From: Natrinema salifodinae | GTDB taxonomy: Archaea > Halobacteriota > Halobacteria > Halobacteriales > Natrialbaceae | Direction of reading: 5' to 3' | Assembly: GCF_900110455.1 (NCBI RefSeq) | Contig: NZ_FOIS01000002.1 | Span: 434,001-498,000, forward strand | Length of the DNA stretch: 64,000 nt | Part shown: one piece after another, positions 1 through 64,000 of the stretch | How positions within the stretch are numbered: position 1 is the first letter of the stretch | Layout of the letters: each line of letters starts with the position of its first letter | Notes under the pieces: generated by a model | Seen by the model: the letters and a program-made list of their open reading frames with translations, nothing else | What the model was told of the DNA's origin: nothing | Databases searched by the model: none | Position numbers and translations under genes: made by a program

Positions 1-230
1 ATCTCGAAGGTGAGCACGTCAGCGCGCGCGGCGAGTTCGCGGATTCCCGCCTCGTCGTCGAAGTCGGCGACGATCTGATCACGGACGACCGGCGCCGCTG
101 GACAGTCAGGCGTCGGATCGAGCACGACCACTTCGACCCCCAGCGGCGCGGCCGCCTCGGCGAGCATCCGTCCGAGCTGTCCCCCGCCGACGACCCCGAG
201 CGTCGGGCCCGGCGTTCGGAGCGTTGTCAT
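1..230 (-). CDS. purK: N5-carboxyaminoimidazole ribonucleotide synthase (PurK), N-terminal part
   Basis: The gene reads leftward from an ATG at 230 and runs off the window, so only about 76 residues are visible. They open with the nucleotide-binding motif GVVGGGQLGRMLAEAA and continue with VVVLDPTPDCPAAPV and a DVLTFE-like stretch, the usual start of the ATP-grasp enzyme PurK. By family knowledge the cytoplasmic enzyme carboxylates aminoimidazole ribonucleotide using ATP and bicarbonate, and PurE normally acts next in purine synthesis. A CGCTTAAGC element about 26-35 bp upstream is a plausible TATA box for a short-leader or leaderless transcript. purE would be expected downstream, outside the window. 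The family call is secure from the N-terminus; the catalytic core cannot be checked. Confidence 0.9.
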   Translation of the reverse strand, partial: MTTLRTPGPTLGVVGGGQLGRMLAEAAAPLGVEVVVLDPTPDCPAAPVVRDQIVADFDDEAGIRELAARADVLTFE

Positions 231-536
231 CGCGCGGCGGTTGATCCCCCCGCCGCTTAAGCGTTCTCACTTTACGACACGATCGTGCGCACAGCGCGGC
301 GCGAACGTTCTCGATCTGATCACGATCGAGGACACTACGGGAGCGTGGCGGCGGCCGGTCGATAGCGATCGAATGGGATTTCAGCGGCGATACCGACGGT
401 TTCGATCAGAGCTACCGCGCGATCGCGATCGCCGATCGATCGTCGCACGACGACGACGACTCAGCGAGAGCGGTCGACGAGCGACTCGCCGCGTGAGAAC
501 GGTACCTCTTTTACCCGCCCACACCACCGCTCGCGT
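231..536. other. Divergent intergenic region purK / ribH
   Basis: About 300 bp separate two divergent genes. It holds a TATA-like CGCTTAAGC near 256-266 facing purK and a CTCTTTTACCC element near 505-515 facing ribH. The middle is rich in GATC and CGATCG words but I find no ordered repeat, RNA gene or convincing reading frame. The Arg-rich open frames here are composition artefacts. Confidence 0.5.
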
Positions 537-983
537 ATGTCCACGCTCGGACTGGTGGTCGCGGAGTTCAACCGCCCGATCACCGAGCAGATGGAGCAGG
601 AAGCGCTCGAGGCGGCCACCGCCGCGGGCGCCGACGTGTACGAGACGGTCCGCGTCCCGGGGGCCTACGACGCGCCCCTGGCCGCCGACCGGCTGGCACG
701 CCGCGACGCGGTCGACGCCGTCGCCGTCGTCGGGACGATCGTCACCGGCGATACGGACCACGATCAGGTAATCGGCGACGCCACCGCCCAGCGGCTCTCC
801 GACGTGAGCCTCGAGCGGGACACGCCCGTGACCCTCGGCGTGACGGGCCCCGGCATGTCCGCCGCGGAAGCGCGCGAGCGCATTTCGAACGCGGCGACGG
901 CCGTCGACGCCGCGCTCGATCTCGTCGACGAACTGCCCGATCCCAGTGCCGACGCCGCCGCAGATTCCGATTCAGACCAATGA
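537..983 (+). CDS. ribH: 6,7-dimethyl-8-ribityllumazine synthase
   Basis: This is a 148-residue lumazine synthase. It condenses 5-amino-6-ribitylamino-uracil with dihydroxybutanone phosphate in riboflavin synthesis, forming cytoplasmic oligomers. Visible signatures are the start GLVVAEFNRPIT, the substrate-binding VRVPGAYDAP segment, and AVVGTIVTGDTDHDQVI, whose His matches the catalytic histidine of the family. Length is normal apart from a short acidic Asp/Ser/Ala tail. The ATG at 537 directly follows a CTCTTTTACCC promoter-like element about 25 bp upstream. The stop overlaps the start of the next gene (ATGA), so translation of the two is probably coupled. Confidence 0.92.
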   Translation: MSTLGLVVAEFNRPITEQMEQEALEAATAAGADVYETVRVPGAYDAPLAADRLARRDAVDAVAVVGTIVTGDTDHDQVIGDATAQRLSDVSLERDTPVTLGVTGPGMSAAEARERISNAATAVDAALDLVDELPDPSADAAADSDSDQ

Positions 984-2128
984 CGATGGAATTCACCGAC
1001 CGCCTGACCCGAGTCGAACCGTCCGCAACGCTTGCCATCTCCGCGCTCGCGACCGAACTCGAGAACGAGGGCGCGGACGTCGTCGACCTCTCCGTCGGCG
1101 AACCCGACTTCCCCACGCCCGAGAACATCGTTCAGGCCGGCAAGGACGCGATGGACGCCGGCCACACCGGCTACACTACCTCCGCCGGCATCCTCGACCT
1201 CCGCGAGGCGATTTCCGAGAAGCTGGCCGCCGACGGCCTCGATCACACCACCGACGAGATCATCGTCACCCCCGGCGCGAAGCAGGCCCTCTACGAGATC
1301 GTCCAGGCACTCGTCGGCGAGGGCGACGAGGTCGTCCTGCTCGACCCCGCGTGGGTCTCCTACGAGGCCATGGTCAAGATGGCCGGCGGCGACCTCACCC
1401 GCGTCGACCTCTCGGACTCGGAGTTCCAGCTCGAGCCCGCGCTCGACGACCTCGAGGCCGCGGTCTCCGACGAGACCGAACTGCTGATCGTCAACTCGCC
1501 GTCGAACCCCACCGGCGCCGTCTACTCCGACGAAGCGCTCGAGGGTATCCGCGACCTGGCCGTCGAGCACGACGTCACCGTCATCTCCGACGAGATCTAC
1601 AAGGAGATCACCTACGGCGTCGAGCCCACCAGCCTCGGCACGCTCGAGGGCATGGCTGACCGCACCGTGACGGTCAACGGCTTCTCGAAGGCCTACTCGA
1701 TGACCGGCTGGCGCCTGGGCTACTTCGCCGGCCCCGAGGACCTCATCGACCAGGCCGGCAAGCTCCACAGCCACTCGGTCTCCTCGGCCGTCAACTTCGT
1801 CCAGCACGCCGGCATCGAGGCCCTGGAAAACACCGACACCGCCGTCGACCAGATGGTCGAGGCCTTCCGCGACCGGCGCGACCTGGTCGTCGACCTGCTC
1901 GAGGAGCACGACGTCGACGTCGCCGTCCCCGAGGGGGCGTTCTACATGATGTTGCCCGTCGACGAAGACGACCAGGCCTGGTGCGAGGGCGCGCTCGAGG
2001 ACGCCCACGTCGCGACGGTCCCCGGCAGCGCGTTCGGGACCCCCGGCTACGCGCGGATCTCCTACGCCGCGAGCGAGGAGCGACTACAGGAAGGCATCGA
2101 GCGCCTGGCCGAGGAAGGCTACCTGTAA
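980..2128 (+). CDS. Pyridoxal-phosphate-dependent aminotransferase, aspartate aminotransferase type
   Basis: The 382-residue protein is a fold-type I aminotransferase of the aspartate/aromatic subgroup. Seen in order: DLSVGEPDFPTPENI, GYTTSAGILDLREAI, the cofactor region TPGAKQALYEIVQAL, NSPSNPTGAVY, ISDEIYKEITYG, and the Schiff-base lysine in VNGFSKAYSMTGWRLGY, followed by a C-terminal domain ending near ARISYAAS. It should transfer amino groups between amino acids and 2-oxo acids in the cytoplasm; the exact substrate cannot be read from sequence. It overlaps ribH by four bases (ATGA), consistent with an operon. That pairing is not explained by a shared pathway. An in-frame MEFTDRL start two codons later is also possible. 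Confidence 0.9.
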   Translation: MTMEFTDRLTRVEPSATLAISALATELENEGADVVDLSVGEPDFPTPENIVQAGKDAMDAGHTGYTTSAGILDLREAISEKLAADGLDHTTDEIIVTPGAKQALYEIVQALVGEGDEVVLLDPAWVSYEAMVKMAGGDLTRVDLSDSEFQLEPALDDLEAAVSDETELLIVNSPSNPTGAVYSDEALEGIRDLAVEHDVTVISDEIYKEITYGVEPTSLGTLEGMADRTVTVNGFSKAYSMTGWRLGYFAGPEDLIDQAGKLHSHSVSSAVNFVQHAGIEALENTDTAVDQMVEAFRDRRDLVVDLLEEHDVDVAVPEGAFYMMLPVDEDDQAWCEGALEDAHVATVPGSAFGTPGYARISYAASEERLQEGIERLAEEGYL

Positions 2129-2271
2129 CTCGCGGCCATCGCGTCTCGCTTCGCTGTAGAAGCGCAATACGACCGTTTTCGCCGGCCGTTCACCGTTCGT
2201 CTCCGAGCAATTGCTAGGTCGGTCTCGGTAGCGGCCGCGGGTTTATCCGCGAAGCCGCGGCTACCCTCGGC

Positions 2272-2838
2272 ATGAACTGCCCCACGTGCGGGAAATCGCT
2301 GCGGACGGAGCGGGGACCGCGCCAGCATCACACGAAAGTCCACGGCGACCCGCTCCCGACCCGGACGCGCACCGGCTGCGGAACTGCGTTCTCCGACTCG
2401 AAGGCCAGGCGAGTTCTGCGCGGACTGTCATCCGAAATCCAAACGCCGGCGAACACGACGGGACCTGGCGCGACGCGACGGAAACGACGAGCAGAACCGT
2501 GGCTTCCTCCGGACGCTCTCGTGGGACGACGCCTGGCTCGCCGAGCACGTCGTCGGACCGGCCCACCAGCAGGGGAGGGCGGCCCGATCGAATACGGTCT
2601 CGCCTGGTGACGGATTCGACGCCAGGCGCCGGAACGAGATGACTACGAGTATCAGCACTGCGGGACGGGAAAGGAAGCGCTCAGTCGGAATCCAGACTGC
2701 ATCATCTGCGGCCCGTTCGGTCGTTCGACGATCCGGTGGACGCGCACACAGTGGACAGACGTGGTTACGCTCTGTCGGAGCTGTCACCGGTGGGTCGAAG
2801 AGGGAGACATAGCCGTTTCACCTCGCGCCGAAAAGTAA
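2272..2838 (+). pseudogene. Decayed HNH-endonuclease/zinc-ribbon gene
   Basis: Pieces of one protein occur in different frames. From the ATG at 2272 the text reads MNCPTCGKSLRTERGPRQHH and TGCGTAFSDSKARR, a two-zinc-ribbon N-terminus typical of a haloarchaeal HNH family. FCADCHP then follows in a second frame and NAGEHDGTWRDATETT in a third. From about 2630 a further frame reads RDDYEYQHCG, then DVVTLCRSCHRWVEEGDIAV to a TAA at 2836, the expected end of an HNH domain. At least two frameshifts are needed, the middle is short, and several conserved cysteines and His residues are lost. I conclude the gene is dead. It lies immediately upstream of tRNA-Gln, which suggests it came with an element integrated at that tRNA. 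Confidence 0.75.
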
Positions 2839-2873
2839 CACTATTGTGCAACCGTTTCGTACCTCGTGAGTGA

Positions 2874-2922
2874 AGTCCCGTGGTGGTGAGCAGTTCCAGA
2901 GGAACTGCGAGGTACACGGGAT
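2874..2922 (+). repeat. Partial tRNA 5'-end copy within a nested hairpin
   Basis: AGTCCCGTGGTG at 2874-2885 repeats exactly the first 12 bases of the tRNA-Gln gene at 2939. The segment can fold: TCCCGTG (2876-2882) pairs with CACGGGA about 35 bases later, and inside it CAGTTCC/GGAACTG form a 7-bp hairpin with an AGA loop (about 2891-2907). It may be a tRNA relic or a small structured RNA. I see no clear C/D-box motifs and cannot tell whether it is transcribed. Confidence 0.45.
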
Positions 2923-2938
2923 GACGAGTGAAACGAGG

Positions 2939-3041
2939 AGTCCCGTGGTGTAGTGGCCAATCATATGGGCCTTTGGACGTGTTCGGTTCAGTCCGTCACG
3001 GAAGACAGCCCATGACGGCGGTTCGAATCCGCCCGGGACTA
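2939..3041 (+). tRNA. tRNA-Gln(TTG) with a 30-nt intron
   Basis: Acceptor strands AGTCCCG (2939-2945) and CGGGACT (3034-3040) pair, with A as discriminator and no encoded CCA. The T arm is GGCGGTTCGAATCCGCC. The anticodon stem TGGGC/GCCCA encloses the loop CTTTGGA, giving anticodon TTG for glutamine CAA codons. The loop is interrupted after position 37 by about 30 nt (2977-3006), the usual archaeal intron site, to be removed by the tRNA splicing endonuclease at a bulge-helix-bulge. Introns in this tRNA are, to my knowledge, familiar in haloarchaea. The 3' end of the gene is also one arm of a long inverted repeat, which is unusual. Confidence 0.93.
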
Positions 3042-3142
3042 TTCTGCGACGAACGGACGTGAGGAGCGAATAGTCCCGGGCGGATTCGGGCCCAGAGGAC
3101 GAGCGGATTCGAGTCCTCGCGGTTCGAATCCGCCCGAAACTA
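3018..3142. repeat. Direct and inverted copies of the tRNA-Gln 3' end
   Basis: Four pieces of the tRNA T-arm/acceptor end lie within 125 bp. The gene itself supplies 3018-3041. A perfect 21-bp inverted copy of 3024-3044 occurs at 3068-3088, with 23 bp between the arms. A shorter inverted piece (GCGGATTCGA, 3103-3112) pairs with TCGAATCCGC at 3124-3133. A direct copy at 3119-3142 matches 22 of 24 bases of the tRNA end and is spaced 101 bp from it, as attL/attR-like duplications are. I read this as debris from repeated integrase-mediated events at the tRNA; the inverted copies are not explained by simple integration. Confidence 0.7.
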
Positions 3143-3409
3143 CAATTTCTAACGTTCGAATTCCAACAGCTGCAAGTAACGTAGGTCGAGAAGTTGCACG
3201 GAGAGTCGATTATTCAGAGCGCCCCTTCACGCTCGCGTCCGCAGAACGCTTCCGCTCCTCCCAAATTCTATGGTATACTGAAATGTCAGGGAAGAAGGGG
3301 ATAGATGACACGATATCGTACGCTTGCGTCGCCAAGATTCATTGAGTTTCGCAGCGTGCATTTCACGAAGATGGTCTGATCGCTGGATGACCCATCAAAA
3401 CCAGAACGT
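3143..3409. other. AT-richer intergenic stretch after the tRNA scar
   Basis: About 270 bp with lower GC than the surroundings and no convincing gene. A TATGGTATACTG sequence near 3268-3280 could act as a promoter core for the gene starting at 3410, but it lies about 130 bp away. The base composition fits remnant foreign DNA next to the tRNA attachment-type repeats. Confidence 0.4.
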
Positions 3410-4723
3410 ATGAACCAGCGGACCCGCGTCACTATCGTCGGCGTCGTCATCACCCTCCTGGTCGGATCGCTCGTCGTCCAAGCGGCCGTTATCGATCGCA
3501 GTGTGGAGGTCGTAAACGGCGATGGGAGCCACCCCGGCAACACGCTCGTCGGCGTTCATTCGTATAACGACGACGGGCGAGTTGTCGAACTGACGCCCGA
3601 CGGCGAGGTTGCCTGGGAGTGGTCGGTGCCGAACTCACGCGTATTCGGCGTCGAACAACTCGACGAGGAGACGGTACTGGCGGCCGTCGCCGTCAGGACG
3701 CCCGCCGAAGACTGCCCCGAGGAGCACCTCGAGTACGAGGAAACAGACCATCAGTGCGTCCACAATCGCGTCGTCGAGATCGATAAGAACTCGACCGAGG
3801 TCGTCTGGGAATACGACTGGTACGACGAGTTCATCGCCAACCACGAAGTCCACGACGTCGAGCGCCTCGAGAACGGTGAGACGGCGATCGCCGACATGGG
3901 GAACGATCGCGCGTTCACCATCGACCGCGACGGTGAGACCACCTGGGAATGGCACGCCGAGGATCACCTGACGCCTGGCACGCCGTTTCACGAAGAGTAC
4001 GGCGGTCCCGAAAAGGAAGGGGAACACGACGACTGGACGCACATGAACGACATCGACCGACTGGAGAACGGGAACTTCCAGATAAGCATCCGCAATTTCG
4101 ACGTGATCATCGAAGTCGATCCGGAAACCGACGAGATCGTCGACACAGTCGGCGAGCCGGGGAACGATAGCATGATGGACCACCAGCACAATCCACACCG
4201 CATCGAAGCCGAGGGGACGATGGTCGTCGCCGACAGCGAGAACAGTCGAATCATCGAACTCGACCTCGAGACCGAAGCGCACATCTGGCGCTACACTGGC
4301 CCCTCGAATGATCACCTCCAGTGGCCGCGGGACGCCGACCGACTGCCCAACGGCAACACGCTCATCACCGACTCTCGAAACAACCGCGTGCTCGAGATCG
4401 ATCCCGACGGGGAAATCGTCTGGCAGTTCGACGATCTCGCCGGCGAGGTTATACCGCTGCCGTACGAAGCGGATCGGATCGGCGCCGATGAACAGTCGGA
4501 CGTCCCGGCGGGGGACGAACTGACCGAGATCGACTCCGAGCCCGGTCCCGTGGAGTCGACGGTTCGGAAGTGGGAGGCAATGGCCCAGTACGTCTTCCCG
4601 ACGTGGATGCACCTCCCGCAGATACTGCACGTCGTCGGCATCACCATCGGACTACTGTGGCTCAGTGCGGAGGGGTTCGTCTTCGCCTGGCGACGCAGGT
4701 TCCGTGGGCGATTCGTTACGTGA
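3410..4723 (+). CDS. Arylsulfotransferase-like (ASST family) membrane-anchored beta-propeller protein
   Basis: The 437-residue protein has an N-terminal membrane segment (about residues 8-28), a large external domain of repeated motifs, and a C-terminal membrane segment (about 407-428) followed by a basic tail. The repeats follow patterns such as RVVELTPDGEVAWEW, RVVEIDKNSTEVVWEYDW and RVLEIDPDGEIVWQFDD with intervening NGNTLI segments, as in the arylsulfotransferase/PQQ-like six-bladed propellers. Family members move sulfate between phenolic compounds, but many archaeal ones are uncharacterised, and a glycan or structural role is equally possible. An external catalytic His is a candidate in HNPHRIE but I cannot confirm it. 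The following genes are membrane and glycan enzymes, which favours a surface role. Confidence 0.75.
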   Translation: MNQRTRVTIVGVVITLLVGSLVVQAAVIDRSVEVVNGDGSHPGNTLVGVHSYNDDGRVVELTPDGEVAWEWSVPNSRVFGVEQLDEETVLAAVAVRTPAEDCPEEHLEYEETDHQCVHNRVVEIDKNSTEVVWEYDWYDEFIANHEVHDVERLENGETAIADMGNDRAFTIDRDGETTWEWHAEDHLTPGTPFHEEYGGPEKEGEHDDWTHMNDIDRLENGNFQISIRNFDVIIEVDPETDEIVDTVGEPGNDSMMDHQHNPHRIEAEGTMVVADSENSRIIELDLETEAHIWRYTGPSNDHLQWPRDADRLPNGNTLITDSRNNRVLEIDPDGEIVWQFDDLAGEVIPLPYEADRIGADEQSDVPAGDELTEIDSEPGPVESTVRKWEAMAQYVFPTWMHLPQILHVVGITIGLLWLSAEGFVFAWRRRFRGRFVT

Positions 4724-4737
4724 CTGGCGGTTCCTGA

Positions 4738-4920
4738 AAGCCGTCTCATCAGCGGGGCGAACACTACACGTCGGAGTCCCTTGATGGACTGGGAGCCGAA
4801 GGTCACGACTGCGAGAAGTCTGCCTGCTACAAGTGCAAAATTGACCGTGTTGAGGCGGTTTTAGACCCATCAAGTATATTTATTCCATCCTCATATAGGA
4901 TTAATAAACGACACGAGTGA
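4738..4920 (+). other. Coding-like open stretch without start codon
   Basis: After a TGA at 4735 one frame stays open for 60 codons to a TGA at 4918. It includes the plausible protein text GHDCEKSACYKCKIDRVEAV with Cys-x4-Cys-x2-Cys spacing, then DPSSIFIPSSYRINKRHE. It lacks an ATG or GTG and a recognised family. It may be the tail of a lost gene or chance. The rest of 4724-4942 holds nothing else I can support. Confidence 0.25.
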
Positions 4921-4942
4921 TGACGGCCAGCAGCCAGTATGC

Positions 4943-5281
4943 TCAGACGTCCTGCTGTCCGACCTCCGACAAGCGGGGCTGGTCCGAGGGGGATATTCGA
5001 ACCCAGACGACGTGCCCGCTGATCGCACTCAACGAGGCAATGACTAGGAGCGAGCAGAAGTACCAGGGTTGGGATTGAACCACCAGCAGCCCTCTCGCGG
5101 GGGCGGGCACGATGCCGAGTGCCAGCAGGTAGAACGCCGTGAGGAGAGCGAGCGAAGACCGACGGTAGCCGTGCCAATACAGGATGCCAACGAGAATACC
5201 CGAGAGTAATCCGAGTTGGCCGGAATGCAGTTCGGTAACGGTACTGAATATCGACGAGAGGATCGTCTCGACGGTAGCCAT
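4943..5281 (-). CDS. Small integral membrane protein of unknown function
   Basis: I do not recognise this 112-residue protein. It starts MATVETILSSIFSTVTELHS and has three likely membrane helices, around residues 22-38 (GLLSGILVGILYWHGY), 43-60 (ALLTAFYLLALGIVPA) and 74-92 (WYFCSLLVIASLSAISG), with a short hydrophilic tail. The start at 5281 has a plausible haloarchaeal N-terminus. It lies downstream of the polytopic glycosyltransferase-like gene on the same strand, separated by about 170 bp, so co-transcription is possible. Nothing in the sequence shows a catalytic role. Confidence 0.6.
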   Translation of the reverse strand: MATVETILSSIFSTVTELHSGQLGLLSGILVGILYWHGYRRSSLALLTAFYLLALGIVPAPARGLLVVQSQPWYFCSLLVIASLSAISGHVVWVRISPSDQPRLSEVGQQDV

Positions 5282-5450
5282 TAATACGTCCCCCTACTCG
5301 AGAATCGGTATACGACTTGACCTGCAATTGTGCGTTTAATACGGCGACCGATCGCGGCGCGAGGGGAGGTCTGGGACGGACATTGAGCGGCCGCCTTCCG
5401 GGAACGGCACGTCCGCCACGAGGGTGATAGGTGCGGCGATCGAACCCGCG

Positions 5451-6809
5451 TTAGCCGCGATCGATCCGGCTCGGCCACCCGGGACACTCGCGCGCGTCCA
5501 ACCGGTCGTCGGTCATCGAGATCCACCGCAACTCGTTCCAACTCAGCCGGTAGTGGCAGGTCTCCGGTTTCATCATCCCCCAGTAGATGGTCCGCATCGG
5601 CGGCACGTCCGCCTCGTTCCACGTTACCGTTATCGGCGGGACCTCGTCTCGTTCATTCTCCTGTTCCATCTCCGTAAGCGTCGACTTCAGAGAGGGTGAA
5701 CCGGCGTTCCAGACGAGTCCGAAGAGGACGAGCAGCCCGATGACGGAGAAGATCACCCACCGGGAGCGATTCGATCGGGTCGCGTCGTCACCACCGATGG
5801 CCGCCGTCACGGACCACCGTGCGTTTGCGCGCTCGACGGTAAGGGCCACGCCGAGCGCGACGAAGACGAGCCAGAGGAACGCGTCGGTCGAGCCGTCCAT
5901 GTCGATAAACAGGACTTGGCACCCGAGAATCACCCCTCCCGCCGGCACCCACCGCAGCTCTCGGCGATCGCCGACCGCGACGCGCGCCCACCCGTAGAGC
6001 GCAACCGGAAGAAGCACCGACCCGTAGCCGAACACCAACAGGATCGAGTAGACGCGTTCGGCCAGGGTGTACGGCGAGCCGGCGATTAGCGGCGCGAGCA
6101 CGGTCTGGACGACCATAGGAACGAGCGCATTCGCGGCCGCGAACGCGACGAGGACCGCGCCGGTCACGACGCCGCCGCCCGCAATCGCAGAGAGCGCGGC
6201 CCGCCTGCCGGTTCGCTGGTACGCTATCCCGACGACCAACAGCGCGAATGCGACCCCCGACTGCCACGAACCGGCGCTCAGCGCCGCGGCGGCCCCCGCG
6301 AGAAAGGGCCGTGGCCGTTCGCGGAGGATCAGGGCGAGCGCAAGAACGCCGAAAAACAGCGCGTAGAACTGCGATCGCACCCCCAGTAACGGGAGAACGA
6401 AGAGTTCCGGGACGACCAGCATCGTGAGGCCCGCGGCGACCGCCGCCGTATCGTTCCCCGTCGCGAGGTGGGCCACTCGTCCGACGAGCAAGACGCTCGT
6501 AGCGGCGACGACCACCGTGAGCGTCACGCTGAGACCGTGCAGGACGAGCATATTTCCGCCGGCGAGGACCGCAAGTGCGGCCGTGACGCCGTACGGAACG
6601 GGCGGATTCACGTCCCAGACGTCGACGTACGGAACGCCGCCGTTGAGGATGTACCAACCGGTGTGCTGGAAGAACGCGGCGTCGGTCGCGATCATCGGCC
6701 ACTCCGTCAGCAGGTATCCGACGAAGCCGCCGATGTACAGCACGGCGACGACCGGACCGAGGGTTGCGAGCCAACCGGGGCACTGTTCCGTCGGGGAACG
6801 GATGGGCAT
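5451..6809 (-). CDS. Polytopic membrane glycosyltransferase, DolP-mannose mannosyltransferase-like (GT39/GT-C type)
   Basis: This 452-residue protein has about ten hydrophobic segments. The first extracellular loop contains DAAFFQHTGWYILNGGVPYVDVWDVNPPVPYG, in which the acidic residues after the first helix and the VPYVDVWDVNPP motif match the catalytic loop of GT-C fold lipid-phosphate-sugar transferases. Family members take a sugar from dolichol phosphate outside the membrane and add it to a glycan or protein. The C-terminus (from about residue 370) is a soluble outward-facing domain ending in Cys-containing segments. The gene stands opposite the alkaline-phosphatase-like gene and close to flippase, GT2 and deacetylase genes, so a glycan-finishing role is likely. 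Acceptor and sugar are unknown. Confidence 0.72.
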   Translation of the reverse strand: MPIRSPTEQCPGWLATLGPVVAVLYIGGFVGYLLTEWPMIATDAAFFQHTGWYILNGGVPYVDVWDVNPPVPYGVTAALAVLAGGNMLVLHGLSVTLTVVVAATSVLLVGRVAHLATGNDTAAVAAGLTMLVVPELFVLPLLGVRSQFYALFFGVLALALILRERPRPFLAGAAAALSAGSWQSGVAFALLVVGIAYQRTGRRAALSAIAGGGVVTGAVLVAFAAANALVPMVVQTVLAPLIAGSPYTLAERVYSILLVFGYGSVLLPVALYGWARVAVGDRRELRWVPAGGVILGCQVLFIDMDGSTDAFLWLVFVALGVALTVERANARWSVTAAIGGDDATRSNRSRWVIFSVIGLLVLFGLVWNAGSPSLKSTLTEMEQENERDEVPPITVTWNEADVPPMRTIYWGMMKPETCHYRLSWNELRWISMTDDRLDARECPGWPSRIDRG

Positions 6810-7089
6810 GGTGGTGAACTCACCCGCTATACGGGTACGGACACCGGAGAGCTACCTCATTGTGTCGGTCGGTTCGTCACGGAACCGCAGGTATGCGCCG
6901 CTACAGGCGACTCGCTTTCTACCCGATCCGACGAGCCGTATTTCGGCCGAACGAGGGGATTAACAGCTTGATAATGAAGTATCGCGTCTTCCTCTCGGGA
7001 CGTAGATAGCGTGGTGCAACGAACGACGCCGCTGCCGAACAGCGGCAGCGAGCGACTGGAGATACTTGCTATATACGAGAACGATTAAG
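6810..7089. promoter_or_regulatory. Divergent promoter region with GC hairpin
   Basis: This 280-bp region separates divergent genes. It contains GCCGCTG/CAGCGGC, a 7-bp inverted repeat with a CCGAA loop (about 7031-7049), that can re-pair in register as GCTGCCG/CGGCAGC. A CTATATAC core lies just upstream of the 7090 start. The hairpin sits immediately before the TATA-like core and could be an operator. Confidence 0.35.
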
Positions 7090-8775
7090 ATGTCTGGGAC
7101 GTTTCGCCGTGACGACGGTGCATCGACCGGGGGTAACGTCAACGAATCGGACGGGCTCGATACGTTGCTTATCGGGATCGACGCCGGGTGTATGCCGGTG
7201 TTCGAGCGACTGTTCGAAACCGATCGGATTCCGACCATCGAGCGGCTCTGTTCCGAGGGTGTAACCGCGCCGCTCGAATCGCAGATCCCGCCGTGGACGC
7301 CGAGCGCCTGGCCGTCGATCTACACCGGCGTCAATCCGGGGAAACACGGCGTGGTCGGGTTCGTCGGATACGACGGCTACGACTGGCACGTGACGAGCAA
7401 CGACGACGTCCGCGAGCACCCGCTGTGGACGCTGCTGGATCGCAACGACCGGTCGAGCGTGGTCGTCAACGCGCCGGTCACCCATCCGCCGGACGAGTTC
7501 GACGGCGCGGTGCTCCCCGGCTTCCTCGGACCCGAGGACCCGGCCTGTCACCCCGAGGGGCTCTTAGCGGAGGTCCGCGAGGCGATCGGCGAGTACCGCG
7601 TCTACCCGAATTACACGCGCGACGACGACTCGCTGTCCGAGGACGAGAAGCTCGCGGAGTACGAGAACCTGATCCGGATGCGCGGCGACGCGTTTCGCTA
7701 CCTCGCCGACCGGTTCGATCCGGACTTCGGCTTCGTCCAGTTCCAGAAGACGGACACGGTCTTCCACGAGTTCGGCGGCAAGGACCGATACATCGACCCC
7801 GTCTACGAGGCGACCGACGAACAGATCGCGGCCATTCTCGACGACTGCGATCCGGATCGGGTCTTCATCGTGAGCGATCACGGAATGGGTCCCTACGACG
7901 GCTACGAGTTCCGGATCAACGAGTTCCTCCGCGACGAAGGGTACCTCGAGACGACCACCGGCGGGAAGGGGATGCCCTCGTGGACGCCGATGCGCCGGCG
8001 CCTGCGCGAGGGCGAGGAGTGCGACACCTGGGAGCCGGGAACCGTCGCCCGCGCGGCGTCGATCGCCGCGCGGTTCGGCGTCACCGCCAGCCGCATCCGG
8101 ACCGCCCTCGAACGAGTCGGCCTGGCCGACCTGGCGATCGAGTACGCACCTGGCGGGGTCTCCCGGACGGCCAACGAGCAGGTTGACTTCGCCGAATCGA
8201 AGGCCTACGTCCGGGCGCGGACCGAACTCGGCGTCCGGATCAACCTCGAGGGACGGGATCCACACGGCGTCGTCCCGCAGGCGGAGTACGAGCAACTCCG
8301 CGAGGAACTCATCCGGGCGCTCCAGGGCGTCGAAGCACCCAATGGGGAGCCGTTCTTCGAGACGGTCGCGCCGCGCGAGCAGTACTTCCACGGCGACTAC
8401 CTCGACGAGACGGTCGATATCGTCACGATCCCCGCCGACTTCGAGCACGCACTTTCCGAACAGGTGGGTCCCGTCGATCGCTTCGGGCCGGCCGAACCCT
8501 GGAACCACAAACTCGACGGCGTCTTCGTCGCGGCCGGCGAGGGAATCGACGCCGACGCCGCGGTCGATCGGGCCCACATCTTCGACGTCGCGCCGACGAT
8601 CATGGCCGCGATAGGCGTTCCCTACAGCGATCGCATGGACGGCAGCGTCGTTCCCGTCGTCGATCAGGTCGACCCGACCACCTATCCGGCTTACGACGAA
8701 GACGACGGCGCGACGCGGCCGGCCGCAGACGAGGCCGTCACGGATCGCCTGGCCGATCTCGGCTACATGAATTGA
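7090..8775 (+). CDS. Alkaline phosphatase superfamily protein (type I phosphodiesterase/nucleotide pyrophosphatase type)
   Basis: The 561-residue protein shows the metal-binding pattern of the superfamily: IGIDAG (Asp31), IPPWTPSAWPS with Thr70 as likely nucleophile, QKTDTVFHEFG (Asp222, His226) and VSDHGMG (Asp263, His264), plus a late His in EPWNHKLDG. Such enzymes hydrolyse phosphodiesters or transfer phospho-groups; haloarchaeal members occur in glycan clusters, but their substrate is unknown. There is no signal peptide or membrane segment, so it appears cytoplasmic. I prefer the ATG at 7090 to a TTG 24 bp upstream, which would overlap the promoter-like CTATATAC. A Bat-type regulator follows on the same strand. 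Confidence 0.82.
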   Translation: MSGTFRRDDGASTGGNVNESDGLDTLLIGIDAGCMPVFERLFETDRIPTIERLCSEGVTAPLESQIPPWTPSAWPSIYTGVNPGKHGVVGFVGYDGYDWHVTSNDDVREHPLWTLLDRNDRSSVVVNAPVTHPPDEFDGAVLPGFLGPEDPACHPEGLLAEVREAIGEYRVYPNYTRDDDSLSEDEKLAEYENLIRMRGDAFRYLADRFDPDFGFVQFQKTDTVFHEFGGKDRYIDPVYEATDEQIAAILDDCDPDRVFIVSDHGMGPYDGYEFRINEFLRDEGYLETTTGGKGMPSWTPMRRRLREGEECDTWEPGTVARAASIAARFGVTASRIRTALERVGLADLAIEYAPGGVSRTANEQVDFAESKAYVRARTELGVRINLEGRDPHGVVPQAEYEQLREELIRALQGVEAPNGEPFFETVAPREQYFHGDYLDETVDIVTIPADFEHALSEQVGPVDRFGPAEPWNHKLDGVFVAAGEGIDADAAVDRAHIFDVAPTIMAAIGVPYSDRMDGSVVPVVDQVDPTTYPAYDEDDGATRPAADEAVTDRLADLGYMN

Positions 8776-8889
8776 CGAGTCGAGCCCGGATGCGACCGCA
8801 AGCGACGGTTCACGTGAGTGCAGACGTGCTTAGTCGGCCGATAAGTATGGGCTACCGGGCCCGAAGACAGTGTACGGAACCGATCCTCG

Positions 8890-9582
8890 ATGGGATTCAT
8901 CGCAGAAGTCCACCTCGGTCACGACGAGCTGCCGTTAGTACCGACGATCGAGCGCTGTCCCGACGTGGCGCTCAGGTACGAGTACGGGGCGACGCCGAGC
9001 GAGCGCCGCGTCCGGTTCGTCTCCGCCTTCGGCGGCGAGTACGAAGCGCTCGAGGCAGCGATGCGTTCGGATCCGACCGTCTCGAATCCGACGCGTGTCG
9101 CGACGTTCGAGAACCGTGCGATCTACCGCGTCCGCGTCGACACCGATCTCGAGATCGTTCCGGACCGGTGTGCCGACCAGGGGCTGTTCGTCTTCACGGT
9201 CACGAGCGGCACCGAGGGATGGGTCACGCGGGTGTATCTCCCAGATCGGGACGCGCTATCCGCGTTCCGAACGGAATGTCGCAACCGCGATATCTCGTTT
9301 CGCATCAACCAGCTGTACGATTCTTCGGTATCCGACGACCGAACCTACTTCCTGACCGACCGGCAGCACGAGATTCTCACGACGGCGTACTACGCCGGCT
9401 ACTTCGAGGTCCCGCGGGGAGCCACGCAGGACGACCTCGCCGGCCGGCTCGACATCTCCGACTCCGCGGTCTCCCAGCGGCTCCGACGCGCCATCGCGGA
9501 ATTGATCGGTGCCACCCTCGCAAACGGACGCACCCTCGACGAGTACAGCGAGGCGACGCCCCACGACGCACGGTCCGGATAA
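8890..9582 (+). CDS. Bat/HTH_10-type transcriptional regulator
   Basis: The 230-residue protein has a two-part layout. An N-terminal domain (1-150) resembles the ligand-sensing region of haloarchaeal bacterio-opsin activator-like proteins. A C-terminal helix-turn-helix (about 155-210) reads LTDRQHEILTTAYYAGYFE, ATQDDLAGRLDISDSAVSQRLRRAI, the classical HTH_10 signature. It should bind DNA in the cytoplasm and respond to an unknown signal. No phosphorylation or PAS domain is visible. It lies between the phosphodiesterase and the beta-helix protein, so it may control neighbouring surface genes; that is inference. The start is an ATG 115 bp after the preceding stop. Confidence 0.88.
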   Translation: MGFIAEVHLGHDELPLVPTIERCPDVALRYEYGATPSERRVRFVSAFGGEYEALEAAMRSDPTVSNPTRVATFENRAIYRVRVDTDLEIVPDRCADQGLFVFTVTSGTEGWVTRVYLPDRDALSAFRTECRNRDISFRINQLYDSSVSDDRTYFLTDRQHEILTTAYYAGYFEVPRGATQDDLAGRLDISDSAVSQRLRRAIAELIGATLANGRTLDEYSEATPHDARSG

Positions 9583-9712
9583 TCGGGCTTCGACGGCCGG
9601 TAAACCGGTAACGCGGCCGCCGGAAACCGGACGTTTCCGACCGGGAACGACCGTTGCGATTCGAACAACTGTCCGCCGCTGATGGGGTGTCCGATTCTCG
9701 GCGCCCGGATCG

Positions 9713-9724
9713 CGGACTTAAAAG
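9713..9724 (+). promoter_or_regulatory. TATA-like element before the beta-helix gene
   Basis: GGACTTAAAAGC resembles a haloarchaeal TATA box and lies about 60 bp before the ATG at 9785. The leader between them contains no second candidate of similar quality. Confidence 0.4.
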
Positions 9725-9784
9725 CTTGCTATCCGAATCCATAGATACTGGACCCCGTCATTACTCAGGAAATAGTGACTTTCA

Positions 9785-11437
9785 ATGTCGGAACGAAGTG
9801 GTATGCAGCGCTCGAATCGGAGTGGGTCTCGCCGTTCTCAGTCGACCGCCAGGGGTGACGGTCGACGCTCTCTCGCTGACTCGACGGAACGATCTCGATC
9901 GCGACGGACGTTCCTACGAGGGGTGGGAACCGCGTGTCTCGCCGGGATCGGGCTGACGTCGACCGTCAGCGCGTCTTCTTCGGACCCGTACGCACAGTAT
10001 TACGACGACTACTCCACGGTCATCGACGTCACCGAGGCCGGTGCGGACAATACCGGCACGGAATCGATCACGCCCGTGCTCGAAGACCTCCGCGGCGACG
10101 ATACCCTGCTCGTGTTCCCGGAGGGGCGTTACTACATGGACGAACAGTTCCGGTACACCGGCTTCGAGAACTTCGGGGTCGTCGGCGAGAACGCGACGCT
10201 GGTCCCGGCGAACTTCCACGACTTCGACGGACCGCAGTATCGGCTGTTCCGCCTCGGCGTCCCGTACAGCCCCGGGCGCCGCCTCCGTTTCGAGGGATTC
10301 GACGTCGACCAGTCGGCCCCGGACACGGGGATCCGGGCGATCGAAGCCAACGTCTCCGGTCGACTCGAGGTTCGCGACGTGACCGTGCGCGGAGAGCACG
10401 ACAGCGGTACGTGGGGGCCGGGCCTGTTCAACATCACCGATCCCGACGGGAGCGGGATCGTCGAACGGTTTCGCGCTCCGGACGGCGCTGCGTGGGTCGA
10501 GAACACCCCGAACGCGGGCAACCGCTGGCGCGGTCCGATCGGGATCGAAGCGAACCAGAACGCAGGGACCCTCGAGTTCAGACGCTGCTGGCTCGGCGCG
10601 TTCCCGAACAACGGCCTCTACGCAGCGGGCGGCGACGGGGCGATCATCGTCCACGGCGGCTGGTTTCGGAACAGCAACGGCGCGAACGTCCGCGTCGGCG
10701 GACGGGGCAGTGAGATTCGGTGGCCAACGGTCGAAGTCGACGCGACGCGGCCGGAAGACCGAACGCAGCGCGGTATCCGGATCGAGAGCGGTCGGAACAT
10801 CGAGATCAGCGGTGCCGCCGTCGAGATCACGTCGCCGATGCCCACCAGTCACGCGATCTCGGTGATGAACACCTGCGAGAGCGCGCGCATCGAGAACACT
10901 CGCGTGACCATTCAGGGCTCGGATGTGAACCACGGGATCGTGCTCTCGCCCGAGTGTGGCGAGGCGACGATCGTCGATACGTCGGTTACTCACGAGACCG
11001 CGGGCGGCTATCCGCTGTGGATTCGGGAGAGCGATCGAACCGAACAGATTCTCGCGGAGAACGTCACGATCACGGGACGCGCGGGGGACGACGGCGGCTT
11101 CCGCGACGGGATCCGCTGCGAGCGGGACAACTGCCGGTTCAACGGCGTCGAAGTCGAGCAGTATGGTCGCGACGGGACGGACCGAAACGCCATCGTCAAC
11201 ACGGGGTCGGACGTGACGATCTACGAAAGTACCTTGCGCGCGAACCAGTATCCGTACGTCGATACCGGGAGCGAGACGCTCGTTCGCGACTCGGACCTCG
11301 AATCGTCGAGCGGGCGCGAGGCCGTCTGTCTCTACTCGTCGTCGTCGAACCCGACGTTCAAGAAGAATCGGCTCGCCGACGGCATTCGCGATTTCGGCGC
11401 GAGCGGCGTCACGACCTGGGAGAACTCCTACGAGTAA
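9785..11437 (+). CDS. Exported right-handed beta-helix protein with Tat signal
   Basis: This is a 550-residue protein. A long basic N-terminus ends in the twin-arginine signal RSRRTFLRGVGTACLAGIG (about residues 39-57), so it is exported folded. The rest begins with a pectate-lyase-like entry segment (VIDVTEAGADNTGTESI, where a depth-encoding helix would start) and then regular short strands such as RLEVRDVTVRG, IEISGAAVEITS, ARIENTRVTIQG and ATIVDTSVTHETAGG, typical of parallel beta-helix repeats. Related folds bind or cleave polysaccharides, but no catalytic Asp cluster can be assigned by eye. It precedes the flippase in the same direction and probably acts on the surface glycan. Confidence 0.78.
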   Translation: MSERSGMQRSNRSGSRRSQSTARGDGRRSLADSTERSRSRRTFLRGVGTACLAGIGLTSTVSASSSDPYAQYYDDYSTVIDVTEAGADNTGTESITPVLEDLRGDDTLLVFPEGRYYMDEQFRYTGFENFGVVGENATLVPANFHDFDGPQYRLFRLGVPYSPGRRLRFEGFDVDQSAPDTGIRAIEANVSGRLEVRDVTVRGEHDSGTWGPGLFNITDPDGSGIVERFRAPDGAAWVENTPNAGNRWRGPIGIEANQNAGTLEFRRCWLGAFPNNGLYAAGGDGAIIVHGGWFRNSNGANVRVGGRGSEIRWPTVEVDATRPEDRTQRGIRIESGRNIEISGAAVEITSPMPTSHAISVMNTCESARIENTRVTIQGSDVNHGIVLSPECGEATIVDTSVTHETAGGYPLWIRESDRTEQILAENVTITGRAGDDGGFRDGIRCERDNCRFNGVEVEQYGRDGTDRNAIVNTGSDVTIYESTLRANQYPYVDTGSETLVRDSDLESSSGREAVCLYSSSSNPTFKKNRLADGIRDFGASGVTTWENSYE

Positions 11438-11605
11438 CTCGCAGACGGAACTCTCCGAGAACGAATTTTCGCGCGATTCACCGGTCGGCAGCCGTTTAAC
11501 CCCCGTATAATAACGCCGCGCTGTTGCCACCGTCTTGATACAGTGAGTCAGTCGGATGGTGACCGACCGCCGGCGACGGCTGTCGATCGCCGACTCGAAC
11601 GTCCC

Positions 11606-11612
11606 AGGGTGA
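11606..11612 (+). promoter_or_regulatory. Shine-Dalgarno site deciding a GTG start
   Basis: AGGGTGA, complementary to the 16S rRNA tail, lies four bases before the GTG at 11617. It supports that GTG as the flippase start. Confidence 0.6.
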
Positions 11613-11616
11613 AACC

Positions 11617-13254
11617 GTGAACAGGAGCATCGCGAGCGGCGTCGTCTCGGTCGTCAGCGCGAAGGTCATCGTGCTCGTTATCACTGCGCTCTCAACGCCG
11701 CTGCTGTATCGGCTGCTGGGCGCATCGGAATTCGGCGAGTACTCGTTTCTGCTGTCGGTCTTCGCCATCTACATGATCTTCGTCAGTTCCGGCATCACCG
11801 ACGGCGTCCGCAAGTTCCTCGCCGAGGACCGCGCCGCAGCGAACTGGAGCGAACACGTCGTCGGCTTCTACCTCCGCCTGGCGATCCTGCTGGCGGGCCT
11901 CGGCGCGGTCCTGTTGGTCCTCGCGACCAGGACTGGGATCGTCGAGTTCGCGTTCGGCTCCGAGTTGCAGCTTTACTTCTACGTTCTCGCCGCGCTCGTG
12001 GTGACGGCGCAGTTCCGCGATTACACGCGGAAAACGCTCATGGGGTTTGGCCTCGAGCGGTACTCCGAGCCGCTGAAGATTATCGACAAGCTCGGCTTCG
12101 TCGCGGTCGCGGTCCCGCTCGTCTACCTCGGTGCCGGCGTGCTCGGCGCGCTTGCGGGCCACCTGGTCGCGAGCACGCTCGTCGCGGTGATCGGCCTGGT
12201 CCTCGTCCATCGGCGGGTGCCCCTGTCGTGTCTCTTCAGTCGGCCGACGGAGCGGTTCCCCCGGAAGCAGATGCTCACGTTCAACTCGATGAGCATCGCG
12301 CTGATCTTCCTGCTGATGTCGCTGTATCACATCGACATCGTGATGCTCCGGCGGTTCCGGGAGAGCGCGGCGGTGGGTAACTACAAGGCGGCGCTGACCC
12401 TCGCGGAGTTCCTCTGGTTCATTCCGATGGCGATCCAGACGGTGTTCGTCCACTCGACGTCGGAGCTGTGGTCGCAAAACCGCCTGCGCGAGATTTCGAA
12501 TCTGGCCTCGCGGACGACGCGGTACACGTTCCTGCTGACGGCCGTGATGGCGGTCGGGCTCGCGGCACTTTCCGACGTCGCCGTGCCGCTGTACTTCGGC
12601 GAGGAGGCCACGCCGGCGATCACCCCCCTGTTGCTGTTACTCCCCGGCGCGCTCGGCTTCGCGCTCGCGCGGCCGATCCTGGCGATCTCCCAGGGCGAGG
12701 GGTCGCTCCAATACCCGGTCGCGGCCACGGGCGTCGCGGCGCTGATCAACGTCATCCTCAACGTCACTCTCATTCCGATGTTCGGGATGAGCGGCGCGGC
12801 CGTCGCGACCAGCGTCGGCTACGGCTCGATGTTCGTCTTCCACTGCGTGAGCGCCCGCCGCGTCGGCTTCGATCCGCTCGCGGACGCACGACTCGGTCGC
12901 GCACTGCTGACGACCGGCCTGGCGGCGGTTCCCATCGTGGCTCTCGCGCGAGCGATCGCGAGCCCGTTGCTCGCGCTCGCGGTCGTTCCGCCGGTCGGAT
13001 TCGCGATCTTCATCATGTTCGCGTTGCTCGTCGGCGCGCTGGATCCGGCCGAACCCTTCGAGGTGCTGTCGGCCTTCCCCGACCCGATCGGGTCGAAGGC
13101 GGACGCGGCCTACGACCGGCTCGCCGGGAGCGAAAGTGATTGGATGAGCCGGAGCTGGTTACAGAGCCTGCTGTTCGTCGCCGGGCTGTCGCTGCTGCTC
13201 TCGGGACTCGCGCTGGGACTCCTCGACCCCGGGTTACAGAACGTCATGCCGTGA
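11617..13254 (+). CDS. Wzx/AglR-type polysaccharide flippase
   Basis: The 545-residue protein has about 14 hydrophobic helices and the family opening: SGVVSVVSAKVIVLVITALSTPLLYRLLGASEFGEYSFLL. An internal YHIDIVMLRRFRESAAVGNYKAALTLAEFLWFIP segment is typical of the oligosaccharidyl-lipid flippase family of the MOP superfamily. It should move lipid-linked sugar units from the cytoplasmic to the outer face of the membrane. A cytoplasmic insert (about residues 460-500, DPAEPFEVLSAFPDPIGSKADA) precedes the final helix pair. It starts at a GTG with a good ribosome-binding site. Its surroundings support a role in N-glycosylation or exopolysaccharide export. There is no partner polymerase next to it. 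Confidence 0.88.
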   Translation: MNRSIASGVVSVVSAKVIVLVITALSTPLLYRLLGASEFGEYSFLLSVFAIYMIFVSSGITDGVRKFLAEDRAAANWSEHVVGFYLRLAILLAGLGAVLLVLATRTGIVEFAFGSELQLYFYVLAALVVTAQFRDYTRKTLMGFGLERYSEPLKIIDKLGFVAVAVPLVYLGAGVLGALAGHLVASTLVAVIGLVLVHRRVPLSCLFSRPTERFPRKQMLTFNSMSIALIFLLMSLYHIDIVMLRRFRESAAVGNYKAALTLAEFLWFIPMAIQTVFVHSTSELWSQNRLREISNLASRTTRYTFLLTAVMAVGLAALSDVAVPLYFGEEATPAITPLLLLLPGALGFALARPILAISQGEGSLQYPVAATGVAALINVILNVTLIPMFGMSGAAVATSVGYGSMFVFHCVSARRVGFDPLADARLGRALLTTGLAAVPIVALARAIASPLLALAVVPPVGFAIFIMFALLVGALDPAEPFEVLSAFPDPIGSKADAAYDRLAGSESDWMSRSWLQSLLFVAGLSLLLSGLALGLLDPGLQNVMP

Positions 13255-13536
13255 CGAGGGGCCGAACCAGCGGGAACGAGGTATCACTCGGCCACAGCGC
13301 ACGACGGCCGTTCTAATAGCGTTCCGTCGCCTACGCGCTGGTTTTCCGTGAACTCGACGGATACGACAGACGGCGGGTGAAGGCGGCCGTGCCACTCCGC
13401 GCGAAGACTGCGTGAGGATGAGTCGTGCAACGAACGCAACGAATGCGACGAACGAGCGACGACTGGCGCTCCCGTGTCGCAGGGTCCGTATCGGCGGCGA
13501 CGCGCTCCGAGTCAGCGGTGTCGGCGTCGGTCTCGC

Positions 13537-14799
13537 TTACGACTCCAACAGATCCGACGCGCTAACGACCTCGACGTCCTGCCGGTCGACGTAGTCGAGC
13601 ACGTCCTCGAACGCGCTCTCGCTGATGCTGTTCTCGGTATCGATGTAATCGAACTTCAGGACCGCGAGCTGGCCGTACTCGGCAGCGTAGTCGACGTATG
13701 TCTTCGTCTCCGCACCGGCCTCGCCGGAGAAGAACCCGACGTTGTGCGGGTCCGTCAACGGGAGCGCGTTCGGCCCGCCGCCGAACCGGAACGCCTGGTC
13801 GTGGTGCTCTTCGACGAGGTCGCGCGCGGCCGGGCTGAGGATGTTCCGCGGCGTGACGAAGTGCCTCGCGCCGTCCTCGAATCCGCGGTTCTCGAGGTAC
13901 GCCTTCGTCCGCTTGATCATCCCCTCCTGCTCCTCGGGGGAGTACTCGTGGAGGAAGTGGGCGCCGGTCCGCGGTCGGGCGGCCATGTCCCAGCCTGCGT
14001 CGCGCAGTTCGGTGAGCCGATCGATCGTAAGCCGGCCGGACTCCCCGACGGCCTCCGGCATGACCGCTTCGACGCCGGTGAATCCGTACGACTCCATGTG
14101 TTCGAGGGCGGTCTCGTAGTGGCTCTCGAGCGTCCCGTCGAACAGGAACATGACCTTGCCCGTCCCGGGTCGCTCGACGGCCCGGAGATCGTCGACCATG
14201 CAGTCGATCGATCCGGACGGATCGCCGCGGCGGCGGACGGTCAGCCGGAGTTCGCGAACGTCAGAGAGGTCGGGCTGGGTGTCGATCCGGTCGGTACCGA
14301 AGTCGACGCGCACCCAGCGGTCGGTCGGCCCGGTGAGGATGCGCTCCGTCGCGTGGACGTTCCGCGAGTTCGGCGCGAACAACTCGAGCGTGAGCCGGAC
14401 CTGATCCCGTCCGGTGAACTTAGTGGCCAGCGAGAGGTTCTGACCGCTCAGGTCCAGTCCGTCCGGGTACGTTCGGTAGATCGCGGCGTACTCGGCGTCC
14501 TCGCCGGCCGTGAGGCGCGCCGACTGCGAGTCCGCGTACGGGTCGTCGGTCGCGGCCTCGAGTTCGCCGGCACCGATCATCGCCGTCCACTCGTCTACGG
14601 CCTCGAAGCGCTCGACCGGCGTCCCGGGGAGGCCCAGATCGTCCGCATCGGAACCGGACTCGTCGGTCGAGTCCGACTGGGTCGACGTCGGCTCGCCGGA
14701 CCCGCGCAAGTCCTGTAACGGCGAAAGACAACCCGCGAGTCCGAGCGTTCCAGTCGCTGCAACTGTCGTGATAAACGATCGGCGGTTTCGATCCGTCAT
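13537..14799 (-). CDS. Tat lipoprotein with a degenerate polysaccharide-deacetylase domain
   Basis: The 420-residue protein begins with a Tat signal (NRRSFITTVAATGTLGLAGC), whose Cys24 sits in a lipobox, followed by an acidic linker, a jelly-roll-like carbohydrate-binding region (about 60-205) and a NodB-like barrel (about 212-420). In NodB enzymes the barrel opens with an Asp-Asp pair. Here the motif is MFLFDGTLESHY (Asp221 then Gly), so the metal-binding Asp is missing. The His-x3-His motif is replaced by GAHFLHEY. It is probably catalytically inactive or altered and may bind glycan. The paralogue at 17634-18962 keeps both motifs. A TGTATAAGAAA promoter element lies about 35-45 bp upstream. 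Confidence 0.8.
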   Translation of the reverse strand: MTDRNRRSFITTVAATGTLGLAGCLSPLQDLRGSGEPTSTQSDSTDESGSDADDLGLPGTPVERFEAVDEWTAMIGAGELEAATDDPYADSQSARLTAGEDAEYAAIYRTYPDGLDLSGQNLSLATKFTGRDQVRLTLELFAPNSRNVHATERILTGPTDRWVRVDFGTDRIDTQPDLSDVRELRLTVRRRGDPSGSIDCMVDDLRAVERPGTGKVMFLFDGTLESHYETALEHMESYGFTGVEAVMPEAVGESGRLTIDRLTELRDAGWDMAARPRTGAHFLHEYSPEEQEGMIKRTKAYLENRGFEDGARHFVTPRNILSPAARDLVEEHHDQAFRFGGGPNALPLTDPHNVGFFSGEAGAETKTYVDYAAEYGQLAVLKFDYIDTENSISESAFEDVLDYVDRQDVEVVSASDLLES

Positions 14800-14952
14800 C
14801 GAACGCGTCGACGAACCGTTTACTCTTTCTTATACAGCAGTTAGCGCACGCGCGTCGCGCTCGCATCGCCTCGGCCGACCGCCAAAGCCAGCAAGGGCGT
14901 CCAGTCGATCCGATCCCTGCGTCGACGGCGCCGCCAGGCGAGTTTAGCCACG

Positions 14953-14964
14953 CGATAATAAACC
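14953..14964 (+). promoter_or_regulatory. CGATAATAAACC promoter element
   Basis: This 12-bp sequence ends 24 bases before the ATG at 14989. The identical 12 bases occur before the DUF1616 gene (22586-22597) with 25 intervening bases. The spacing suits a TATA box for a short-leader or leaderless transcript. Confidence 0.6.
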
Positions 14965-14988
14965 GGCGCGGGGGGATAGAGCCGAGAA

Positions 14989-15993
14989 ATGACTCGCGTC
15001 AGCGTCATCATTCCGACGTACAACAGGGCGGCGGCGCTCCCGACTGCGATCGACAGCGCGCTCGAGCAGACGATCGACGACCTCGAAGTGGTCGTCGTCG
15101 ACGACGGATCGACCGACGACACCGACTCGGTGCTCGCCGAGTACGAGGATTCCCGAGTGCGGCCGGTGGTCCACGCGACCAATCAGGGTGCGAACGTCGC
15201 CCGAAATACCGGCATCGAACACGCTCGCGGGGAGTACGTCGCCTTCCTCGACTCGGACGACGAGTGGCATCCCGAGAAGCTCGAACAGCAACTCGCGGCC
15301 CTCGAGGACCGCTCCGACGACTGGGTCGGCGTCTACTGCGACACGGCCTACGACTTGGACGGGGCGAGCGGCCTGGTCCGGACGACCGCCGCTACCCTAC
15401 TGGCTCGCGCCGACGACGAACCCGCGCGGGAGGGCGGCGAGGAGCTGATGGGCGAGATTCTCGCCGACAACGTCCAGCCGGGCGCGGGGTCGACGCTGCT
15501 CGTCCGAACCGAGGTCGCCAGGGAGGCCGGCGGGTTCGACGAGGAACTCGACCGCTTCCAAGATCCGGAGTTCTGTCTGCGGGTGCTCAAACACGGGAAA
15601 CTCGCCTACGTCGACGCGGAGCTCGTCTCCCGCGACGACACCGGCCACCCGCCGGCGGACCTGATCGCGACTGCGAGCGAGCAGTATCTGTCGACCTACG
15701 AGGACGAGGTCGATCGCTTCGAGGACGAGGGCTACGAGATCCGCGCGAGCCACGCGCTGATCGTCGCGAAGCGGTACTTCGCCGAGGGCCGACACCTGCG
15801 GGGCTGCTGGCATCTGCGGACGGCCGCGGCGGCGCTGTCGCCGCGGCACTATCCCGGTCTCTGCTGGGTCGCCGGCGTCGGCGCGCGACGGCGACCGGCA
15901 CCGAAAGTCGCGACGCTCGCCCTGCTGTTCGTCGCCGTCGCGCTCGGACAGCGGTCCGTCGCACGGCGAGTCCCGACCGATGACGACGGATAG
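14989..15993 (+). CDS. Family 2 glycosyltransferase
   Basis: The 334-residue protein has a GT-A fold N-terminal domain (1-240). Motifs in order: VSVIIPTYNRAAALPTAIDS, VVVVDDGSTDDTDSV, ATNQGANVARNTGIEHARGEYVAFLDSDDEWHPEKL (the DxD-like DSDD), and a FQDPEFCLRVLKHGKLAYVD acceptor/base region. It should transfer a sugar from a nucleotide donor at the cytoplasmic membrane face. The C-terminal 70 residues are hydrophobic and basic (VATLALLFVAVALGQRSVARR), consistent with a membrane hairpin or association. It is transcribed divergently from the degenerate deacetylase, from its own promoter. Donor and acceptor are unknown. Confidence 0.88.
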   Translation: MTRVSVIIPTYNRAAALPTAIDSALEQTIDDLEVVVVDDGSTDDTDSVLAEYEDSRVRPVVHATNQGANVARNTGIEHARGEYVAFLDSDDEWHPEKLEQQLAALEDRSDDWVGVYCDTAYDLDGASGLVRTTAATLLARADDEPAREGGEELMGEILADNVQPGAGSTLLVRTEVAREAGGFDEELDRFQDPEFCLRVLKHGKLAYVDAELVSRDDTGHPPADLIATASEQYLSTYEDEVDRFEDEGYEIRASHALIVAKRYFAEGRHLRGCWHLRTAAAALSPRHYPGLCWVAGVGARRRPAPKVATLALLFVAVALGQRSVARRVPTDDDG

Positions 15994-16197
15994 CTTCGTC
16001 GGCGCGAACGGCGGACGAGAGCGGCCGGTGAGCGGACGATCCGCCCGGAACTAGTTTGACGGCTAACCGTTTTCGATAGCGAACGGACCGAAGGCGGCGG
16101 GAGCGATCGGCTTCGACCGTTGCAGGAGCGAAACGAAATCGTTGCTGGTTGTTAGCTCGACTGTAGTAAAACCGACCGCTTGCCATCCAACGGACGG

Positions 16198-17418
16198 ATG
16201 AGACCCGATAGCCTCTCACGCCGATCGTTATTGACAGTTACAGCAGGTTGCGCACTGACCGGTGCCGGCGTCGCCAGCGTGGTCGGCGACACGGCGCAGT
16301 CCGAGGAAGATGCGGACGAGAGCGGCGTCACCCGCGAGTCCTTCGTCATTCGCGAGGGTACCGACGAAGAGACGACGGTGTACGTCACGACCGCGGACGC
16401 CGACGGCCCGACGGCCGTCGTCGTCGGCGGGATGCACGGCAACGAGATCGCCGGCTACACGGCCGCCGAGCGGATCGCCGACTGGACGATCGACGCCGGG
16501 ACGCTCGTCGCGATCCCCGAGGCCAACGCCGTCGCGATCGAGCGCGGAACCAGAAACGACGACGAAGGGAACAACCTCAACCGGCAGTTCACCGCCGGGG
16601 GGCAACCGGAGACGGAACTCGCCCAGGAGATCTGGGCCGTCATTAGCGACTACGACCCCGACGTGGTCGTCGACCTCCACGAGTCGACCGGCATCTACGC
16701 CGGCGACCCCATGGACGGCGTCGGCCAGGCGATCTTCCATTCGGCGGACCAGGCGGCGGTCGACGCCGCGGCGGACGCCGCCGACTACGTCACGCGGAAC
16801 TATGTGGACGATCCCGACCTCGCCTTCGAGATCGGGCCGTTCTCCGCGCCCGGCACGGACCCGGACGGGCTGCTCGTGCACAAGGCGGCCCGCGAACTCG
16901 GCGCCGAGGCCTACCTCGCGGAGACCCTCTCGACCGACATCGAACTCGGGACCCGCGTCCAGTGGCACTCGGCGATCGTCGACCGACTCTTCCAGGACGA
17001 TCTCCTGCTCAACGAGCCCGCCGAGGGCACCGCGCCCGACGAACCGGCGGACGACGAGTCCGACGAGTCCGAAGCGCCCGCCGAGGACGAGGGTGAGGAC
17101 GAGGCCGAGTCCGGCGACGGCGGCGAGGAAGCCGACCGTGAACCGCCTGTCGCCGAGATCAGCACCGATCCCGCGAGAGCGGGCGAACGGGTGCTCGAAC
17201 CGGGCCAGACGGTGACGCTCGACGCGTCGGGCTCGACGGCCCCGGACGGCGAGATCGTCCGCTACGAGTGGCGCGTCGGCGACGGCCCGTTCGACGAGAC
17301 CGGCGAGACCATCGACGTGACGGTCAGTGCGAAGGGCGACCATCCGGTCGCGCTGCGCGTCGTCGACGACGCCGACCGGACCGATACCATCACGCTCACG
17401 CTCTCGGCTGACTGCTAA
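16198..17418 (+). CDS. Exported M14-like zinc peptidase/deacylase with PKD-like C-terminal domain
   Basis: The 406-residue protein starts with a Tat signal (LSRRSLLTVTAGCALTGAGVA). The catalytic domain (about 45-275) shows zinc ligands GGMHGNE (His80, Glu83) and VVVDLHES (His161), the NNLNRQF segment, and a late AYLAETLS glutamate, matching M14 carboxypeptidases and succinylglutamate desuccinylase/aspartoacylase enzymes. An acidic linker (about 280-320) leads to a PKD/Ig-like domain (ETVTLDASGSTAPDGEIVRYEWRV type text) for cell-wall or carbohydrate contact. I choose the ATG at 16198; a TTG 18 bp upstream also keeps the frame. It converges with the next gene, and the two reading frames may overlap slightly if readthrough occurs there. 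The likely role is trimming of secreted peptides or glycans. Confidence 0.78.
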   Translation: MRPDSLSRRSLLTVTAGCALTGAGVASVVGDTAQSEEDADESGVTRESFVIREGTDEETTVYVTTADADGPTAVVVGGMHGNEIAGYTAAERIADWTIDAGTLVAIPEANAVAIERGTRNDDEGNNLNRQFTAGGQPETELAQEIWAVISDYDPDVVVDLHESTGIYAGDPMDGVGQAIFHSADQAAVDAAADAADYVTRNYVDDPDLAFEIGPFSAPGTDPDGLLVHKAARELGAEAYLAETLSTDIELGTRVQWHSAIVDRLFQDDLLLNEPAEGTAPDEPADDESDESEAPAEDEGEDEAESGDGGEEADREPPVAEISTDPARAGERVLEPGQTVTLDASGSTAPDGEIVRYEWRVGDGPFDETGETIDVTVSAKGDHPVALRVVDDADRTDTITLTLSADC

Positions 17419-17633
17419 CTCCGCAGCCGCAATTCGGCATCGGGTCCCCGCTGTCCACGGCGACTGCGATCTCGTCGCAGTACTGCCTCCTCCTTCGCAA
17501 TGATCGACGGAGCGGCCGCTCCGAACTCCGGATCGGCGTCGTCATCGTTCGAGTCGAGAAATAGCGTCGCTTCGTCCTGCCCCGTGGGGATCGCGACGGT
17601 GCTACCGGTGAATCGGTCGTCGACCGGGTGTCG
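17415..17633 (-). other. In-frame open extension beyond the deacetylase stop
   Basis: Right after the TAA of the deacetylase, the same frame continues open for 72 codons to a TAG inside the end of the convergent gene. The text looks coding: DDRFTGSTVAIPTGQDEATL, then an acidic segment and APSIIAKEEAV, with GC-rich third positions. There is no obvious start codon near its beginning. It could be a former C-terminal extension cut off by a nonsense change, a stop-readthrough product, or chance. Confidence 0.3.
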
Positions 17634-18962
17634 TTACTCGCCGCCCGCCCGCAGTTTCCAGAGGTCGTCGAAGGTGATGACCTCGACGTCGGCGTCGTTG
17701 ATGTGTTCGAGCAGCGTCTCGTAGTCGCCCTCGGGCATCGTGTTCTCCATGCCGAACTCGTGGAAGTTGAGGATCGTACACTGGTTGTGCTGGGCGGCGA
17801 GATCGACGCTCCGTTTCGCGATTTCGAGGTCGTGGCCGATCGTCCGCGGCAACACCAGCGGGTCAAACCCGTAGACGCTCGTCAGGTTGACGTTACCGGA
17901 CTGGTTGAACCCGCCGCAGTAGTGGTAGTCGGTCGCGAACTCGAGGCTCGTCTTGTCGAAGCTGTTGTGCGGGAAGACGATGTAGTTCGCCCCTTCGAAG
18001 TCGTTCTGAACGAACCACTGCTTGTCCTGTCTGAGACGGGTCTCGATCGACTGCTCGTCGTCGAGTTCGTGGATGGGGTTGTGCGTTCCGTGGACGACGA
18101 TCTGATCACCCTCGGCCTGGCGCTCCTGAAGTTCGGAGAGGGACATAACGCCGTCGCGGGCCTGTTCGACCCACTGCGGCACCGGTGCCTGGACCGCCGG
18201 GAACCCGTACTCGTCGTGCATTGGCGCGGCCGTCTCGTAGAAGTCGCGCATCCCGTCGTCCCAGCTCAGCATGACGTAGCCCTTATCGGGCGTCTCGTGC
18301 GTGCGCAGGTCGTCGATCCAGACCTCCGCCTCCTGCGTGGAGTGAAGCACCTGAATCTCGATCCGATCGAGGAGGTCGAGCGAGGGCTCGTACTCGCTCT
18401 GCTGGAAGACGCCGGGGCTCGCTCGGAACCACCCGATATCGGGCGTGCGGTACCGGATGTTACGCAGCGAGTACACCTTCTCGCTGCCGAACTGATCGAC
18501 TAGCCGCAGGTTGACCGCGATGTTCGGCGTCGTCGTCCGCACCGCAAACGACAGATCCGTCTCCGTCAGGTCTTCGTCCCCGACGGACCGCTCCGCGATG
18601 ATGTTCTGGCTCCCATTGGACTGGAGTTTGAAGCTCTGATCCCCGTCGAAGACGATATCCGTGTCAGCTTCACCCGAGCCGCCCGAGACGGACCAGGCGT
18701 CGATATCGCTGAAGTCGTCGAAAGACTCGCCGGGGTCGCGAAACTCTTCGCGGCTGTCGAAGTCGGTCTCGAGCGACGGCACGCCGTCGGCGAGTCCCGG
18801 CACGGACGAGTCGTCCGAACTGTCCGAGAGTTCGTCCGAGACGCCGTCGCCGATCTCGTCGCCTGCAGACTTGAGCCGATCGGTACAGCCAGCCATTCCG
18901 GCGAGGCCGGTCGCACCCGCCAGCGTGAGGAACCGTCGTCGCGTCGAGCGTTTCCGTGACAT
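17634..18962 (-). CDS. Polysaccharide deacetylase (NodB-type) Tat lipoprotein
   Basis: The 442-residue protein starts with a Tat lipoprotein signal (STRRRFLTLAGATGLAGMAGC, Cys26 lipidated), then an acidic linker, a carbohydrate-binding-like beta domain (about 75-220) and the NodB barrel (about 225-442). Catalytic pieces are intact: VMLSWDDG (Asp235, Asp236) and HGTHNPIH (His294, His298 as HxxxH), with a later NFHEF His. It should remove acetyl groups from N-acetylated sugars at the cell surface. The start ATG lies about 30 bp from a CTATAATAATGG promoter element. It shares architecture with the degenerate protein at 13537-14799, so the two are probably a duplication with one copy altered. A coding-like extension follows the stop codon. 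Confidence 0.85.
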   Translation of the reverse strand: MSRKRSTRRRFLTLAGATGLAGMAGCTDRLKSAGDEIGDGVSDELSDSSDDSSVPGLADGVPSLETDFDSREEFRDPGESFDDFSDIDAWSVSGGSGEADTDIVFDGDQSFKLQSNGSQNIIAERSVGDEDLTETDLSFAVRTTTPNIAVNLRLVDQFGSEKVYSLRNIRYRTPDIGWFRASPGVFQQSEYEPSLDLLDRIEIQVLHSTQEAEVWIDDLRTHETPDKGYVMLSWDDGMRDFYETAAPMHDEYGFPAVQAPVPQWVEQARDGVMSLSELQERQAEGDQIVVHGTHNPIHELDDEQSIETRLRQDKQWFVQNDFEGANYIVFPHNSFDKTSLEFATDYHYCGGFNQSGNVNLTSVYGFDPLVLPRTIGHDLEIAKRSVDLAAQHNQCTILNFHEFGMENTMPEGDYETLLEHINDADVEVITFDDLWKLRAGGE

Positions 18963-19100
18963 GTGCGACCCGACGGTACAAACAGTGTTCCCATTATTAT
19001 AGATCCGATAGTCGGGGGCCGGGGGCGCGAGGTACGGCGCAGTAACGGCCGCGTCGACGCTTAACGATGACATAGTAATGGAGATCACAGTCGAGGTGAG

Positions 19101-19154
19101 ATGACGATGGCGTACGTGAGCGCGGTCCCGTCGAACGCGACGGCCACGCCGTGA
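19101..19154 (+). CDS. Possible 17-codon upstream reading frame
   Basis: ATGACGATGG starts a 17-codon frame (MTMAYVSAVPSNATATP) preceded by GAGGTGAG, a strong ribosome-binding match, three or fewer bases away. Its stop is 37 bases before the ATG of the asparagine-synthetase-like gene. It may be a leader peptide that tunes translation of that gene. With no homologue and such short length this is tentative. Confidence 0.3.
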   Translation: MTMAYVSAVPSNATATP

Positions 19155-19191
19155 TCGAACGCGTACGCCGGTCGCGAGGTGGTCTTCGACG

Positions 19192-20898
19192 ATGCATAGG
19201 GAACTCTTCGGTGTGTTCGGTGGTATCGGGACGTTCGAGCGGCTTCGATCGAGTGACGAGTTCGACGCGGTCCTCACCGGGCCGACGCTCACGGTCGGTA
19301 TCCGGGACGCCGATCTCGGAACGCGCGGCTGGAGCGCCGTCTACGACGGTGACGAGGGGTGTTGCGTGATCTGGGGAGAGGTGTACGTCCCGGACGACGC
19401 GGACGAGACCAACGCCGCGCGCTGGCTCCTCGAGCGCTACGAGGCCGACGGCCGCGACGCGCTGTCGGCGCTCAACGGCTCGTATCTGGCCGTCGTCGAT
19501 ACCGAAGCGGGCGACGACGCGTTCGTCGCCACGGACCCCGTTCGCTCCCGGGAGTGTTTCTACACCGACGAGCCTGGCGCGCGCGTTTTCGGTACCGATG
19601 CCGCCGAGGTCGGGCGGACGATCGCGGAGCCGACGCTCGACCGCGACGGGATGCTCGAGTTCTTACACCTGGGCGTGACCCTCGGGGAGAAGTCAGCAGT
19701 CGAGGAACTGTCCCGACTGCCGATCGACAGTCGGCTCACGCCGACGACGGTCGACTCGCTCGAGCGGTTCGTCTACGAGCCCCGGTTCAGTCGGGAGGCC
19801 GACGCCGTCGACGAACTCGCCGACCGCCTCGAACGGGCGCTGGCGCGGCGTTCGGTGCTGCCCGGCAGCAAGGGTGTGCTCCTCTCGGCGGGCTACGACT
19901 CGCGGATCATCCTCTCGCAGATCGACGTCGACCGCAGTTACACGGTCGGGTCGTTGGACGCACAGGAGGTCCGCGGCGCGCGGTCCGTCGCCGCCCAGTA
20001 CGGCGCGAGCCACACCGCCTTCCCGCCGGACGAGCGATACCTCCGGCCCGACGAGTCGAAAGTGCGCTACTCGCAGGGGATCAAGGAGTCCTTGCACATC
20101 CACCACGCCGGCTATACGGACGATATCGGGGTCGACACGATGTATCACGGCCTCCTCTGTGACACGTTCTTCCGCGGTCACTTCACCGCCTCCGAAACCG
20201 TCGACGTCCTCGGCAAACGGATCCCGACCGGCCGACTCGATCCCGATCCGGATCCCGTCGAGAATCTCCTCCAGAAGTTCGGCTACGACCGGGATTCGAG
20301 CCTCGAGCTGGCCGAGCGAACCGCCTTCGACGTCGATCCGACGACGTTCGTCAGGGACGCGATCGCCGACGAACTCGCGGCGAGGCGGTGGCGCGCGGAC
20401 ATCGTCCAGAACGAGCTCACGTGCTGCGGTATTGCGAACCAGCCGTCGGTCCCGTTCCACATGCACCTGTCCGATCACTTCCTGACGTCGTTTCTGGCGT
20501 CGGACCGCGAACTACTCGACTGGCATCTGCAGACGCCACCGGAACACCGGACGACGGACACGTTCCTCCGGGCGTGCGAACGGATCGACGACGACATCCT
20601 ACGGCACAGACCGCCCGACCGACCCCACGATACCGCCCTGTTCAACGAGGTTGAGGGGTTCGTCCGTCGCAAGACGCCGTTTCTCACCTCGTTCGAACCG
20701 CCGTGGCCCGACCGCGAGACGCTCTTCGAACAGTACGACTTCGATCGCCGACTGCTGGGCGACCACGAGCACGTCCACGCGCTACCGGCCAGGCATAAAC
20801 TGCGCATCACTGACCTCCGTAGCTGGCTCGCGACCTGGTCGGAGTCCCAGGACCGGTCGCTACCGTGGCTTCACTCGTCCGAGGCCCCGATCGCGTGA
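19192..20898 (+). CDS. Asparagine-synthetase-like protein without glutaminase cysteine
   Basis: This 568-residue protein has the two-domain layout of AsnB: an N-terminal class II glutaminase-like fold (1-165; GEVYVPDDA, LNGSYLAVV, DPVRSRECFYT segments) and a C-terminal ATP-pyrophosphatase domain. The latter has the loop LLSAGYDSR (Ser232 to Ser237), a variant of SGGxDS. The glutaminase nucleophile should be Cys at position 2, but the protein begins MHRELFG, so glutamine hydrolysis is not expected. It probably adenylates a carboxylate and uses ammonia or another amine, for example to amidate a sugar acid of the surface glycan. That substrate is inference from the neighbouring glycan genes. The start ATG follows a possible leader frame. 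Confidence 0.8.
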   Translation: MHRELFGVFGGIGTFERLRSSDEFDAVLTGPTLTVGIRDADLGTRGWSAVYDGDEGCCVIWGEVYVPDDADETNAARWLLERYEADGRDALSALNGSYLAVVDTEAGDDAFVATDPVRSRECFYTDEPGARVFGTDAAEVGRTIAEPTLDRDGMLEFLHLGVTLGEKSAVEELSRLPIDSRLTPTTVDSLERFVYEPRFSREADAVDELADRLERALARRSVLPGSKGVLLSAGYDSRIILSQIDVDRSYTVGSLDAQEVRGARSVAAQYGASHTAFPPDERYLRPDESKVRYSQGIKESLHIHHAGYTDDIGVDTMYHGLLCDTFFRGHFTASETVDVLGKRIPTGRLDPDPDPVENLLQKFGYDRDSSLELAERTAFDVDPTTFVRDAIADELAARRWRADIVQNELTCCGIANQPSVPFHMHLSDHFLTSFLASDRELLDWHLQTPPEHRTTDTFLRACERIDDDILRHRPPDRPHDTALFNEVEGFVRRKTPFLTSFEPPWPDRETLFEQYDFDRRLLGDHEHVHALPARHKLRITDLRSWLATWSESQDRSLPWLHSSEAPIA

Positions 20899-21026
20899 TC
20901 GCCGGCCGTCGCCGGACGGAGTCGAATCGGATCGGCCGTGTTGCGGGATGCTCCCGCCGGAGTTATACCGTTCATAGGTGGTGAACCGTGAAAGTTCTTA
21001 TATATCATGAACGGGTAGCGCGGAAT

Positions 21027-21593
21027 ATGCGTCTGACGCCGTCCCGGTTTCACACTTCGTCGACCGGGACTACCGAGGAGGGGACCGGGGAGTCCAAGAC
21101 GGGTTCGGGAGTGACGTTCGTATACGAACCCAGGGAGGAACGCTCCGAGTCGGGGGCGGATTCCGACGACGGGGATCGTGCGTCCGAGCTGTTGCCGGCG
21201 ACCGATACCGAACTTCTGGCCGTTCTCGACGACCTGGACACGCCCGTAACCGTCGACGAACTTGCCGACGAACTGATCGGTCCGCGACGACCGCCGATCG
21301 AAACGTGGGCGGGCGTCCACGAGCGGTTGTGTCGACACCGGCTGCCGGCGCTCGACGCGTCGGGTGCCCTCTCGTTCGACGAGTCACAGGGGCTCATCGA
21401 GCGGTCGACCGCGTCTCCCGATCGCGCGAGCGAGACGGAGACGCCGCGGTTCGTACCGGCCATCGTCGCACTGATTTCGTTCGGCGCGGTGTTCGGCGCC
21501 GCCGCCTTCGTCTCGACGTCACTGCTGGTCGCGCTGACGGTCACGCTTCTCACGAGCACGTTCGCCGCCTGGATCGTTCCGGCGTTCGTATAA
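21027..21593 (+). CDS. Membrane-anchored DUF7344-like winged-helix protein
   Basis: The 188-residue protein has a disordered N-terminus, a helical domain (about 55-125: LLAVLDDLDTPVTVDELADELIG, then VHERLCRHRLPALDASGALSFDE) resembling the haloarchaeal DUF7344 winged-helix family, and two C-terminal membrane helices (about 145-185). I start it at the ATG 21027 because TTCTTATATATC, a good TATA box, lies 25-31 bp upstream; a GTG at 20988 would precede that box. The role is probably a membrane-tethered regulator or sensor. It converges with a similar protein on the other strand, so the two may act together. The function is unknown. Confidence 0.7.
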   Translation: MRLTPSRFHTSSTGTTEEGTGESKTGSGVTFVYEPREERSESGADSDDGDRASELLPATDTELLAVLDDLDTPVTVDELADELIGPRRPPIETWAGVHERLCRHRLPALDASGALSFDESQGLIERSTASPDRASETETPRFVPAIVALISFGAVFGAAAFVSTSLLVALTVTLLTSTFAAWIVPAFV

Positions 21594-21620
21594 GGGACTT
21601 CGCGCGTGGTTCGCTCGTCG

Positions 21621-22232
21621 TCAGTCGAGCATCTGGCTGACGGTAAGCAGCGTAAAGAGGAACAGAATAACCGCGCTCAGACCGATCCCCGAAAGGAACG
21701 AGACGAACGGCAGTTCCATGACTGCACTGATCAGGACCGCATAACAGACGACCGTCGCACCGAGGTAGTAATCGTCCCACGCCCCGTCGTCGGCCGCGGC
21801 CTCGTCGGTCGTCTCGTCGGCGTCGTCGAACTCGAGGTACTTGTCGACGTGATCGGCGAACGGTTTGCGCTCGACGACACCGCGATCCTGCTGATAGTCG
21901 ATGAATCCCGCCTCGTCGAGCTTCGAGAGATGCGACTGATAGAGCGGAATGTAAACACGCTGGCGCTGCTCGGACGTGAGCTCCGCGACCGTCGTCTCGT
22001 GTTCCCACGCCGCGACCTGTTCCGCAACGTCACGCATGCGAACGGGCCCGTCAGACCCCCGGAGATACCGGAGGACCAGGCGACGCCGTTCGTTTTGCAG
22101 GAGGTGAAAGATTTCGTCCTTCGAAATCGCGGCCTCGTCGGCGGACTGCGCGGCGTCGGCGTCGACATCGGCATCGTCGTCGGCCGGACCCTGTTCGTCC
22201 TGCCCCTCCGAGCTGATATGTTTCGCCTTCAT
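21621..22232 (-). CDS. DUF7344-like winged-helix protein with C-terminal membrane helices
   Basis: The 203-residue protein begins MKAKHISSEGQDEQGP and has an acidic linker, then a helix-turn-helix domain (about 42-120) with the family text IFHLLQNERRRLVLRYLRG, MRDVAEQVAAWE, and IPLYQSHLSKLDEAGFIDYQ. Two membrane helices (about 150-168 and 176-198) end it. I choose the ATG at 22232, preceded by a GGGGGTGAG ribosome-binding site; a GTG 18 bp upstream would also fit. A CTTTATTAG element lies about 35 bp further up. DUF7344 proteins are frequent haloarchaeal regulators of unknown targets. It faces the long AT-rich region before the DUF1616 gene. Confidence 0.75.
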   Translation of the reverse strand: MKAKHISSEGQDEQGPADDDADVDADAAQSADEAAISKDEIFHLLQNERRRLVLRYLRGSDGPVRMRDVAEQVAAWEHETTVAELTSEQRQRVYIPLYQSHLSKLDEAGFIDYQQDRGVVERKPFADHVDKYLEFDDADETTDEAAADDGAWDDYYLGATVVCYAVLISAVMELPFVSFLSGIGLSAVILFLFTLLTVSQMLD

Positions 22233-22622
22233 CGCTCTACTCACCCCCACTCACGAACGGCTAATAAAGGATAGAAACCGTGTATTCGTGAACGGAATAC
22301 TTTAGCCAGATTCACTGGAAGTGATTTCTTTTTTGGTGTTTTTGAAACCGCTGAATGTTGTCGCAGCGGACCTAACTCTCCGGAATAAGATTTCCGACCG
22401 CGCTGTTCATTACGAGAATTCCGTGCTGAGTATTAATCGGGATTAATCCAGAATTTTCTGTCGTTCTATTCACCGGAACAGTCCAGAAGCACCGAAAGCG
22501 CTATCAGTGGACTACATATCTTAATTCTGATGTATGTTTGTCAGACGACCGGCAGACGACCCCCGCTCACCGGGGCTTATTCGGGCGATAATAAACCCCC
22601 TCTGGCGCCCAGTAGTCACGAA
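22233..22622. promoter_or_regulatory. AT-rich divergent regulatory region
   Basis: This 390-bp gap has clearly lower GC than the surroundings and no gene. It holds the inverted repeat ATTAATC-GG-GATTAAT (22432-22447), overlapping the palindrome GGATTAATCC, and a promoter element CGATAATAAACC (22586-22597) 25 bases before the DUF1616 start. A CTTTATTAG element faces the other strand. The inverted repeat is a reasonable operator candidate. Confidence 0.45.
22586..22597 (+). promoter_or_regulatory. CGATAATAAACC promoter element (second copy)
   Basis: The sequence is identical to 14953-14964 before the GT2 gene and sits 25 bases before the ATG at 22623. The match and near-equal spacing suggest a shared core promoter. 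Confidence 0.6.
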
Positions 22623-23621
22623 ATGAGCGACACCAACTGGTGGTTCGTCGATCAGGCAGCCGTGATCGCGGTCACCGGCGCCATCGCGCTCGGGATTATT
22701 TCGGGGCTCGACGGCGTCGCGCGAACGGTGATAGCGATTCCGCTCGTGCTCTTTCTCCCCGGCTACGCGCTCGTCTCGGCCCTCTTTCCGGACGGACCGA
22801 ACGACGAGTACCAGTCGTTCGACGAGGAGAAGACCGGCCTCGGGAACCCGCTGCTGGTAACCGGCGGTCTCGAGGCGATCGAACGGGCCGTCCTGTCGAT
22901 CGTCTTCAGTGCCGCGATCGTTCCGACGATCACCCTCATCGCGTCCGTAACCCCTAGGGGAGTGACGGTCGAACCGGTGGTCCTCGGGCTTTCGATCTTC
23001 ACGGTCGCCCTCGCGATCGTCGCGATCGTCGCCCGTTACCGCTGTGCGCCCGACCGCCGGTTCACTCCCTCGATACCGCTGCCGTTCTTCACGCGGACAC
23101 AGCCGACCTCGTTCGGACAGCCCAACTACCGTCCGTACAACGTGGCGATCGCGATCGGCCTGGTCCTGCTGATCGCGAGCGCCGGATTCGCGGTCGCCAA
23201 CCCGCCACAACACGACGGGTTCACGGAGTTTTCGGTCGCGACGGAAAACGTCTCCGGCGAGACCGACACGATGTACGAGACGACGTACACCGCCGGCGAG
23301 CCCCATGAGTTGGAAACCGAGATTACAAACCAGGAACACGAGGAGCGAACGTACACGTCCGTGGCGCTGCTTCAGCGGGTGAGCGCTGAGGGCAACGAGA
23401 GCGACGACGTGACCGTCCAGGAATCGAACGAACTGGGCAGACAGACGACGACGGTCGCCGACGGCGAGACCCGCAGCCAGACCCTCGAGATCACGCCGTC
23501 GATGCAGGGCAGCGGGGAGGAGCTTCGGCTGACGCTGTTGCTCTACGTCGGTGACGCCCCGTCCGAGCCGACGGGCGATGACGCCTATCGCGAGATCCAC
23601 CTCCCGGTGGAGGTCGAATAA
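22623..23621 (+). CDS. DUF1616 membrane protein
   Basis: The 332-residue protein has four N-terminal membrane helices within about residues 10-130, with the family piece IPLVLFLPGYALVSALFPD, a fifth helix near 180-195 (VAIAIGLVLLIASAGFAVA), and an external domain rich in beta strands (about 200-332) that reads like an Ig or DUF1616 C-terminal domain. DUF1616 proteins are widespread in haloarchaea and other Euryarchaeota. They commonly neighbour glycan genes, but the activity is unknown. The ATG is fixed by the CGATAATAAACC promoter. It is followed by a YdjM-like gene six bases later, probably one operon. Confidence 0.82.
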   Translation: MSDTNWWFVDQAAVIAVTGAIALGIISGLDGVARTVIAIPLVLFLPGYALVSALFPDGPNDEYQSFDEEKTGLGNPLLVTGGLEAIERAVLSIVFSAAIVPTITLIASVTPRGVTVEPVVLGLSIFTVALAIVAIVARYRCAPDRRFTPSIPLPFFTRTQPTSFGQPNYRPYNVAIAIGLVLLIASAGFAVANPPQHDGFTEFSVATENVSGETDTMYETTYTAGEPHELETEITNQEHEERTYTSVALLQRVSAEGNESDDVTVQESNELGRQTTTVADGETRSQTLEITPSMQGSGEELRLTLLLYVGDAPSEPTGDDAYREIHLPVEVE

Positions 23622-23626
23622 CATCG

Positions 23627-24208
23627 ATGTGGCCCTGGGAGCACCTGGCGTTCGCGTACGTCTGTTACTCGCTGGTCGCGAACCTGGGTCTCCGGCGGTC
23701 GCCCTCCACCCGCGAAGCGATCGCCGTCGCCGTCGCCTCGCAATTCCCGGACCTCGTCGACAAGCCGCTCGCCTGGTCCCTCGGAATCGTCGAGGCGGGC
23801 TACGCGGTCGCGCACTCGGCGTTCGTCGCGCCGGTCGTCTGTCTGGGAGCGGTCGCTGTCGCCGCTCGGCGCGGCGACCGGGCGCTCGCGGGGGCGTTCT
23901 CGATCGCGTACGGCTCGCATCTCGTCGGCGACCTCGTCTATCCGATACTCCGGGGCCAGGGGTTCGACCTCCGGATCGTGCTCTGGCCGCTTGCGACGCC
24001 GCCGGCGGACGAGGTCGGCGGCTTCGCCGACCACGTCGTCGGCTACCTCCTCCGGTACGTATTCACGCTCCTCGTCGGCAGGCTGACGCCGCAGATCGCC
24101 TTCCAGTTGCTGTTGGGCGGAACCGTCCTGGTGCTGTGGCTCTCCGACGGGGCACCGATCGTCGCCGACGCCTGGCGGGCGGTCCGCGAACGGCGACAGT
24201 CGCGGTAA
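23627..24208 (+). CDS. YdjM-like membrane-bound metal-dependent hydrolase (DUF457 type)
   Basis: The 193-residue protein shows the DUF457/YdjM pattern: an early WEHLAFAYV His, SQFPDLVDKPLAWSL (Asp residues), AVAHSAFVAPVV (His) and AYGSHLVGDLVYP (His, Asp), conserved polar residues set in about five membrane helices. Such proteins are annotated as membrane-bound metal-dependent hydrolases, but no substrate is established. It begins six bases after the DUF1616 stop, and this gene pair recurs in haloarchaeal surface-glycan clusters to my knowledge, so joint function is likely. It ends before a 460-bp gap. Confidence 0.8.
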   Translation: MWPWEHLAFAYVCYSLVANLGLRRSPSTREAIAVAVASQFPDLVDKPLAWSLGIVEAGYAVAHSAFVAPVVCLGAVAVAARRGDRALAGAFSIAYGSHLVGDLVYPILRGQGFDLRIVLWPLATPPADEVGGFADHVVGYLLRYVFTLLVGRLTPQIAFQLLLGGTVLVLWLSDGAPIVADAWRAVRERRQSR

Positions 24209-24668
24209 TCGACGCGGCGGACGCGTAGTCCGTTACTCACACGCCGTTTCGAAGTCGTGCACCGGGCCGGTCGAATCTAGCCCCGACCGGCCCGGTCGTC
24301 GCCCGCACTTCGGATCGCTTCGATCTCCTCGAGTCTGACGACCGGACAGCCGGCACAGGGCGCCTCATCCACGAGAAAGAGGACGCGAGTCGGTGCCGAG
24401 TGCACCGACGCTTGCCGTTTCTCTTCCCGTTCACATGCACCGTCACCGATCGCTCGACACCGTCGCCGATTGTCGCGTCGGTTCGTGACGCGAATTCGGT
24501 CCGACCGGCGAGTCCAGCGTCTCCTCGTCGAGAGGGGCAGCTAGAACGACTAGTGCACTCGATCGTCGTGAGACGCCGCTGACGCGGCGAGAGTACCAAC
24601 GGGAGAGTCCGAAAAGAGAGCAGAACGACCAGCGGATCGGTCCGCGAGCGGCGGGCGAGTCGCGGCGC
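24209..24668. other. Long gap with a possible gene remnant
   Basis: No intact gene is evident between the convergent YdjM-like and membrane-protein genes. On the minus strand, a coding-looking tail occurs at 24277-24405, and upstream frames are only weakly protein-like. The remainder has haloarchaeal composition but no repeat or RNA that I recognise. Confidence 0.4.
24277..24405 (-). other. Coding-like fragment with a CxxC motif
   Basis: From a GTG at 24405 the frame gives VHSAPTRVLFLVDEAPCAGC, then PVVRLEEIEAIRSAGDDRAG and a TAG at 24277. Codon choice (CTC, GTC, GAG, ATC) is typical of the organism. The CAGC motif and a strand-like VLFLVDE suggest the end of a small metal-binding or thioredoxin-like protein. 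The upstream part of such a gene would need a frameshift, so it may be a pseudogene. Confidence 0.3.
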
Positions 24669-26654
24669 CTACGTCGTCGTCGGCCCCGGCGTACACATCG
24701 TTACGTCGCCGTTCGTGTAGACGGTCGCCTGGTCGGGCCGGCAGAGCTGGTCGTGAGAGACCTTACGGATCTCTGCGCGACCGGACTCGTCTCTGAAGTA
24801 GGACCCGTCGGTCGACTGCCTGGTTCGATGGACCGTGTAGTCGTGTTCGACGGCCTGGTCACCTTCGACTATCGCGGGGTTCGTCGCCGACCGCGGATAC
24901 GCGCCGGTCCGGCCGATCAGCGTCTGATACGGGTGATCGGTGTGCAGGTGCTGATCAGGGCGGATCTCGTCACCGTCCGGCGAGCCGGTCAGCTCGCCGA
25001 TCGACTGGGCCGCGGCGAGCTCCGACTGATCGTAGGCCAGGCGCTCGTGGTGCTCCGAGAAGACTGGATTATCGGTGGTGCTCTCGGCGGCGAACATCAT
25101 CGCGCCCGGATACGCGAGCGTGCCGATCAGCAACACGGCGATGACGAGCCCCGGCCGGAGGTTCTGGCGGAGCGTCCGGAGCCCGATCGCGCTGAGGATC
25201 GCCATCGGCGCGTAGAGGAACGCGAACCAGCGCGTCGGGATGAAGTTTCGGATGCCGAACATCGGCAGCCCGAGGACGAACACCAGCATGAACGCCGCGG
25301 CCAGCAGGAGCGTGAACACCGACTGCTCGGCGCGGCGCCGGTGGACGACGTACAGACAGCCGATGAATGTGGCCCCGAGCAGGAACAGGAAGCCGAGGTT
25401 GTCCACGTAGGGGACGATCTGGTCGAGCAGCGTCGTCGCCGTCTCGGCGGCCGCCTCCTCCGACTCGGCGGAGCCGCCGGAGGCGATGTTGAGAAAGCCC
25501 GCGCTCTCCTCTAAGGTCTCCGTGAAGTAGCTCAGCACCGTCGCCAGGAACGAGTCCTGCCGGTACGGCGTCAGCGACCAGACGAAAATCGTCAGTCCGA
25601 GGTTGAAGACGACGAGCCCGACGAGGTTGACCGGCTTCTTCGTCCGGAAGACGCTCGTGTCCAGCCGCGTGAGTCCCAGCGGACCGACGACGAACACGAG
25701 CTGGGCGATAAACGCCGCGAGCAGGAACACGAGCATGATGAACGTCGACACCTGATGGGTGAGGATGACGGCGACGCTCAACAACACGAGCATCGCGAAG
25801 TCCCGAACCGTGTACTCGATCCGCATGACCCGGATCAGCGCGTACACCAGCGCCAGGAAGAAGACCAAGCCCAGGCTCGTGGCGATGAGGTGCATCCCCC
25901 ACCGTGAGACGTGGCCCGCGAGGGCGTAGAACGCCGTCGCCAGCGTCGCCCACCGCGCCGTGACCAGCAGGTTCGTCGCGGCGTAGACGAGTAACACCGA
26001 GAGGGGCATCACGACGCCCACGGAGAGGTACAGCGCGGAGCGGACCGGGAGGTCGTACAGCAGCGCCGCGGCCGAGACGAACAGGTGGTAGAACGGCGAG
26101 CCGTAGTGCTTGTCGTGAGAGATCGCGCCGAGCGACTGCTCCGAGAGGATCGACTCGACGAGGCTGCTGTGGGTCCAGATGTCGATCCCGATGTACCCCG
26201 GCGTCACGTACAGGGCGGTAAACCGGAAGACGAACGCGAACAGGACGATCTGGAGCACCACCAGGCCGGGCCGGAAGTCGTCGTCGTTCGTGAACAGGAC
26301 CTGGCCGATCAGGAGCGTCCCGACGACGCCCGCCAGGCCGAAGAACGCCGGCGTGCGCGTCTCCTGAGCGACCGCTAGCAGGACGAGCGCCGTCAGGCCG
26401 ACGAGGACGACACTCGGCAGCGCCATCGACACCGGCGACGGCAGCGTCGGCAGCGCCCGCGTATCGTCCTGCTGGTACAGGGCGGTGAGGTAGAGGATGC
26501 ACGCGGTTCCGAGGACGATCGGGACGGTTTTGAGATAGATCTGCGACGCGAAAAAGCGCAGCGGGAACAGTGCCAGCGCGATCAGCAGGCCGCCGATCGC
26601 CGCGACCGTGTCGAGACGCAGCGGCCGCAGTTCCGACAGCGATCTATACTTCAT
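24669..26654 (-). CDS. Large polytopic membrane protein, glycosyltransferase GT-C-like
   Basis: The 661-residue protein has 13 or more hydrophobic helices and a C-terminal soluble region (about 540-661). After the helices around 130-150 comes GYIGIDIWTHSSLVESIL, whose Asp and flanking polar residues resemble the first-loop catalytic acid of GT-C fold transferases; HDKHYGSPFYHLFVS follows. It should work at the outer face on lipid-linked sugars, as a transferase or polymerase; the exact family (DUF2206-like or DUF6541-like) is uncertain. It is the last gene of a five-gene operon and overlaps the preceding GT4 by 11 bases. Confidence 0.7.
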   Translation of the reverse strand: MKYRSLSELRPLRLDTVAAIGGLLIALALFPLRFFASQIYLKTVPIVLGTACILYLTALYQQDDTRALPTLPSPVSMALPSVVLVGLTALVLLAVAQETRTPAFFGLAGVVGTLLIGQVLFTNDDDFRPGLVVLQIVLFAFVFRFTALYVTPGYIGIDIWTHSSLVESILSEQSLGAISHDKHYGSPFYHLFVSAAALLYDLPVRSALYLSVGVVMPLSVLLVYAATNLLVTARWATLATAFYALAGHVSRWGMHLIATSLGLVFFLALVYALIRVMRIEYTVRDFAMLVLLSVAVILTHQVSTFIMLVFLLAAFIAQLVFVVGPLGLTRLDTSVFRTKKPVNLVGLVVFNLGLTIFVWSLTPYRQDSFLATVLSYFTETLEESAGFLNIASGGSAESEEAAAETATTLLDQIVPYVDNLGFLFLLGATFIGCLYVVHRRRAEQSVFTLLLAAAFMLVFVLGLPMFGIRNFIPTRWFAFLYAPMAILSAIGLRTLRQNLRPGLVIAVLLIGTLAYPGAMMFAAESTTDNPVFSEHHERLAYDQSELAAAQSIGELTGSPDGDEIRPDQHLHTDHPYQTLIGRTGAYPRSATNPAIVEGDQAVEHDYTVHRTRQSTDGSYFRDESGRAEIRKVSHDQLCRPDQATVYTNGDVTMCTPGPTTT

Positions 26655-27606
26655 GGCTCACCCCCGTCCGGCGGGCCGTTCCGTCCGGTCGATCGAGCGC
26701 GCGGCGGTACACGCCGAGGAGGCGATCCCCCATCGCCTCGAGTCCGAGTCCGTCGACGGCATCCCGGCCGTTCGACCGGCGGGAGCCGTCGAGGACGCGC
26801 TCGAGGCCGGCGGCCAGGTCGGCGTCGGTCGACCCAACGACGCAGTCGTCGACGTCGGCGATCGTCTCGCGGACGAAGCCGACGTCGGTCGAGACGATCG
26901 GGACGTTACAGGCGGCGGCCTCCTTGACGACCATGGGACCGCTCTCCCGCTTCGAGGTCACGAGGAGGACGTCGCTCGCGTTCATGTAGTACGGCATCTC
27001 CTCGTAGGGGACGTCGTCGATCGTTCGCACCTCAAGGTCGACGTCGGCGCGCTCGGCGACGCGTTCGGCCCGCGGGTAGTCCTTGACGTCCCGGCTCGGA
27101 TCGTACGGAAACAGCGCGATCCGCTCGTCGGCGTCCCAGCCGATCCGTTCGCGAGCCTCCTCGCGGGGGATCGGCCTGAACCGCTCCGTATCGACGCCGA
27201 ACGGAATCTCCGCGTGCTCGACGTCGAGCTCGCGGGACATCACCGGGCTCGGGACGATGGTCGCGTCGGCGAGCCGAGCGCCGGCCCGGCTAATCCGACG
27301 GAGCCAGCCCATGTCGCTCATCAGGTCCGTTCCCCACAGGCTCAACACGACCGGCCTGGTCGGCTGGGCGAGCGCGAACGGCGCGACCAGGCCGTAGTGG
27401 CCGTGGACGAGATCGTACTCGTCGGACAGGACGTGCGAGAGCACTCGCGGATAGAAACGGAGGTAGTCCAGCGGCGTCCGCGGGGAGTCGGCGCTGTACT
27501 CTCCGGGCACGCCAACGACGGTACACTCGACGCCGCGGTCCTCGAGGACCGCGACCTGCTGTTCGAAGAACGATCGCGTGGACGTGATGAGATGAAGGAC
27601 GTGCAT
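26644..27606 (-). CDS. Family 4 glycosyltransferase
   Basis: The 320-residue protein has a GT-B fold. The N-domain starts MHVLHLITSTRSFFEQQV and contains YDLVHGHYGLVAPFAL and LSLWGTDLM. The C-domain has AEIPFGVDTERFRPI, then the motif SKRESGPMVVKEAAACNVPIVSTDVGFVRE, where the E-x7-E pattern (ESGPMVVKE) binds the nucleotide sugar. It should add a sugar with retention of configuration at the cytoplasmic face. It begins two bases after the DUF354 stop and overlaps the membrane protein downstream, so all are co-translated. The enzyme is shorter than many GT4 proteins but the motifs are complete. Confidence 0.88.
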   Translation of the reverse strand: MHVLHLITSTRSFFEQQVAVLEDRGVECTVVGVPGEYSADSPRTPLDYLRFYPRVLSHVLSDEYDLVHGHYGLVAPFALAQPTRPVVLSLWGTDLMSDMGWLRRISRAGARLADATIVPSPVMSRELDVEHAEIPFGVDTERFRPIPREEARERIGWDADERIALFPYDPSRDVKDYPRAERVAERADVDLEVRTIDDVPYEEMPYYMNASDVLLVTSKRESGPMVVKEAAACNVPIVSTDVGFVRETIADVDDCVVGSTDADLAAGLERVLDGSRRSNGRDAVDGLGLEAMGDRLLGVYRRALDRPDGTARRTGVSHEV

Positions 27607-27608
27607 AG

Positions 27609-28679
27609 TTAGCCGGGGTTCGGTGCGAGCGCCGACCGGTCCGGATCGCTCGCGGAGCCCGCCGTCTCAACCTCCCGGACGACGACGTCGGTCACGTCGA
27701 TCCGGTCGGCGAGCAGTCGGTCGCGTCGGCGCTGCCACGTCGTCTGGTCGTCGTCGTCGACGATCGAGACCGCCCGTTCGATCGAGCGGGCGTGGCGGTC
27801 CTCGTCGTTGTAGCTGAACACGAGACCGTACTCCTCGTCGAGTTCGGAGACGTACCCCAGCGAGAGCGAGTTCACGTACACTGCCGGGGTTCCGAGGACC
27901 GCCGCCTCGGCGGCCATCGTCGCCCCCTCGCCGACGAAACAGTCGGCGTAGGCGAGCAGATCGTGCATCCGGTCGGGCGCCAGCGTGTACCGGTAGTCCT
28001 CGAGTTCGGCCGGCAGGTCGACCTCCGAGGTGAGTAGAACGGTCGCGCCGGCGTCCTCGAGCCGTTCGACGACGTCGACGGGGTCGTCGAACCCGCCCTG
28101 ACCGACGTCGTGCGAGGAGTCCCAGCTGCTCAGCCGCATCACCGCGATGGTGTCGTCCGGCTCGACGCCGGCGTCGTCGAGGACCGTGGGATCGGGCTCG
28201 AACCGGTCGGGATGCAGGTACGCGAGTTCGTGATAGCCGGGGTACCGAATCTGTTTCGAGCCGATGTCGCCCCGGTAGCACTCCGGCGTGCAGACGACGT
28301 CGGCGAACGGGTAGGCAAGTCGCTTGATGATCGTCGCGTGCTCGGTGTCGTAGAAGACGACGCTCGTCGCGCCGACCACCGAGGCGACGTGGGCCGCGGC
28401 GACGCCGCCGATGGCCGTGATGACGTCCGGCTCGATCCGCCGCGCCCGTCGCAGGAGCCGCGTCTCGTAGGTCGCCTGAACCGCGGCCAGCGAGAGCAGC
28501 GAGTCCGACTCGCCGGCGAGCACCTCGTGGTCGATCTCGGCCCGTTCGAGCAGTTCGACCGTCACCTCGTTCTCTCGGGCGAAGACGTGGAGCTCGTGGC
28601 CCTGTTCCTGCAGTTCCCGAATCGCGTGCTTGAAGAAGTGGACGTGGCCCGGGTGCTGGATCGTGACGATCACGCGCAT
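27609..28679 (-). CDS. DUF354 family protein, GT-B glycosyltransferase/epimerase-like
   Basis: The 356-residue protein matches DUF354: VIVTIQHPGHVHFFKHAIRE, HEVLAGESDSLL, a DVITAIGGVAAAHVASVVG segment, FYDTEHATIIKRLAYPFAD, CTPECY and the late CFVGEGATMAAEAAVLGTPAVYV. The last part resembles UDP-N-acetylglucosamine 2-epimerase and GT-B nucleotide-binding ends. DUF354 genes occur in archaeal glycan clusters, and their chemistry is unproven. I place the start at 28679, where the ATG shares its A with the TGA of the upstream GT2 (TGATG), a sign of translational coupling. A longer reading frame to 28880 is only the shadow of that GT2. Confidence 0.85.
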   Translation of the reverse strand: MRVIVTIQHPGHVHFFKHAIRELQEQGHELHVFARENEVTVELLERAEIDHEVLAGESDSLLSLAAVQATYETRLLRRARRIEPDVITAIGGVAAAHVASVVGATSVVFYDTEHATIIKRLAYPFADVVCTPECYRGDIGSKQIRYPGYHELAYLHPDRFEPDPTVLDDAGVEPDDTIAVMRLSSWDSSHDVGQGGFDDPVDVVERLEDAGATVLLTSEVDLPAELEDYRYTLAPDRMHDLLAYADCFVGEGATMAAEAAVLGTPAVYVNSLSLGYVSELDEEYGLVFSYNDEDRHARSIERAVSIVDDDDQTTWQRRRDRLLADRIDVTDVVVREVETAGSASDPDRSALAPNPG

Positions 28680-29737
28680 CAGCGACGCACCCCCAGGTCG
28701 GCGTTGTCCCGCGCGTCGACCCGCATCGCGAGCAGGAAGAGGCCGGCGCTCGCGACGAGCGCGAACGCGGCCGCAATCGGTTCGCGCGCGGACGCCTCGC
28801 CGCCGACCGCGTTCGCGCCGCCGACGGCCGCGATCGAGCCGGCCGCTGCCAGCGCGGCGATTCCCGCCACGTAACAGCACACGGCGGGGTTGAGACGGTT
28901 GGCGGCGAACTGCGCCGCCATCCGCCGGCAGAACCCCCGAAGCAGGGTGATCGAGGTGGCCGGGACGAACGTCCGGTACTGAATCGTACTCTCCTCGTCG
29001 TCGTACACCGCCGGCATCGACACGTCGGCGACGCGCATGTCCGCGACGTTCAGCCGGACGAGCAGGTCGTTGGGGTAGTCGTGATCGTCCGGGAGCGACT
29101 CGGCGTCGATCGCCGACAGCGCCTCGTGAGAGATCGCGGTGTACCCATTCTGGGGATCCTGCAGCCGCCAGTAGCCGCTCGCGATCTTCGTGAGCTGTGT
29201 CAGCAGCCAGTTGCCGAACAGCCGGAACGGCGGCATCTCCCGTCGGGAGGCCCGATCGGCGAGCCGGTTGCCCTTCGCGTAGTCGGCGTCGCCCTCCACG
29301 ATCGGGTCCAGCAGCCGCGAGAGCTGGTCGGGATCCATCTGGCCGTCGGCGTCCATCGTGACCGCGACGTCGACGCCGTCATCGCGCGCGCGAACGTATC
29401 CGGTCCGGAGCGCGCCGCCGGCGCCCTGGTTCTCCTCGTGGCGGATAGGGACGATTTCGGTCCCCGACTCGACGACAGCGCCGCCGTCCGGAAGGGAAGC
29501 GCGGAGCCGCTGACCACCGGCCTCGTTTTCGGAAGCGACGGCCGCCGCGGACTCGTCGCTCGCCTCCCGCGAGGCGGCTGCGTACTCCCGGATGATCTCC
29601 CACGTGTCGTCCGTCGAGCAGTCGTCGACGGCGTAGATCCGATCGACGAAGTCCGGAATCGTCGCGAGCACGTCGCCGACGTGGGCCGCTTCGTTGTACG
29701 CCGGGACGATCACGCCGATCGTGTGTCCTCGATACAT
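28679..29737 (-). CDS. Family 2 glycosyltransferase, dolichol-phosphate-sugar synthase type
   Basis: The 352-residue protein opens IGVIVPAYNEAAHVGDVLATI and has VDDCSTDDTWEII, NQGAGGALRTGY, VTMDADGQMDPDQL (catalytic DxD) and DPQNGYTAISHEAL, all typical of dolichol-phosphate mannose/glucose synthase-type GT2s. Two C-terminal membrane helices (about 290-312 and 322-342) anchor it. An oddity is about 40 inserted residues rich in Ser, Glu and Ala between the second strand and the NQGAGG motif (about 56-95), absent from usual relatives. It should charge the lipid carrier. It is coupled on both sides (TAATG with the dehydrogenase, TGATG with DUF354). Confidence 0.88.
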   Translation of the reverse strand: MYRGHTIGVIVPAYNEAAHVGDVLATIPDFVDRIYAVDDCSTDDTWEIIREYAAASREASDESAAAVASENEAGGQRLRASLPDGGAVVESGTEIVPIRHEENQGAGGALRTGYVRARDDGVDVAVTMDADGQMDPDQLSRLLDPIVEGDADYAKGNRLADRASRREMPPFRLFGNWLLTQLTKIASGYWRLQDPQNGYTAISHEALSAIDAESLPDDHDYPNDLLVRLNVADMRVADVSMPAVYDDEESTIQYRTFVPATSITLLRGFCRRMAAQFAANRLNPAVCCYVAGIAALAAAGSIAAVGGANAVGGEASAREPIAAAFALVASAGLFLLAMRVDARDNADLGVRR

Positions 29738-31137
29738 TATAGTCCGCGGTAGACGAGTTCGGCGTCGGCTGCTTCGTCCGAGTCGAACGATCCCGCGACG
29801 TCGATCAACGCGCCGTCGTCGTCGAGCGCCGCCGCGACGTCGTCGAGTTCGAGGTCATCGAACTCCGAGTGCGAGGTCGCGACGAGGACGGCGTCGAACC
29901 CGTCGATCGAGAGCGATTCCTGCACGTCGATATCGAACGCGTCGCGGACGGTATCGTTGTCCGCGTACGGATCGTATCCTTCGACGTCGATGTCGAACTC
30001 CCGGAGGTGCTCGACGACGTCGGCTACCTTCGAACTGCGGATGTCCCCCACGTCCGACTTGTACGTGAGACCGAGCACCAGCACGCGGCTCTCGCGCAAC
30101 GTCTTGTGACACTGGTTGAGCGCCTTGATCGTCAGTTCGGCGACGTGACTCGGCATCGATTCGTTGACCGATCGGCTCGTGAGGATCAGCTCCGGATCGA
30201 CCCCTGCCCGTTTCGCGCGGTGGGCGAAGAAGTACGGATCGACCGGAATGCAGTGGCCGCCGACGAGCCCCGGCCGGTACCCGTGGAAGTTCCACTTCGT
30301 CCCCGCCGCTTCGAGCACTTCGCGGGTGTCCAGGCCCAGTTCCTCGAAGACCCTCGCGAGCTCGTTGACGAGCGCGATGTTGACGTCGCGCTGGACGTTC
30401 TCGATGACCTTGCAGGCCTCGGCGACCTCGATCGACGGCGCGCGGTGGACCCCCGCGTCGACGACCGACGCGTACAGCGTCGCCACCTCCTCGAGGACTC
30501 GATCGTTTTGCCCACTGACGACTTTGACGACGTCCTCGAGGCCGTGTTCCTCGTCGCCTGGCGTGGCGCGCTCCGGCGAGTAGCCGACGAAGAAGTCCTC
30601 GCCGGCGGTCAGATCGGCGGCGTCTTCGAGCGCCGGTAGGAGGACCTCGCGCGTCGCACCCGGGTAGACCGTCGATTCGAGGACGACGGTCGTTCCGGGT
30701 TCCATCTTCGAACCGACGGTGGTCGCCGCGCTCTCGATATAGTCTAAATTCGGCCGATCGTCCTCGTCGATGGGTGTCGGCACGGCGATGATGACGTAGT
30801 CGGCCTCGCCGATCTGGCTCGCATCGGTAGTATAGGAGATGTCACCGTCCTGGACCGCCGCGTCAGAGAGGTCTCCGGTCGTGTCGATCCCGTCCTGAAG
30901 CCGCTCGACCGTCGTGTCGTCGACGTCGTACCCGATCACACGGTAGTTCGACCGCGCGAACCCGACCGCGAGCGGGAGGCCGACGTAGCCGAGCCCGACG
31001 ACACAGATCGTCGCGTCGCGCGTGGCCCGCACCTCGGTGTGCTCGAGCGCAGTACTGCCCCTGTTCGAGTCGACCCCGTAGCGGTCGCTCTCTCGCTCGT
31101 CCGCTCGCTGCTCCGTGTCGCTGATTATCTGAGTCAT
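29737..31137 (-). CDS. Nucleotide-sugar dehydrogenase, UDP-glucose/UDP-ManNAc dehydrogenase family
   Basis: The 466-residue protein has an N-terminal Rossmann domain (ICVVGLGYVGLPLAVGF), the AVPTPIDEDDRP segment, STVYPGATREVLLP, FVGYSPERATPGD, the middle-domain ACKVIENVQRDVNIALVNEL and the catalytic Cys296 in GGHCIPVDPYFF, then a C-terminal domain (VLVLGLTYKSDVGDIRSSK). It oxidises the C6 alcohol of a UDP-sugar to a uronic acid with two NAD+. AglM of Haloferax is a UDP-glucose dehydrogenase of this family; whether glucose or ManNAc is used cannot be read here. It heads the five-gene operon. I prefer the ATG at 31137; a GTG at 31200 is in frame. Confidence 0.9.
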   Translation of the reverse strand: MTQIISDTEQRADERESDRYGVDSNRGSTALEHTEVRATRDATICVVGLGYVGLPLAVGFARSNYRVIGYDVDDTTVERLQDGIDTTGDLSDAAVQDGDISYTTDASQIGEADYVIIAVPTPIDEDDRPNLDYIESAATTVGSKMEPGTTVVLESTVYPGATREVLLPALEDAADLTAGEDFFVGYSPERATPGDEEHGLEDVVKVVSGQNDRVLEEVATLYASVVDAGVHRAPSIEVAEACKVIENVQRDVNIALVNELARVFEELGLDTREVLEAAGTKWNFHGYRPGLVGGHCIPVDPYFFAHRAKRAGVDPELILTSRSVNESMPSHVAELTIKALNQCHKTLRESRVLVLGLTYKSDVGDIRSSKVADVVEHLREFDIDVEGYDPYADNDTVRDAFDIDVQESLSIDGFDAVLVATSHSEFDDLELDDVAAALDDDGALIDVAGSFDSDEAADAELVYRGL

Positions 31138-31488
31138 GGCTGAGACGTTGTCGCTGAACCGTCGCACGACCGGTGCGACGGAGATCCCGAATCGTTGCAC
31201 CCGCGATCCGCGGGCGTTCCTCAGCCATATCGACTGCCCAAGGGGGGTTTACTATAGCTCGAATAAGCGGGTGCAAGAGTAGTGCGCAGCGGCACCCGAC
31301 GGCCACGACCGCTGGCGCTGGCGTCGACGGCCGCGCCAGCCCGCCGAGCGAACGCTTAAATCGTTGTTAAACTCGACTGTACCAACCTATAATGAAGACC
31401 CGTGGCCTCGGAGTTTCAGTGCGGTCGGTGAGCCCGCGACCGGCGCAAGTCGGTCGGACGCCGGCCGCGACAGAACCGTGACAAACCC
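31138..31488. promoter_or_regulatory. Divergent intergenic region, dehydrogenase operon / HTH gene
   Basis: About 350 bp without a gene. The core CTATAGTAAACC (minus strand, 31246-31257) resembles the CGATAATAAACC elements elsewhere and lies about 110 bp before the chosen start or 46 bp before the alternative GTG. Short inverted GC repeats (CGTCGCACGACCGGTGCGACG near 31161-31181) lie in the leader, which could fold. Confidence 0.45.
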
Positions 31489-32148
31489 ATGGTGCCCACT
31501 TCCCAGATCGAAGTCCGAACCGCGTTCGAATCGATTCGTCGCACCGTTGCGGTCGATATCGGTCCGGCTTCGAGTCACTACGACGAGGCACGCGTGACTG
31601 CAGTGGAATTCGTCCCCAGGCTCGGCGACCACTCCGGAGAACCGTTGTCCTGGTTGCAACTGCTTCGCGTGTCCTCGAGTTGGGAAGCGGCCCTGCTCGC
31701 GGTTCTGTTCCTGCTGATCAGCGGGCTCGTCGGGATCCGCGCGGCCGAAGTGGTCTCGGACCGCGACGTCGATCTGCCCACGCTCCCGCTGATCGCGTCC
31801 GCCGCGGACCAGGCGGACGAATCAGACGGCACACGCACGGACGATCCACGGGGGTACGAGTACTACCTCTCCCCCGACACACCACCGGAACTCTTGAGCG
31901 ACGAAGGAAAGGTAGTCCGACTGCTCGTCGCGAACCACGGTCGCATTCGCCAGCACCAGATCGCCGAAGAGACGGGCTGGTCGAAGTCGAAGGTTAGCCG
32001 GATCTGCTCGCAGATGTACGCCGACGGCACGATCGAGAAGCAATCGGTCGGCCGAGAGAACGTCATCACCCTGTCCGAACGGCAGTCCGACGAGACAGCG
32101 TCCGACGACGAGAGCCAATCGGATGACGTCGAGAATCCGCTTCCGTGA
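31489..32148 (+). CDS. Membrane-tethered winged-helix transcriptional regulator
   Basis: The 219-residue protein has a short N-terminal region, one membrane helix (about 62-83: EAALLAVLFLLISGLVGIRAAEV), an acidic linker and a C-terminal winged-helix domain (about 132-195). The last reads LLSDEGKVVRLLVANHGRIRQHQIAEETGWSKSKVSRICSQMYADG in sections, a MarR/HTH_24-like fold of the haloarchaeal DUF7343 kind. It is likely a regulator held at the membrane. It lies opposite the nucleotide-sugar dehydrogenase operon, which it may control; that is inference from position. Confidence 0.75.
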   Translation: MVPTSQIEVRTAFESIRRTVAVDIGPASSHYDEARVTAVEFVPRLGDHSGEPLSWLQLLRVSSSWEAALLAVLFLLISGLVGIRAAEVVSDRDVDLPTLPLIASAADQADESDGTRTDDPRGYEYYLSPDTPPELLSDEGKVVRLLVANHGRIRQHQIAEETGWSKSKVSRICSQMYADGTIEKQSVGRENVITLSERQSDETASDDESQSDDVENPLP

Positions 32149-32707
32149 CCGCACACCGAACACCGACCTCGGTTGGCCGATCCTCGTTCGAACGGCTCGA
32201 ACCGCTCGAGTCGTTCGAACCGATCTGCTCGCGAGAGGAGTCGGATCGAACCTGCACCCCTCGGCGGAGGCTACCGTTCCGAACCGTCGCGGGTCTGTCG
32301 TAACGGCGGCGTCGGGATCGCCGTCCCACGAGTCCCGATCCGTCATATCGGACCCAATTCGCAGCGATCGGTGTGGCGCCCACCGTCACGCTCGATGGAT
32401 GAACGGCAGTACGCGCCCGATCGGAATTATTTTCGTCCGTTCGGCCCGGCGACGGCGAGTGTAACCCGACCGCCCGATAACGCCGGTTAGTAGCTCGATA
32501 AGTCCCTCGACGCGACTAACGGCTCGGCACCGTCACCGGCTCGGATACCCGTCTCGGACCGGTTTACACCCCGCCGCGGCCGCACGAGAATCGAACGAAT
32601 GCTCGGTCGATCACTGATTGTCGGATCGATTAGCTATCGATTGCAGAATCTGCAACCGAATTCCGCATTATAATCCGGATAGCTACCGTCTTATTCGTCG
32701 TATAGTA
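32149..32707. promoter_or_regulatory. Intergenic region with palindromes before glmS
   Basis: About 560 bp, GC-rich then AT-richer, without a supported gene. The perfect palindrome TTGCAGA-A-TCTGCAA lies at 32641-32655, and ATCGAT-TAGCT-ATCGAT just before it (about 32625-32641). A GTATAGTAAT core sits at 32699-32708. The palindromes are good operator candidates for the leader frame and glmS. Confidence 0.4.
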
Positions 32708-32941
32708 ATGCCCGCTGTCGAGAGTGGTTGGAGTAACGCCCGACCCGTGGACGGCGGGTCCGGGACCACCACAACAATGACACGACACGAATCTGGCACT
32801 GCACTGCAGGCAGCGGTCTCGAACCGACTCGATTCGACGGCGGACGCCGATACTCGTCGCGTCGCACACCGTTCGCCTGGCGGTGCGCCGTGCCCGCCGT
32901 TGACGCCGACACCCGCCGCGGAAACGGAGGTGAGCGGCTGA
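32708..32941 (+). CDS. Possible leader reading frame coupled to glmS
   Basis: A 77-codon frame (ATG at 32708, or an internal ATG at 32777 giving 54 codons) ends in a TGA that overlaps the glmS ATG (TGATG). The protein (MPAVESGWSNARPVDGGSG at the start) matches no family I know. The end of the frame contains the strong ribosome-binding site of glmS, so translation of the frame would bring ribosomes to glmS. This could be regulation or a decayed upstream gene, for example a sugar nucleotidyltransferase often found before glmS. Confidence 0.35.
   Translation: MPAVESGWSNARPVDGGSGTTTTMTRHESGTALQAAVSNRLDSTADADTRRVAHRSPGGAPCPPLTPTPAAETEVSG
32926..32934 (+). promoter_or_regulatory. Consensus Shine-Dalgarno site of glmS
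   Basis: GGAGGTGAG pairs with the 16S rRNA tail over its full length and lies six bases before the ATG at 32941. It fixes the glmS start, which must expose Cys2. Confidence 0.8.
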
Positions 32942-34749
32942 TGTGCGGGATCATCGCCCGCGTCGGTAACGGCAACGCGGCGGAGACGCTGCTGTCGGGC
33001 CTGGAGAACCTCGAGTATCGGGGCTACGACTCGGCGGGGATCGCCGTCCAGAACGGCTCCGGCGTCAAGGTCCACAAGTGTTCCGGCGAGGTCGACCGCC
33101 TCAAGTCGTCGCTGGACACCCGCCCGAGCGGCAACATCGGGATCGGCCACACTCGCTGGAGTACCCACGGCCCGCCGACCGACGAGAACGCCCACCCGCA
33201 CACGGACACCGCGGGCGACGTCGCGGTCGTCCACAACGGCGTCATCGACAACTACGACGAGCTGCGGGCGGACCTCCAGGAGAAGGGACACGTGTTCCAG
33301 AGCGATACCGACACGGAGGTCATCCCGCACCTCATCGACGAGTACCTCGACGAGACCGACGACACAGAACGAGCGGTCCGGAAGGCCGTGGACACGCTCG
33401 AGGGCAGCTACGCGATCGCGGCCATCGTCGACGGCGAAGAGGCGGTCTACGCCGCCCGGAAGGGCTCGCCGCTCGTCCTCGGACTCGACGACGAGGAGTG
33501 GTTCCTCGCGAGCGACGTCCCCGCCTTCCTCGACCACACCGACCAGGTGATCTACCTCGAGGACGGCGACCTGGTCGTCCTCGAACCCGACTCCTATCGG
33601 ATCACCGACCTCGCCGGCGAGCCGATCGAGCGGTCGATCGACACCGTCGACTGGGACCCGGACGACGCCGGCAAGGGCGAGTACGACCACTACATGCTCA
33701 AGGAGATCCACAACCAGCCGACGTCCCTCTCGAACACGATCGAGGGCCGGATCGAGGACGGCGACGTCGCCTTCGAGGACCTCGCGGCCGGCTCGTTCGA
33801 GGACATCGAGACCGTCCAGTTCGTCGCCTGCGGGACGTCCTATCACGCGGCCATGTACGGCGCCCAGCTGCTGCGCGCCACCGGCGTCCGGACGGAGGTC
33901 CTGCGCGCGAGCGAGTACGAGTCGATGACCGGCCCGGTCGACGAGGCCACCCTCGCCGTCGCGGTCACCCAGAGCGGTGAGACCGCCGACACGCTCGACG
34001 CGGTCCGCGAAGCGGCCGACCGCGGCGCGCGGACGCTCGCCGTCACCAACGTGGTCGGCTCGACCGCTGCGCGCGAAGCCGACGACGCGATCTACATCCG
34101 CGCCGGGCCGGAGGTCGGCGTCGCCGCGACGAAGACGTTCTCCTCGCAGGCGGTCACGCTCGCCCTGCTCACCCAGCGCATCGCCGCCGACGTCCCGTCG
34201 GCGACGCCCGTCGAGGACCGCGCGACGATGCTCGAGGAGCTACAGCGCCTCCCGGAGCACGTCGAGTCGGTTCTGGAAACGACGGACGCCGACGACCTCG
34301 CCCGGGAAACCCTCGACAGCGAGTCGTACTTCTTCATCGGGAACGGGCTCAGCCACTCGGTGGCCCTCGAGGGCGCGCTGAAGTTCAAGGAGATCACCTA
34401 CGAGCACGCCGAGGGCTTCGCCGCCGGCCAGCTCAAACACGGTCCGCTCGCGCTCGTCACCGACGAGACGCCGGTGTTCTCGATCTACACCGGGATCGGC
34501 GACGAAAAGACGCGGACGAACGCGATCGAGGCCCAATCCCGTGGCGCACCGATCGTCGCCGTCGGCCCCGACGACCACCCGCTCGTCGAAGTCGCCGACG
34601 CCCGCCTGGCGGTCCCCGACACGCACCCCGTCTGGGCGGGACTGCTCGCGAACGTCCAGCTGCAGTTGCTGTCCTACCACGCCGCCAAGCAACTCGACCG
34701 ACCGATCGACAAGCCGCGCAACCTCGCGAAGAGCGTGACGGTCGAATGA
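32941..34749 (+). CDS. glmS: Glutamine--fructose-6-phosphate aminotransferase (isomerizing)
   Basis: The 602-residue protein starts MCGIIARVGNGN, with Cys2 as glutaminase nucleophile; the class II domain (1-235) includes LEYRGYDSAGIAV, GHTRWSTHG and HNGVIDNYDEL. Two SIS domains follow (about 280-410 and 445-585) with FVACGTSYHAAMYG, TQSGETADTLDA, GNGLSHSVALEGALKFKEI and the C-terminal DKPRNLAKSVTVE whose Lys forms the sugar adduct. It makes glucosamine-6-phosphate from fructose-6-phosphate and glutamine, the entry to UDP-N-acetylglucosamine for cell-surface glycans. It closes the glycan region. The start has a consensus ribosome-binding site and an overlapping upstream frame. Confidence 0.97.
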   Translation: MCGIIARVGNGNAAETLLSGLENLEYRGYDSAGIAVQNGSGVKVHKCSGEVDRLKSSLDTRPSGNIGIGHTRWSTHGPPTDENAHPHTDTAGDVAVVHNGVIDNYDELRADLQEKGHVFQSDTDTEVIPHLIDEYLDETDDTERAVRKAVDTLEGSYAIAAIVDGEEAVYAARKGSPLVLGLDDEEWFLASDVPAFLDHTDQVIYLEDGDLVVLEPDSYRITDLAGEPIERSIDTVDWDPDDAGKGEYDHYMLKEIHNQPTSLSNTIEGRIEDGDVAFEDLAAGSFEDIETVQFVACGTSYHAAMYGAQLLRATGVRTEVLRASEYESMTGPVDEATLAVAVTQSGETADTLDAVREAADRGARTLAVTNVVGSTAAREADDAIYIRAGPEVGVAATKTFSSQAVTLALLTQRIAADVPSATPVEDRATMLEELQRLPEHVESVLETTDADDLARETLDSESYFFIGNGLSHSVALEGALKFKEITYEHAEGFAAGQLKHGPLALVTDETPVFSIYTGIGDEKTRTNAIEAQSRGAPIVAVGPDDHPLVEVADARLAVPDTHPVWAGLLANVQLQLLSYHAAKQLDRPIDKPRNLAKSVTVE

Positions 34750-35090
34750 TCGCCGCGGTCGCCCGCAGCAGCTAACGACTTTTCGTCGCGCCCGTTCGAT
34801 TCCGGATCGCAGTTATCCCCCGAGACCGTCCTCCCCGCTGTCGTGTTCGAGAGCTACCGCTCCCGTCGCCTGGCGGGCACCGTTCGAACGACCAGAACCC
34901 GCTCACGTGGTGACGCACAGCGCGGCTTCGACGCGCGATCGATCCGCGTCCGGATAGCAGAGGGCGATCGCTTTAGCGGGGGTCGTTCGAACTGCGAGAG
35001 ACTGGGGACGGTCAGCGATCGGCCACATCCACAGCTCCGATCGCGCGGAAAACAGAGGTCGCGCCGGCGACGCGCGAACGGCCGCCGCAG
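34750..35090. other. Gap after glmS
   Basis: About 340 bp between convergent genes. Several frames are open, one on the minus strand reading SARSELWMWPIADRPQSLA, but no start, family or ribosome-binding site supports a gene. I see no terminator-like hairpin with a T run. Confidence 0.35.
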
Positions 35091-35492
35091 CTACTCCCCG
35101 TGACCGAACTCCCGCTCCCGTTCTAACCGCTGACAGCCGATTACTAGCGGATCGGGAATCTCGGTGGCGTGGGAGTGAAGCGCGTCGAAAACGACGGCGA
35201 CTTCGTCGAAACGGGGTCCGCGAGTCGCAACGAGGGGGTCGCGGTCCCAGTCGATGAACTCCAGCTCGGCGAGCGTGGGTAAATGGTTGTGAAACAGGGC
35301 TCGTCGCAGCGTCTCTGGAGCTGCAGGGGCGTTCGGATTGACCGCACTCTCTGGGAGCGGAACCGACTCGTCCGGCGACGAATCCAAAAGCGAAAGGAGG
35401 AGTTGGCGACGCGGTTCGGCGGAGATCGCTCTGAATACGTCGTTCCACCGTCGGATGACGCGAGTTCCGTTCTCTCGTCGCGCGGACACCAT
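35091..35492 (-). CDS. DUF7344-like winged-helix regulator
   Basis: The 133-residue protein begins at an ATG (MVSARRENGTRVIRRWNDVF). The helix-turn-helix core reads VFRAISAEPRRQLLLSLLD, then LRRALFHNHLPTLAELEFIDWDRD, the family pattern of DUF7344 regulators (HNHLPxLxELEFIDWD). Its tail (FDEVAVVFDALHSHATEIPDPLV) resembles the helical extension of relatives. It has no membrane segment, unlike the two related proteins near 21-22 kb. A TTATTTGTATCC element about 45 bp upstream could be its promoter. A longer in-frame extension to 35642 lacks family text. The target is unknown. Confidence 0.72.
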   Translation of the reverse strand: MVSARRENGTRVIRRWNDVFRAISAEPRRQLLLSLLDSSPDESVPLPESAVNPNAPAAPETLRRALFHNHLPTLAELEFIDWDRDPLVATRGPRFDEVAVVFDALHSHATEIPDPLVIGCQRLEREREFGHGE

Positions 35493-35832
35493 ACTCCCGT
35501 CCTCGCGCCCCTCCAACAAATCGTTTACTACGGATACAAATAATGGTATCACTGGTGGAGACACTCCGTCCGCAGCGGTACTAGGCGGCGTGCCACGTAG
35601 ATCGAATGCGACGGCGCGTACGGCACCGATACCGGACGACACACTGGCTGCGCTTTCGCATACCGAGTCGGGGTCTCGGCCGCGGCTAACGGAACTGAGT
35701 TCGTCAGCGCCGTCCGCGATCGCGTCGAGACGCGAGGCGGATCAGTAACGAACGTACCCATGAGAAAAGCTGTCGGCCGGGCATCGGCATCAACGGCCGA
35801 CGAACCGGAACGGGTTCCGAGTCGCAGCCCCG
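35493..35832. other. Intergenic region with terminator-like hairpin
   Basis: About 340 bp between two minus-strand genes. It contains the promoter-like TTATTTGTATCC for the downstream regulator and the hairpin described separately at 35762-35801. Nothing else is supported. Confidence 0.45.
35762..35801 (-). terminator. Hairpin followed by a short T run
   Basis: Reading on the minus strand, GTCGGCCG pairs with CGGCCGAC across a 14-base loop (35772-35801) and is followed by AGCTTTTCTC. It lies about 31 bases after the stop of the acidic repeat protein and could end its transcript. Confidence 0.45.
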
Positions 35833-36858
35833 TTAGTCGTCTGCTTCGAGCTCCAAGGTGACGGACTCGTCGTCGCCGTCGATCTCGACGGTTTGCTCCG
35901 TTTCGTCGTAGTCGTCGGCGGACGCGGTCACCGTGTAGTCGCCGTCCTCGAGATCCTCGAACTCGACCTCGCCATCGTTGCCGACGTCCTGCTCGTCCTC
36001 CTCGCCCGAGCCGAGGAGACCGACGTTCTCTTCGAGTTCGACGGTCGCGTTGTCGACCGCGTCGCCGCTCTCATCTTCGACGGTCACCGAGAGTGTGTGC
36101 GAGCCGTCGCTGTCATCGCTGTCGTCACTATTGTCGGTGTCGTCGCTCGAATCGTTTTCGTCGAGGGTCAGCATCACCGTCTCGTCGTCGCCGTCGATCT
36201 CGACGGTTTGCTCCGTTTCGTCGTAGCCGTCCGCGTTCGCCGTGACCGTGTACTCGCCGTCCTCGCGGTCGAACTCGGCTTCGCCGTCGCCGTCGACGTC
36301 CTTCTCCTCGTTCGATCCGTCGTCCTCGACCGTGACGGTCGCGTTGTCGATCGAATCGCCGTCCTGATCTTCCACGATCGCCGTCAGCGTCTGGGTCTCG
36401 TCGGCGCCGCCACCGCTATCGTCGGTATCGCCATCGCCGGTGTCGCTATCGTCGTCGCTCGAACCGTCGCTGTTATCGCCGTCACCATCACCGTCACCGG
36501 ACCCGTCGTTCCCGTCGGCCCCGTCGCTCTCGTCGCCCGCGCCATCACCGCTGTCGGACCCTGTCGTTTCGTCGTCGCTGCCGTCTCCGTCGGTCTCGTT
36601 CGTCGCACCACCGTCGGTCTCGTTATCACTGCCACCGGCGTCGTCATCGGTCGCCGCGTCGCCGTCGTCAGAGGATTGGGAGTCGTCCCATCTGTCGGTC
36701 GCCGAGCCGAGCGCTCCGCTGACGGAGGCGCCGCTCGCGGCGAGTATCAGGCCCGCCAGCAGGAAAACGATCCCGCTGACGATGAGCACGACTTGAACGC
36801 TGGTCTGAATCGAGCGCGTCTCCGCACGCTGTCGTTGGACACTGCTGTTGCCACGCAT
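35833..36858 (-). CDS. Membrane-anchored acidic surface protein with two carboxypeptidase-regulatory-like repeats
   Basis: The 341-residue protein has an N-terminal basic stretch and one membrane helix (about 20-45, VVLIVSGIVFLLAGLILAASG). A long Asp/Ser/Gly/Asn low-complexity linker follows (about 55-155). Then come two Ig/PEGA-like beta repeats (about 155-232 and 250-338) with parallel text such as DNATVTVEDDG, EYTVTANADGYDETEQTVEI and DYTVTASADDYDETEQTVEI. The topology points to a cell-surface protein with the repeats outside. Repeat-encoding DNA shares a perfect 46-bp identity (35866-35911 and 36181-36226), so duplication or gene conversion was recent. The function is unknown, possibly adhesion or glycan binding. 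Confidence 0.75.
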   Translation of the reverse strand: MRGNSSVQRQRAETRSIQTSVQVVLIVSGIVFLLAGLILAASGASVSGALGSATDRWDDSQSSDDGDAATDDDAGGSDNETDGGATNETDGDGSDDETTGSDSGDGAGDESDGADGNDGSGDGDGDGDNSDGSSDDDSDTGDGDTDDSGGGADETQTLTAIVEDQDGDSIDNATVTVEDDGSNEEKDVDGDGEAEFDREDGEYTVTANADGYDETEQTVEIDGDDETVMLTLDENDSSDDTDNSDDSDDSDGSHTLSVTVEDESGDAVDNATVELEENVGLLGSGEEDEQDVGNDGEVEFEDLEDGDYTVTASADDYDETEQTVEIDGDDESVTLELEADD

Positions 36859-37597
36859 GGTCAGTGTATCAGTGAAATTAATGGCCGGCGTTCGAACTCG
36901 TCGGTTCGCTCGGTTCGCCTGGTGCCGCGACCGGAACGGAGCCCGGCCGGGCTGCGATCGACTGGGGACTGCGCCGCCCGCAGCGTGCAGTTAGGAGGGG
37001 TTTCATTACGCTGTAATTTCAGCGCCCGGTAATTCACTATACAGCAGCCAAGCCGATTGCAGTCACTGAAACAGTCGCGGAAGCGGCTGCAATGCCGGCT
37101 GCGGCGACGGCTCGGTGACGAGCGAAGCGGGCGGTCGATGCGGGACGGCTCGCCGACCCGGGTGCGACGGGGGACGGATTTCGATCGGAGGCGGACCGGC
37201 CGGTCGTTTATCTGGTCGCTAAGAGGGGTGAGCGGTTCCGAATAATTCCGTTCGGTCGCGCTCCGAACAACCGGTGATTCCCTCGGGTCGGGTCCGCCGT
37301 CGCTGGTCGTCGAGCGGAGCCTGGCCCGTCCGCTCGAATCGGCCCGACTCGATCGCGAGTCCGCGTTCCTGGCCGGATGATTTTTTTGGTCAGACGGCGG
37401 ATAGTAATCGGGTTTTACCGAGCGTTCGAGGGCGTGGCCAGTCGGCCATTGGCCGATCGTAAACCGGTGTTGGCCCGCCTCACGGCTCGTTGACGGCCCG
37501 CCACGCGAGCGGTCACCGACGCGGTTTTCCGGCGAGTAGCTGGAACGGTCGTCGCGCTTTTTCCCGCTCCTCGCGGTAGCGTCGATTAGCAGAGACC
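36859..37597. other. 740-bp gap without a supported gene
   Basis: The left part is a divergent promoter zone with AT-richer words (TTCATTACGCTGTAATTTC near 36998-37018). Around 37375-37420 are a run of T (GATTTTTTTGG) and AGTAATCGGG. I find Arg-rich chance frames only and no RNA gene. The SPW gene starts at its right end. Confidence 0.4.
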
Positions 37598-38059
37598 ATG
37601 AGCGAATCCACGACCGACGAGCCGACGACCGGTGAATCGCACGCCCGCGACCGACGCGACCGGGCGGGCCAGAAGTGGCTCAGCGGGTTCGTTTCCCTGA
37701 TCGGGTTCTGGCTGGCCGCCGCCCCGTTCGTCTACGAGCCGGCCCAGTCGATGCTCTGGAACAACCTGCTGGTCGGCGGCGCGATCTTCCTGCTGGCGGG
37801 CTACAACTATTACCGGCTCTCCACCGGCCACTCGACCAGTACCGGCGTGATGTCGCTGGTCGCGCTGCTGGCGCTGTGGACGGCCGTCTCGCAGTTCGCC
37901 ATCGGCGGCCAGTTCGCAATGGACTCCGTCGGCGTCGCCGACACGGGCCTGATCTGGAGTAACGTCGTGTCAGGACTCGTCGCGGCGGGGCTGTCGGCGT
38001 ACATCGCCTACGCGGCCGGCCGCGACGTCCGCACCGGCACGGCGGCCGGAACGCGATAA
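37598..38059 (+). CDS. SPW-repeat membrane protein
   Basis: The 153-residue protein has a charged N-terminus (about 1-27), then two SPW-like modules. The first is WLSGFVSLIGFWLAAAPFVYEPAQSMLWNNLLVGGAIFLLAGYNYY; the second starts near residue 86 with ALLALWTAVSQFAIGG, then IWSNVVSGLVAAGLSAYIAYAAG. Each makes two membrane helices with the family's W-N-N/S-N turn. SPW proteins are small membrane proteins of unknown role, often general stress-type in haloarchaea by annotation. It stands alone with its own start ATG. No regulation can be read. Confidence 0.8.
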   Translation: MSESTTDEPTTGESHARDRRDRAGQKWLSGFVSLIGFWLAAAPFVYEPAQSMLWNNLLVGGAIFLLAGYNYYRLSTGHSTSTGVMSLVALLALWTAVSQFAIGGQFAMDSVGVADTGLIWSNVVSGLVAAGLSAYIAYAAGRDVRTGTAAGTR

Positions 38060-38166
38060 CCGGCCGTCCCCGTCCTCGACGATCCGTCGGCGTATTTTCC
38101 TCACTCTCGTCTCCCCGCCTCGCATCCATCCAGTCCCCGTCCCCGTCTCCGGATCAGACTCGGATC

Positions 38167-39147
38167 CTACTCAGCGTCCGCGGCCGCCGCGCGCCGCTCG
38201 AGCAACTCCAGGACGGGTTCCGTCGTAGCCAGGCGAATCCCGAGTCGGGTGAGCCGGTCCCGTATCGCGGCGGGGACGAGCGTACCGTACAGCGATCCGA
38301 GCAGGGGAACCGGACCGACGCGGTAGTGCGTGTCCGGGTTCGAGACGGTCGCCGCCTGGCGGACCGTCGCGGCGACCCGGTCGGGGTCGTTGATCAGCGG
38401 GCCGCCGCCCTCGACAGCGCGGACCCGCCGGAGGACGCGGTAGAGGTCGGCGTAGTGGGCGGGCCTGACGACGTCCGCGTCCGTTTCGGTCTCGTTTCCG
38501 TCTGACTCTACGTCGGCTTCGGATTCCGGCGGGGCCGGCAACGGGGATCGCGCCGCCGCGGCCGCGTCGTCGACTTCCCGCACGGCTCGGTCGTAGAACG
38601 GCGTCTGCACGATCCCCGGCTGGACGACGATCACGTCGATCTCCGTGCCGGCCAGTTCCTGACGGAGCGCGTCGCTGAGACTGGCCATCGCCCACTTCGA
38701 GGCGGTGTAGCCGCCGATGCCGGCCAGCGCGAGCCGATCTGCGGCGCTGGTGACGGTGATGATCCGGCCGTCGCCGCGCTCGCGCATGCCGGACAGCACC
38801 GCTCGGATCAGGCGGTGGGGCCCGAAGCAGTGGACGGCGAATTGACGCTCGAGTCGCTCCGTCGGCACGTCCTCGACCGGACCGAACTGGCCGTAGCCCG
38901 CGTTGTTGACGAGACAGTCCACGCCGCCGGCCTCGTCGCGAATCCGGTCGACGACGCGCTCGATCTCCGCGGGCTCGGTCAGGTCTAGCGCCGCGGTCTC
39001 GGCCCCGCGGTCGGCCAGGACTGTCAGGCCGCTCCGGTCGGAATCGCGGGCGGTCGCGTAGACCCGCCAGTCGCCGGCCAACAGCGCGTGGGCGGTTTCG
39101 AAGCCGATTCCGGACGAACAGCCGGTCACGAGTGCGGTAGGCGGCAT
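38167..39147 (-). CDS. Short-chain dehydrogenase/reductase
   Basis: The 326-residue protein is a classical SDR. It shows the cofactor motif ALVTGCSSGIGFETA (TGxxxGIG), LDLTEP, NNAGYGQFGPVED, the catalytic Ser in VTSAADRLALAGIGGY and the catalytic YTASK, then VQPGIVQTPFYD. NADP preference is suggested by the Arg in YATARDSDR. It reduces or oxidises an unknown substrate, perhaps a lipid or steroid-like compound. An acidic insert of about 35 residues (about 195-230) is odd for the family. The C-terminal segment beyond residue 260 is longer than usual and resembles the substrate-lid of membrane-associated SDRs. It is transcribed toward the SPW gene. Confidence 0.88.
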   Translation of the reverse strand: MPPTALVTGCSSGIGFETAHALLAGDWRVYATARDSDRSGLTVLADRGAETAALDLTEPAEIERVVDRIRDEAGGVDCLVNNAGYGQFGPVEDVPTERLERQFAVHCFGPHRLIRAVLSGMRERGDGRIITVTSAADRLALAGIGGYTASKWAMASLSDALRQELAGTEIDVIVVQPGIVQTPFYDRAVREVDDAAAAARSPLPAPPESEADVESDGNETETDADVVRPAHYADLYRVLRRVRAVEGGGPLINDPDRVAATVRQAATVSNPDTHYRVGPVPLLGSLYGTLVPAAIRDRLTRLGIRLATTEPVLELLERRAAAADAE

Positions 39148-39272
39148 AGGTTGACCTACGACGGCCGCGGGGAAGACGGTCCCCGTCGGTCGGGGTCGGT
39201 GAGTGTCACGGCCCGCGACTGGTTCGACGTTCGCGACGGCGGCGGCCGGAATCGACCGCGGAGGCCGCGCGA

Positions 39273-39887
39273 TCAGTCGAACGGACCGACGTCGTCCGGT
39301 GGGCCGACATCATCCGGCGGGCCGGCGTCCTCGGGTGGTCCCGCGCCCGCGGGCGGCCCGGGATCGCTCTCGCCGGCCCCGTCCTCGTCGTCGGACCGGT
39401 CGGCACGATCGAACGCCCACTCGATCGCGTCGAAGTCGTCGTCTCCGTCGTCGCTCGCGTCATCCCCTCTGTCCCCGTCCGTTCCGTCTCCTGGCGCGCC
39501 GCCCCCATCGCCGTCCGGTTCGGCTTCAGCGTCGTCGCCAGGCTCGGTCTCGCTCGGCGGTTCGGCGTCGGCCGGCGGCTCGTCGTCCGACACGGCGGCG
39601 TCGCCTGGCGGATCGGACTCGTCGGGCCCCGCGGCCGACTCGGCACCGTCGGTAGCGGTGTCGGAATCGGAATTGGGCTCCGTGGCGTTCGCGGACTCGA
39701 CGGGCGTCGCGTTCGAGTCGTTCGCCGCGGCGTCCGCCGTCTCACCCTCGGCGGCCGACGGATTCACGTCGTCCGCCGTCATGTCCGGCCCGAAGACGGT
39801 CACGATCGCGGCGAACGCGACGAGGACGACCGCGATGGTAACGAGCAGTGCGACCGCCGATGGCGCGTCGTCACGGAAGCGAGACAT
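39273..39887 (-). CDS. Membrane-anchored acidic disordered protein with Pro-rich tail repeats
   Basis: The 204-residue protein has an N-terminal membrane helix (about 10-32, VALLVTIAVVLVAFAAIVTVFG) and then an Asp/Glu/Ala/Pro-rich stretch with no predicted fold. The extreme C-terminus repeats a GPPxDx unit (GPPAGA, GPPEDA, GPPDDV, GPPDDV, GPFD). The membrane helix is followed by the tail that should be outside. Such proteins are common haloarchaeal surface or pilin-like candidates, but no type IV pilin cleavage site is evident. I do not recognise a function. Codon use is normal. Confidence 0.6.
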   Translation of the reverse strand: MSRFRDDAPSAVALLVTIAVVLVAFAAIVTVFGPDMTADDVNPSAAEGETADAAANDSNATPVESANATEPNSDSDTATDGAESAAGPDESDPPGDAAVSDDEPPADAEPPSETEPGDDAEAEPDGDGGGAPGDGTDGDRGDDASDDGDDDFDAIEWAFDRADRSDDEDGAGESDPGPPAGAGPPEDAGPPDDVGPPDDVGPFD

Positions 39888-40163
39888 TCGACCGGACGGT
39901 GAGAGGCGGCCGATCGGCTTTGTTAATCTCAGCCCACAGGAGCGACGGGCGGGCTTTCCGGCCGGATCGTCGTCGGTCGCCGGTGGTCGTCGTCGCTCGT
40001 CGGCTCGGTCACGGCGTCCGATCGAACACTGCTGCGGCCGCGACGCGGGCTGACGCTCCGCGCGTGGCCGAAAATACTGTAGCCGCCACCGGGTGGGTGC
40101 CGACGAGCCGAGGAGCGGACGCGAGCGACGGTCGGTTCGGTCGAACTGTTCCGACTCGCCGTC
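39888..40163. other. Gap between acidic protein and PPOX gene
   Basis: 276 bp between two minus-strand genes. The acidic protein's start region lies at the left and the PPOX gene ends at the right. I see no extra gene or repeat here. Confidence 0.4.
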
Positions 40164-40598
40164 TTACTCCTCGTACTCGCGTCCGCGGGCGACGACGTGC
40201 TCCGCGGGAATCCGAACGATGATGCGCGGTTCATCCTCCTCGTCGTGGTGGGGGTACTCCTCGACGTCGAGGTATCGTCGGGCCACCTCGTCGATGTGCT
40301 CGTCGGCCCCGTCCTCCGAGAGCGTCGCGCGGCCGCGAACGGACACGTATCGGTACGGATCGTCGGGATCGACGATCGAAATCGAGACCTTCGGGTTCGT
40401 TCGGAGATTTCGCTCCTTGGTGCGGCCGCGGAGCGTGTTTATCAGCACGGCCTCCCCGTCGTCGTGGTCGACCCAGACGGGACTGCTGTGGGGATGCCCG
40501 TCGGAACCGATCGTCGCGATGTGGCCGAACGATCGCTTCTCGAGAATGTCGCGGTGCGATTCGGGGATCCGTCCGCTGTGCGTTTCGAAAGCGCCCAT
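40164..40598 (-). CDS. Pyridoxamine 5'-phosphate oxidase-fold protein, F420-type
   Basis: The 144-residue protein has the PPOX split-barrel signature: FGHIATIGSDGHPHSSPVWVDHDDG, VLINTLRGRTKERNLRTNPKVSISI, DPYRYVSVRGRATLSEDG. The pattern matches the class annotated as F420-dependent (TIGR03618-type), which reduces unsaturated or biliverdin-like compounds with F420H2 or binds flavin. The start at 40598 is the first good ATG; a longer frame upstream is not family text. It is divergent from leuS. Substrate is unknown. Confidence 0.85.
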   Translation of the reverse strand: MGAFETHSGRIPESHRDILEKRSFGHIATIGSDGHPHSSPVWVDHDDGEAVLINTLRGRTKERNLRTNPKVSISIVDPDDPYRYVSVRGRATLSEDGADEHIDEVARRYLDVEEYPHHDEEDEPRIIVRIPAEHVVARGREYEE

Positions 40599-40792
40599 CA
40601 CCACTGACGAGCGTCGGAAGCAGGTTCGGTCTTTCGATACGAACGATTCCCGAATATCGAAATTCCACGCGAGGGGCCGCGGGACGATCAAACGATACGC
40701 CCGCCGTCGTCGATCACCTCGTTTCGCCGAACGGCCGAACAATGATATAGCCGGCACGTCCAGTGGTTGACAACGGAACGGATCGCAAGCCA

Positions 40793-43558
40793 ATGACGAG
40801 TCATTACGATCACGCGCAGGTGCAGGAGTTTTGGCAGTACGTCTGGGAGCGCGACGACGTCTACGAGGTCGCCGACGATGCCGCGGACCCGACGTACGTC
40901 CTCGGGATGTTTCCCTACACGTCGGGAACGCTCCACATGGGCCACGTCCGCAACTACGCGATCACGGACGCCTACGCCCGCTACCGACGGATGCAGGGCG
41001 ACGAGGTACTCCACCCGATGGGGTGGGACGCGTTCGGGCTCCCCGCCGAGAACGCGGCCTTCGAGCGCAAGACCGACCCCCGATCCTGGACCGAGGCGTG
41101 CATCCGCCGGATGCGCGAGGAACTCGAGACGATGGGCTTTGGCTACGACTGGTCCCGGGAGATCACCACCTGCGAGCCCGACTACTACCGCTGGAATCAG
41201 TGGCTCTTCGAACGGCTCTACGATGCCGGACTCGTCGAGTACCAGGCGGCGACGGTCAACTGGTGTCCCGACTGCGAGACTGTCCTGGCGGACGCCCAGG
41301 TCGCCGAGGACGACGGCGATCGAATCTGCTGGCGCTGCGAAACGCCCGTCGGACGGCGAGAACTCGACCAGTGGTTCTTCACGATCACCGACTACGCCGA
41401 GGAGTTGTCCGAGGGACTCGACGACCTGGAAGGCTGGCCAGACGGCGTCCGCGAGATCCAGCGCAACTGGATCGGTCGCCAAGAGGGCGCGCGGATCGCC
41501 TTCGAGGTCCCCGACGCCGACGCCGGCGACGGGACCGTCGACGTCTTCAGCACCCGCCCGGAGACGATCCACGGCGCGACCTACCTCGCGGTCTCGCCTG
41601 GCCACGACCTGGCGCGGGAGTTAGCCGACGCGGATGAGCGGGTCGCCGACTACGTCGAGACCGTCCGCGAGGAAGACCCCGACGAGGTCGGCTTCTCGGG
41701 GATCGAAACGGACGCGACCGCCGTGCACCCGCTGACCGGCGAGGAACTGCCGGTCTACGTGGCCGGCTACATCCTCGACGACGTGGGAACGGGGGCCGTA
41801 ATGGGCGTCCCCGGCCACAACGAGCGCGACCACTCGTTCGCGCGCGAGCACGACCTGCCGATCGAGCGCGTGATCGTTCCGGACGAGGGCGCGGCCGATA
41901 GTAACGACGGCGAACGCGGCGAAACGACGCCCTACACCGGCGAGGGAACGCTGACGGCCAGCGGCGAGTACGACGGCCTTGACAGCGCGGTCGCCCGGGA
42001 GCGTCTGGTCGACGACGACGGGCCCGACGCGATCGAGGCGGACGTCACCTACCGGCTGCGTGACTGGCTGATCTCCCGCCAGCGCTACTGGGGGACGCCG
42101 ATTCCGATCGTCCACTGCGACGACTGCGGGTCGGTTCCCGTGCCCGAGGAGGACCTCCCGGTCGAACTGCCGGAGTTCGTCCGGACGACCGGGAACCCGC
42201 TGGACGCGGCCGAGGAGTGGAAGCGCACGACCTGTCCCGACTGCGGTGCGGACGCCGTCCGCGAGACGGACACGATGGACACCTTCGTCGACTCCTCGTG
42301 GTACTTCCTGCGCTTTCTCTCGCCCGATCTGGCGGACGCGCCGTTCGACGCCGACCTGGCGAACGACTGGCTCCCGGTCGACGTCTACGTCGGCGGCGAG
42401 GAACACGCCATCCTGCACCTGCTGTACGCCCGCTTCTTCACGAAGGCGCTGGCGGACCTGGGACTGCTCGAGCACCGCGAGCCGATCGAGGAGCTTCGGA
42501 GCCAGGGGACCGTGCTCTACGACGGTGAGAAGATGTCCAGTTCGAAGGGCAACGTCGTCGCGCCCGAGGAGTACGGCGCCGAGACGACCAGGCTGTTCGT
42601 GCTCTCGGCGGCCCACCCCGAGCAGGACTTCGAGTGGACCGCGAACAACGTCCGCGGGGCCTACGACCTCCAGCAGACCCTCTACGGAATGGCGGCCGAC
42701 TTCGTCGAGGAGGGAGAGACCCGCGTCGAGCGCCGGGTCCACGACGAGTACGTCGCCCGGGAGATCGACCGGACGATCGCCGCCGTCACCGAGGAGTACG
42801 AGCGGTTCCGATTCCACCGCGCCGCCACCGAAATCCGGGAGCTCGCGCGCCTACTCCGGCGGTACCGCGAGTACGACCGGCCCCGCGGACCCCACGGCGA
42901 GGTCTACCGCCGCGGCCTGGTGACCCTCGCGGCGCTGATCGCGCCGATGGCGCCCCACCTCGGCGAGGAGTGCTGGAACAAGCTCCGCGGCGAGGGCCTG
43001 GTCGTCGAGGCCGACTGGCCCGTCCCCGAGGGCGACGCGTCGGATTACCGGCTCGAGCGCGCGCTGGTCGACCGGACCCTCGAGGACGTCCGCGACATCG
43101 TCGACGTCGCCGCCATCGACGAACCCGAGCGGATCGACCTGGTCGTCGCACCCGACTGGAAGTACCGGGCCGCCGAACTCGTCCGGGAACGGGCTGCCGA
43201 CGACGGTGACGACGGGGGCGGCGACGAAGCCGCGACCGCGGACGTCGACGTCGATTCGATCGTCGATCAGGTGCTCGAGACCGACGCGGCCGACGGCGTC
43301 GACAGGGGGACCATCACGGCCGTCGTCGGCGACCTCGTCGACAGCGACGGCGGCCGGGAGGCCGGCCAGGCGTTCCCGGCGGACCGCGAACGCGAGCTAC
43401 TGGAGCGGGCGGCCTGGCTCGTCACCGACGAGTTCGGAGCGACGGTCACCGTCCGCCGAGCGGGCGTCGACATCGGCGCGGCCACCGACGCCGACGTCGA
43501 CGGCGACGACCTGGCGGCGAAGGCGCGGCCGGGCAAACCCGCGATTCACATCAGCTGA
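40793..43558 (+). CDS. leuS: Leucyl-tRNA synthetase, bacterial-type core
   Basis: The 921-residue class I synthetase has HMGH (48-51) and KMSSS (580-584), an editing domain (about 220-420, [20 protein letters not shown]) and the bacterial-like text [35 protein letters not shown]. Two Cys4 zinc motifs are visible ([13 protein letters not shown] with [20 protein letters not shown] with CPDCGAD). The C-terminal 120 residues are Asp-rich and end [12 protein letters not shown]. Published work on Natrialba magadii described bacterial-type leucyl-tRNA synthetases carrying archaeal tRNA-binding regions; this gene is consistent with that. I choose the ATG at 40793, 41 bp after a GATATAG promoter core, over a GTG at 40763. 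Confidence 0.95.
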
Positions 43559-43650
43559 CGCGGTCGACGGTCATTGGACGGGCGCCGACCGGATCGGCCG
43601 AATCCGGGAAAGACAGTTTTATTCCATCAGGTTCGGAAGGAGCAGATACG

Positions 43651-43941
43651 ATGGTGGAGGGTGGAGACAGCGTCGATACGGACGAGAGACCGCCAAGCCA
43701 GGCGGTGGTCGAAGCAGTCGCCGAGGCGGAGGACGTGCGACCGACGGACCTAGCGCCCCCGGAGTACGAGTCGCTGCACGCGGTCGTCGATCCGGCGGCG
43801 CTCGATGCGCTGTTCGCGGATCGCTCGAACAACACGCGCAGACCACGCGGGACCGTTTCGTTTCGCTTCTGTGACTTCGACGTCACCGTCGATCGGGACG
43901 GACGGGTCACGCTCGAGGAGCCGACCGAGCAAGCGGAGTGA
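43651..43941 (+). CDS. HalOD1 output-domain protein
   Basis: The 96-residue protein is a stand-alone HalOD1 domain: SQAVVEAVAEAEDVRPTDL, PPEYESLHAVVDPAALDALF and GTVSFRFCDFDVTVDRDGRVTLE. HalOD1 is a haloarchaeal output domain found alone or on response regulators; its target is unknown. It is about the usual length. A TTTTATTCC element lies about 30-35 bp before the start. It comes after leuS and before the insertion sequence. Confidence 0.85.
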   Translation: MVEGGDSVDTDERPPSQAVVEAVAEAEDVRPTDLAPPEYESLHAVVDPAALDALFADRSNNTRRPRGTVSFRFCDFDVTVDRDGRVTLEEPTEQAE

Positions 43942-44099
43942 CGGTGACGAGGCTCTCGCGGGCGGTTTCTGCGGATCGACAGTACGCCAAAGTTTGAGTA
44001 ACTCACAGTATCCAGAACAGTGAAACGAAGTCACTTCTCGGCGTTGTTCTGACGGCGCTGGCGAGGGCACGGCAACGCTACTTGCAACGGACGCGATTC

Positions 44100-45960
44100 C
44101 AAACGAAAGCTAGGGGTGCGAGCGACAGCCGTCGCTCACGAGAAGGGAGGACTCGGCGCTCAGAACCGCCTATCCCGGGTCGAACGAGTAGAACACCTTG
44201 GCGAACGACCGTGCGGGCATCACGGGTCGGTCGTCGGGGGCTTTCTCCGGGTGGTCGGCCCGCAGGAACACATCGAGCAAGACCCACGCGTCGTACAGCA
44301 GGCAGGCGAACAGCCAGTAGAACACGCGCACGCTGAACTTCCGCGAGGTGGTCTTGGCGAGGAAATCGTGCTTGATGACGCGGTAGTTCGTCTCGATGAC
44401 CCAGCGCCGCGCGTAGACCTGCGCCCACGCCTTCGGGTCGTCGCCCGCGTCCTTGATGTTCGTCACGTACACCACCCACTCGCCCTTGAGTTTGGGCTCG
44501 TCGGGTGCAGTGCTGTCCGCGAAGTCCGTGAGTGCCGTCTGCTCGGCGTCATCGTCTTCTTCGCCCCACGCGGCGCGTTTGGCAAGCATCGTCACGCGCA
44601 GGCTCTCGCTCCGCGTGTTCGGGCTGATGGTGTGGGGCTTCGAACCAGCGTCCCCGTCAAGCGAGGCGACCCAGTTCTTGATGTCTTTCCCGGCCTTCCG
44701 GTACTGGACGACGAAATCAACGTTCTGCCGCTCAAGGAACGACAGCAGGCCCACGTCGATGAATTCTGAGTCCATGTAGAGCCGCTTGACGGAGAGGAGT
44801 TCCTTCGCACGGCGCACGAGGTACATCGCGGCGATGTTGAGGTTCCCTCGGTCTTTCAGTGTGAACGAGGCGAGCTTGACCGTCCGTCCTCGGGTGCGGG
44901 CGCCGACGGTGATGTGCTTGTATGCCCATGTCGTGTTCTTGCTCTTCTTCGTGCCGACGACCCCCTCAGGGATGATGAGGTTGTCGTCATCATCGTAGGA
45001 CTGTGGGTAAAACGGGATGTCCGTCCCGTCTATCATCACTTCGATGGGACGGTTAAGCATCCCTGCGCCCTTGGCGACTGTGACCACGCGCTCGAACACG
45101 TCTTCGAACTGCTCTTGCCATTTGACGGCGCTCCGCGACTCGATGGTGTTGAAGTGCGTCGGGGCATTCGGCGCGACTCCGCCATCAGTGCGGAACTCGT
45201 CGATGTTCTGCTCGGCAAAGCTCCGCTCGCGGCTGATGAGCGCCTGAAAGTCGAGGAACCAGTTGTCGTGGAACGTCGTGTTCTCCGCCCGCCCGAACGA
45301 CAGAAGGTCGAACACGAGCGGGCGGATGTTCTCGATGGCTTCCTGCTTCTCGCTGTCGCTGATGTCCTTGGGGTCTTGGTCGGGGAGTTCCACGTCAAGC
45401 AGGCTCGCGCCAGCGGGCAGTCCCATGCTGAGAAGGTGGTCAGCCAGTTCGGGCCGAAAGTACTCTGTGACGATAGTCTCGGCGGCGTCGCGCCATCGCT
45501 CTTCGAGACGGTTACGCCACCACTCGCGGAACGTATCGCCGCTCGGAACGGATTCGGTGAATCCGAGAAGTCCCGCGACCTTCGGGCGTCCGTTGAGGTG
45601 CGACGCGAGGCCGTGGAATGAGTCTATACTCACGAGACGCTGATAGACCAAAGCTTTCATCATCATCGGCGCGTTGTAGCGCCGCCCGGTAGCGAAGTCG
45701 TGCGTGAACTCGTGGTCTGCGAGGAACCCAGCGGTGGCGATGAGCCACGGTTCTGTTTGTTCGTCTCGGAGAACGGACGGGTGGACTTCACTGAATGGAT
45801 ACTCTGGTTTGAGGATAGCGTCTACCTTCTCCGGTGGGATTTCGTCCACTAATGCCTAGTACGGAAAAGCTGATATATAATGGTTCGACACTCTATTTTC
45901 TCTACCACGTTTTGAAGTCTTGAATACTTCAGACTAATACAGACCCGTGCTGGCTGGGGA
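44100..45960 (-). mobile_element. IS4-family insertion sequence (ends not resolved)
   Basis: The transposase gene at 44170-45849 defines the element. The flanks are different from the neighbouring DNA (AT-rich at the right, with AATGG, TATATAATGG and a GAAGT/ACTTC hairpin near 45908-45925). I could not find matching terminal inverted repeats or a target duplication by eye, so the limits given are approximate and may be a little larger. Confidence 0.6.
44170..45849 (-). CDS. IS4-family DDE transposase
   Basis: The 559-residue transposase has the catalytic triad in MIDGTDIPFYP (Asp274), LYMDSEFIDVGLLSFL (Asp360) and YARRWVIETNYRVIK (Glu486). The last stretch fits the IS4 signature Y-x2-R-x3-E-x6-K exactly (Tyr479, Arg482, Glu486, Lys493). 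An N-terminal domain (1-200) with DFATGRRYNAPMMMKAL likely binds DNA ends. It is longer than many IS4 enzymes but complete, with no frameshift seen, so the element may be active. Codon choice is slightly less GC-rich than that of its neighbours. The gene ends close to the HalOD1 gene, and a low-GC gene follows on the other side. Confidence 0.92.
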   Translation of the reverse strand: MDEIPPEKVDAILKPEYPFSEVHPSVLRDEQTEPWLIATAGFLADHEFTHDFATGRRYNAPMMMKALVYQRLVSIDSFHGLASHLNGRPKVAGLLGFTESVPSGDTFREWWRNRLEERWRDAAETIVTEYFRPELADHLLSMGLPAGASLLDVELPDQDPKDISDSEKQEAIENIRPLVFDLLSFGRAENTTFHDNWFLDFQALISRERSFAEQNIDEFRTDGGVAPNAPTHFNTIESRSAVKWQEQFEDVFERVVTVAKGAGMLNRPIEVMIDGTDIPFYPQSYDDDDNLIIPEGVVGTKKSKNTTWAYKHITVGARTRGRTVKLASFTLKDRGNLNIAAMYLVRRAKELLSVKRLYMDSEFIDVGLLSFLERQNVDFVVQYRKAGKDIKNWVASLDGDAGSKPHTISPNTRSESLRVTMLAKRAAWGEEDDDAEQTALTDFADSTAPDEPKLKGEWVVYVTNIKDAGDDPKAWAQVYARRWVIETNYRVIKHDFLAKTTSRKFSVRVFYWLFACLLYDAWVLLDVFLRADHPEKAPDDRPVMPARSFAKVFYSFDPG

Positions 45961-45995
45961 TAGATAGGTTAAAACTCGCCACTAACGCTTGCCTG

Positions 45996-46334
45996 TTACC
46001 GTAGCGAGGGGTTCGTAAAGTGACCGATTGTTTCGAGTTCCTCCCAGTCACCAGTCAGAGTTTCTCGGAGAACCTTATGATGTTCTTCGTCAATTTCGTA
46101 TTCTTCTTTGTCACCGGCTTCATCCGCTGTTTCGAGGTTTTCCGCTTCCATGTAAATGTAGAGAAATGAAGCGTTGACTAGAGATTGAATAAATGCAGTC
46201 TCCGTGTAGACACCTTCATGCTGAAGAGTCTCAATAACTTCAGATTCACGCTCGTGCATTTCCTTGAACCATGCACGAAGCTGGTCTTCTTTCCCAGAAG
46301 CAATACGCGCACGAGCAATCATAACCTCGGACAT
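45996..46334 (-). CDS. DUF6176-like small protein of low GC
   Basis: The 112-residue protein (start MSEVMIARARIASGKEDQLRAW) resembles DUF6176: a dimeric alpha-beta-barrel-like fold with the text FKEMHERESEVIETLQHEGVYTE and IEAENLE-type strands. No metal or catalytic residues are evident, and its role is unknown. Base composition is much lower in GC than neighbours, and its codons (AAG, TTC, GAA, AAT) differ, so it was probably acquired by transfer. It sits directly beside the insertion sequence and may have been brought by a related event. The start ATG follows an AT-rich upstream segment. Confidence 0.65.
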   Translation of the reverse strand: MSEVMIARARIASGKEDQLRAWFKEMHERESEVIETLQHEGVYTETAFIQSLVNASFLYIYMEAENLETADEAGDKEEYEIDEEHHKVLRETLTGDWEELETIGHFTNPSLR

Positions 46335-46517
46335 GACAATAATTACTTAAGACACGTATTAATGTTCTTCGCCAAGATTATTCCGGTGTTTTTCAATCAG
46401 TAGTTTCTATCCGTCAAAAATCCAGATTTTGGCCTACTGTCGAAGCGACCGACGAGGGGGCCCGCGACTCGTGGCGGAACAGCAAGCGTGATACGGTGGT
46501 GCTCCTAACGGCCGGTA

Positions 46518-47129
46518 ATGGCAACCGCTGACGCGAGACGGCGGCTCCGCGAGTGGCCGAAGGGCGTAACGATCCTCCTGACGATCGTCGGCTACGCGCT
46601 GGTGATCGGCACGTTCCTGCTGGACATCCCGATCTACCCCGACCTCACGCAGGGCCAGATCAACCTGCTCACGCACGCGATCGCCGTCATCAACACGGCG
46701 GCGACGATCCTGCTGATCTGTGGCTGGTACTGGATCCGCGTCGGCGATGTCGAGAAACACCGGCTCTCGATGATCGGCGCGTTCGCGCTGATCATGCTGT
46801 TCCTGGTCGTCTACCTGGTCCGCGTCGGCGGCGGCGGCGAGAAGTACTTCCAGGGACCGGACCTGGTCTACTACGTCTACCTGCTCATGCTGGCGATCCA
46901 CATCCTGCTATCGATCGTTTCGGTGCCGGTCGTCCTCTACGCGCTGATCCTCGGGCTGACTCACACGCCCGCGGAGCTCCGGCGGACGGTCCACGCTCGG
47001 GTCGGCCGCATCGCCGCCGCCGCGTGGATCCTGAGCCTCGTCCTCGGCGTCGTCACCTACGTCCTGCTCAACCACGTCTTCTCCTACGAGTTCGCGGCGA
47101 TCGTCGCGCCGCTTCCGGGCCTGGTCTGA
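46518..47129 (+). CDS. DUF420 membrane protein
   Basis: The 203-residue protein has five or six hydrophobic segments with the DUF420 pattern: LTHAIAVINTAATILLICGWYWIRVGDVEKHRLSMIGAFALIMLFLVVYL, with His residues in NLLTHAI, KHR, and AIHILLSI, and a final HTPAELRRTVHARVGR segment. DUF420 proteins relate to cytochrome-oxidase assembly (CtaM/YozB group); conserved His residues could bind heme or copper. No oxidase genes are visible nearby. The start is an ATG close to a weak upstream region. Function is by family inference. Confidence 0.85.
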   Translation: MATADARRRLREWPKGVTILLTIVGYALVIGTFLLDIPIYPDLTQGQINLLTHAIAVINTAATILLICGWYWIRVGDVEKHRLSMIGAFALIMLFLVVYLVRVGGGGEKYFQGPDLVYYVYLLMLAIHILLSIVSVPVVLYALILGLTHTPAELRRTVHARVGRIAAAAWILSLVLGVVTYVLLNHVFSYEFAAIVAPLPGLV

Positions 47130-47276
47130 GTTCGCCTTCTCGCCATCCCCGTTCCGTCACTGTCCCGCGTCCCGGTGTCTCACGGTACTCGCTGCCATCA
47201 GCGGTCCGTCTCCGGTCCATACCGGCGGACCGGACCGACAAGTTATCCCGTGGCCGCGCGTAGCGGTAACCAACGA

Positions 47277-48176
47277 ATGCAATTCGTCGAAGAAATCGTC
47301 GTGGACGAGTTTCTCCCGACCGTCCGGTCGCTGCTCGCCGGCGACCTCCGCGACCGAGGACTCACCCAGAGCGAGGTGGCGGACGTGCTCGGCATCAGTC
47401 AGAGCGCCGTCTCGAAGTACGCCCACGGCGACGTGACCGTCAACAACCGCATCGCCGACGACGACCGCGTCCAGGAGACCGTCGAGGAACTCGGCACCGG
47501 CCTGGCGGCCGGCGAGATTTCGCCGGTCCAGGCGCTGATCGAGATCGAGGTCCTGATCCGCAACCTCGAGGCCGGCGGTGACCTCCTCGCGCAACTGCAC
47601 GAGGAGGCCGTCCCGGAACTCGCCGACCACGGCTCGGGCTTTCGCGTCCACGACCCCGAGAGCGATCTCCGGACGAGCGAACGGGTCCTCTCGTCGCTCC
47701 GGCGGGGCCTGCGGATCCTCGAGACCACCAGCGGGTTCACCGGGCTGATCCCCGCGGTCGGTTCGAATCTGGTCGCCTGCACGCCCGACGCCGAGCACGT
47801 CGACGACGTGGCGGGCGTCCCGGGTCGGATCTTCGACGTGAAAGGCCAGGCGACCGTCCCCGCGGACCCCGAGTTCGGCGTCTCCGAACACGTCGCACAG
47901 GTGCTGTTGGCCGCGCGCCGCCACGGCGCTGACGTCTCGGCGGGGATCAACGTCACGTACGATCCGGAACTGATCGACGAACTAACTCAGCGGGGCCACG
48001 TCGCCGCCGAGTTCGACGAGTCCGACGACGTCACTTCGAGCGTCGGTGCGGCGATCGAGGAGCAACCCGAAGCGTCGGTGCTGTACCAGACCGGCGGCAT
48101 GGGGATCGAACCGCTCATCTACGTGCTCGGGGCGGACGCGGAGGACGTGGCGGACACGATTCGGTCGCTGGTCTGA
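47277..48176 (+). CDS. HTH-ThiN protein, thiamine-responsive regulator (ThiR type)
   Basis: The 299-residue protein has an N-terminal helix-turn-helix (about 24-60: RDRGLTQSEVADVLGISQSAVSKYAHGDVTV) and a C-terminal ThiN-like domain (about 120-299: ILETTSGFTGLIPAVGSNLVACTP, GRIFDVKGQATVPADPEFGVSEHVAQVLLAARR, LYQTGGMGIEPLIYVLG). ThiN-fused HTH proteins have been proposed as thiamine-phosphate-responsive repressors in archaea. The Thi4 gene is 3 kb downstream, and its upstream repeat is a possible target. The ATG 47277 begins MQFVEEIVVDEFLPTVR. A methyltransferase gene follows after 31 bp and may be co-transcribed. Confidence 0.85.
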   Translation: MQFVEEIVVDEFLPTVRSLLAGDLRDRGLTQSEVADVLGISQSAVSKYAHGDVTVNNRIADDDRVQETVEELGTGLAAGEISPVQALIEIEVLIRNLEAGGDLLAQLHEEAVPELADHGSGFRVHDPESDLRTSERVLSSLRRGLRILETTSGFTGLIPAVGSNLVACTPDAEHVDDVAGVPGRIFDVKGQATVPADPEFGVSEHVAQVLLAARRHGADVSAGINVTYDPELIDELTQRGHVAAEFDESDDVTSSVGAAIEEQPEASVLYQTGGMGIEPLIYVLGADAEDVADTIRSLV

Positions 48177-48207
48177 GCCCGGCACAAATTCGGATGCAAC
48201 GACAACG

Positions 48208-48912
48208 ATGACGGAATCCGCACGGGAGTTCTACGGCCGCTGGGCCCGCCTCTACGACCTGATCGCGCGCCGCACGCCCGGTATCGCGCGGCTGCGACAG
48301 CGCGCGGCCGCCGCCTGCCGCCTCGAACCAGGCGATACCGTCGTCGAGATGGGCTGTGGCACGGGCGCGAACCTCCCCTTCCTCCGCGAACAGGTCGGCA
48401 GCGAGGGGACCGTGATCGGGATCGATTTCACCGGACCGATCCTCGAGCGAGCGCGCGCGGCCACAGCGGCGTACGACAACGTCCACGTCGTCCGGGGCGA
48501 CGCGACGCGGCCGCCGGTCGGGCTCGGAGAGGGAGTCGAAGCGAAACGACCCGTCGATGGCGATGGAGACGTCGACGCCGTGCTCGCCACCTTCGTCGTC
48601 GGCATGCTCGACGAGCCGGCCGGCGCCGTCGACGACTGGTGCGACCTCGTCGGGCCCGGCGGTCACGTCGTCCTCGCGAACGCGGCCAGGAGCCGCGCGT
48701 GGTACGCGCCGCCGGTCAACGCCGCCTTCCGGGCGATCGTCGTCCTCTCGACGCCACCGACGACGCAACTGCGCTACGAGACGGATCCGACCCGCCGACT
48801 GAACGCGAAGATCCGCGCCGCCCACGCCAGGCTCCGCGAGCGGTCGGCGGCCGTCGCGGACGAGCGCCACGTATTCGGCGTCGTTCGGCTCACCGGCGGA
48901 CGAGTCGCCTGA
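48208..48912 (+). CDS. Class I SAM-dependent methyltransferase
   Basis: The 234-residue protein shows motif I VVEMGCGTGANLPFL, motif II GIDFTGPILERAR, an acidic VRGDATRPP and an ATFVVGMLDEPAGAV-like region. The amino-terminal REFYGRWARLYDLIARRTPG resembles UbiE/ubiquinone-type and other small-molecule methyltransferases; the C-terminal part (about 170-234) is basic. The substrate is unknown. It starts with ATG 31 bp after the ThiN regulator. An acidic insert of about 12 residues in the middle (GEGVEAKRPVDGDGDVDAVLA) is variable in the family. Confidence 0.82.
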   Translation: MTESAREFYGRWARLYDLIARRTPGIARLRQRAAAACRLEPGDTVVEMGCGTGANLPFLREQVGSEGTVIGIDFTGPILERARAATAAYDNVHVVRGDATRPPVGLGEGVEAKRPVDGDGDVDAVLATFVVGMLDEPAGAVDDWCDLVGPGGHVVLANAARSRAWYAPPVNAAFRAIVVLSTPPTTQLRYETDPTRRLNAKIRAAHARLRERSAAVADERHVFGVVRLTGGRVA

Positions 48913-48943
48913 AGCGAGCGCTCACCCGTCGGTTTCCGGTCGA

Positions 48944-49354
48944 TCACGCCGTCGCTTCGACACCGTCGCGGGCCACGATAGGCTCGCGGATCTCGTCGGG
49001 CAGCGGCGTCGGTCGTCGCGTCTCGGGATCGATGTGGACCATCGTCGTCTCGGCGGTCGCGGCGACCGCGTCGCCGACGCGGATCTCGTACTCCATCGTG
49101 CAACTGGATTCGCCGAGGCGGGAGACCCAGAGCGCGACCGTGGGGTCGTCGCCCTTCGTGATCGGCCGCTCGTAGGAGATTTCGAGATTGGCGATGACGA
49201 AGGAGATGTCCGCGGCGGCGATGTCGACGACCTCCTCGAGGTAGTCAGTGCGGGCGACTTCGAGGTAGCTCGCGTAGACCGCGTGATTGACGTGATCGAG
49301 CGGATCGAGGTCGCGGTACCGGACCGGTACCTCAACGGTAAACTCAGCACTCAT
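48944..49354 (-). CDS. 4HBT hotdog-fold acyl-CoA thioesterase
   Basis: The 136-residue protein has the hotdog signature VRYRDLDPLDHVNHAVYASYLEVARTDYLEE; the DxxxHVNHA motif is typical of acyl-CoA thioesterases of the 4HBT family, with Asp as base. SYERPITKGDDPTVALWVSRLG and EYEIRVGDAVAATAETTMVHID form the outer strands. It would hydrolyse acyl-CoA in the cytoplasm. It lies opposite the methyltransferase. The start ATG is preceded by an AT-rich stretch. Confidence 0.85.
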   Translation of the reverse strand: MSAEFTVEVPVRYRDLDPLDHVNHAVYASYLEVARTDYLEEVVDIAAADISFVIANLEISYERPITKGDDPTVALWVSRLGESSCTMEYEIRVGDAVAATAETTMVHIDPETRRPTPLPDEIREPIVARDGVEATA

Positions 49355-49434
49355 TGTACGTTGTTACAGGTGAGTAGGACAAAAGTACGCACCGGTTGCG
49401 GGAATTCGCGCGAGAACCGTCGCCGCTCGCGGAC

Positions 49435-50202
49435 TCACGCCCGCTCGTACAGCTGCGCGTGCTCGCCGCAGAACGCGGGCTCGCGCAACTGGGCGTCGAT
49501 CAGGTCCTCGTGATAGTGGGCGTTGAACAGCCGACACCCCTCCCGGTCGCAAAACGCCTCGCCGGTCTCGAGGTAGTGGTAGGCCTGCAGGACGTACCCC
49601 TTCAGCGCGTCGGTGGTTCGGGGGTCGTCCTCGACTAAAAAGTCGCCCTCGACCTGATTCTCCAGAACCTCCCGGGGCGGCGCGTCGCCGGAGAGGAGCG
49701 CGTGACGTTGCTTCTCCTTGTAGTACGCCTCGGGCTTCGCGGGCGCCTCGTAGAGCCCCGGTACCGAGACGAGCGCGGGCTGGCCGAGGACGTTCACGCG
49801 CTTGTGCCAGCGGCCGTCGTGGTCGCCCCAGGTGCCGATCGCCCGGTCGAGGACTGTGACGTGCAGCGTCTCGAGACCGCGTTCGTCCTCTGGAAGCGCG
49901 GCGTTGAGCGCCCGTTGGACCTGCAGACCGTCGTAGAGGACGCCGCCCTCGCGCTCGGGGTGGTCGAGCGCCCGCTCCTCGTAGCGGATCGTCCCCAACA
50001 TTGTGTTGCCCGTCTCGCGCTCGTACGGCGAGGGGACCCGCGCCTCGGCGAACCGCTCGGCCAGGCCGTCCGTGCGATGGACGTCGAGGAATCGATCCCG
50101 GACGGTCACCGCGGCGTCGATCCGTTCGCGCAGCCAGGCGGCGAGTTCGTCGACGTCGGCGACGGTCGTCGGACTCCGGTAGAGCGTGACTCGGTCGACC
50201 AT
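49435..50202 (-). CDS. Uncharacterised protein with C-terminal Cys/His zinc-binding-like motif
   Basis: I do not firmly recognise this 255-residue protein. Its C-terminus carries Cys218, Cys223, His229, His231, Cys245 and His248 (FCDREGC, FNAHYHED, FCGEHAQ), a likely zinc site. The HYHED and Cys clusters remind me of haloarchaeal proteins annotated as putative metallopeptidases (DUF6775-type), but no HExxH is present. The middle has ETLHVTVLDRAIGTW and KRVNVLGQPALVSVPGLYEAP with conserved look. It probably binds metal. The neighbours, a thioesterase and an epimerase, give no functional hint. Confidence 0.6.
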   Translation of the reverse strand: MVDRVTLYRSPTTVADVDELAAWLRERIDAAVTVRDRFLDVHRTDGLAERFAEARVPSPYERETGNTMLGTIRYEERALDHPEREGGVLYDGLQVQRALNAALPEDERGLETLHVTVLDRAIGTWGDHDGRWHKRVNVLGQPALVSVPGLYEAPAKPEAYYKEKQRHALLSGDAPPREVLENQVEGDFLVEDDPRTTDALKGYVLQAYHYLETGEAFCDREGCRLFNAHYHEDLIDAQLREPAFCGEHAQLYERA

Positions 50203-50282
50203 GTATGATCTAGTCGTACCACTCGTGAATTAGTTGCGGTCGTAGTTCGCTACAGGCTGTCACGAACGCCCGCGAGCAGGAG

Positions 50283-51173
50283 TCAGCCGATCAGGAATGA
50301 CGGCCCCTCGACGTTCTCGTTCCGAGCCTCGCGCCAGGAGTGGACGGGCTCCCAACCTAGCTCCCGCCGGGCCTTCGCCGTCGAAAAGGCCGACTCGTCG
50401 CCCTCGAGGTCGCAGTCGTCGGGCAGGTCGTCGAAGACCGCCTCGATCACGTCCGCGGTCGGGCGGCCGAGGTAGTTCTCTGCGGCCATCGCGTGGTACG
50501 ACTCGTGGCCGTCGATCTCGGCCTCGAGCGCGGCGTCGACGATCGAGACGACGTCGCGGACGTCGACGTAGGACCAGAAGTTGCCGCTGCGGTCGGCGGT
50601 CTCGGGATCGAAGTCGGTGCGGCCGTCGATCGCCCGATACTCGCCGGGATACTGGATCCACGAGGGGCGGATCGAGGCCACCGAGATCGCGTGCTTTCGG
50701 ACCGTCTTCGCGGCGAGTTCCTCGCCGACGAGCTTCGAGGCGCCGTAGCCGTCTTCCGGCCGCATCGGGTGGGCCTCGTCGATCGGCAGGTAGTCCGGGA
50801 GGAACGGCTCCGCGGCGAAGGGCATGCCGTAGAGGCTCTCGCTCGAGGCCCAGACCACGTCCGCGCCTGCTCGACCGGCGGCCTCGAAGACGTGGTAGGT
50901 CGTCTCGACGTTGGTCAGAAAGGTCTCGGTGCCGGTCGTCTCGCCCATCCGCGGGATCCCTGCGGCGTGGACCACCGCGTCCGGATCGTGCGCGAGGATC
51001 GCCTCCCACGCCTGCCCCTGCTCGCTGAGGTCGGCCGCGAGGAACGCGACGTTCTCGCGCCCGCGGGGCGGCCGCTCGAGGTCGACGCCGACGACGTCGT
51101 GACCCTCGCTCGCGAGGTGCTCGACGATCCAGCTTCCCGCACCACCGGTCGCGCCGGTGACGACGATGTTCAT
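50283..51173 (-). CDS. NAD(P)-dependent epimerase/dehydratase (extended SDR)
   Basis: The 296-residue protein is an extended SDR: the cofactor motif VTGATGGAGSWIVEHL, VVHAAGIPRMGET, ASSESLYGMPF and the catalytic DGYGASKLVGEEL (Tyr and Lys), with a C-terminal substrate region (about 165-296). The GATGGAG motif is a small variant of TGxxGxxG. Family members interconvert or dehydrate nucleotide sugars and other carbonyls; the substrate is unknown, and it stands apart from the glycan genes. It starts with ATG, with the next gene upstream (thi4) about 75 bp away in the same direction. Confidence 0.88.
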   Translation of the reverse strand: MNIVVTGATGGAGSWIVEHLASEGHDVVGVDLERPPRGRENVAFLAADLSEQGQAWEAILAHDPDAVVHAAGIPRMGETTGTETFLTNVETTYHVFEAAGRAGADVVWASSESLYGMPFAAEPFLPDYLPIDEAHPMRPEDGYGASKLVGEELAAKTVRKHAISVASIRPSWIQYPGEYRAIDGRTDFDPETADRSGNFWSYVDVRDVVSIVDAALEAEIDGHESYHAMAAENYLGRPTADVIEAVFDDLPDDCDLEGDESAFSTAKARRELGWEPVHSWREARNENVEGPSFLIG

Positions 51174-51248
51174 GCACGAGCGGTACCGCTGGGACGCGAA
51201 AACAGTGTGGATCTCGGCGAGCCGGCAAGCCGGTGCGGCGACGACCGC

Positions 51249-52178
51249 TTAGTCGTCGGCCGGGGTCGCGCGGCTCGTGATGTCGACGGGCTCGGCGTCG
51301 ACGCCGAGTTCGTCGAGCGCCTCCTGGGCGGCGCGCTTGCCCGAGACGAGCATGGCGCCGAAGGTCGGGCCCATCCGCGGCAGCCCGTAGGTTGTCGCGG
51401 TCGCCATCCCGGTCGCGATCAGTCCGTCGTGGACCAGGCCAGTGTGCTCGACGACGGCGTCCTCGGACTTGCCGACCCACATCGAGTCGTGGCCAGGCGA
51501 GTCGTGGCCGGGGGCGCCGTAGCTGTCGTCGCCGGTCTGGTCCATACCCGTCGCGTTGGCCTCGGCGTCGCCGATGCCCGGCGCGTCGAGGACGCCGCGC
51601 TCGTCGAGTTTCTTGACCGCCATCGCGTCGTGGCCGGTCGCGTCGATGACCAGGTCGGCCTCGACGGCGATCGGGTCGACGCAGGTGATCTCGCGAGGCA
51701 GCGCGTGGACCGGCGTCCAGTTCATCACGATCCCCGAGACCTTGTGGTCCTCGCGGATGACGATGTCCGTGAACTCGGTCATGTTCTGCATCTTCGCGCC
51801 GGCGTCGCAGGCGGCCTTGATGAGTCCGGAACAGGCCTCGGGGCCGTTGGCGATGTACAGGCCCTCGCTATCTTCGGACTGTTTGTAGGAGACGTCGAGT
51901 TCGTCTAAGATCTGCTGGGCGGGGTCGCGTACCGTGACCTTGTTCATCAGGAACCCGCCGAGCCAGAACCCGCCGCCGAGGTAGTTGTTCTTCTCGACAA
52001 CCATCGTCTTGACGCCGCGCTCGGACAGCTCCTTCGCGGCGGTCAGCCCCGAGGGGCCGCCCCCGACGATGATGACGTCCGAGTCCGAGAAGTCCATGAA
52101 CTCCTCGGTCCACTCCTGTCCGATCGCGCGCGTGACGTCGGCCTCGCCAACCTGACTGAACTGCTCGAATTCGCTCAT
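51249..52178 (-). CDS. thi4: Thiazole synthase Thi4 with active-site cysteine
   Basis: The 309-residue protein has a Rossmann start ([21 protein letters not shown]), [16 protein letters not shown], and ATGHDAMAV. The sulfur-donor position is cysteine (Cys166, in [12 protein letters not shown]), as in Haloferax Thi4, whose matching Cys was shown necessary; some archaea have His. It makes the thiazole moiety of thiamine from NAD and glycine in a reaction that consumes its own sulfur. I set the start at the ATG 52178. A 13-bp direct repeat with ACTAGGT lies between a TATA-like CTTATCAC and the start, the expected place of a repressor site; the ThiN regulator gene is upstream in the window. Confidence 0.95.
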
Positions 52179-52181
52179 ACA

Positions 52182-52207
52182 ACTAGGTGGTAACACTAGG
52201 TAGTGAT
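52182..52207 (-). promoter_or_regulatory. Tandem repeat operator candidate before thi4
   Basis: Two 13-bp units begin with ACTAGGT at 52182 and 52195 on the plus strand. They lie 4 to 29 bases upstream of the thi4 ATG, next to CTTATC about 33 bp from it. Such a tandem site between promoter core and start fits a repressor, for example the ThiN regulator, but no binding data exist here. Confidence 0.5.
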
Positions 52208-52366
52208 AAGTCTATTGCAGCCGCTCGTGACATAACTATATTTCATCATATTATCGAGAGGAATCAGCCGGCCAGGAGAGAGGGGTTCGCACAGCGTTCG
52301 GCGACGTGAGTCTCGAGACGGCGCGAAACGGCACGGAGTGACGCGAACCGAACGGAACCGCTCGGC

Positions 52367-53890
52367 TCAGTCGACGGAATCCGGTTCGCTTCCGCCGGCC
52401 GACGATTCGTCCCGCTGGCGATCCCCGCTGTCAGCGTCGGTCCGGTCGTCCTCGATGACGCCCTCCGTCCAGGTTCCGAGCCGGAACCAGGCGACGGCCA
52501 CCGCGAAGGCCGCGCCCATCCCGACGGCGAAGGCCCACCAGATGCCCACGACGCCCCAATCGAGGCCGGCGATCGTGAGCGCAGCGCCGGTCCTCGGGAT
52601 CGGCACCGTCACGGCCCAGCCGAACGCGAGGACGAGCGCCAGCGGGATCCGGAAGACCCACCGCGAGAGGATCGAGAGGACCATCGCTTCCCGGGTGTTG
52701 CCGGCCCCGCGGAACGCGCCCTGGATGACCATCACGCCGGCGAAGGGCGCCCAAAAGAGCGCGGTGATCCGCAGGAACGCCACGCCCTCGGCGATCACGG
52801 CGGGATCGCCGACGAAGGCCCGAATCGCCGCCGCCGGGAACGCCAGCAGGAGCCCCGCGACGGCGAAGATGATCGCCATCGTCGCCGCGGTGGCCGTCCG
52901 CGCGACCGCGGCCGCCCGCTCGGGCGTCGCCGCGCCGAGGTTCTGCCCGACGCCGGTCGCCGTCGCCTGGCCGACCGCCCCCGCGACGGCCCAGGTCACG
53001 GACATCAGTCGAACGCCGATCCCGTAGGCCGCGGTGGGCGCGGGACCGAAGCGGGCGACGAACCCGGCCATCGCGACCGCCGCGAAGCTGCGGGCCCAGC
53101 CGTCGAGGGTGGCCGGCGCGCCGATATCGACCAGGCGCGCCTGGATCGAGAGATCGGGCGCGAGATCGCGGGGCCGGAGCCGGACCCCGAAGCGGCCGTC
53201 CAGCAGGATGACGATCCCCGCAGCGGTAGCGAGCCCGCGCGAGAGGAAGGTCGCGATTCCCGCGCCCCGCGTCCCCAGCGCGGGGAACGGCCCCCAGCCG
53301 AGGACGAGGAACGGGTCCAGAACCACGTTGAGTCCGGCCGAGACGACCACGAGCCACATCGCGGTCTTCGTGTTCCCCGCGCCCTGTAGCGAGGCCCGGA
53401 ACGCGAAGAAGAGGAAGGTGAACGGCAGCGCCAGGAAGATTACCTCGATGTAGGCGAGCGCCTCGACGAACACCGGGCCGCGGGCGCCGATTAGGTCGAG
53501 CAGGGGCCGGCGGACGGCCAGGCCGAGGGCGGCCAGCGCGGTCGAGACGGCCAGCGTGAGGAAGATCGTCTGCGCGACGACGCGGTCGGCCGTGCGGTCG
53601 TCGCCGGCGCCGACGTACTGGGAGACTAAGGCGATGGTTGCGGCGGTGATCCCCATCGCGGTCGAGACGAACATCCACGAGAGCGGAAACATCAGGGAGA
53701 CCGCGGCGACGGCGTCGCTGCTCACGCGACCCACCCAGAACATGTCCGCCAGGTTGTAGACCGTCTGGAGGAGGTTCCCCAGAACCAGCGGCCAGGCGAG
53801 GTGGAGGAGCTTCGGGGGGATCGACCCCGTCGTCATGTCGACGCGCTTGCGGTCCGGGCCCGAGCCCGAGTCCGGTTCCGTCGCTGCCAC
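52367..53890 (-). CDS. MATE family efflux transporter
   Basis: The 507-residue protein has 12 hydrophobic helices arranged in two repeats. The N-terminal repeat begins LLHLAWPLVLGNLLQTVYNLADMFWVGRVSSDAVAAVSL, the classical MATE opening, and the C-terminal repeat shows the VNG-like and RGAGNTREAM segments. It should export organic cations or drugs by Na+ or H+ exchange. The frame starts at a GTG at 53890; an ATG 54 bp downstream (MTTGSIPPK) is a strong alternative. The acidic tail (DRTDADSGDRQRDE) is typical of the organism. It is transcribed opposite to the small gene at 54062. Confidence 0.9.
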   Translation of the reverse strand: MAATEPDSGSGPDRKRVDMTTGSIPPKLLHLAWPLVLGNLLQTVYNLADMFWVGRVSSDAVAAVSLMFPLSWMFVSTAMGITAATIALVSQYVGAGDDRTADRVVAQTIFLTLAVSTALAALGLAVRRPLLDLIGARGPVFVEALAYIEVIFLALPFTFLFFAFRASLQGAGNTKTAMWLVVVSAGLNVVLDPFLVLGWGPFPALGTRGAGIATFLSRGLATAAGIVILLDGRFGVRLRPRDLAPDLSIQARLVDIGAPATLDGWARSFAAVAMAGFVARFGPAPTAAYGIGVRLMSVTWAVAGAVGQATATGVGQNLGAATPERAAAVARTATAATMAIIFAVAGLLLAFPAAAIRAFVGDPAVIAEGVAFLRITALFWAPFAGVMVIQGAFRGAGNTREAMVLSILSRWVFRIPLALVLAFGWAVTVPIPRTGAALTIAGLDWGVVGIWWAFAVGMGAAFAVAVAWFRLGTWTEGVIEDDRTDADSGDRQRDESSAGGSEPDSVD

Positions 53891-54061
53891 GAGTAGTTCC
53901 CGTGGTTTCTCACCGGTGAGGGAGAAAAGCGCTCGGCTCGCTGACGCGGGTTACCTTTGATATCGAGATGAACTTCTGGGGAATTGACGTCATTCCATGA
54001 ATGCTCTCGATAGCGACCTTCCGGAAGAACCTTCAAGTACCGCGACAACTCATCCTCGTAT

Positions 54062-54328
54062 ATGTCCGAGACCGTGGAATCGCAGTTCACCGTTCGAGAT
54101 ATTGTGAACGATGATATCTGGCTCAAAGATCTAAACCGCGGTCTCACAGTTGCAGTCGAAGCGACTAGCCCCCACTATACCGCTGAAATCAGGCAAAAAA
54201 TCAGCGATCTCTCGACCGGAGATACGATCACCGCCGAACTCGAGAGCCAGAATCAGTTACGTACGATTTGGGTCTTCGACGACGTAGAGGTCGAGACGGA
54301 AGGGACGGCCCATCGAGCGACGGTCTAG
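54062..54328 (+). CDS. Small protein of unknown function
   Basis: I do not recognise this 88-residue protein. It starts MSETVESQFTVRDIVNDDIWLKD and looks like a compact alpha/beta or beta domain (TVAVEATSPHYTAEIRQKISDLSTGDTITAELESQNQLRTIWVFDDVEVE). It is acidic but less GC-rich than core genes. The TACCGCGAC and ACTCATCC sequences upstream are not clear promoters. It converges with the next gene, whose stop lies six bases away. The low GC links it with that neighbour as possibly acquired DNA. Confidence 0.6.
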   Translation: MSETVESQFTVRDIVNDDIWLKDLNRGLTVAVEATSPHYTAEIRQKISDLSTGDTITAELESQNQLRTIWVFDDVEVETEGTAHRATV

Positions 54329-54333
54329 TATCC

Positions 54334-55374
54334 TTATTGATACCACGGTGAATTTCTCTGCGGGTCCGGGGACTCGTTTTCGTTGCTATCGTCTTCGAGC
54401 AGCGCGGTATTGGCGACCAGAAAGTCGGTAAATAGATATTCGATAAACTCCTCCTCATAGTCTTCCTTCAACTCCCAGAACAGGTAGGTAAACAGTGCGT
54501 AGCCGAGACAGATCGTCCAAACGGACATCCAGAGGTCGAACGCTACTGGCCGCCAGGGTTCTATCCCAAGCGTCGTAGAGAGAAACGAGACGATCCGTGG
54601 ACACGACTGCGCGATGCCGATGAAAACCATCAGTACAAACGATGAGTAACACGAGATCCACATTCCCCGATGGAAATTGCGGAGGGCCTGAAATCGAAAC
54701 GCCCTCGAGCTCTGAGTGTGGCTCTCGACATCGCTTGACATCAGATGCAAGAGATCCCCGTATTCGTTATATGTGGAATCCAAGTCGTACTTCACCCGGC
54801 AAACGGTCCACGCCTTCCCCGCGACCGTCACGTCCGAAAGGGGGCGATCTCGTTTGATCCGTACCATCACGATCGCTTCGATTATCGCCCGGTAGAAGCG
54901 GGCCGGAATACGCTTTGATCGGTCCGTGATCGGTTCGCTCTTCGGTATTTGATCGTCAACGGATGACGTATCTTCCTCGGACTTGGAGCCAACGTTGAGG
55001 GCGTCATCGAGGTTCCGCTCCGCCGGTTCGTTGGGATGCAAACGCGAATAGATGCCGTACAAGCGGGGATGCACTGTCGGATTCGTGTCGAAATTAAGAA
55101 CGGGGGATCGACCGAGACTCTGGTGGAGAAGGATCGAATTTCGGAACGTTTCCCGTTGGCCAACCGCTCGAGCGGCGTAACTCTGGATTAGATGGCCGAG
55201 CGCGAACGTGATGACGCCGAGAACGAGAACTACTGCGAGCGATGGCGAAGTAACTTCCTCGAGGCGGTCACTTGGAACGAGCAGGAGTACGCTCCCCATC
55301 AGAACGACGCCCGGTACGAAGTTACCCAGCAGATCGAAAACGGAGAGGTCCCCGAATACCCTTCCGAGAGGCAT
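54334..55374 (-). CDS. Membrane protein of unknown function, lower GC
   Basis: This 346-residue protein has an N-terminal pair of membrane helices (about 14-32 VFDLLGNFVPGVVLMGSVLLL and 45-65 LAVVLVLGVITFALGHLIQSY), a long cytoplasmic or external part rich in charged residues (about 70-240) and a second pair (about 244-262 and 280-303). I know no family. Base composition is lower than that of neighbours, suggesting transfer. It may work with the small protein that converges with it. The C-terminus ends in an acidic tail. Confidence 0.6.
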   Translation of the reverse strand: MPLGRVFGDLSVFDLLGNFVPGVVLMGSVLLLVPSDRLEEVTSPSLAVVLVLGVITFALGHLIQSYAARAVGQRETFRNSILLHQSLGRSPVLNFDTNPTVHPRLYGIYSRLHPNEPAERNLDDALNVGSKSEEDTSSVDDQIPKSEPITDRSKRIPARFYRAIIEAIVMVRIKRDRPLSDVTVAGKAWTVCRVKYDLDSTYNEYGDLLHLMSSDVESHTQSSRAFRFQALRNFHRGMWISCYSSFVLMVFIGIAQSCPRIVSFLSTTLGIEPWRPVAFDLWMSVWTICLGYALFTYLFWELKEDYEEEFIEYLFTDFLVANTALLEDDSNENESPDPQRNSPWYQ

Positions 55375-55600
55375 CTCTTTGGGTCACTCTTTCGCCCAAT
55401 CATAACTATTTCTGAATTTGCGATCTCACCGAAATGGAGTTCGGCCATCGTGCGGTACTCGCGCATGCGCGATCGCGAGCGCCCGCGACCGCACGCACAT
55501 CCGCGCTGTCGGCCGGTTTTGGCGAAAGCGTTATCAGATGCTCACTCGTATCGAGCGACGATGCAAGACACTCGTCCGTCGCCGGGACCGGTCGCTCGAG

Positions 55601-55609
55601 GGGGTGATC
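55601..55609 (+). promoter_or_regulatory. Shine-Dalgarno site deciding the topA GTG start
   Basis: GGGGTGATC, matching the 16S tail, lies four bases before the GTG at 55614. A short frame of 20 codons starting at ATG 55561 overlaps this site and ends at 55623, which could influence translation. Confidence 0.65.
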
Positions 55610-55613
55610 GACG

Positions 55614-58094
55614 GTGGAGCTGATAATTACGGAGAAGGACAACGCAGCCCGCCGGATCGCCGACATCCTTAGCGGCGGGACCTACGACTCGAGTCGCGAG
55701 AACGGGGTGAACGTCTACGAGTGGGGCGGCAAGCGCTGCGTGGGGCTGTCCGGCCACGTCGTCGGCGTCGACTTCCCGCCGGAGTACTCCGACTGGCGGG
55801 ACGTCGAACCCGTCGAGTTGATCGACGCGAGCGTCGAGAAGACGGCCACGAAGGAGAACATCGTCGCCGCGTTGCGGCTGTTGGCCCGACGAGCCCAGCG
55901 CGTGACGATCGCGACCGACTACGACCGCGAGGGCGAACTGATCGGTAAGGAGGCCTACGACATCGTCCGGGAAGTCGACGAGGACGTCCCGATCCGCCGG
56001 GTCCGGTTCTCCTCGATCACGGAAAACGAGGTTCAGGGAGCCTTCGACGAGCCCGACGACCTCGACTTCGACCTCGCGGCCGCGGGCGAGGCCCGCCAGA
56101 TCATCGACCTGGTCTGGGGCGCCGCGCTCACCCGCTTCCTCTCGCTGTCGGCGGGCCAACTGGGTAACGACTTCATCTCGGTCGGCCGGGTGCAGTCGCC
56201 GACGCTGAAGCTGATCGTCGACCGCGAGCGCGAGATCCAGGCGTTCGATCCCGAGGACTACTGGGAGCTGTTCGGCGACCTGACGAAAGACGACACGACC
56301 TTCGAGGCCCAGTACTTCTACCGCGACGAGGACGACAACGAGGCCGAGCGCGTCTGGGAGGAGGCCGTCGCCGACGACGTCTACGACACGCTGGCCGAGC
56401 GCGACAGCGCGACCGTCGTCGACGTCAACCGCCGGACCCGGACCGACCGGCCCCCGGAGCCGTTCAACACCACCCAGTTCATCCGCGCGGCGGGTGCCAT
56501 CGGCTACTCCGCCAAGCGGGCGATGTCGATCGCCGAGGACCTCTACACCGCCGGTTACATCACGTACCCGCGGACGGACAACACCGTCTACCCCGACGAC
56601 TTGGACCCCGAGGAACTCTTGGACGACTTCGTCGGCCACTCGACGCTCGGCGACTCCGCCGAGTCGCTGCTCGAGGCCGACGAGATCGTCCCCACCGAAG
56701 GCGACGAGGAGACGACCGACCACCCGCCGATCCACCCGACGGGCGAGATCCCCTCTCGCGGCGACGTCTCCGACGACGAGTGGGAGATCTTCGAACTCGT
56801 CGTCCGCCGGTTCTACGCGACCGTCGCCGACGCCGCGGTCTGGGAGCACCTCAAGGTCGTCGCCGAGGTCGACGACTCCCGGCTCAAGGCCAACGGCAAG
56901 CGCTTGGTCGAGCCCGGCTACCACGACGTCTACCCGTACTTCAGCACCGCCGAGAACTACGTCCCCGACGTCGACGAGGGCGAGGAACTCGCGCTCACGG
57001 ACGTCGAACTCGAGGAGAAACAGACCCAACCGCCCCGCCGGTACGGCCAGTCACGGCTCATCGAAACGATGGAGGAGATGGGCATCGGGACCAAGTCGAC
57101 CCGCCACGAGACCATCCAGAAGCTCTACGACCGGGGCTACATCGAGAGCGACCCGCCGCGGCCGACGAAGCTCGCGATGGCCGTCGTCGAGGCCGCCGAG
57201 AACTACGCCGATCGGGTCGTCAGCGAGGAGATGACCGCCCAGCTCGAGCAGGACATGGACGCCATCGCCAACGGCCAGGCGGACCTCTCGGACGTCACCG
57301 ACGAGTCCCGGGAGATGTTAGAGGAGATCTTTGCGAACCTGGCGGACTCCCGCGACGAGATCGGCGACCACCTGCGCAAGTCGCTGAAAGACGACAAGCG
57401 GCTGGGGCCGTGTCCCGAGTGCGGCGAGGACCTGCTCGTGCGCCGGAGCCGCCACGGCTCCTACTTCGTGGGCTGTGATGGCTATCCCGACTGCGAGAAC
57501 ACGCTGCCGCTGCCCTCGACGGGCAAGCCGCTGATCTTAGAGAGCGAGTGTGAGGACCACGGCCTGAACGAGGTCAAGATGCTCGCCGGCCGGCAGACGT
57601 TCGTCCACGGCTGTCCGCTCTGTAAGGCCGAAGACGCCGGCGAGGGGCCCGTGCTGGGCGAGTGTCCGGAGTGCGGTGACGAACACGGCGGCGAGTTGGC
57701 CGTCAAGACCCTCCAGAGCGGCTCTCGTCTGGTAGGGTGTACGCGCTACCCCGACTGCGAGTACTCCCTGCCCCTCCCGCGACGCGGCGAGATCGAGGTC
57801 ACCGACGAGTACTGCGACGAGCACGACCTCCCCGAACTCGTCGTCCACAGCGGCGACGACCCCTGGGAGCTGGGCTGTCCGATCTGTAACTATCAGGAGT
57901 TCCAGGCCCGCGAGAGCGACTCCGGTTCGGACCTCGAGGCGCTGGACGGCATCGGCGCCAAGACCGTCGAGAAGCTCGCCGAAGCGGGCATCGAGAGCAT
58001 CGACGACCTGACCGACGCCGATCCCGACGCGGTGGCCGACGACGTCGACGGCGTCAGCGCCGACCGCGTGCGGAGCTGGCAGGCCGAGGCGTAG
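55614..58094 (+). CDS. topA: DNA topoisomerase I (type IA)
   Basis: The 826-residue protein has a TOPRIM domain (LIITEKDNAARRIADIL, TIATDYDREGELIG with acidic residues DxD), the active-site Tyr318 in GYITYPRTDNTVYP, and RLIETMEEMGIGTKSTRHETI. At least four C-terminal Cys-rich zinc motifs follow (CPECGEDLLVRR, CPLCKAEDA, CPECGDEHG, CPICNYQEF), then a helix-hairpin-helix ending in GIGAKTVEKLAEAGIESIDDLT. It relaxes negatively supercoiled DNA. It starts with GTG supported by the GGGGTGATC ribosome site. It is full length. The next gene, a HEAT/PQQ fusion, is in the same direction 160 bp later. Confidence 0.97.
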   Translation: MELIITEKDNAARRIADILSGGTYDSSRENGVNVYEWGGKRCVGLSGHVVGVDFPPEYSDWRDVEPVELIDASVEKTATKENIVAALRLLARRAQRVTIATDYDREGELIGKEAYDIVREVDEDVPIRRVRFSSITENEVQGAFDEPDDLDFDLAAAGEARQIIDLVWGAALTRFLSLSAGQLGNDFISVGRVQSPTLKLIVDREREIQAFDPEDYWELFGDLTKDDTTFEAQYFYRDEDDNEAERVWEEAVADDVYDTLAERDSATVVDVNRRTRTDRPPEPFNTTQFIRAAGAIGYSAKRAMSIAEDLYTAGYITYPRTDNTVYPDDLDPEELLDDFVGHSTLGDSAESLLEADEIVPTEGDEETTDHPPIHPTGEIPSRGDVSDDEWEIFELVVRRFYATVADAAVWEHLKVVAEVDDSRLKANGKRLVEPGYHDVYPYFSTAENYVPDVDEGEELALTDVELEEKQTQPPRRYGQSRLIETMEEMGIGTKSTRHETIQKLYDRGYIESDPPRPTKLAMAVVEAAENYADRVVSEEMTAQLEQDMDAIANGQADLSDVTDESREMLEEIFANLADSRDEIGDHLRKSLKDDKRLGPCPECGEDLLVRRSRHGSYFVGCDGYPDCENTLPLPSTGKPLILESECEDHGLNEVKMLAGRQTFVHGCPLCKAEDAGEGPVLGECPECGDEHGGELAVKTLQSGSRLVGCTRYPDCEYSLPLPRRGEIEVTDEYCDEHDLPELVVHSGDDPWELGCPICNYQEFQARESDSGSDLEALDGIGAKTVEKLAEAGIESIDDLTDADPDAVADDVDGVSADRVRSWQAEA

Positions 58095-58226
58095 GCGGCG
58101 CGACTCCGTTTCACGTCACCTTCTTCGTTCCCGTCCCGCCGTCCGCCCCCTCCACGTTTTTCGGCTGTTGCCGGGTCTAGCATTAACTGAGCGTATCTGT
58201 TCGTATACTGATCACCTAGCGTGCGT

Positions 58227-58236
58227 TGCACGTGCA
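58227..58236 (+). promoter_or_regulatory. Palindrome before the HEAT/PQQ gene
   Basis: TGCACGTGCA is a perfect 10-bp palindrome 21 bases before the ATG at 58258, between a CGTATACTG core (about 58202) and the start. It is a candidate operator. Confidence 0.4.
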
Positions 58237-58257
58237 TCGTGCGACCGCCGTGTTACT

Positions 58258-61200
58258 ATGTCTGGGACGAACGAGATCACGACCGGCTCGGGAGACGGAC
58301 AGGGACAGGAACAGAAACGGAGCGACGGACTCGAAGTCACCGTCGGCATCGACCGCCTCGAGAACTTCTTGACGGCCGACGACCCCGAGGTCAGGGAGTA
58401 CGCGGCCCGGACGCTGGCCGACCAGGCGGCCGACAGACCAGGCGACGTGCGATCGACGGTAGCGACGCTGACCGAGCGCCTCGACGACGAGCCGCCGATC
58501 AGAACGCACGCGGCCGCGGCCCTGGCGGCCGTCGCGGCCGTCTACCCCGAGGCGACCCAGGACGGTGTCCCCTCGCTGACGGACCGACTCGAGGGATCAG
58601 CGGCCGTCCGCGCGGACGCGGCGGACGCGCTCGCCTCGATCGCGGCCGCCGAGCCGGCGGCCGTCGCCGACTCCGCGACGGTCCTGGCGGCGTACGTCAC
58701 CGACGAGGAGGAACGCGTGCGGATCCGGACGACGGAGGCGCTCGCGGCGATCGCCGACGCGGCCCCCGAGCGAGTCGCGCCGGTCGCCGACGACGTGGCG
58801 GCCGCAATCGACGACGGAACTGCCACGGTTCGGGAACACGCGACGGCGGTTCTGGCGACCGTCGCCGCTCACGATCCCGAGGCGGTCCCCGCCGTCGACT
58901 CCGATCCCAACGACGACGTCGACGCCGACGTCATCACCGATACCGATGCCGTCGCACGCCTGGTCGACCGCCTCGACGACGAGCCGGCGATCAGGGACCA
59001 CGCGGCGCGGGCGATCCGCGCGCTCGCGGCCGACCGGCCGACGGCGGTCGCGGCGACGGTCGAACCGATCGCGGCGGCGCTCGCGGACGATCGCGAGTCC
59101 GTTCGAGCCGACGTCGCCACGGCGCTCGCCGCCGTCGCGGCGGACCGCCCGGACGCCATCGCCGGCGCCGACAGCACAGTCGTCGACGACCTCGCTGCGA
59201 GCCTCGACGACGATCCCGCCGTCCGCCAGGAGACCGTCCGCGCGCTGCGTTCCGTCGCCGAGAGCGCCCCCGACGCGGTCGTGCCGGCCGTCGACGCACT
59301 CGTCGATCGGCTCGACGATTCGATCGCAGAGATCCGAACCGACGCGGCCGCGACGCTCGCGATCCTGGCCGACGCCCGCGTCGAGGGAGTCGAACCCGCC
59401 GTCGAACCGCTCGCGGGTCGCCTGGCCCGCGACGAGCCGACGGTCCGGCGCCACGGGGTCGCTGCTATCGCCGCGGTCGCCGACGACGCGCCCGCGGCGG
59501 TCGAACCCGTCGTCGCCGAACTCGCCGGGGTGCTCGAGGATGGGGACGAAACCGTTCGGCTCGCGGCCGCTCGGGCCATCGCGGCCGTCGCGGAAACAGC
59601 GCCCGACTCGGTCCGCCCGGTCGCGCCCCGCCTGGCCGACCGCCTCGACGATCCCCACGAGCCGGTCCGTCATCGGGCGGCCGATGCACTCGCTCCGATC
59701 GCGGTCGCATCGGCTCCCGACGAGGCCGACGTCCGGGCGCTCGCCGACCGCCTGGCGGACGCGGAGCGCGACGAGTGGGTCCGCGGGGACGCCGCCCGCA
59801 GGCTGGCCGACATCGCCGACACGGGCGCCGGCGACGCCCATCCCGCGATCCGATCGCTACGGCGGCGGCTCGCGGACGACGGCGCGGCGGTGCGCCGCGC
59901 GGCCGCGCGGGACCTGGTCCGGCTCGCGGGCGAGCGCCCCGGGGAACTCCGCGGGACCGTCCCGGCGCTCGGCGACCGGCTCGCGGACGACGACGCGAGC
60001 GTCCGGAACAACGCCGCGCTGGCGCTCGCGCGGATCGCCGAGTGGAGCGGATCGACGGGGACGGACGCGCTCCGGCCCGCGCTGGCCGGGCTGTTCGGCG
60101 CGCTCGACGATTCGGACCGCAGCGTCCGCGGGACCGTCCGCCGGGCGCTCACCGAGGTCGCTCCCGACGAGTCGGGCGACTGCCGCCCGACGGTCGCCCT
60201 GGCAGTCGCGGAGACGAACGCCAACGACGAGGCGATCCGGGTCGCTGCCTGCGCGGCGCTGAGCGCGCTCAAGATCGAGAGCGACGCCGAGGCGGCGGCC
60301 GCCGTCGAGGCCGTCTGCGACGCGCTCGTCGAGCCGACACCGACCGTCCGCGCCGCGGCGCTGGACGCCCTCGAGACGCTGCTCGCCGCGGACGGCGAGA
60401 CGAAGACCGGGCCGGCGCCGATCGAAGTCGTCCGCGACCGTCTGGCGGCCGGCGACGAGCGCTCGGCGGCGGTCGCAGCGGCCCTCGCCGACGTCGCCAG
60501 GCGGAACCCGGAACTGATCACCGACGCGGCGACGCCGCTGTGCGACCGGCTGCGGGCGGCGGACGGCGACGAGCGCCGGGCGCTCGCCCGCGCGCTGACG
60601 ACGGCGCTCGCGGCGGCCGACCGGCGACCGGTCACGGCCCGCCTGTGCGACGACCTCGACTCCGATTCGGGGGATCGACGGGCCGTCGCGAGCGAGATCG
60701 CTCGCCTGGCGGCCGTCGCGCCCGGCGACGCGGCGACCGCGCAGGATCGCCTGGTCGACCTGCTGGCGATCGACGACGAAGCGGTTCGCGGGTACGCGGC
60801 GCTCGCGCTCGGCACGCTCGCGGTGACGGGACGGGACGACGGGTCGGCGCTGGCCGAAGCGCTCGAGCGGCTCGACGATCGGTCGGTCGACGCCGCCGCG
60901 TTCGTCAGCGGCGGCGAGACGCCGACCAACGCGGACGGCCTCGACGCCGAACTCTCCGAACTGGGGCGACGCTTCGACGACGACCCGTGGGCGGCTGGCC
61001 TGGCCGTGCTCGCGGTGTCCGCACTCGCCGACGAGTCCGACCGCCTGCGCGAGACCGGGCTGTCGACGATCGGCGACGCGCTTTCGGCCGAGAGCCGGGT
61101 CGTACGCGTCACCGCTGGCCGGACGCTCGCGACGATGGCCGACGACGATCCCCACGGGTTCGACGCGGCGACCGACGACCTGCTCGCGGCGCTGTCTGAT

Positions 61201-62625
61201 TCCGACGCCGACGTCCGGGCGACGGCCGGCCAGGCGGTCGCCGAGGTCGCCGAAGTCACCGGCGGGATCGAGGGTGGGACCCGTAGTCTCGAGGCGATCG
61301 CGGCCGAACTCCGTCCCCGCCTGGCCGATCCGGACGGGCGCGTTCGAGCGGCCGCGATCCGGACGCTGGCGGCCGTCGAAGCCGTCGACCCGCTGCCCGC
61401 GGTTCGGCCGCTGGTCGACGACCCCGTGCCGGCGGTCTCGGGCGCCGCGACGGCCGCGACGGAGCGCCTCGAACACGTCCGCGACCGCGAGTCGGCGACC
61501 CGGCGCGCCTGGCCGATGGCCGGCGCCGGCCCGGCGCGGACGGGGCACGTCCCGGACGGCGATTCGCTGCCGCTTCGCCGGCGACCGACGACGCAGTGGC
61601 GCGTCGGGTCGGCTGGGGGCGACGCGCCGCCGGCGCTGGTCGACGATACCGTCTTCGCGGCGAGCGAGGACGGCCTGGCCGCGCTGGCGCTCGGGGGCGG
61701 GGACGAGCGCTGGCGGACCGAGACCGACGCGCCGGTCGAGACGACGCCCGCGGTCGTCGACGACACCGTCTACGTCGCCGGCGAGACGGCGGTCGCCGCG
61801 CTCGCAACCGAGACGGGCGAGCGGGCCTGGCGGTACCGGACGGACGCCCCCGTCCGAACGGCGCCGATCGTCGCCGACGGAACGGTCTACGTCGGCGGCG
61901 AGGCCCTCCACGCGATCGACGCCGAGACCGGGCAACCGGCCTGGTCGGTGCCGATCGACGGCTCTCTCGTCGGACTCGCCGTCGACGACGGGGTCGTCTA
62001 CGCGACCGGCGAGGAGCGCGTGCTCGCGGTGGCGGCCGCGGACGGGCGCCGCCACTGGGAGACGACCATCGACGCCGCGGGCGAGATTCGGACGGGGCCT
62101 GCGGTCGCGGACGGCCGTCTCTACGTCGGCTGTGACGACCGGCTCCACGCGCTGTCGACCGCCGACGGCTCCCGGCGGTTCCGGTTCGACACCGGCGGCC
62201 GGCTCGTCGCGTCGCCGGCCGTCGCGGACGGCCGCGTCTACGCCGCCAGCGCCGACGGGAGCGTCTACGCGATCGACGCGGCGACGGGCGCCGAAGCCTG
62301 GCGGGCCGCCGTCGGCGAGGCGGTGACCGACCCGGTCGTCGTCGACGGCCTGGTCTGTCTGGGTACCGCCGACGGGCGCGTCCGGACGCTGGCGGCCGCC
62401 GACGGATCGCAGCGGTGGGCCCTCGAGTCGCCGGTCGACGACGTCGTGGGCGCGGGCGCGAGCGCGGATGCAGACTCAGATCCGGGCACGGCGTCGATCG
62501 CGGTCGCGAGCGGTCGCCTCTGTCTCGCCGGTCCGGACGGACTCGCCGCGATCGGGAACGGGCAGTCGTCGTGGAAGGAATCGCTCTCCGGGCTGTTCAC
62601 GCGGTTCGGATCCGACGCGCCGTAG
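58258..62625 (+). CDS. Cytoplasmic HEAT-repeat / PQQ-like beta-propeller fusion protein
   Basis: The 1455-residue protein has no signal peptide or membrane segment. Residues about 30-1080 are roughly 25 HEAT-type repeats, seen as VREYAARTLADQAADRP, IRTHAAAALAAVAAVYPEA, VRADAADALASIAAAEP, and similar units of about 40 residues. From about 1083 (WPMAGAGPARTGHVPDG) to 1440 is a PQQ-like propeller with seven blade ends such as GGGDERW, ETGERAW, ETGQPAW, ADGRRHW, ADGSRRF, ATGAEAW and ADGSQRW. HEAT repeats bind proteins or nucleic acid; the propeller may bind protein or ligand. The combination suggests a large scaffold. I assign no pathway. It follows topA, whose link is unknown. Confidence 0.8.
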   Translation: MSGTNEITTGSGDGQGQEQKRSDGLEVTVGIDRLENFLTADDPEVREYAARTLADQAADRPGDVRSTVATLTERLDDEPPIRTHAAAALAAVAAVYPEATQDGVPSLTDRLEGSAAVRADAADALASIAAAEPAAVADSATVLAAYVTDEEERVRIRTTEALAAIADAAPERVAPVADDVAAAIDDGTATVREHATAVLATVAAHDPEAVPAVDSDPNDDVDADVITDTDAVARLVDRLDDEPAIRDHAARAIRALAADRPTAVAATVEPIAAALADDRESVRADVATALAAVAADRPDAIAGADSTVVDDLAASLDDDPAVRQETVRALRSVAESAPDAVVPAVDALVDRLDDSIAEIRTDAAATLAILADARVEGVEPAVEPLAGRLARDEPTVRRHGVAAIAAVADDAPAAVEPVVAELAGVLEDGDETVRLAAARAIAAVAETAPDSVRPVAPRLADRLDDPHEPVRHRAADALAPIAVASAPDEADVRALADRLADAERDEWVRGDAARRLADIADTGAGDAHPAIRSLRRRLADDGAAVRRAAARDLVRLAGERPGELRGTVPALGDRLADDDASVRNNAALALARIAEWSGSTGTDALRPALAGLFGALDDSDRSVRGTVRRALTEVAPDESGDCRPTVALAVAETNANDEAIRVAACAALSALKIESDAEAAAAVEAVCDALVEPTPTVRAAALDALETLLAADGETKTGPAPIEVVRDRLAAGDERSAAVAAALADVARRNPELITDAATPLCDRLRAADGDERRALARALTTALAAADRRPVTARLCDDLDSDSGDRRAVASEIARLAAVAPGDAATAQDRLVDLLAIDDEAVRGYAALALGTLAVTGRDDGSALAEALERLDDRSVDAAAFVSGGETPTNADGLDAELSELGRRFDDDPWAAGLAVLAVSALADESDRLRETGLSTIGDALSAESRVVRVTAGRTLATMADDDPHGFDAATDDLLAALSDSDADVRATAGQAVAEVAEVTGGIEGGTRSLEAIAAELRPRLADPDGRVRAAAIRTLAAVEAVDPLPAVRPLVDDPVPAVSGAATAATERLEHVRDRESATRRAWPMAGAGPARTGHVPDGDSLPLRRRPTTQWRVGSAGGDAPPALVDDTVFAASEDGLAALALGGGDERWRTETDAPVETTPAVVDDTVYVAGETAVAALATETGERAWRYRTDAPVRTAPIVADGTVYVGGEALHAIDAETGQPAWSVPIDGSLVGLAVDDGVVYATGEERVLAVAAADGRRHWETTIDAAGEIRTGPAVADGRLYVGCDDRLHALSTADGSRRFRFDTGGRLVASPAVADGRVYAASADGSVYAIDAATGAEAWRAAVGEAVTDPVVVDGLVCLGTADGRVRTLAAADGSQRWALESPVDDVVGAGASADADSDPGTASIAVASGRLCLAGPDGLAAIGNGQSSWKESLSGLFTRFGSDAP

Positions 62626-62745
62626 CCCGTCCGGCTCTGAGTTCGGTCGGGCTGGGACCGCGGACGGTCCCCGGCGGCGCGACGGGCGCGGCAGTCGCCC
62701 GTCGGCCAGGCGCCGCTCCGATCCGCGATTCCGACGGCCGCAAAA

Positions 62746-63384
62746 TCAGGCTGTCGTCGACTCGTTCGTCTCGTTTTCGTCGTCCGGGCTCGAATCCGCG
62801 TTCGAGTCGGTCGACTCGTCGGCGCTGGCTTCGAGCACCGACTCGGCCGCGTCGACGATATCGGCGGCGGGGACCAGGCGGGTCACGTCCCACTGCTTCT
62901 CGCCGTCGGCGTCGAGGACGAGGGTGGCCGGATAGCCGACTGCCCCGTAGGCGCTGGCGAGCGACGTGTCTCCGTCGTAGCCAACCGACCACTCCCCGCC
63001 GTGCTCGCGCCACCACTCTCGGAGTTCGGCCGCCGGGAGCCGGTCCGGCGACTGGTAGGTCACCGAGAGGAACGAGACGCGGTCCCCGTACTCGGCGGCG
63101 AGTTCGGTCCGCGCCTCGGCCAGGCGGGGAATCTGCGCCTGGCAGTTTCCACACCCGGTGACGAAGAACGTGACGACCGTGACGTCGTCAGTAGGGACGG
63201 TCATCGCGCCAGCCTGGCTGCCAGGCGCGTCGACCGTCTCGACCTCGATCGGCCCGTCGGAATCGTCGTCGCTCGTCGCGGAGGATTCGTCGGCGAACGA
63301 CGGCAGGCCGCGGAGGGCGACGCCGGTCCCCCCGGCGAGGACGCCGATGCTCCCGAGTCCGGCGACGAGTTCGCGGCGTTTCAT
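62746..63384 (-). CDS. TlpA-like thioredoxin-fold protein, exported
   Basis: The 212-residue protein starts with a signal-type helix (MKRRELVAGLGSIGVLAGGTGVAL), then a thioredoxin fold: TVVTFFVTGCGNCQAQIPRL with the redox pair Cys78 and Cys81 (CGNC), an inserted EWWREHGGEWSVGYDGD segment typical of TlpA/ResA relatives, and GYPATLVLDADGEKQ with the cis-proline. It probably reduces or forms disulfides outside the membrane. It is paralogous to the partial gene at the window end. A longer in-frame extension up to 63672 exists, but the signal-type start argues for the ATG at 63384. The C-terminus is acidic and disordered. Confidence 0.83.
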   Translation of the reverse strand: MKRRELVAGLGSIGVLAGGTGVALRGLPSFADESSATSDDDSDGPIEVETVDAPGSQAGAMTVPTDDVTVVTFFVTGCGNCQAQIPRLAEARTELAAEYGDRVSFLSVTYQSPDRLPAAELREWWREHGGEWSVGYDGDTSLASAYGAVGYPATLVLDADGEKQWDVTRLVPAADIVDAAESVLEASADESTDSNADSSPDDENETNESTTA

Positions 63385-63769
63385 GGGTCGCTCACCGGTA
63401 CCGGCAGCGTCACCGTCACCGTTGCGGTTCCGGTCGGCTCGGCCGGGGACGGGTTCGGGATCGGATTCGAAGCAGTCGCAGTTCTCGATCGCTCGCGGTC
63501 GGCCGTCGAGGCTGTTTGGGTTCCGGTTCGAGTTCGGATCCGGTTCCCGGTCGCGGAACGCGGGACGTGATGCGTCGCTGTGCCGTGCATGTGTACTGAG
63601 ACTGAGCGCGCGGTGGACCGTCGCGGCGATGCGCTCGGCGCTTGGTGCTCGTTCGTTCGCCGCGGCCATCAACCTAGGGCCGAGACGGGAGCGCTCGGAC
63701 GAGCGGATGCCGGCCGGGATTCGATAGCCGTGGCCCGTTCGGAGCGGCCGCGGGCCGGCGACGGACGCT
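63385..63769. other. Gap between two thioredoxin-like genes
   Basis: About 385 bp. On the minus strand an in-frame open extension (96 codons) runs into the 63384 start; its text ends GTGERP before MKRREL and includes NCDCFES, with GC-rich third positions. It may be a real leader protein part or chance. I see no other feature. Confidence 0.35.
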
Positions 63770-64000
63770 CTATTCTCCGGTGTCGTCGGCCGTCCCGAGG
63801 ATCGACTCGACCTGTTCGACCATCGTGTCCGTGCGGTTGGGACCCGTGTCTATCCAGCAGCTCTCGCCGTCGCCGTCGATCGCGACCGAACTGGTCGGAC
63901 CGGGAACCCCGTACCGCTCCCGGAACCGCGCCTCCGGATCGTACGCGACGGGCCACTCGCCGCCGTACTCCGCCCACCAGTCGCGGACCTCGTTCTCGGG
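63770..64000 (-). CDS. TlpA-like thioredoxin-fold protein, C-terminal part
   Basis: Reading leftward from the window edge, the visible 76 codons end at a TAG at 63770: VRDWWAEYGGEWPVAYDPEA, RYGVPGPTSSVAIDGDGESC and MVEQVESILGTADD. This matches the last part of the thioredoxin-like neighbour (REWWREHGGEWSVGYDGD, then the VLDADGEKQ strand). The redox motif lies outside the window. It is a paralogue in the same direction, so the two probably serve one extracytoplasmic redox system. Confidence 0.75.
   Translation of the reverse strand, partial: PENEVRDWWAEYGGEWPVAYDPEARFRERYGVPGPTSSVAIDGDGESCWIDTGPNRTDTMVEQVESILGTADDTGE

Follow-up and report, generated by a model that had tools for sequence, protein, structure and literature searches.

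The tRNA-Gln(TTG) locus and its flanks

The DNA analyzed here, called the window, is a stretch of 64,000 nucleotides from Natrinema salifodinae, the genome of which is assembled in 8 contigs (4.27 Mb). A tRNA-Gln(TTG) gene is found on its + strand at 2939-3041 (Rfam RF00005, 50.7 bits). Comparison with intron-less relatives sets the limits of the two exons (2939-2977 and 3008-3041) and of a 30-nt intron (2978-3007, all on the + strand). This intron is present in the window and in most relatives, and is missing from four of the 30 tRNA-Gln loci compared (L011, L022, L027, and L028). ARAGORN, at its default setting, called no tRNA anywhere in the window.

The tRNA is directly followed by a unit of 101 bp, the 3' module (3042-3142, +), which relatives have or lack as a whole. 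The module opens with a hairpin (hairpin 1), the type A core of which (3046-3069, +) exactly matches a 24-nt motif present at other Halobacteria tRNA ends. It continues with an inverted copy of the tRNA 3' end (3068-3088, +), perfect over 21 bp with 3024-3044, then with a second hairpin (hairpin 2, approximately 3091-3120, +) of the cassette class F5 (CCAGA..TCGCG), and closes with a direct copy of the tRNA 3' end (3119-3142, +). The copied segment of the tRNA (3018-3041, +) comprises the T-arm, the 3' acceptor strand and the discriminator, and the direct copy is identical to it at 22 of 24 positions (92%). On the other side, a 65-bp 5' module (2874-2938, +) consists of a direct copy of tRNA positions 1-12 (2874-2885, +; 12 nt, all identical), a stem-loop hairpin (2890-2908, +), an inverted copy of the tRNA 5' end (2915-2921, +), the counterpart of which matches the own tRNA in related Gly loci, and a second hairpin or hairpin-like stretch. 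Read outward, the order is the same on both sides: the tRNA end gives way to hairpin 1, an inverted copy and hairpin 2, and a direct copy of the own end closes the unit.

A preliminary description of this locus had reported direct and inverted copies of the tRNA end, and sequence comparison within the window finds every one of them in place. The shorter inverted pair among them (3103-3112 with 3124-3133) is nested in a 13-nt pair (3100-3112 with 3124-3136, 92%). What that description did not contain is the extent of the unit, 101 bp built of two hairpins, and the second copy system upstream of the tRNA (2874-2938). The inverted copy takes part in both hairpins, as the 3' arm of the first and the 5' arm of the second, and the inverted repeats described are the arms of these two hairpins. 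When the stretch was folded and compared with its own shuffles, a z of -9.1 was obtained and 0 of 200 shuffles folded as well, which shows that the structure is not due to chance.

Upstream of the 5' module, a conserved stretch, GAAAAGTAACACTATTGTG (2830-2848, +), precedes tRNA-Gln in many relatives. It is probably the tRNA promoter, and both modules would probably lie inside the tRNA transcription unit. The gene just upstream of the tRNA (2272-2838, +) seems to be disrupted, since a stop and a frame change separate its two ends, which share a frame. These ends carry what we take to be CxxC and HNH-like motifs, and the 3' one also precedes tRNA-Gln in several relatives.

Occurrence in relatives and at other tRNA genes

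The tRNA and both its flanks were searched in 61 genomes, and the best 30 matches, of which the window is one, were read. By this reading, nine of the 30 tRNA-Gln loci carry a full module, two carry a partial one, and 19 carry none. Full 3' modules at tRNA-Gln were also found in other families (G058, G042, G040, and G043) and are absent from some genomes of the same genus. The preliminary description had asked for this comparison, since the copies could have been an assembly error or a flank common to all relatives. An assembly artefact is rejected, because the arrangement recurs in many independent genomes. As to a common flank, the arrangement is indeed widespread, but it is patchy, as the 19 loci lacking it illustrate. 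The feature is a unit of a repeat family, neither ordinary flank nor integration scar.

Modules are not restricted to tRNA-Gln. They are found at the tRNAs for Arg, Asp, His, Val, Leu, Ser, Lys, Thr, Met, and others, each copying its own end. Copies were counted when they scored at least 17/22 within 300 nt of the tRNA, and the ends of other isotypes, set against the same flanks, served as control pairs. Such a copy of the own 3' end was found for 11 of the 44 tRNAs of this genome (controls, 16/1808 pairs) and for 23 of 43 in G058, a genome of another family (81/1722 pairs); it was found for none of the 31 tRNAs that represent other orders of this phylum, which are those of the 27 loci outside the order of the window (9/724 control pairs). 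These counts exclude the own Gly-gcc tRNA, situated at a contig edge, and one control tRNA, Glu-ttc, with a short flank, and they cover 43 of the 44 tRNAs listed for G058. In a larger set of 201 tRNA loci, biased in that many were fetched by module motifs (the 44, 43, and 31 tRNAs above are the only unbiased rates), 120 loci have a copy, with 30 anticodons represented and 28 tandem arrays, as against 6/201 with a random end from another isotype. This set was derived from 207 unique tRNA loci by removing six without a recognised T-loop; 11 viral loci were excluded.

It was stated in the preliminary description that a direct copy alone fits integration at a tRNA whereas inverted copies do not, and this is correct. 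The corresponding explanation, in which the two direct copies are the attL and attR sites of a lost element, can point to the direct repeat itself (3018-3041/3119-3142, 92%), which spans the T-loop to the discriminator, a usual att region (PMC8371274). By reading, the module at L041 is also separated from its tRNA and preceded by a short tRNA end, as would be left by a later integration. Nevertheless, the approximately 77 bp between the copies of the window contain no ORF of at least 60 aa that could stand for an integrase or cargo, the same hairpins are shared by tRNAs that would need different integrases, and the units include conserved hairpins and inverted copies and are also found at tRNA 5' ends, duplicating them too. 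Lacking an element between the copies, and in view of the shared hairpins and the 5' copies, an integrase scar is rejected as scarcely credible.

Placement and conservation of hairpin 1

The 24-nt pattern of hairpin 1A contains no tRNA sequence. In the genome collection it has 59 matches on 53 stretches, all in haloarchaeal records. Of these, 39 start 3-9 nt past a tRNA end and 15 past a tandem copy; by reading, the remaining five are likewise preceded by a tRNA end or its copy (three of them at a distance from any recognised tRNA, one at a His tRNA missed by the program, one at a contig start). A viral source was considered and rejected; hairpin 1A has 0 matches in viral_contigs. A second loop type, hairpin 1B, is present in 20 of the 99 genomes of the order. 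A tRNA lies no more than 500 nt upstream of 32 of its 34 matches read, in which a few sites are counted more than once; L334, among these 32, does not belong to a module by a reading of 30 loci from 38 listed matches.

The loop of 1B is conserved, GCGARC-AAATYC-GYGAGC, and is able to fold into a helix that spans two tandem G-A mismatches. Next to these mismatches comes a pair that is A-T in 22 unique contexts, G-C in 11, A-C in two, and G-T in one (Fisher p 1.4e-6, a value overstated since contexts share ancestry). The flanking 4-bp stems, of which there are 19 distinct ones, are paired in 137 of 144 cells, against 0.69 with shuffled arms. As for hairpin 1A, its outer stem is built on tRNA-specific end bases, with at least four such pairs in 47 of 56 unique flank pairs (out of 58) against 0.55 with shuffled partners. 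The loop also has a polarity: among the 201 loci, hairpin-1-like loops are in the sense orientation on the tRNA strand in 24 cases and in antisense in 0.

Tandem inversion duplications can produce direct-inverted-direct copies at short inverted repeats. It can be asked whether local fold-back template switching at the tRNA end, as a small tandem inversion duplication and without selection, produced the module. The direct-inverted-direct order of the copies, the self-complementary T-loop, and the tRNA-specific inverted copies, at the 5' end and in the window, all agree with such events, and quasi-palindrome and template-switch mutations can also yield this order at short inverted repeats. Such mutations would not, however, produce conserved cassettes common to several loci, and they tend to perfect the arms instead of preserving G-A mismatches. 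Here, the turning points hold conserved hairpin sequences common to several tRNAs and families, and the G-A mismatches, which template switches homogenising the arms would erase, are conserved, from which we infer that the hairpins are maintained by selection. Local template switching alone is thus disfavoured, the cassettes being common to different tRNAs, and is very improbable.

Specificity of the copies

At the 5' side, the hairpin motif occurs in 22 of the 99 genomes, and 28 of its 29 matches are situated 16-99 nt upstream of a tRNA gene, in most cases one for Gly or Gln and in one case for Thr. In 20 Gly loci, the 5' copy matches the first five bases of its own tRNA at 94 of 100 positions (4.70/5, against 3.69 for Gly tRNAs of different sequence). 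The inverted 5' copies of the Gly loci behave alike, with 4.85 for the own tRNA and 3.86 for Gly tRNAs of different sequence. Upstream of the tRNA-Gln of L010 (G019), the 65-bp 5' unit is present in tandem, in about three copies.

At the 3' side, the inverted copy resembles its own tRNA less exclusively. Its acceptor part scores 7.56 of 12 against the own tRNA and 7.06 against others, a weak specificity, and its T-arm part 9.74 against 8.61 of 13. A general tRNA-specificity of the inverted acceptor part was thus considered and found weak, the own tRNA beating 95% of the others in 19 of 144 modules. Other tRNA-Gln modules show a range of such repeats, with the perfect 21 bp of the window at its extreme. 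A weakly specific acceptor part is expected if the inverted copy travels with the cassette. When scored against other tRNAs, in 56 of the 59 matches (three with short flanks were dropped), the inverted copy is above every control in 9/56 and the direct copy in 28/56; the inverted-copy score is weak because T-loops are alike in most tRNAs.

Some direct copies, in L082, L107, L108, L119, L123, and L131, have an extra T-loop base (TTCACAATCC, TTCAATATCC), in different tRNAs and species; such a base would spoil a tRNA. A one-base T-loop insertion as a rule for direct copies was rejected, since it was found in only 9 of 64 when counted.

Hairpin 2 cassettes

Sorted by foot sequence, with crude class expressions and class limits set by the analyst that leave 46 of the 144 modules unclassified, hairpin 2 falls into classes F1 (44 modules, 13 isotypes), F3 (25, 10), F5 (10, 5), F4 (10, 3), and F2 (8, 3), with one F3 variant. 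The 17-mer at the boundary of the F1 hairpin is found in 59 of 99 genomes, and its backward-read control in none. Among the matches listed, 41 loci were read, 11 viral and 30 of the order; in the latter, almost every match stands at the end of a module that follows a tRNA, and two have no recognised tRNA nearby. The 11 stretches of viral_contigs that contain the F1 17-mer include a single one read as a module (L204), the rest lying inside tRNAs or in unrelated sequence. The module of L204 (13744-13909, on a viral contig from a metagenome) is of class F1 and belongs to a tRNA-Glu; the neighbouring ORFs are presumably phage tail genes. At the tRNA-His of 29 genomes of the same genus, a direct copy is present in 23, with differing cassettes at the same place. 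The combination of different cassettes at one tRNA with a direct copy of local origin indicates that one cassette can be exchanged for another, the direct copy remaining that of the local tRNA.

Sharing of cassettes does not extend to a close family within one genome. The nearest relative of a cassette lies in its own genome for 0 of 11 modules of this genome and for 4 of 21 of G058, with 0.5 and 1.9 expected from random labels, so that a REPIN-like burst within a genome is unsupported, the cassettes of one genome not being closest to each other. This bears on the possibility of a non-autonomous mobile hairpin element of the REPIN, PATE or SMR sort, which a single-stranded DNA transposase would insert at tRNA ends, duplicating them. 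Short strand-asymmetric hairpins with conserved mismatches, whole units present or absent between relatives, and cassettes common to many tRNAs would all suit such an element. Against it, the direct copy and the outer stem track the host tRNA, no within-genome family signal is seen, and the units sit at tRNA ends and almost nowhere else, unlike dispersed repeats. We regard a mobile hairpin element as unlikely.

Gain and loss of units

Related loci can differ by one unit. At tRNA-Gln, G022 and G008 show such a difference; both have a similar T-rich stretch, which in one genome comes after the direct copy and in the other after the tRNA. At tRNA-His, G007 has an extra tRNA-adjacent unit relative to G021, beyond which approximately 100 nt are nearly identical. 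These one-unit differences give no direction, because deletion between direct copies would leave the same pattern. In the 28 arrays, the copy proximal to the tRNA matches the tRNA better in 16, worse in four, and equally in eight (p 0.012).

We tentatively favour, while giving it somewhat less than an even chance, an explanation in which the units of this repeat family at Halobacteria tRNA ends are gained by recombination that re-copies the tRNA end, with hairpins under selection. In a gain, DNA synthesis or recombination at the tRNA end would enter the hairpin cassette of the module of another tRNA, then return into the local tRNA by way of the T-arm sequence, which nearly all tRNAs share, so that the local acceptor end would be re-copied. 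Recombination between direct copies may cause units to be lost or amplified. The hairpins would be selected as stem-loops of the tRNA-sense strand, either in the pre-tRNA or in single-stranded DNA. Re-copying accounts, with no need for a transposase, for the sharing of cassettes, for direct copies that are local, and for inverted copies of weak specificity. It should, however, be noted that no donor or intermediate was found, and that recent copying from one tRNA to another in the same genome is not supported, given the lack of closeness of cassettes within a genome (0/11 and 4/21). Moreover, the tRNA-specific 5' inverted copies and the outer stem of hairpin 1A imply that some local copying or compensation is also needed.

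A further possibility is that the modules form self-renewing hairpin arrays at haloarchaeal tRNA genes. Each gain would add a unit next to the tRNA and re-copy the tRNA end, the array growing outward, somewhat as a CRISPR array does at its leader, and the sense-strand hairpins would also act in pre-tRNA. The extra tRNA-proximal unit at the tRNA-His of G007 and the better match of the nearer copy (16 versus four) are hints in this direction; we consider it a quite unlikely reading.

Folding and transcription signals

The main rival to re-copying is that the modules are RNA elements of the pre-tRNA: hairpins and mimics of the tRNA end would act in the leader and trailer, for example by luring away or anchoring RNase P or tRNase Z, by stabilising the RNA, or by switching the precursor between the folded tRNA and the competing hairpin. 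The sense polarity of the loop at 24 loci to 0, the 5' side having the same polarity, and the covarying stems would be expected of such an element. The 5' unit is flanked by the probable promoter on one side and the tRNA on the other, the T-rich stretch of G022 follows the direct copy, and the T content past the last copy is raised to 0.269 from a background of 0.189. On the other hand, 33 of the 44 tRNA genes of this genome have no module. A TTTT occurs within 20 nt past the tRNA in 31 of 114 module loci and past the last copy in 15 of 114; being commoner after the tRNA, it suggests that transcription may often stop short of the module, so that the T-run signals are mixed. Nor does the module fit any Rfam family: with Rfam 15, only the tRNA itself reaches the gathering score, and the next best families are far below the cut-off.

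The preliminary description had proposed that a precursor hairpin could compete with tRNA folding. Minimum-energy folds of the tRNA with its module were predicted for the 111 loci within length limits: the tRNA 3' strand is captured by the module in 65, including that of the window, the tRNA keeps it in 39, and seven are undecided. Competition is therefore possible, but with 65 captured and 39 retained it is not a conserved property, and this variation counts against a pre-tRNA role. Taken together, we consider a pre-tRNA element possible, though on the doubtful side.

Comparison with known repeats

Copies of tRNA ends were not found described in the open-access literature searched, subscription papers lying mostly outside the search, and the family of tRNA-end hairpin repeats is apparently undescribed. 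Small hairpin repeats are already known, and what we rate as new is that tRNA ends are copied. REP and REPIN sequences with their RAYT transposases are, in the sections available, short extragenic palindromes, many per genome, the inverted pairs of which fold as single strands (Bertels and Rainey, 2011, PMC3116915; GTAG/CGTC REPs, PMC3733652). The tRNA-end units are likewise short inverted palindromes that can fold as single strands. REPs, however, are scattered extragenically, whereas 59/59 hairpin 1A and 32/34 listed hairpin 1B matches follow a tRNA or a copy of its end. The tRNA-end units also carry a local copy of the tRNA end and have no close within-genome family (0/11, 4/21).

The PATE and SMR elements of Haloquadratum walsbyi resemble the units in being from Halobacteria, palindromic, and of similar length (approximately 80-110 bp), and SMR-A elements insert within palindromes of other elements (PMC3119063, as far as the text available goes). 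In the same excerpts they show no target duplication and target IS605-type elements and PATEs, whereas the units have a tRNA end on both sides and their matches sit at tRNA genes. In Methanopyrus kandleri, about half of the tRNA genes are followed, after approximately 10 bp, by a palindrome, CGTTA-N9-TAACG, which was proposed as a 3' maturation signal (PMC5217627, partial text). This is another archaeal palindrome just downstream of tRNA genes, but in the part accessible it is a short motif reported as specific to M. kandleri and involves no tRNA copies; by reading, neither half, CGTTA or TAACG, is present within 3042-3142.

The units are palindromic repeats tied systematically to tRNA genes, on both sides, across an archaeal class and with covarying structure, and in the two genomes counted they accompany a quarter to half of the tRNA genes. 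If they act in RNA, they would be an unrecognised element of pre-tRNA processing in Halobacteria; if they act in DNA, tRNA genes would host a renewing repeat array that could shape the use of integration sites. Both readings are testable in culturable haloarchaea.

Some modules depart from the common arrangement. Those of L041, L097, and L082 (minus strand, 5336) lie behind a short tRNA-end sequence only, away from a whole tRNA gene, and were perhaps displaced by later integrations. In the flanks of the tRNA-Ala(cgc) and tRNA-Arg(gcg) of this genome (L138 and L166), a variant unit is found, in which a hairpin of opposite polarity is followed by a shorter direct copy without the T-loop.

Follow-up and report, generated by a model that had tools for sequence, protein, structure and literature searches.

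A conserved HEAT-repeat/PQQ-like propeller fusion protein of Natrialbaceae as a candidate cytoplasmic scaffold

Results

A 1455-residue protein joins a HEAT solenoid to a propeller

The DNA analysed here (the window) is a stretch of 64,000 nucleotides from the haloarchaeon Natrinema salifodinae. A frame on its forward strand, from 58258 to 62625, is open throughout and encodes a product of 1455 amino acids. The ATG at 58258 is supported as the start codon by the equivalent start position of most orthologs, and the frame is not a chance ORF, since it has orthologs in 36 genomes and close pairs mostly give dN/dS values of 0.1-0.4. The features of the locus, with the evidence on which each rests, are as follows:

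58178..58188, + strand: conserved upstream element, TAGCATTAACT, consensus TAG[A/C]ATTAACT (comparison of gene-bearing and gene-less loci)
58258..62625, + strand: HEAT-repeat/PQQ-like propeller fusion protein, 1455 aa (ORF and translation, Pfam, orthologs, dN/dS)
58342..61488, + strand: HEAT solenoid, residues ~29-1077, about 27 units, 25 of them clear (repeat scan, AF2, Pfam)
61489..61620, + strand: low-confidence linker, residues 1078-1121 (AF2 pLDDT, two models)
61621..62556, + strand: eight-bladed PQQ/BamB-like propeller, residues 1122-1433 (Pfam PQQ_2, AF2, Foldseek)
62566..62607, + strand: C-terminal amphipathic helix, residues 1437-1450, SWKESLSGLFTRFG (conservation, hydrophobic moment, AF2, pN)

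Pfam identified HEAT_2 in 10 stretches (2.1e-35) and PQQ_2 at the C-terminus (6.8e-45), where the PQQ model also matched. The protein has neither an N-terminal signal peptide nor an exported lipoprotein signal, and no stretch of transmembrane strength (the Kyte-Doolittle 19-mer maximum, 1.43, lies within the propeller); its predicted pI is 4.3. A preliminary description of this DNA had proposed a cytoplasmic HEAT-then-propeller fusion of 1455 residues. Both parts of that proposal hold: the architecture is borne out by the ORF, Pfam and AF2, and the cytoplasmic character by the absence of a signal and of a transmembrane segment.

The HEAT solenoid keeps a fixed register

A repeat profile trained on the protein itself resolved 25 clear HEAT units, each about 37 amino acids long, between residues 31 and 1051, leaving two weak gaps, each about the size of one unit. 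An AF2 model of residues 1-1085 (mean pLDDT 77.8) was helical to residue 1077, with 59 helices corresponding to some 27-28 units. We put the total at about 27 units. Because the AF2 alignments held only four sequences and the two models had pTM values of 0.38 and 0.47, their overall curvature and the relative placement of the two halves are untrustworthy. In Foldseek the N-terminal half was matched best by CAND1 and karyopherin-beta2 (TM-score ~0.28, identity ~14%). They share with it a long HEAT superhelix but have no propeller, and the likeness is one of repeat type, not of family.

In comparisons with orthologs from six genera, 18-25 of the 25 HEAT units of the window protein found their closest match in the ortholog's unit of identical index. 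Indels inside the protein were of 13-28 residues, none of them repeat-sized. As judged by these alignments, the number of units in the solenoid is constant across the six genera and each unit keeps an identity tied to its position, which would fit a defined surface for binding and not an array whose recognition varies. The same comparison revealed insertions at residues 211-228 and 1392-1405 that are private to the window species.

An eight-bladed, BamB-like propeller follows a low-confidence linker

In the AF2 model of residues 300-1455 the solenoid leads through a linker of low confidence into a propeller of eight blades (pLDDT mostly 80-92), beyond which a short helix stands free. In this C-terminal model pLDDT fell below 50 at residues 1048-1121, whereas residues 1045-1077 were helical in the N-terminal model. 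The remaining linker, residues 1078-1121, contains a conserved tryptophan (W1085) and, on the models, probably supplies the strand that closes the propeller. A count of seven blades, as given in the preliminary description, was rejected, since both the repeat scan and AF2 yield eight; the Foldseek matches to BamB, the top hit (E 1.2e-15), agree. Like BamB, the propeller is eight-bladed and of PQQ type; unlike BamB, an exported lipoprotein without HEAT repeats, it is cytoplasmic and fused, and the NCBIfam BamB model TIGR03300 stays below its cut-off (135.6 vs 285.2 bits). Among the best-matching single-domain haloarchaeal propellers, several have Tat-like or lipoprotein-like N-termini, so that the propeller of the fusion would occupy a different compartment from theirs.

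The Pfam PQQ and PQQ_2 matches might suggest a PQQ-dependent dehydrogenase, or some other propeller enzyme, carried on a HEAT arm. We rejected a PQQ enzyme identity because the enzyme-specific models all scored well under their cut-offs, the dehydrogenase models by a factor of at least 8 (TIGR03075, 56.1/480 bits; TIGR03074, 27.9/832.65 bits). In addition, the best fold matches are to the non-enzymatic BamB and an export signal is absent, which leaves an enzymatic reading barely credible. Neither Pfam nor the PQQ-enzyme models revealed a recognisable catalytic domain anywhere in the protein, which thus combines the two attributes of a HEAT-repeat scaffold, a continuous HEAT solenoid and the lack of such a domain.

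A conserved amphipathic helix ends the protein

The C-terminal tail, like the upstream element newly recognised here, has the approximate consensus S[SA][WL]..S[IL]SGLFTRFG, with the core SISGLFTRFG. It is conserved between Natrinema and even the most distant genus, in which overall protein identity is 40-45%. Its hydrophobic moment of ~0.6 was matched by 0.4-7% of shuffles of the same residues, and AF2 modelled residues 1439-1447 as a free helix at low confidence. In five of six close pairs pN of the tail was 0-0.024. By entropy its conservation lies at the 67th percentile, above average though not the most conserved part of the protein, and in two orthologs the tail is cut early, ending SGLFGG or SGLFGGR. 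Elsewhere in the window's genome the core motif was matched just once, near the N-terminus of a membrane protein, an anecdotal finding that may hint at membrane affinity and goes no further. The tail could be a docking element for the membrane or for a partner; as a sign of membrane localisation, its predicted amphipathic character is suggestive only.

A solenoid, a propeller and an amphipathic tail in one protein also bring to mind the membrane coats of eukaryotes, which join solenoid and propeller in a single chain and of which counterparts have been reported in PVC bacteria (PMC2799638); a protein of this kind would shape or line the inner membrane. The hallmark given by those authors is an N-terminal propeller followed by a C-terminal alpha-solenoid. 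The window protein has the opposite order, solenoid before propeller, and no vesicle machinery was recognised near its gene. We consider a coat-like role improbable.

The fusion is confined to part of the Natrialbaceae and evolves rapidly

A search with a 253-aa segment of the protein located the gene in 36 of 125 Natrialbaceae genomes, representing 6 of 29 genera; 16 of 29 congeners carry it, the window's genome counted in. When 391 genomes of the class were searched, all strong matches fell within Natrialbaceae, and the giant form was not found outside the family in the genomes sampled. Full-length orthologs in Natrinema and Natronorubrum share 51-68% identity. Nearly all gene-bearing genomes encode the protein as a single frame of ~1390-1530 aa. 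The preliminary description had named separate halves in all relatives as an outcome that would speak against its reading; the opposite was found, every ortholog being a fusion (36/36 genomes, one split over two contigs and two with shortened frames).

The gene is absent from the other 89 of the 125 family genomes and is therefore dispensable there. In several gene-less genomes, thioredoxin-like or methyltransferase genes lie within a few hundred bases after topA, and these topA loci are clean empty sites. The corresponding genes downstream of the fusion gene were rejected as its partners, since they are present where it is absent too. Most genera form clades in the gene tree, in which some nodes are weak, and the topology fits vertical descent accompanied by repeated loss. 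Branches of the fusion protein are several times as long as those of TopA, and selection on the gene, at the dN/dS values given above, is purifying but not strong. A plasmid or phage origin was rejected, as no plasmid or phage match was found.

An upstream element of its own precedes the gene, which is not part of a topA unit

Thirty-one genomes were examined for neighbouring genes, and a class could be assigned for 30 of them. In 18 of the 31 the gene immediately upstream, on the same strand, is topA. A solute-binding-protein gene takes its place in nine, and in two of these nine, for which longer flanks were available, a solute-binding-protein/permease pair stands between topA and the fusion gene. 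No topA occurs within 4-5 kb in the remaining three. The same pair also follows topA in two genomes without the fusion gene, and many relatives have topA without the fusion.

The upstream element sits within a longer motif, about GG.GTAGAATTAACT, some 70-100 bp 5' of the start codon. TAG[A/C]ATTAACT was present at all 22 gene-bearing loci scanned, three of them without topA nearby, and was missing from each of 17 loci downstream of topA that do not carry the gene; in one ortholog beyond these 22 it is degenerate. The chance expectation of the extended motif within the window is zero. Other exact copies of the element in 15 genomes were about as frequent as a reversed control, giving no sign of a regulon in that comparison. 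The element, newly recognised here, is specific to the fusion gene, and is probably the gene's own promoter or operator.

Adjacency to topA had been noted earlier as possibly due to chance, a caution that gene-order comparison upholds: a topA operon is rejected across relatives, and topA is a positional neighbour only, the fusion gene forming no part of its unit. A factor associated with topoisomerase I would account for the arrangement in the 18 genomes with topA directly upstream. Against it stand the nine genomes with a solute-binding-protein neighbour instead, the three with no topA within 4-5 kb, the many relatives with topA alone and the fusion gene's own upstream element, making such a link highly unlikely.

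Related HEAT-PQQ proteins share the junction

Two haloarchaeal HEAT-PQQ proteins from other families show that the architecture is not unique to that of the window. The smaller (L174:2258-3745, + strand, genome G305) has 496 aa, with HEAT_2 at 1.1e-6 and PQQ_2 at 2.4e-53. It resembles the window protein in its last HEATs, junction and propeller, being collinear with residues 1015-1434 (33%, E 7.7e-34), and differs in having only 2-3 HEAT units. The larger (L119:5703-11537, - strand, genome G030), a protein of 1944 aa from a third family, carries HEAT repeats over much of the chain and ends in a propeller. Its last HEATs, junction and propeller also align with the window protein (30% over 447 columns, E 7e-33). 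Neither has a signal peptide or a tail of the SGLFTRFG type. A common junction on solenoids of differing length suggests, on these alignments, one old fusion that may have gained repeats, though the domains are common and may have been joined independently. L176 represents another cytoplasmic repeat-propeller type, in which pentapeptide repeats are combined with a PQQ propeller. No HEAT repeats were found in the inspected parts of the other large PQQ frames examined.

The L119 gene is followed directly, in an apparent operon on one strand, by a MoxR-type AAA gene (PF20030 bpMoxR, 26.1 bits, just below the cut-off of 27) and a vWA gene. This arrangement recalls the MoxR-vWA-beta-propeller ternary systems (Kaur et al. 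2020, PMC7159879), which feature linked MoxR AAA and vWA genes and a vWA protein with a C-terminal propeller. By analogy, L119 would resemble the third component; Pfam found no propeller in the neighbouring vWA protein, so the locus would be a variant at most. L119 is a distant relative of the window protein. The flanks of the fusion gene itself contained no recognisable MoxR, vWA, effector or defence gene, and a vWA partner of the L119 type was rejected, since none of 20 tested genomes carrying the window gene had a relative of that vWA at E 1e-5. On present evidence, the window protein is not a member of a ternary system.

The main rival reading places the protein in a defence (biological conflict) system, as a sensor or scaffold comparable to that third component, in which the superhelical repeats and propeller would sense an invader or assemble around one. 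The neighbourhood of L119, a divergent protein that aligns with that of the window over last HEATs, junction and propeller, favours this role, as do the patchy distribution and fast evolution of the gene. The missing vWA relatives and defence neighbours argue against it, together with the gene's fixed chromosomal place, the lack of plasmid or phage matches, the invariant repeat number and PADLOC matches that are confined to the HEAT regions. We regard a defence role as unlikely.

Discussion

The protein described here is real, conserved as a fusion and undescribed in the literature searched, in which we found no paper on an archaeal HEAT-PQQ fusion; the earlier impression that no archaeal protein of this architecture had been characterised is upheld to that extent. 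Its component folds are common, and it would represent an undescribed lineage-specific scaffold, not a new type of fold. Its domain content and order, blade number, repeat number, conservation, upstream element and pattern of presence and absence were read from sequence or from structure prediction.

We infer, with a probability of about 0.5, that the protein is a non-catalytic cytoplasmic scaffold, the role suggested at the outset and still the best reading. The HEAT superhelix, in fixed register, would present a position-specific surface that binds a partner protein or complex. The BamB-like propeller, on its flexible linker, would offer a second protein-binding platform, and the amphipathic helix would dock the assembly into a partner or onto the membrane's inner face. 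The gene would act as an accessory gene driven by its own promoter, outside any topA unit.

Several lines of evidence support such a scaffold. Pfam, structure prediction and fold search agree on HEAT repeats and a BamB-like propeller; PQQ-enzyme models are far under cut-off and export or membrane segments are absent; and same-index repeat matching, the conserved tail, the gene's own upstream element and the fusion in all 36 carrying genomes all count in its favour. Conversely, protein binding is general to HEAT and propeller domains, and hence no specific role is identified, and the gene is missing from most genomes of the family. Against docking by the tail count its short, low-confidence helix, its early end in two orthologs and its absence from L119 and L174. 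A membrane coat, a TopA-associated factor or a PQQ enzyme is in each case an unlikely alternative to the scaffold.

More speculatively, cytoplasmic solenoid-propeller scaffolds may form a class in haloarchaea, united by a common junction and varied in HEAT number (2-3, ~27 and more). The giant Natrialbaceae form, with its tail helix and own promoter, would then organise a membrane-associated complex, and the largest form would serve a MoxR-vWA chaperone machine. We hold this joint picture to be doubtful.

Giant HEAT scaffolds and solenoid-propeller proteins are known mostly from eukaryotes. A fusion of 1455 residues, held in register over six haloarchaeal genera, equipped with an upstream element of its own and naturally present or absent among congeners, provides a workable archaeal case. 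Since forms with 2-3, ~27 and more HEAT units share a homologous junction, the growth of a scaffold becomes traceable. The MoxR and vWA neighbours of the largest form offer a testable lead to function.

Relatives and surroundings of the HEAT-PQQ protein

Sequence alignment showed that the C-terminal part of the 1455-residue HEAT-PQQ protein is collinear with a cytoplasmic mini form of 496 amino acids from a haloarchaeon of another family (L174:2258-3745, genome G305), which consists of a PQQ propeller and 2-3 HEAT units. A different fusion, of a PQQ propeller to pentapeptide repeats and likewise lacking a signal peptide, is encoded at L176:722-2437 (G216). Several further features were noted in the window itself:

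58178-58188, TAG[A/C]ATTAACT, upstream of the HEAT-PQQ gene, with conservation unusually high for an archaeal upstream region
58888-58941 (residues 211-228), insertion private to the N. salifodinae protein
62431-62472 (residues 1392-1405), second such private insertion
54334-55374 (-), predicted membrane protein of 346 amino acids, for which a Pfam search returned zero matches

At L076:5548-8804 and related loci, found in part of the genomes from two genera, topA is separated from the HEAT-PQQ gene by a solute-binding-protein/amino-acid-permease pair oriented head to head with the HEAT-PQQ gene; two further genomes carry the pair but lack that gene. The topA frame itself extends to ~1380 amino acids in two congeners (L098 in G009 and L099 in G004), where TopA is split near residue 500, probably by an intein in topoisomerase I.

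Finally, in G030, from a second family outside Natrialbaceae, a MoxR-type AAA gene and a vWA gene lie just downstream of the gene for a 1944-residue HEAT-PQQ protein and share its strand (L119:2521-11537); another vWA homologue lies ~16 kb away on that contig. This HEAT-PQQ/MoxR/vWA set may represent an archaeal version of the MoxR-vWA-beta-propeller systems.
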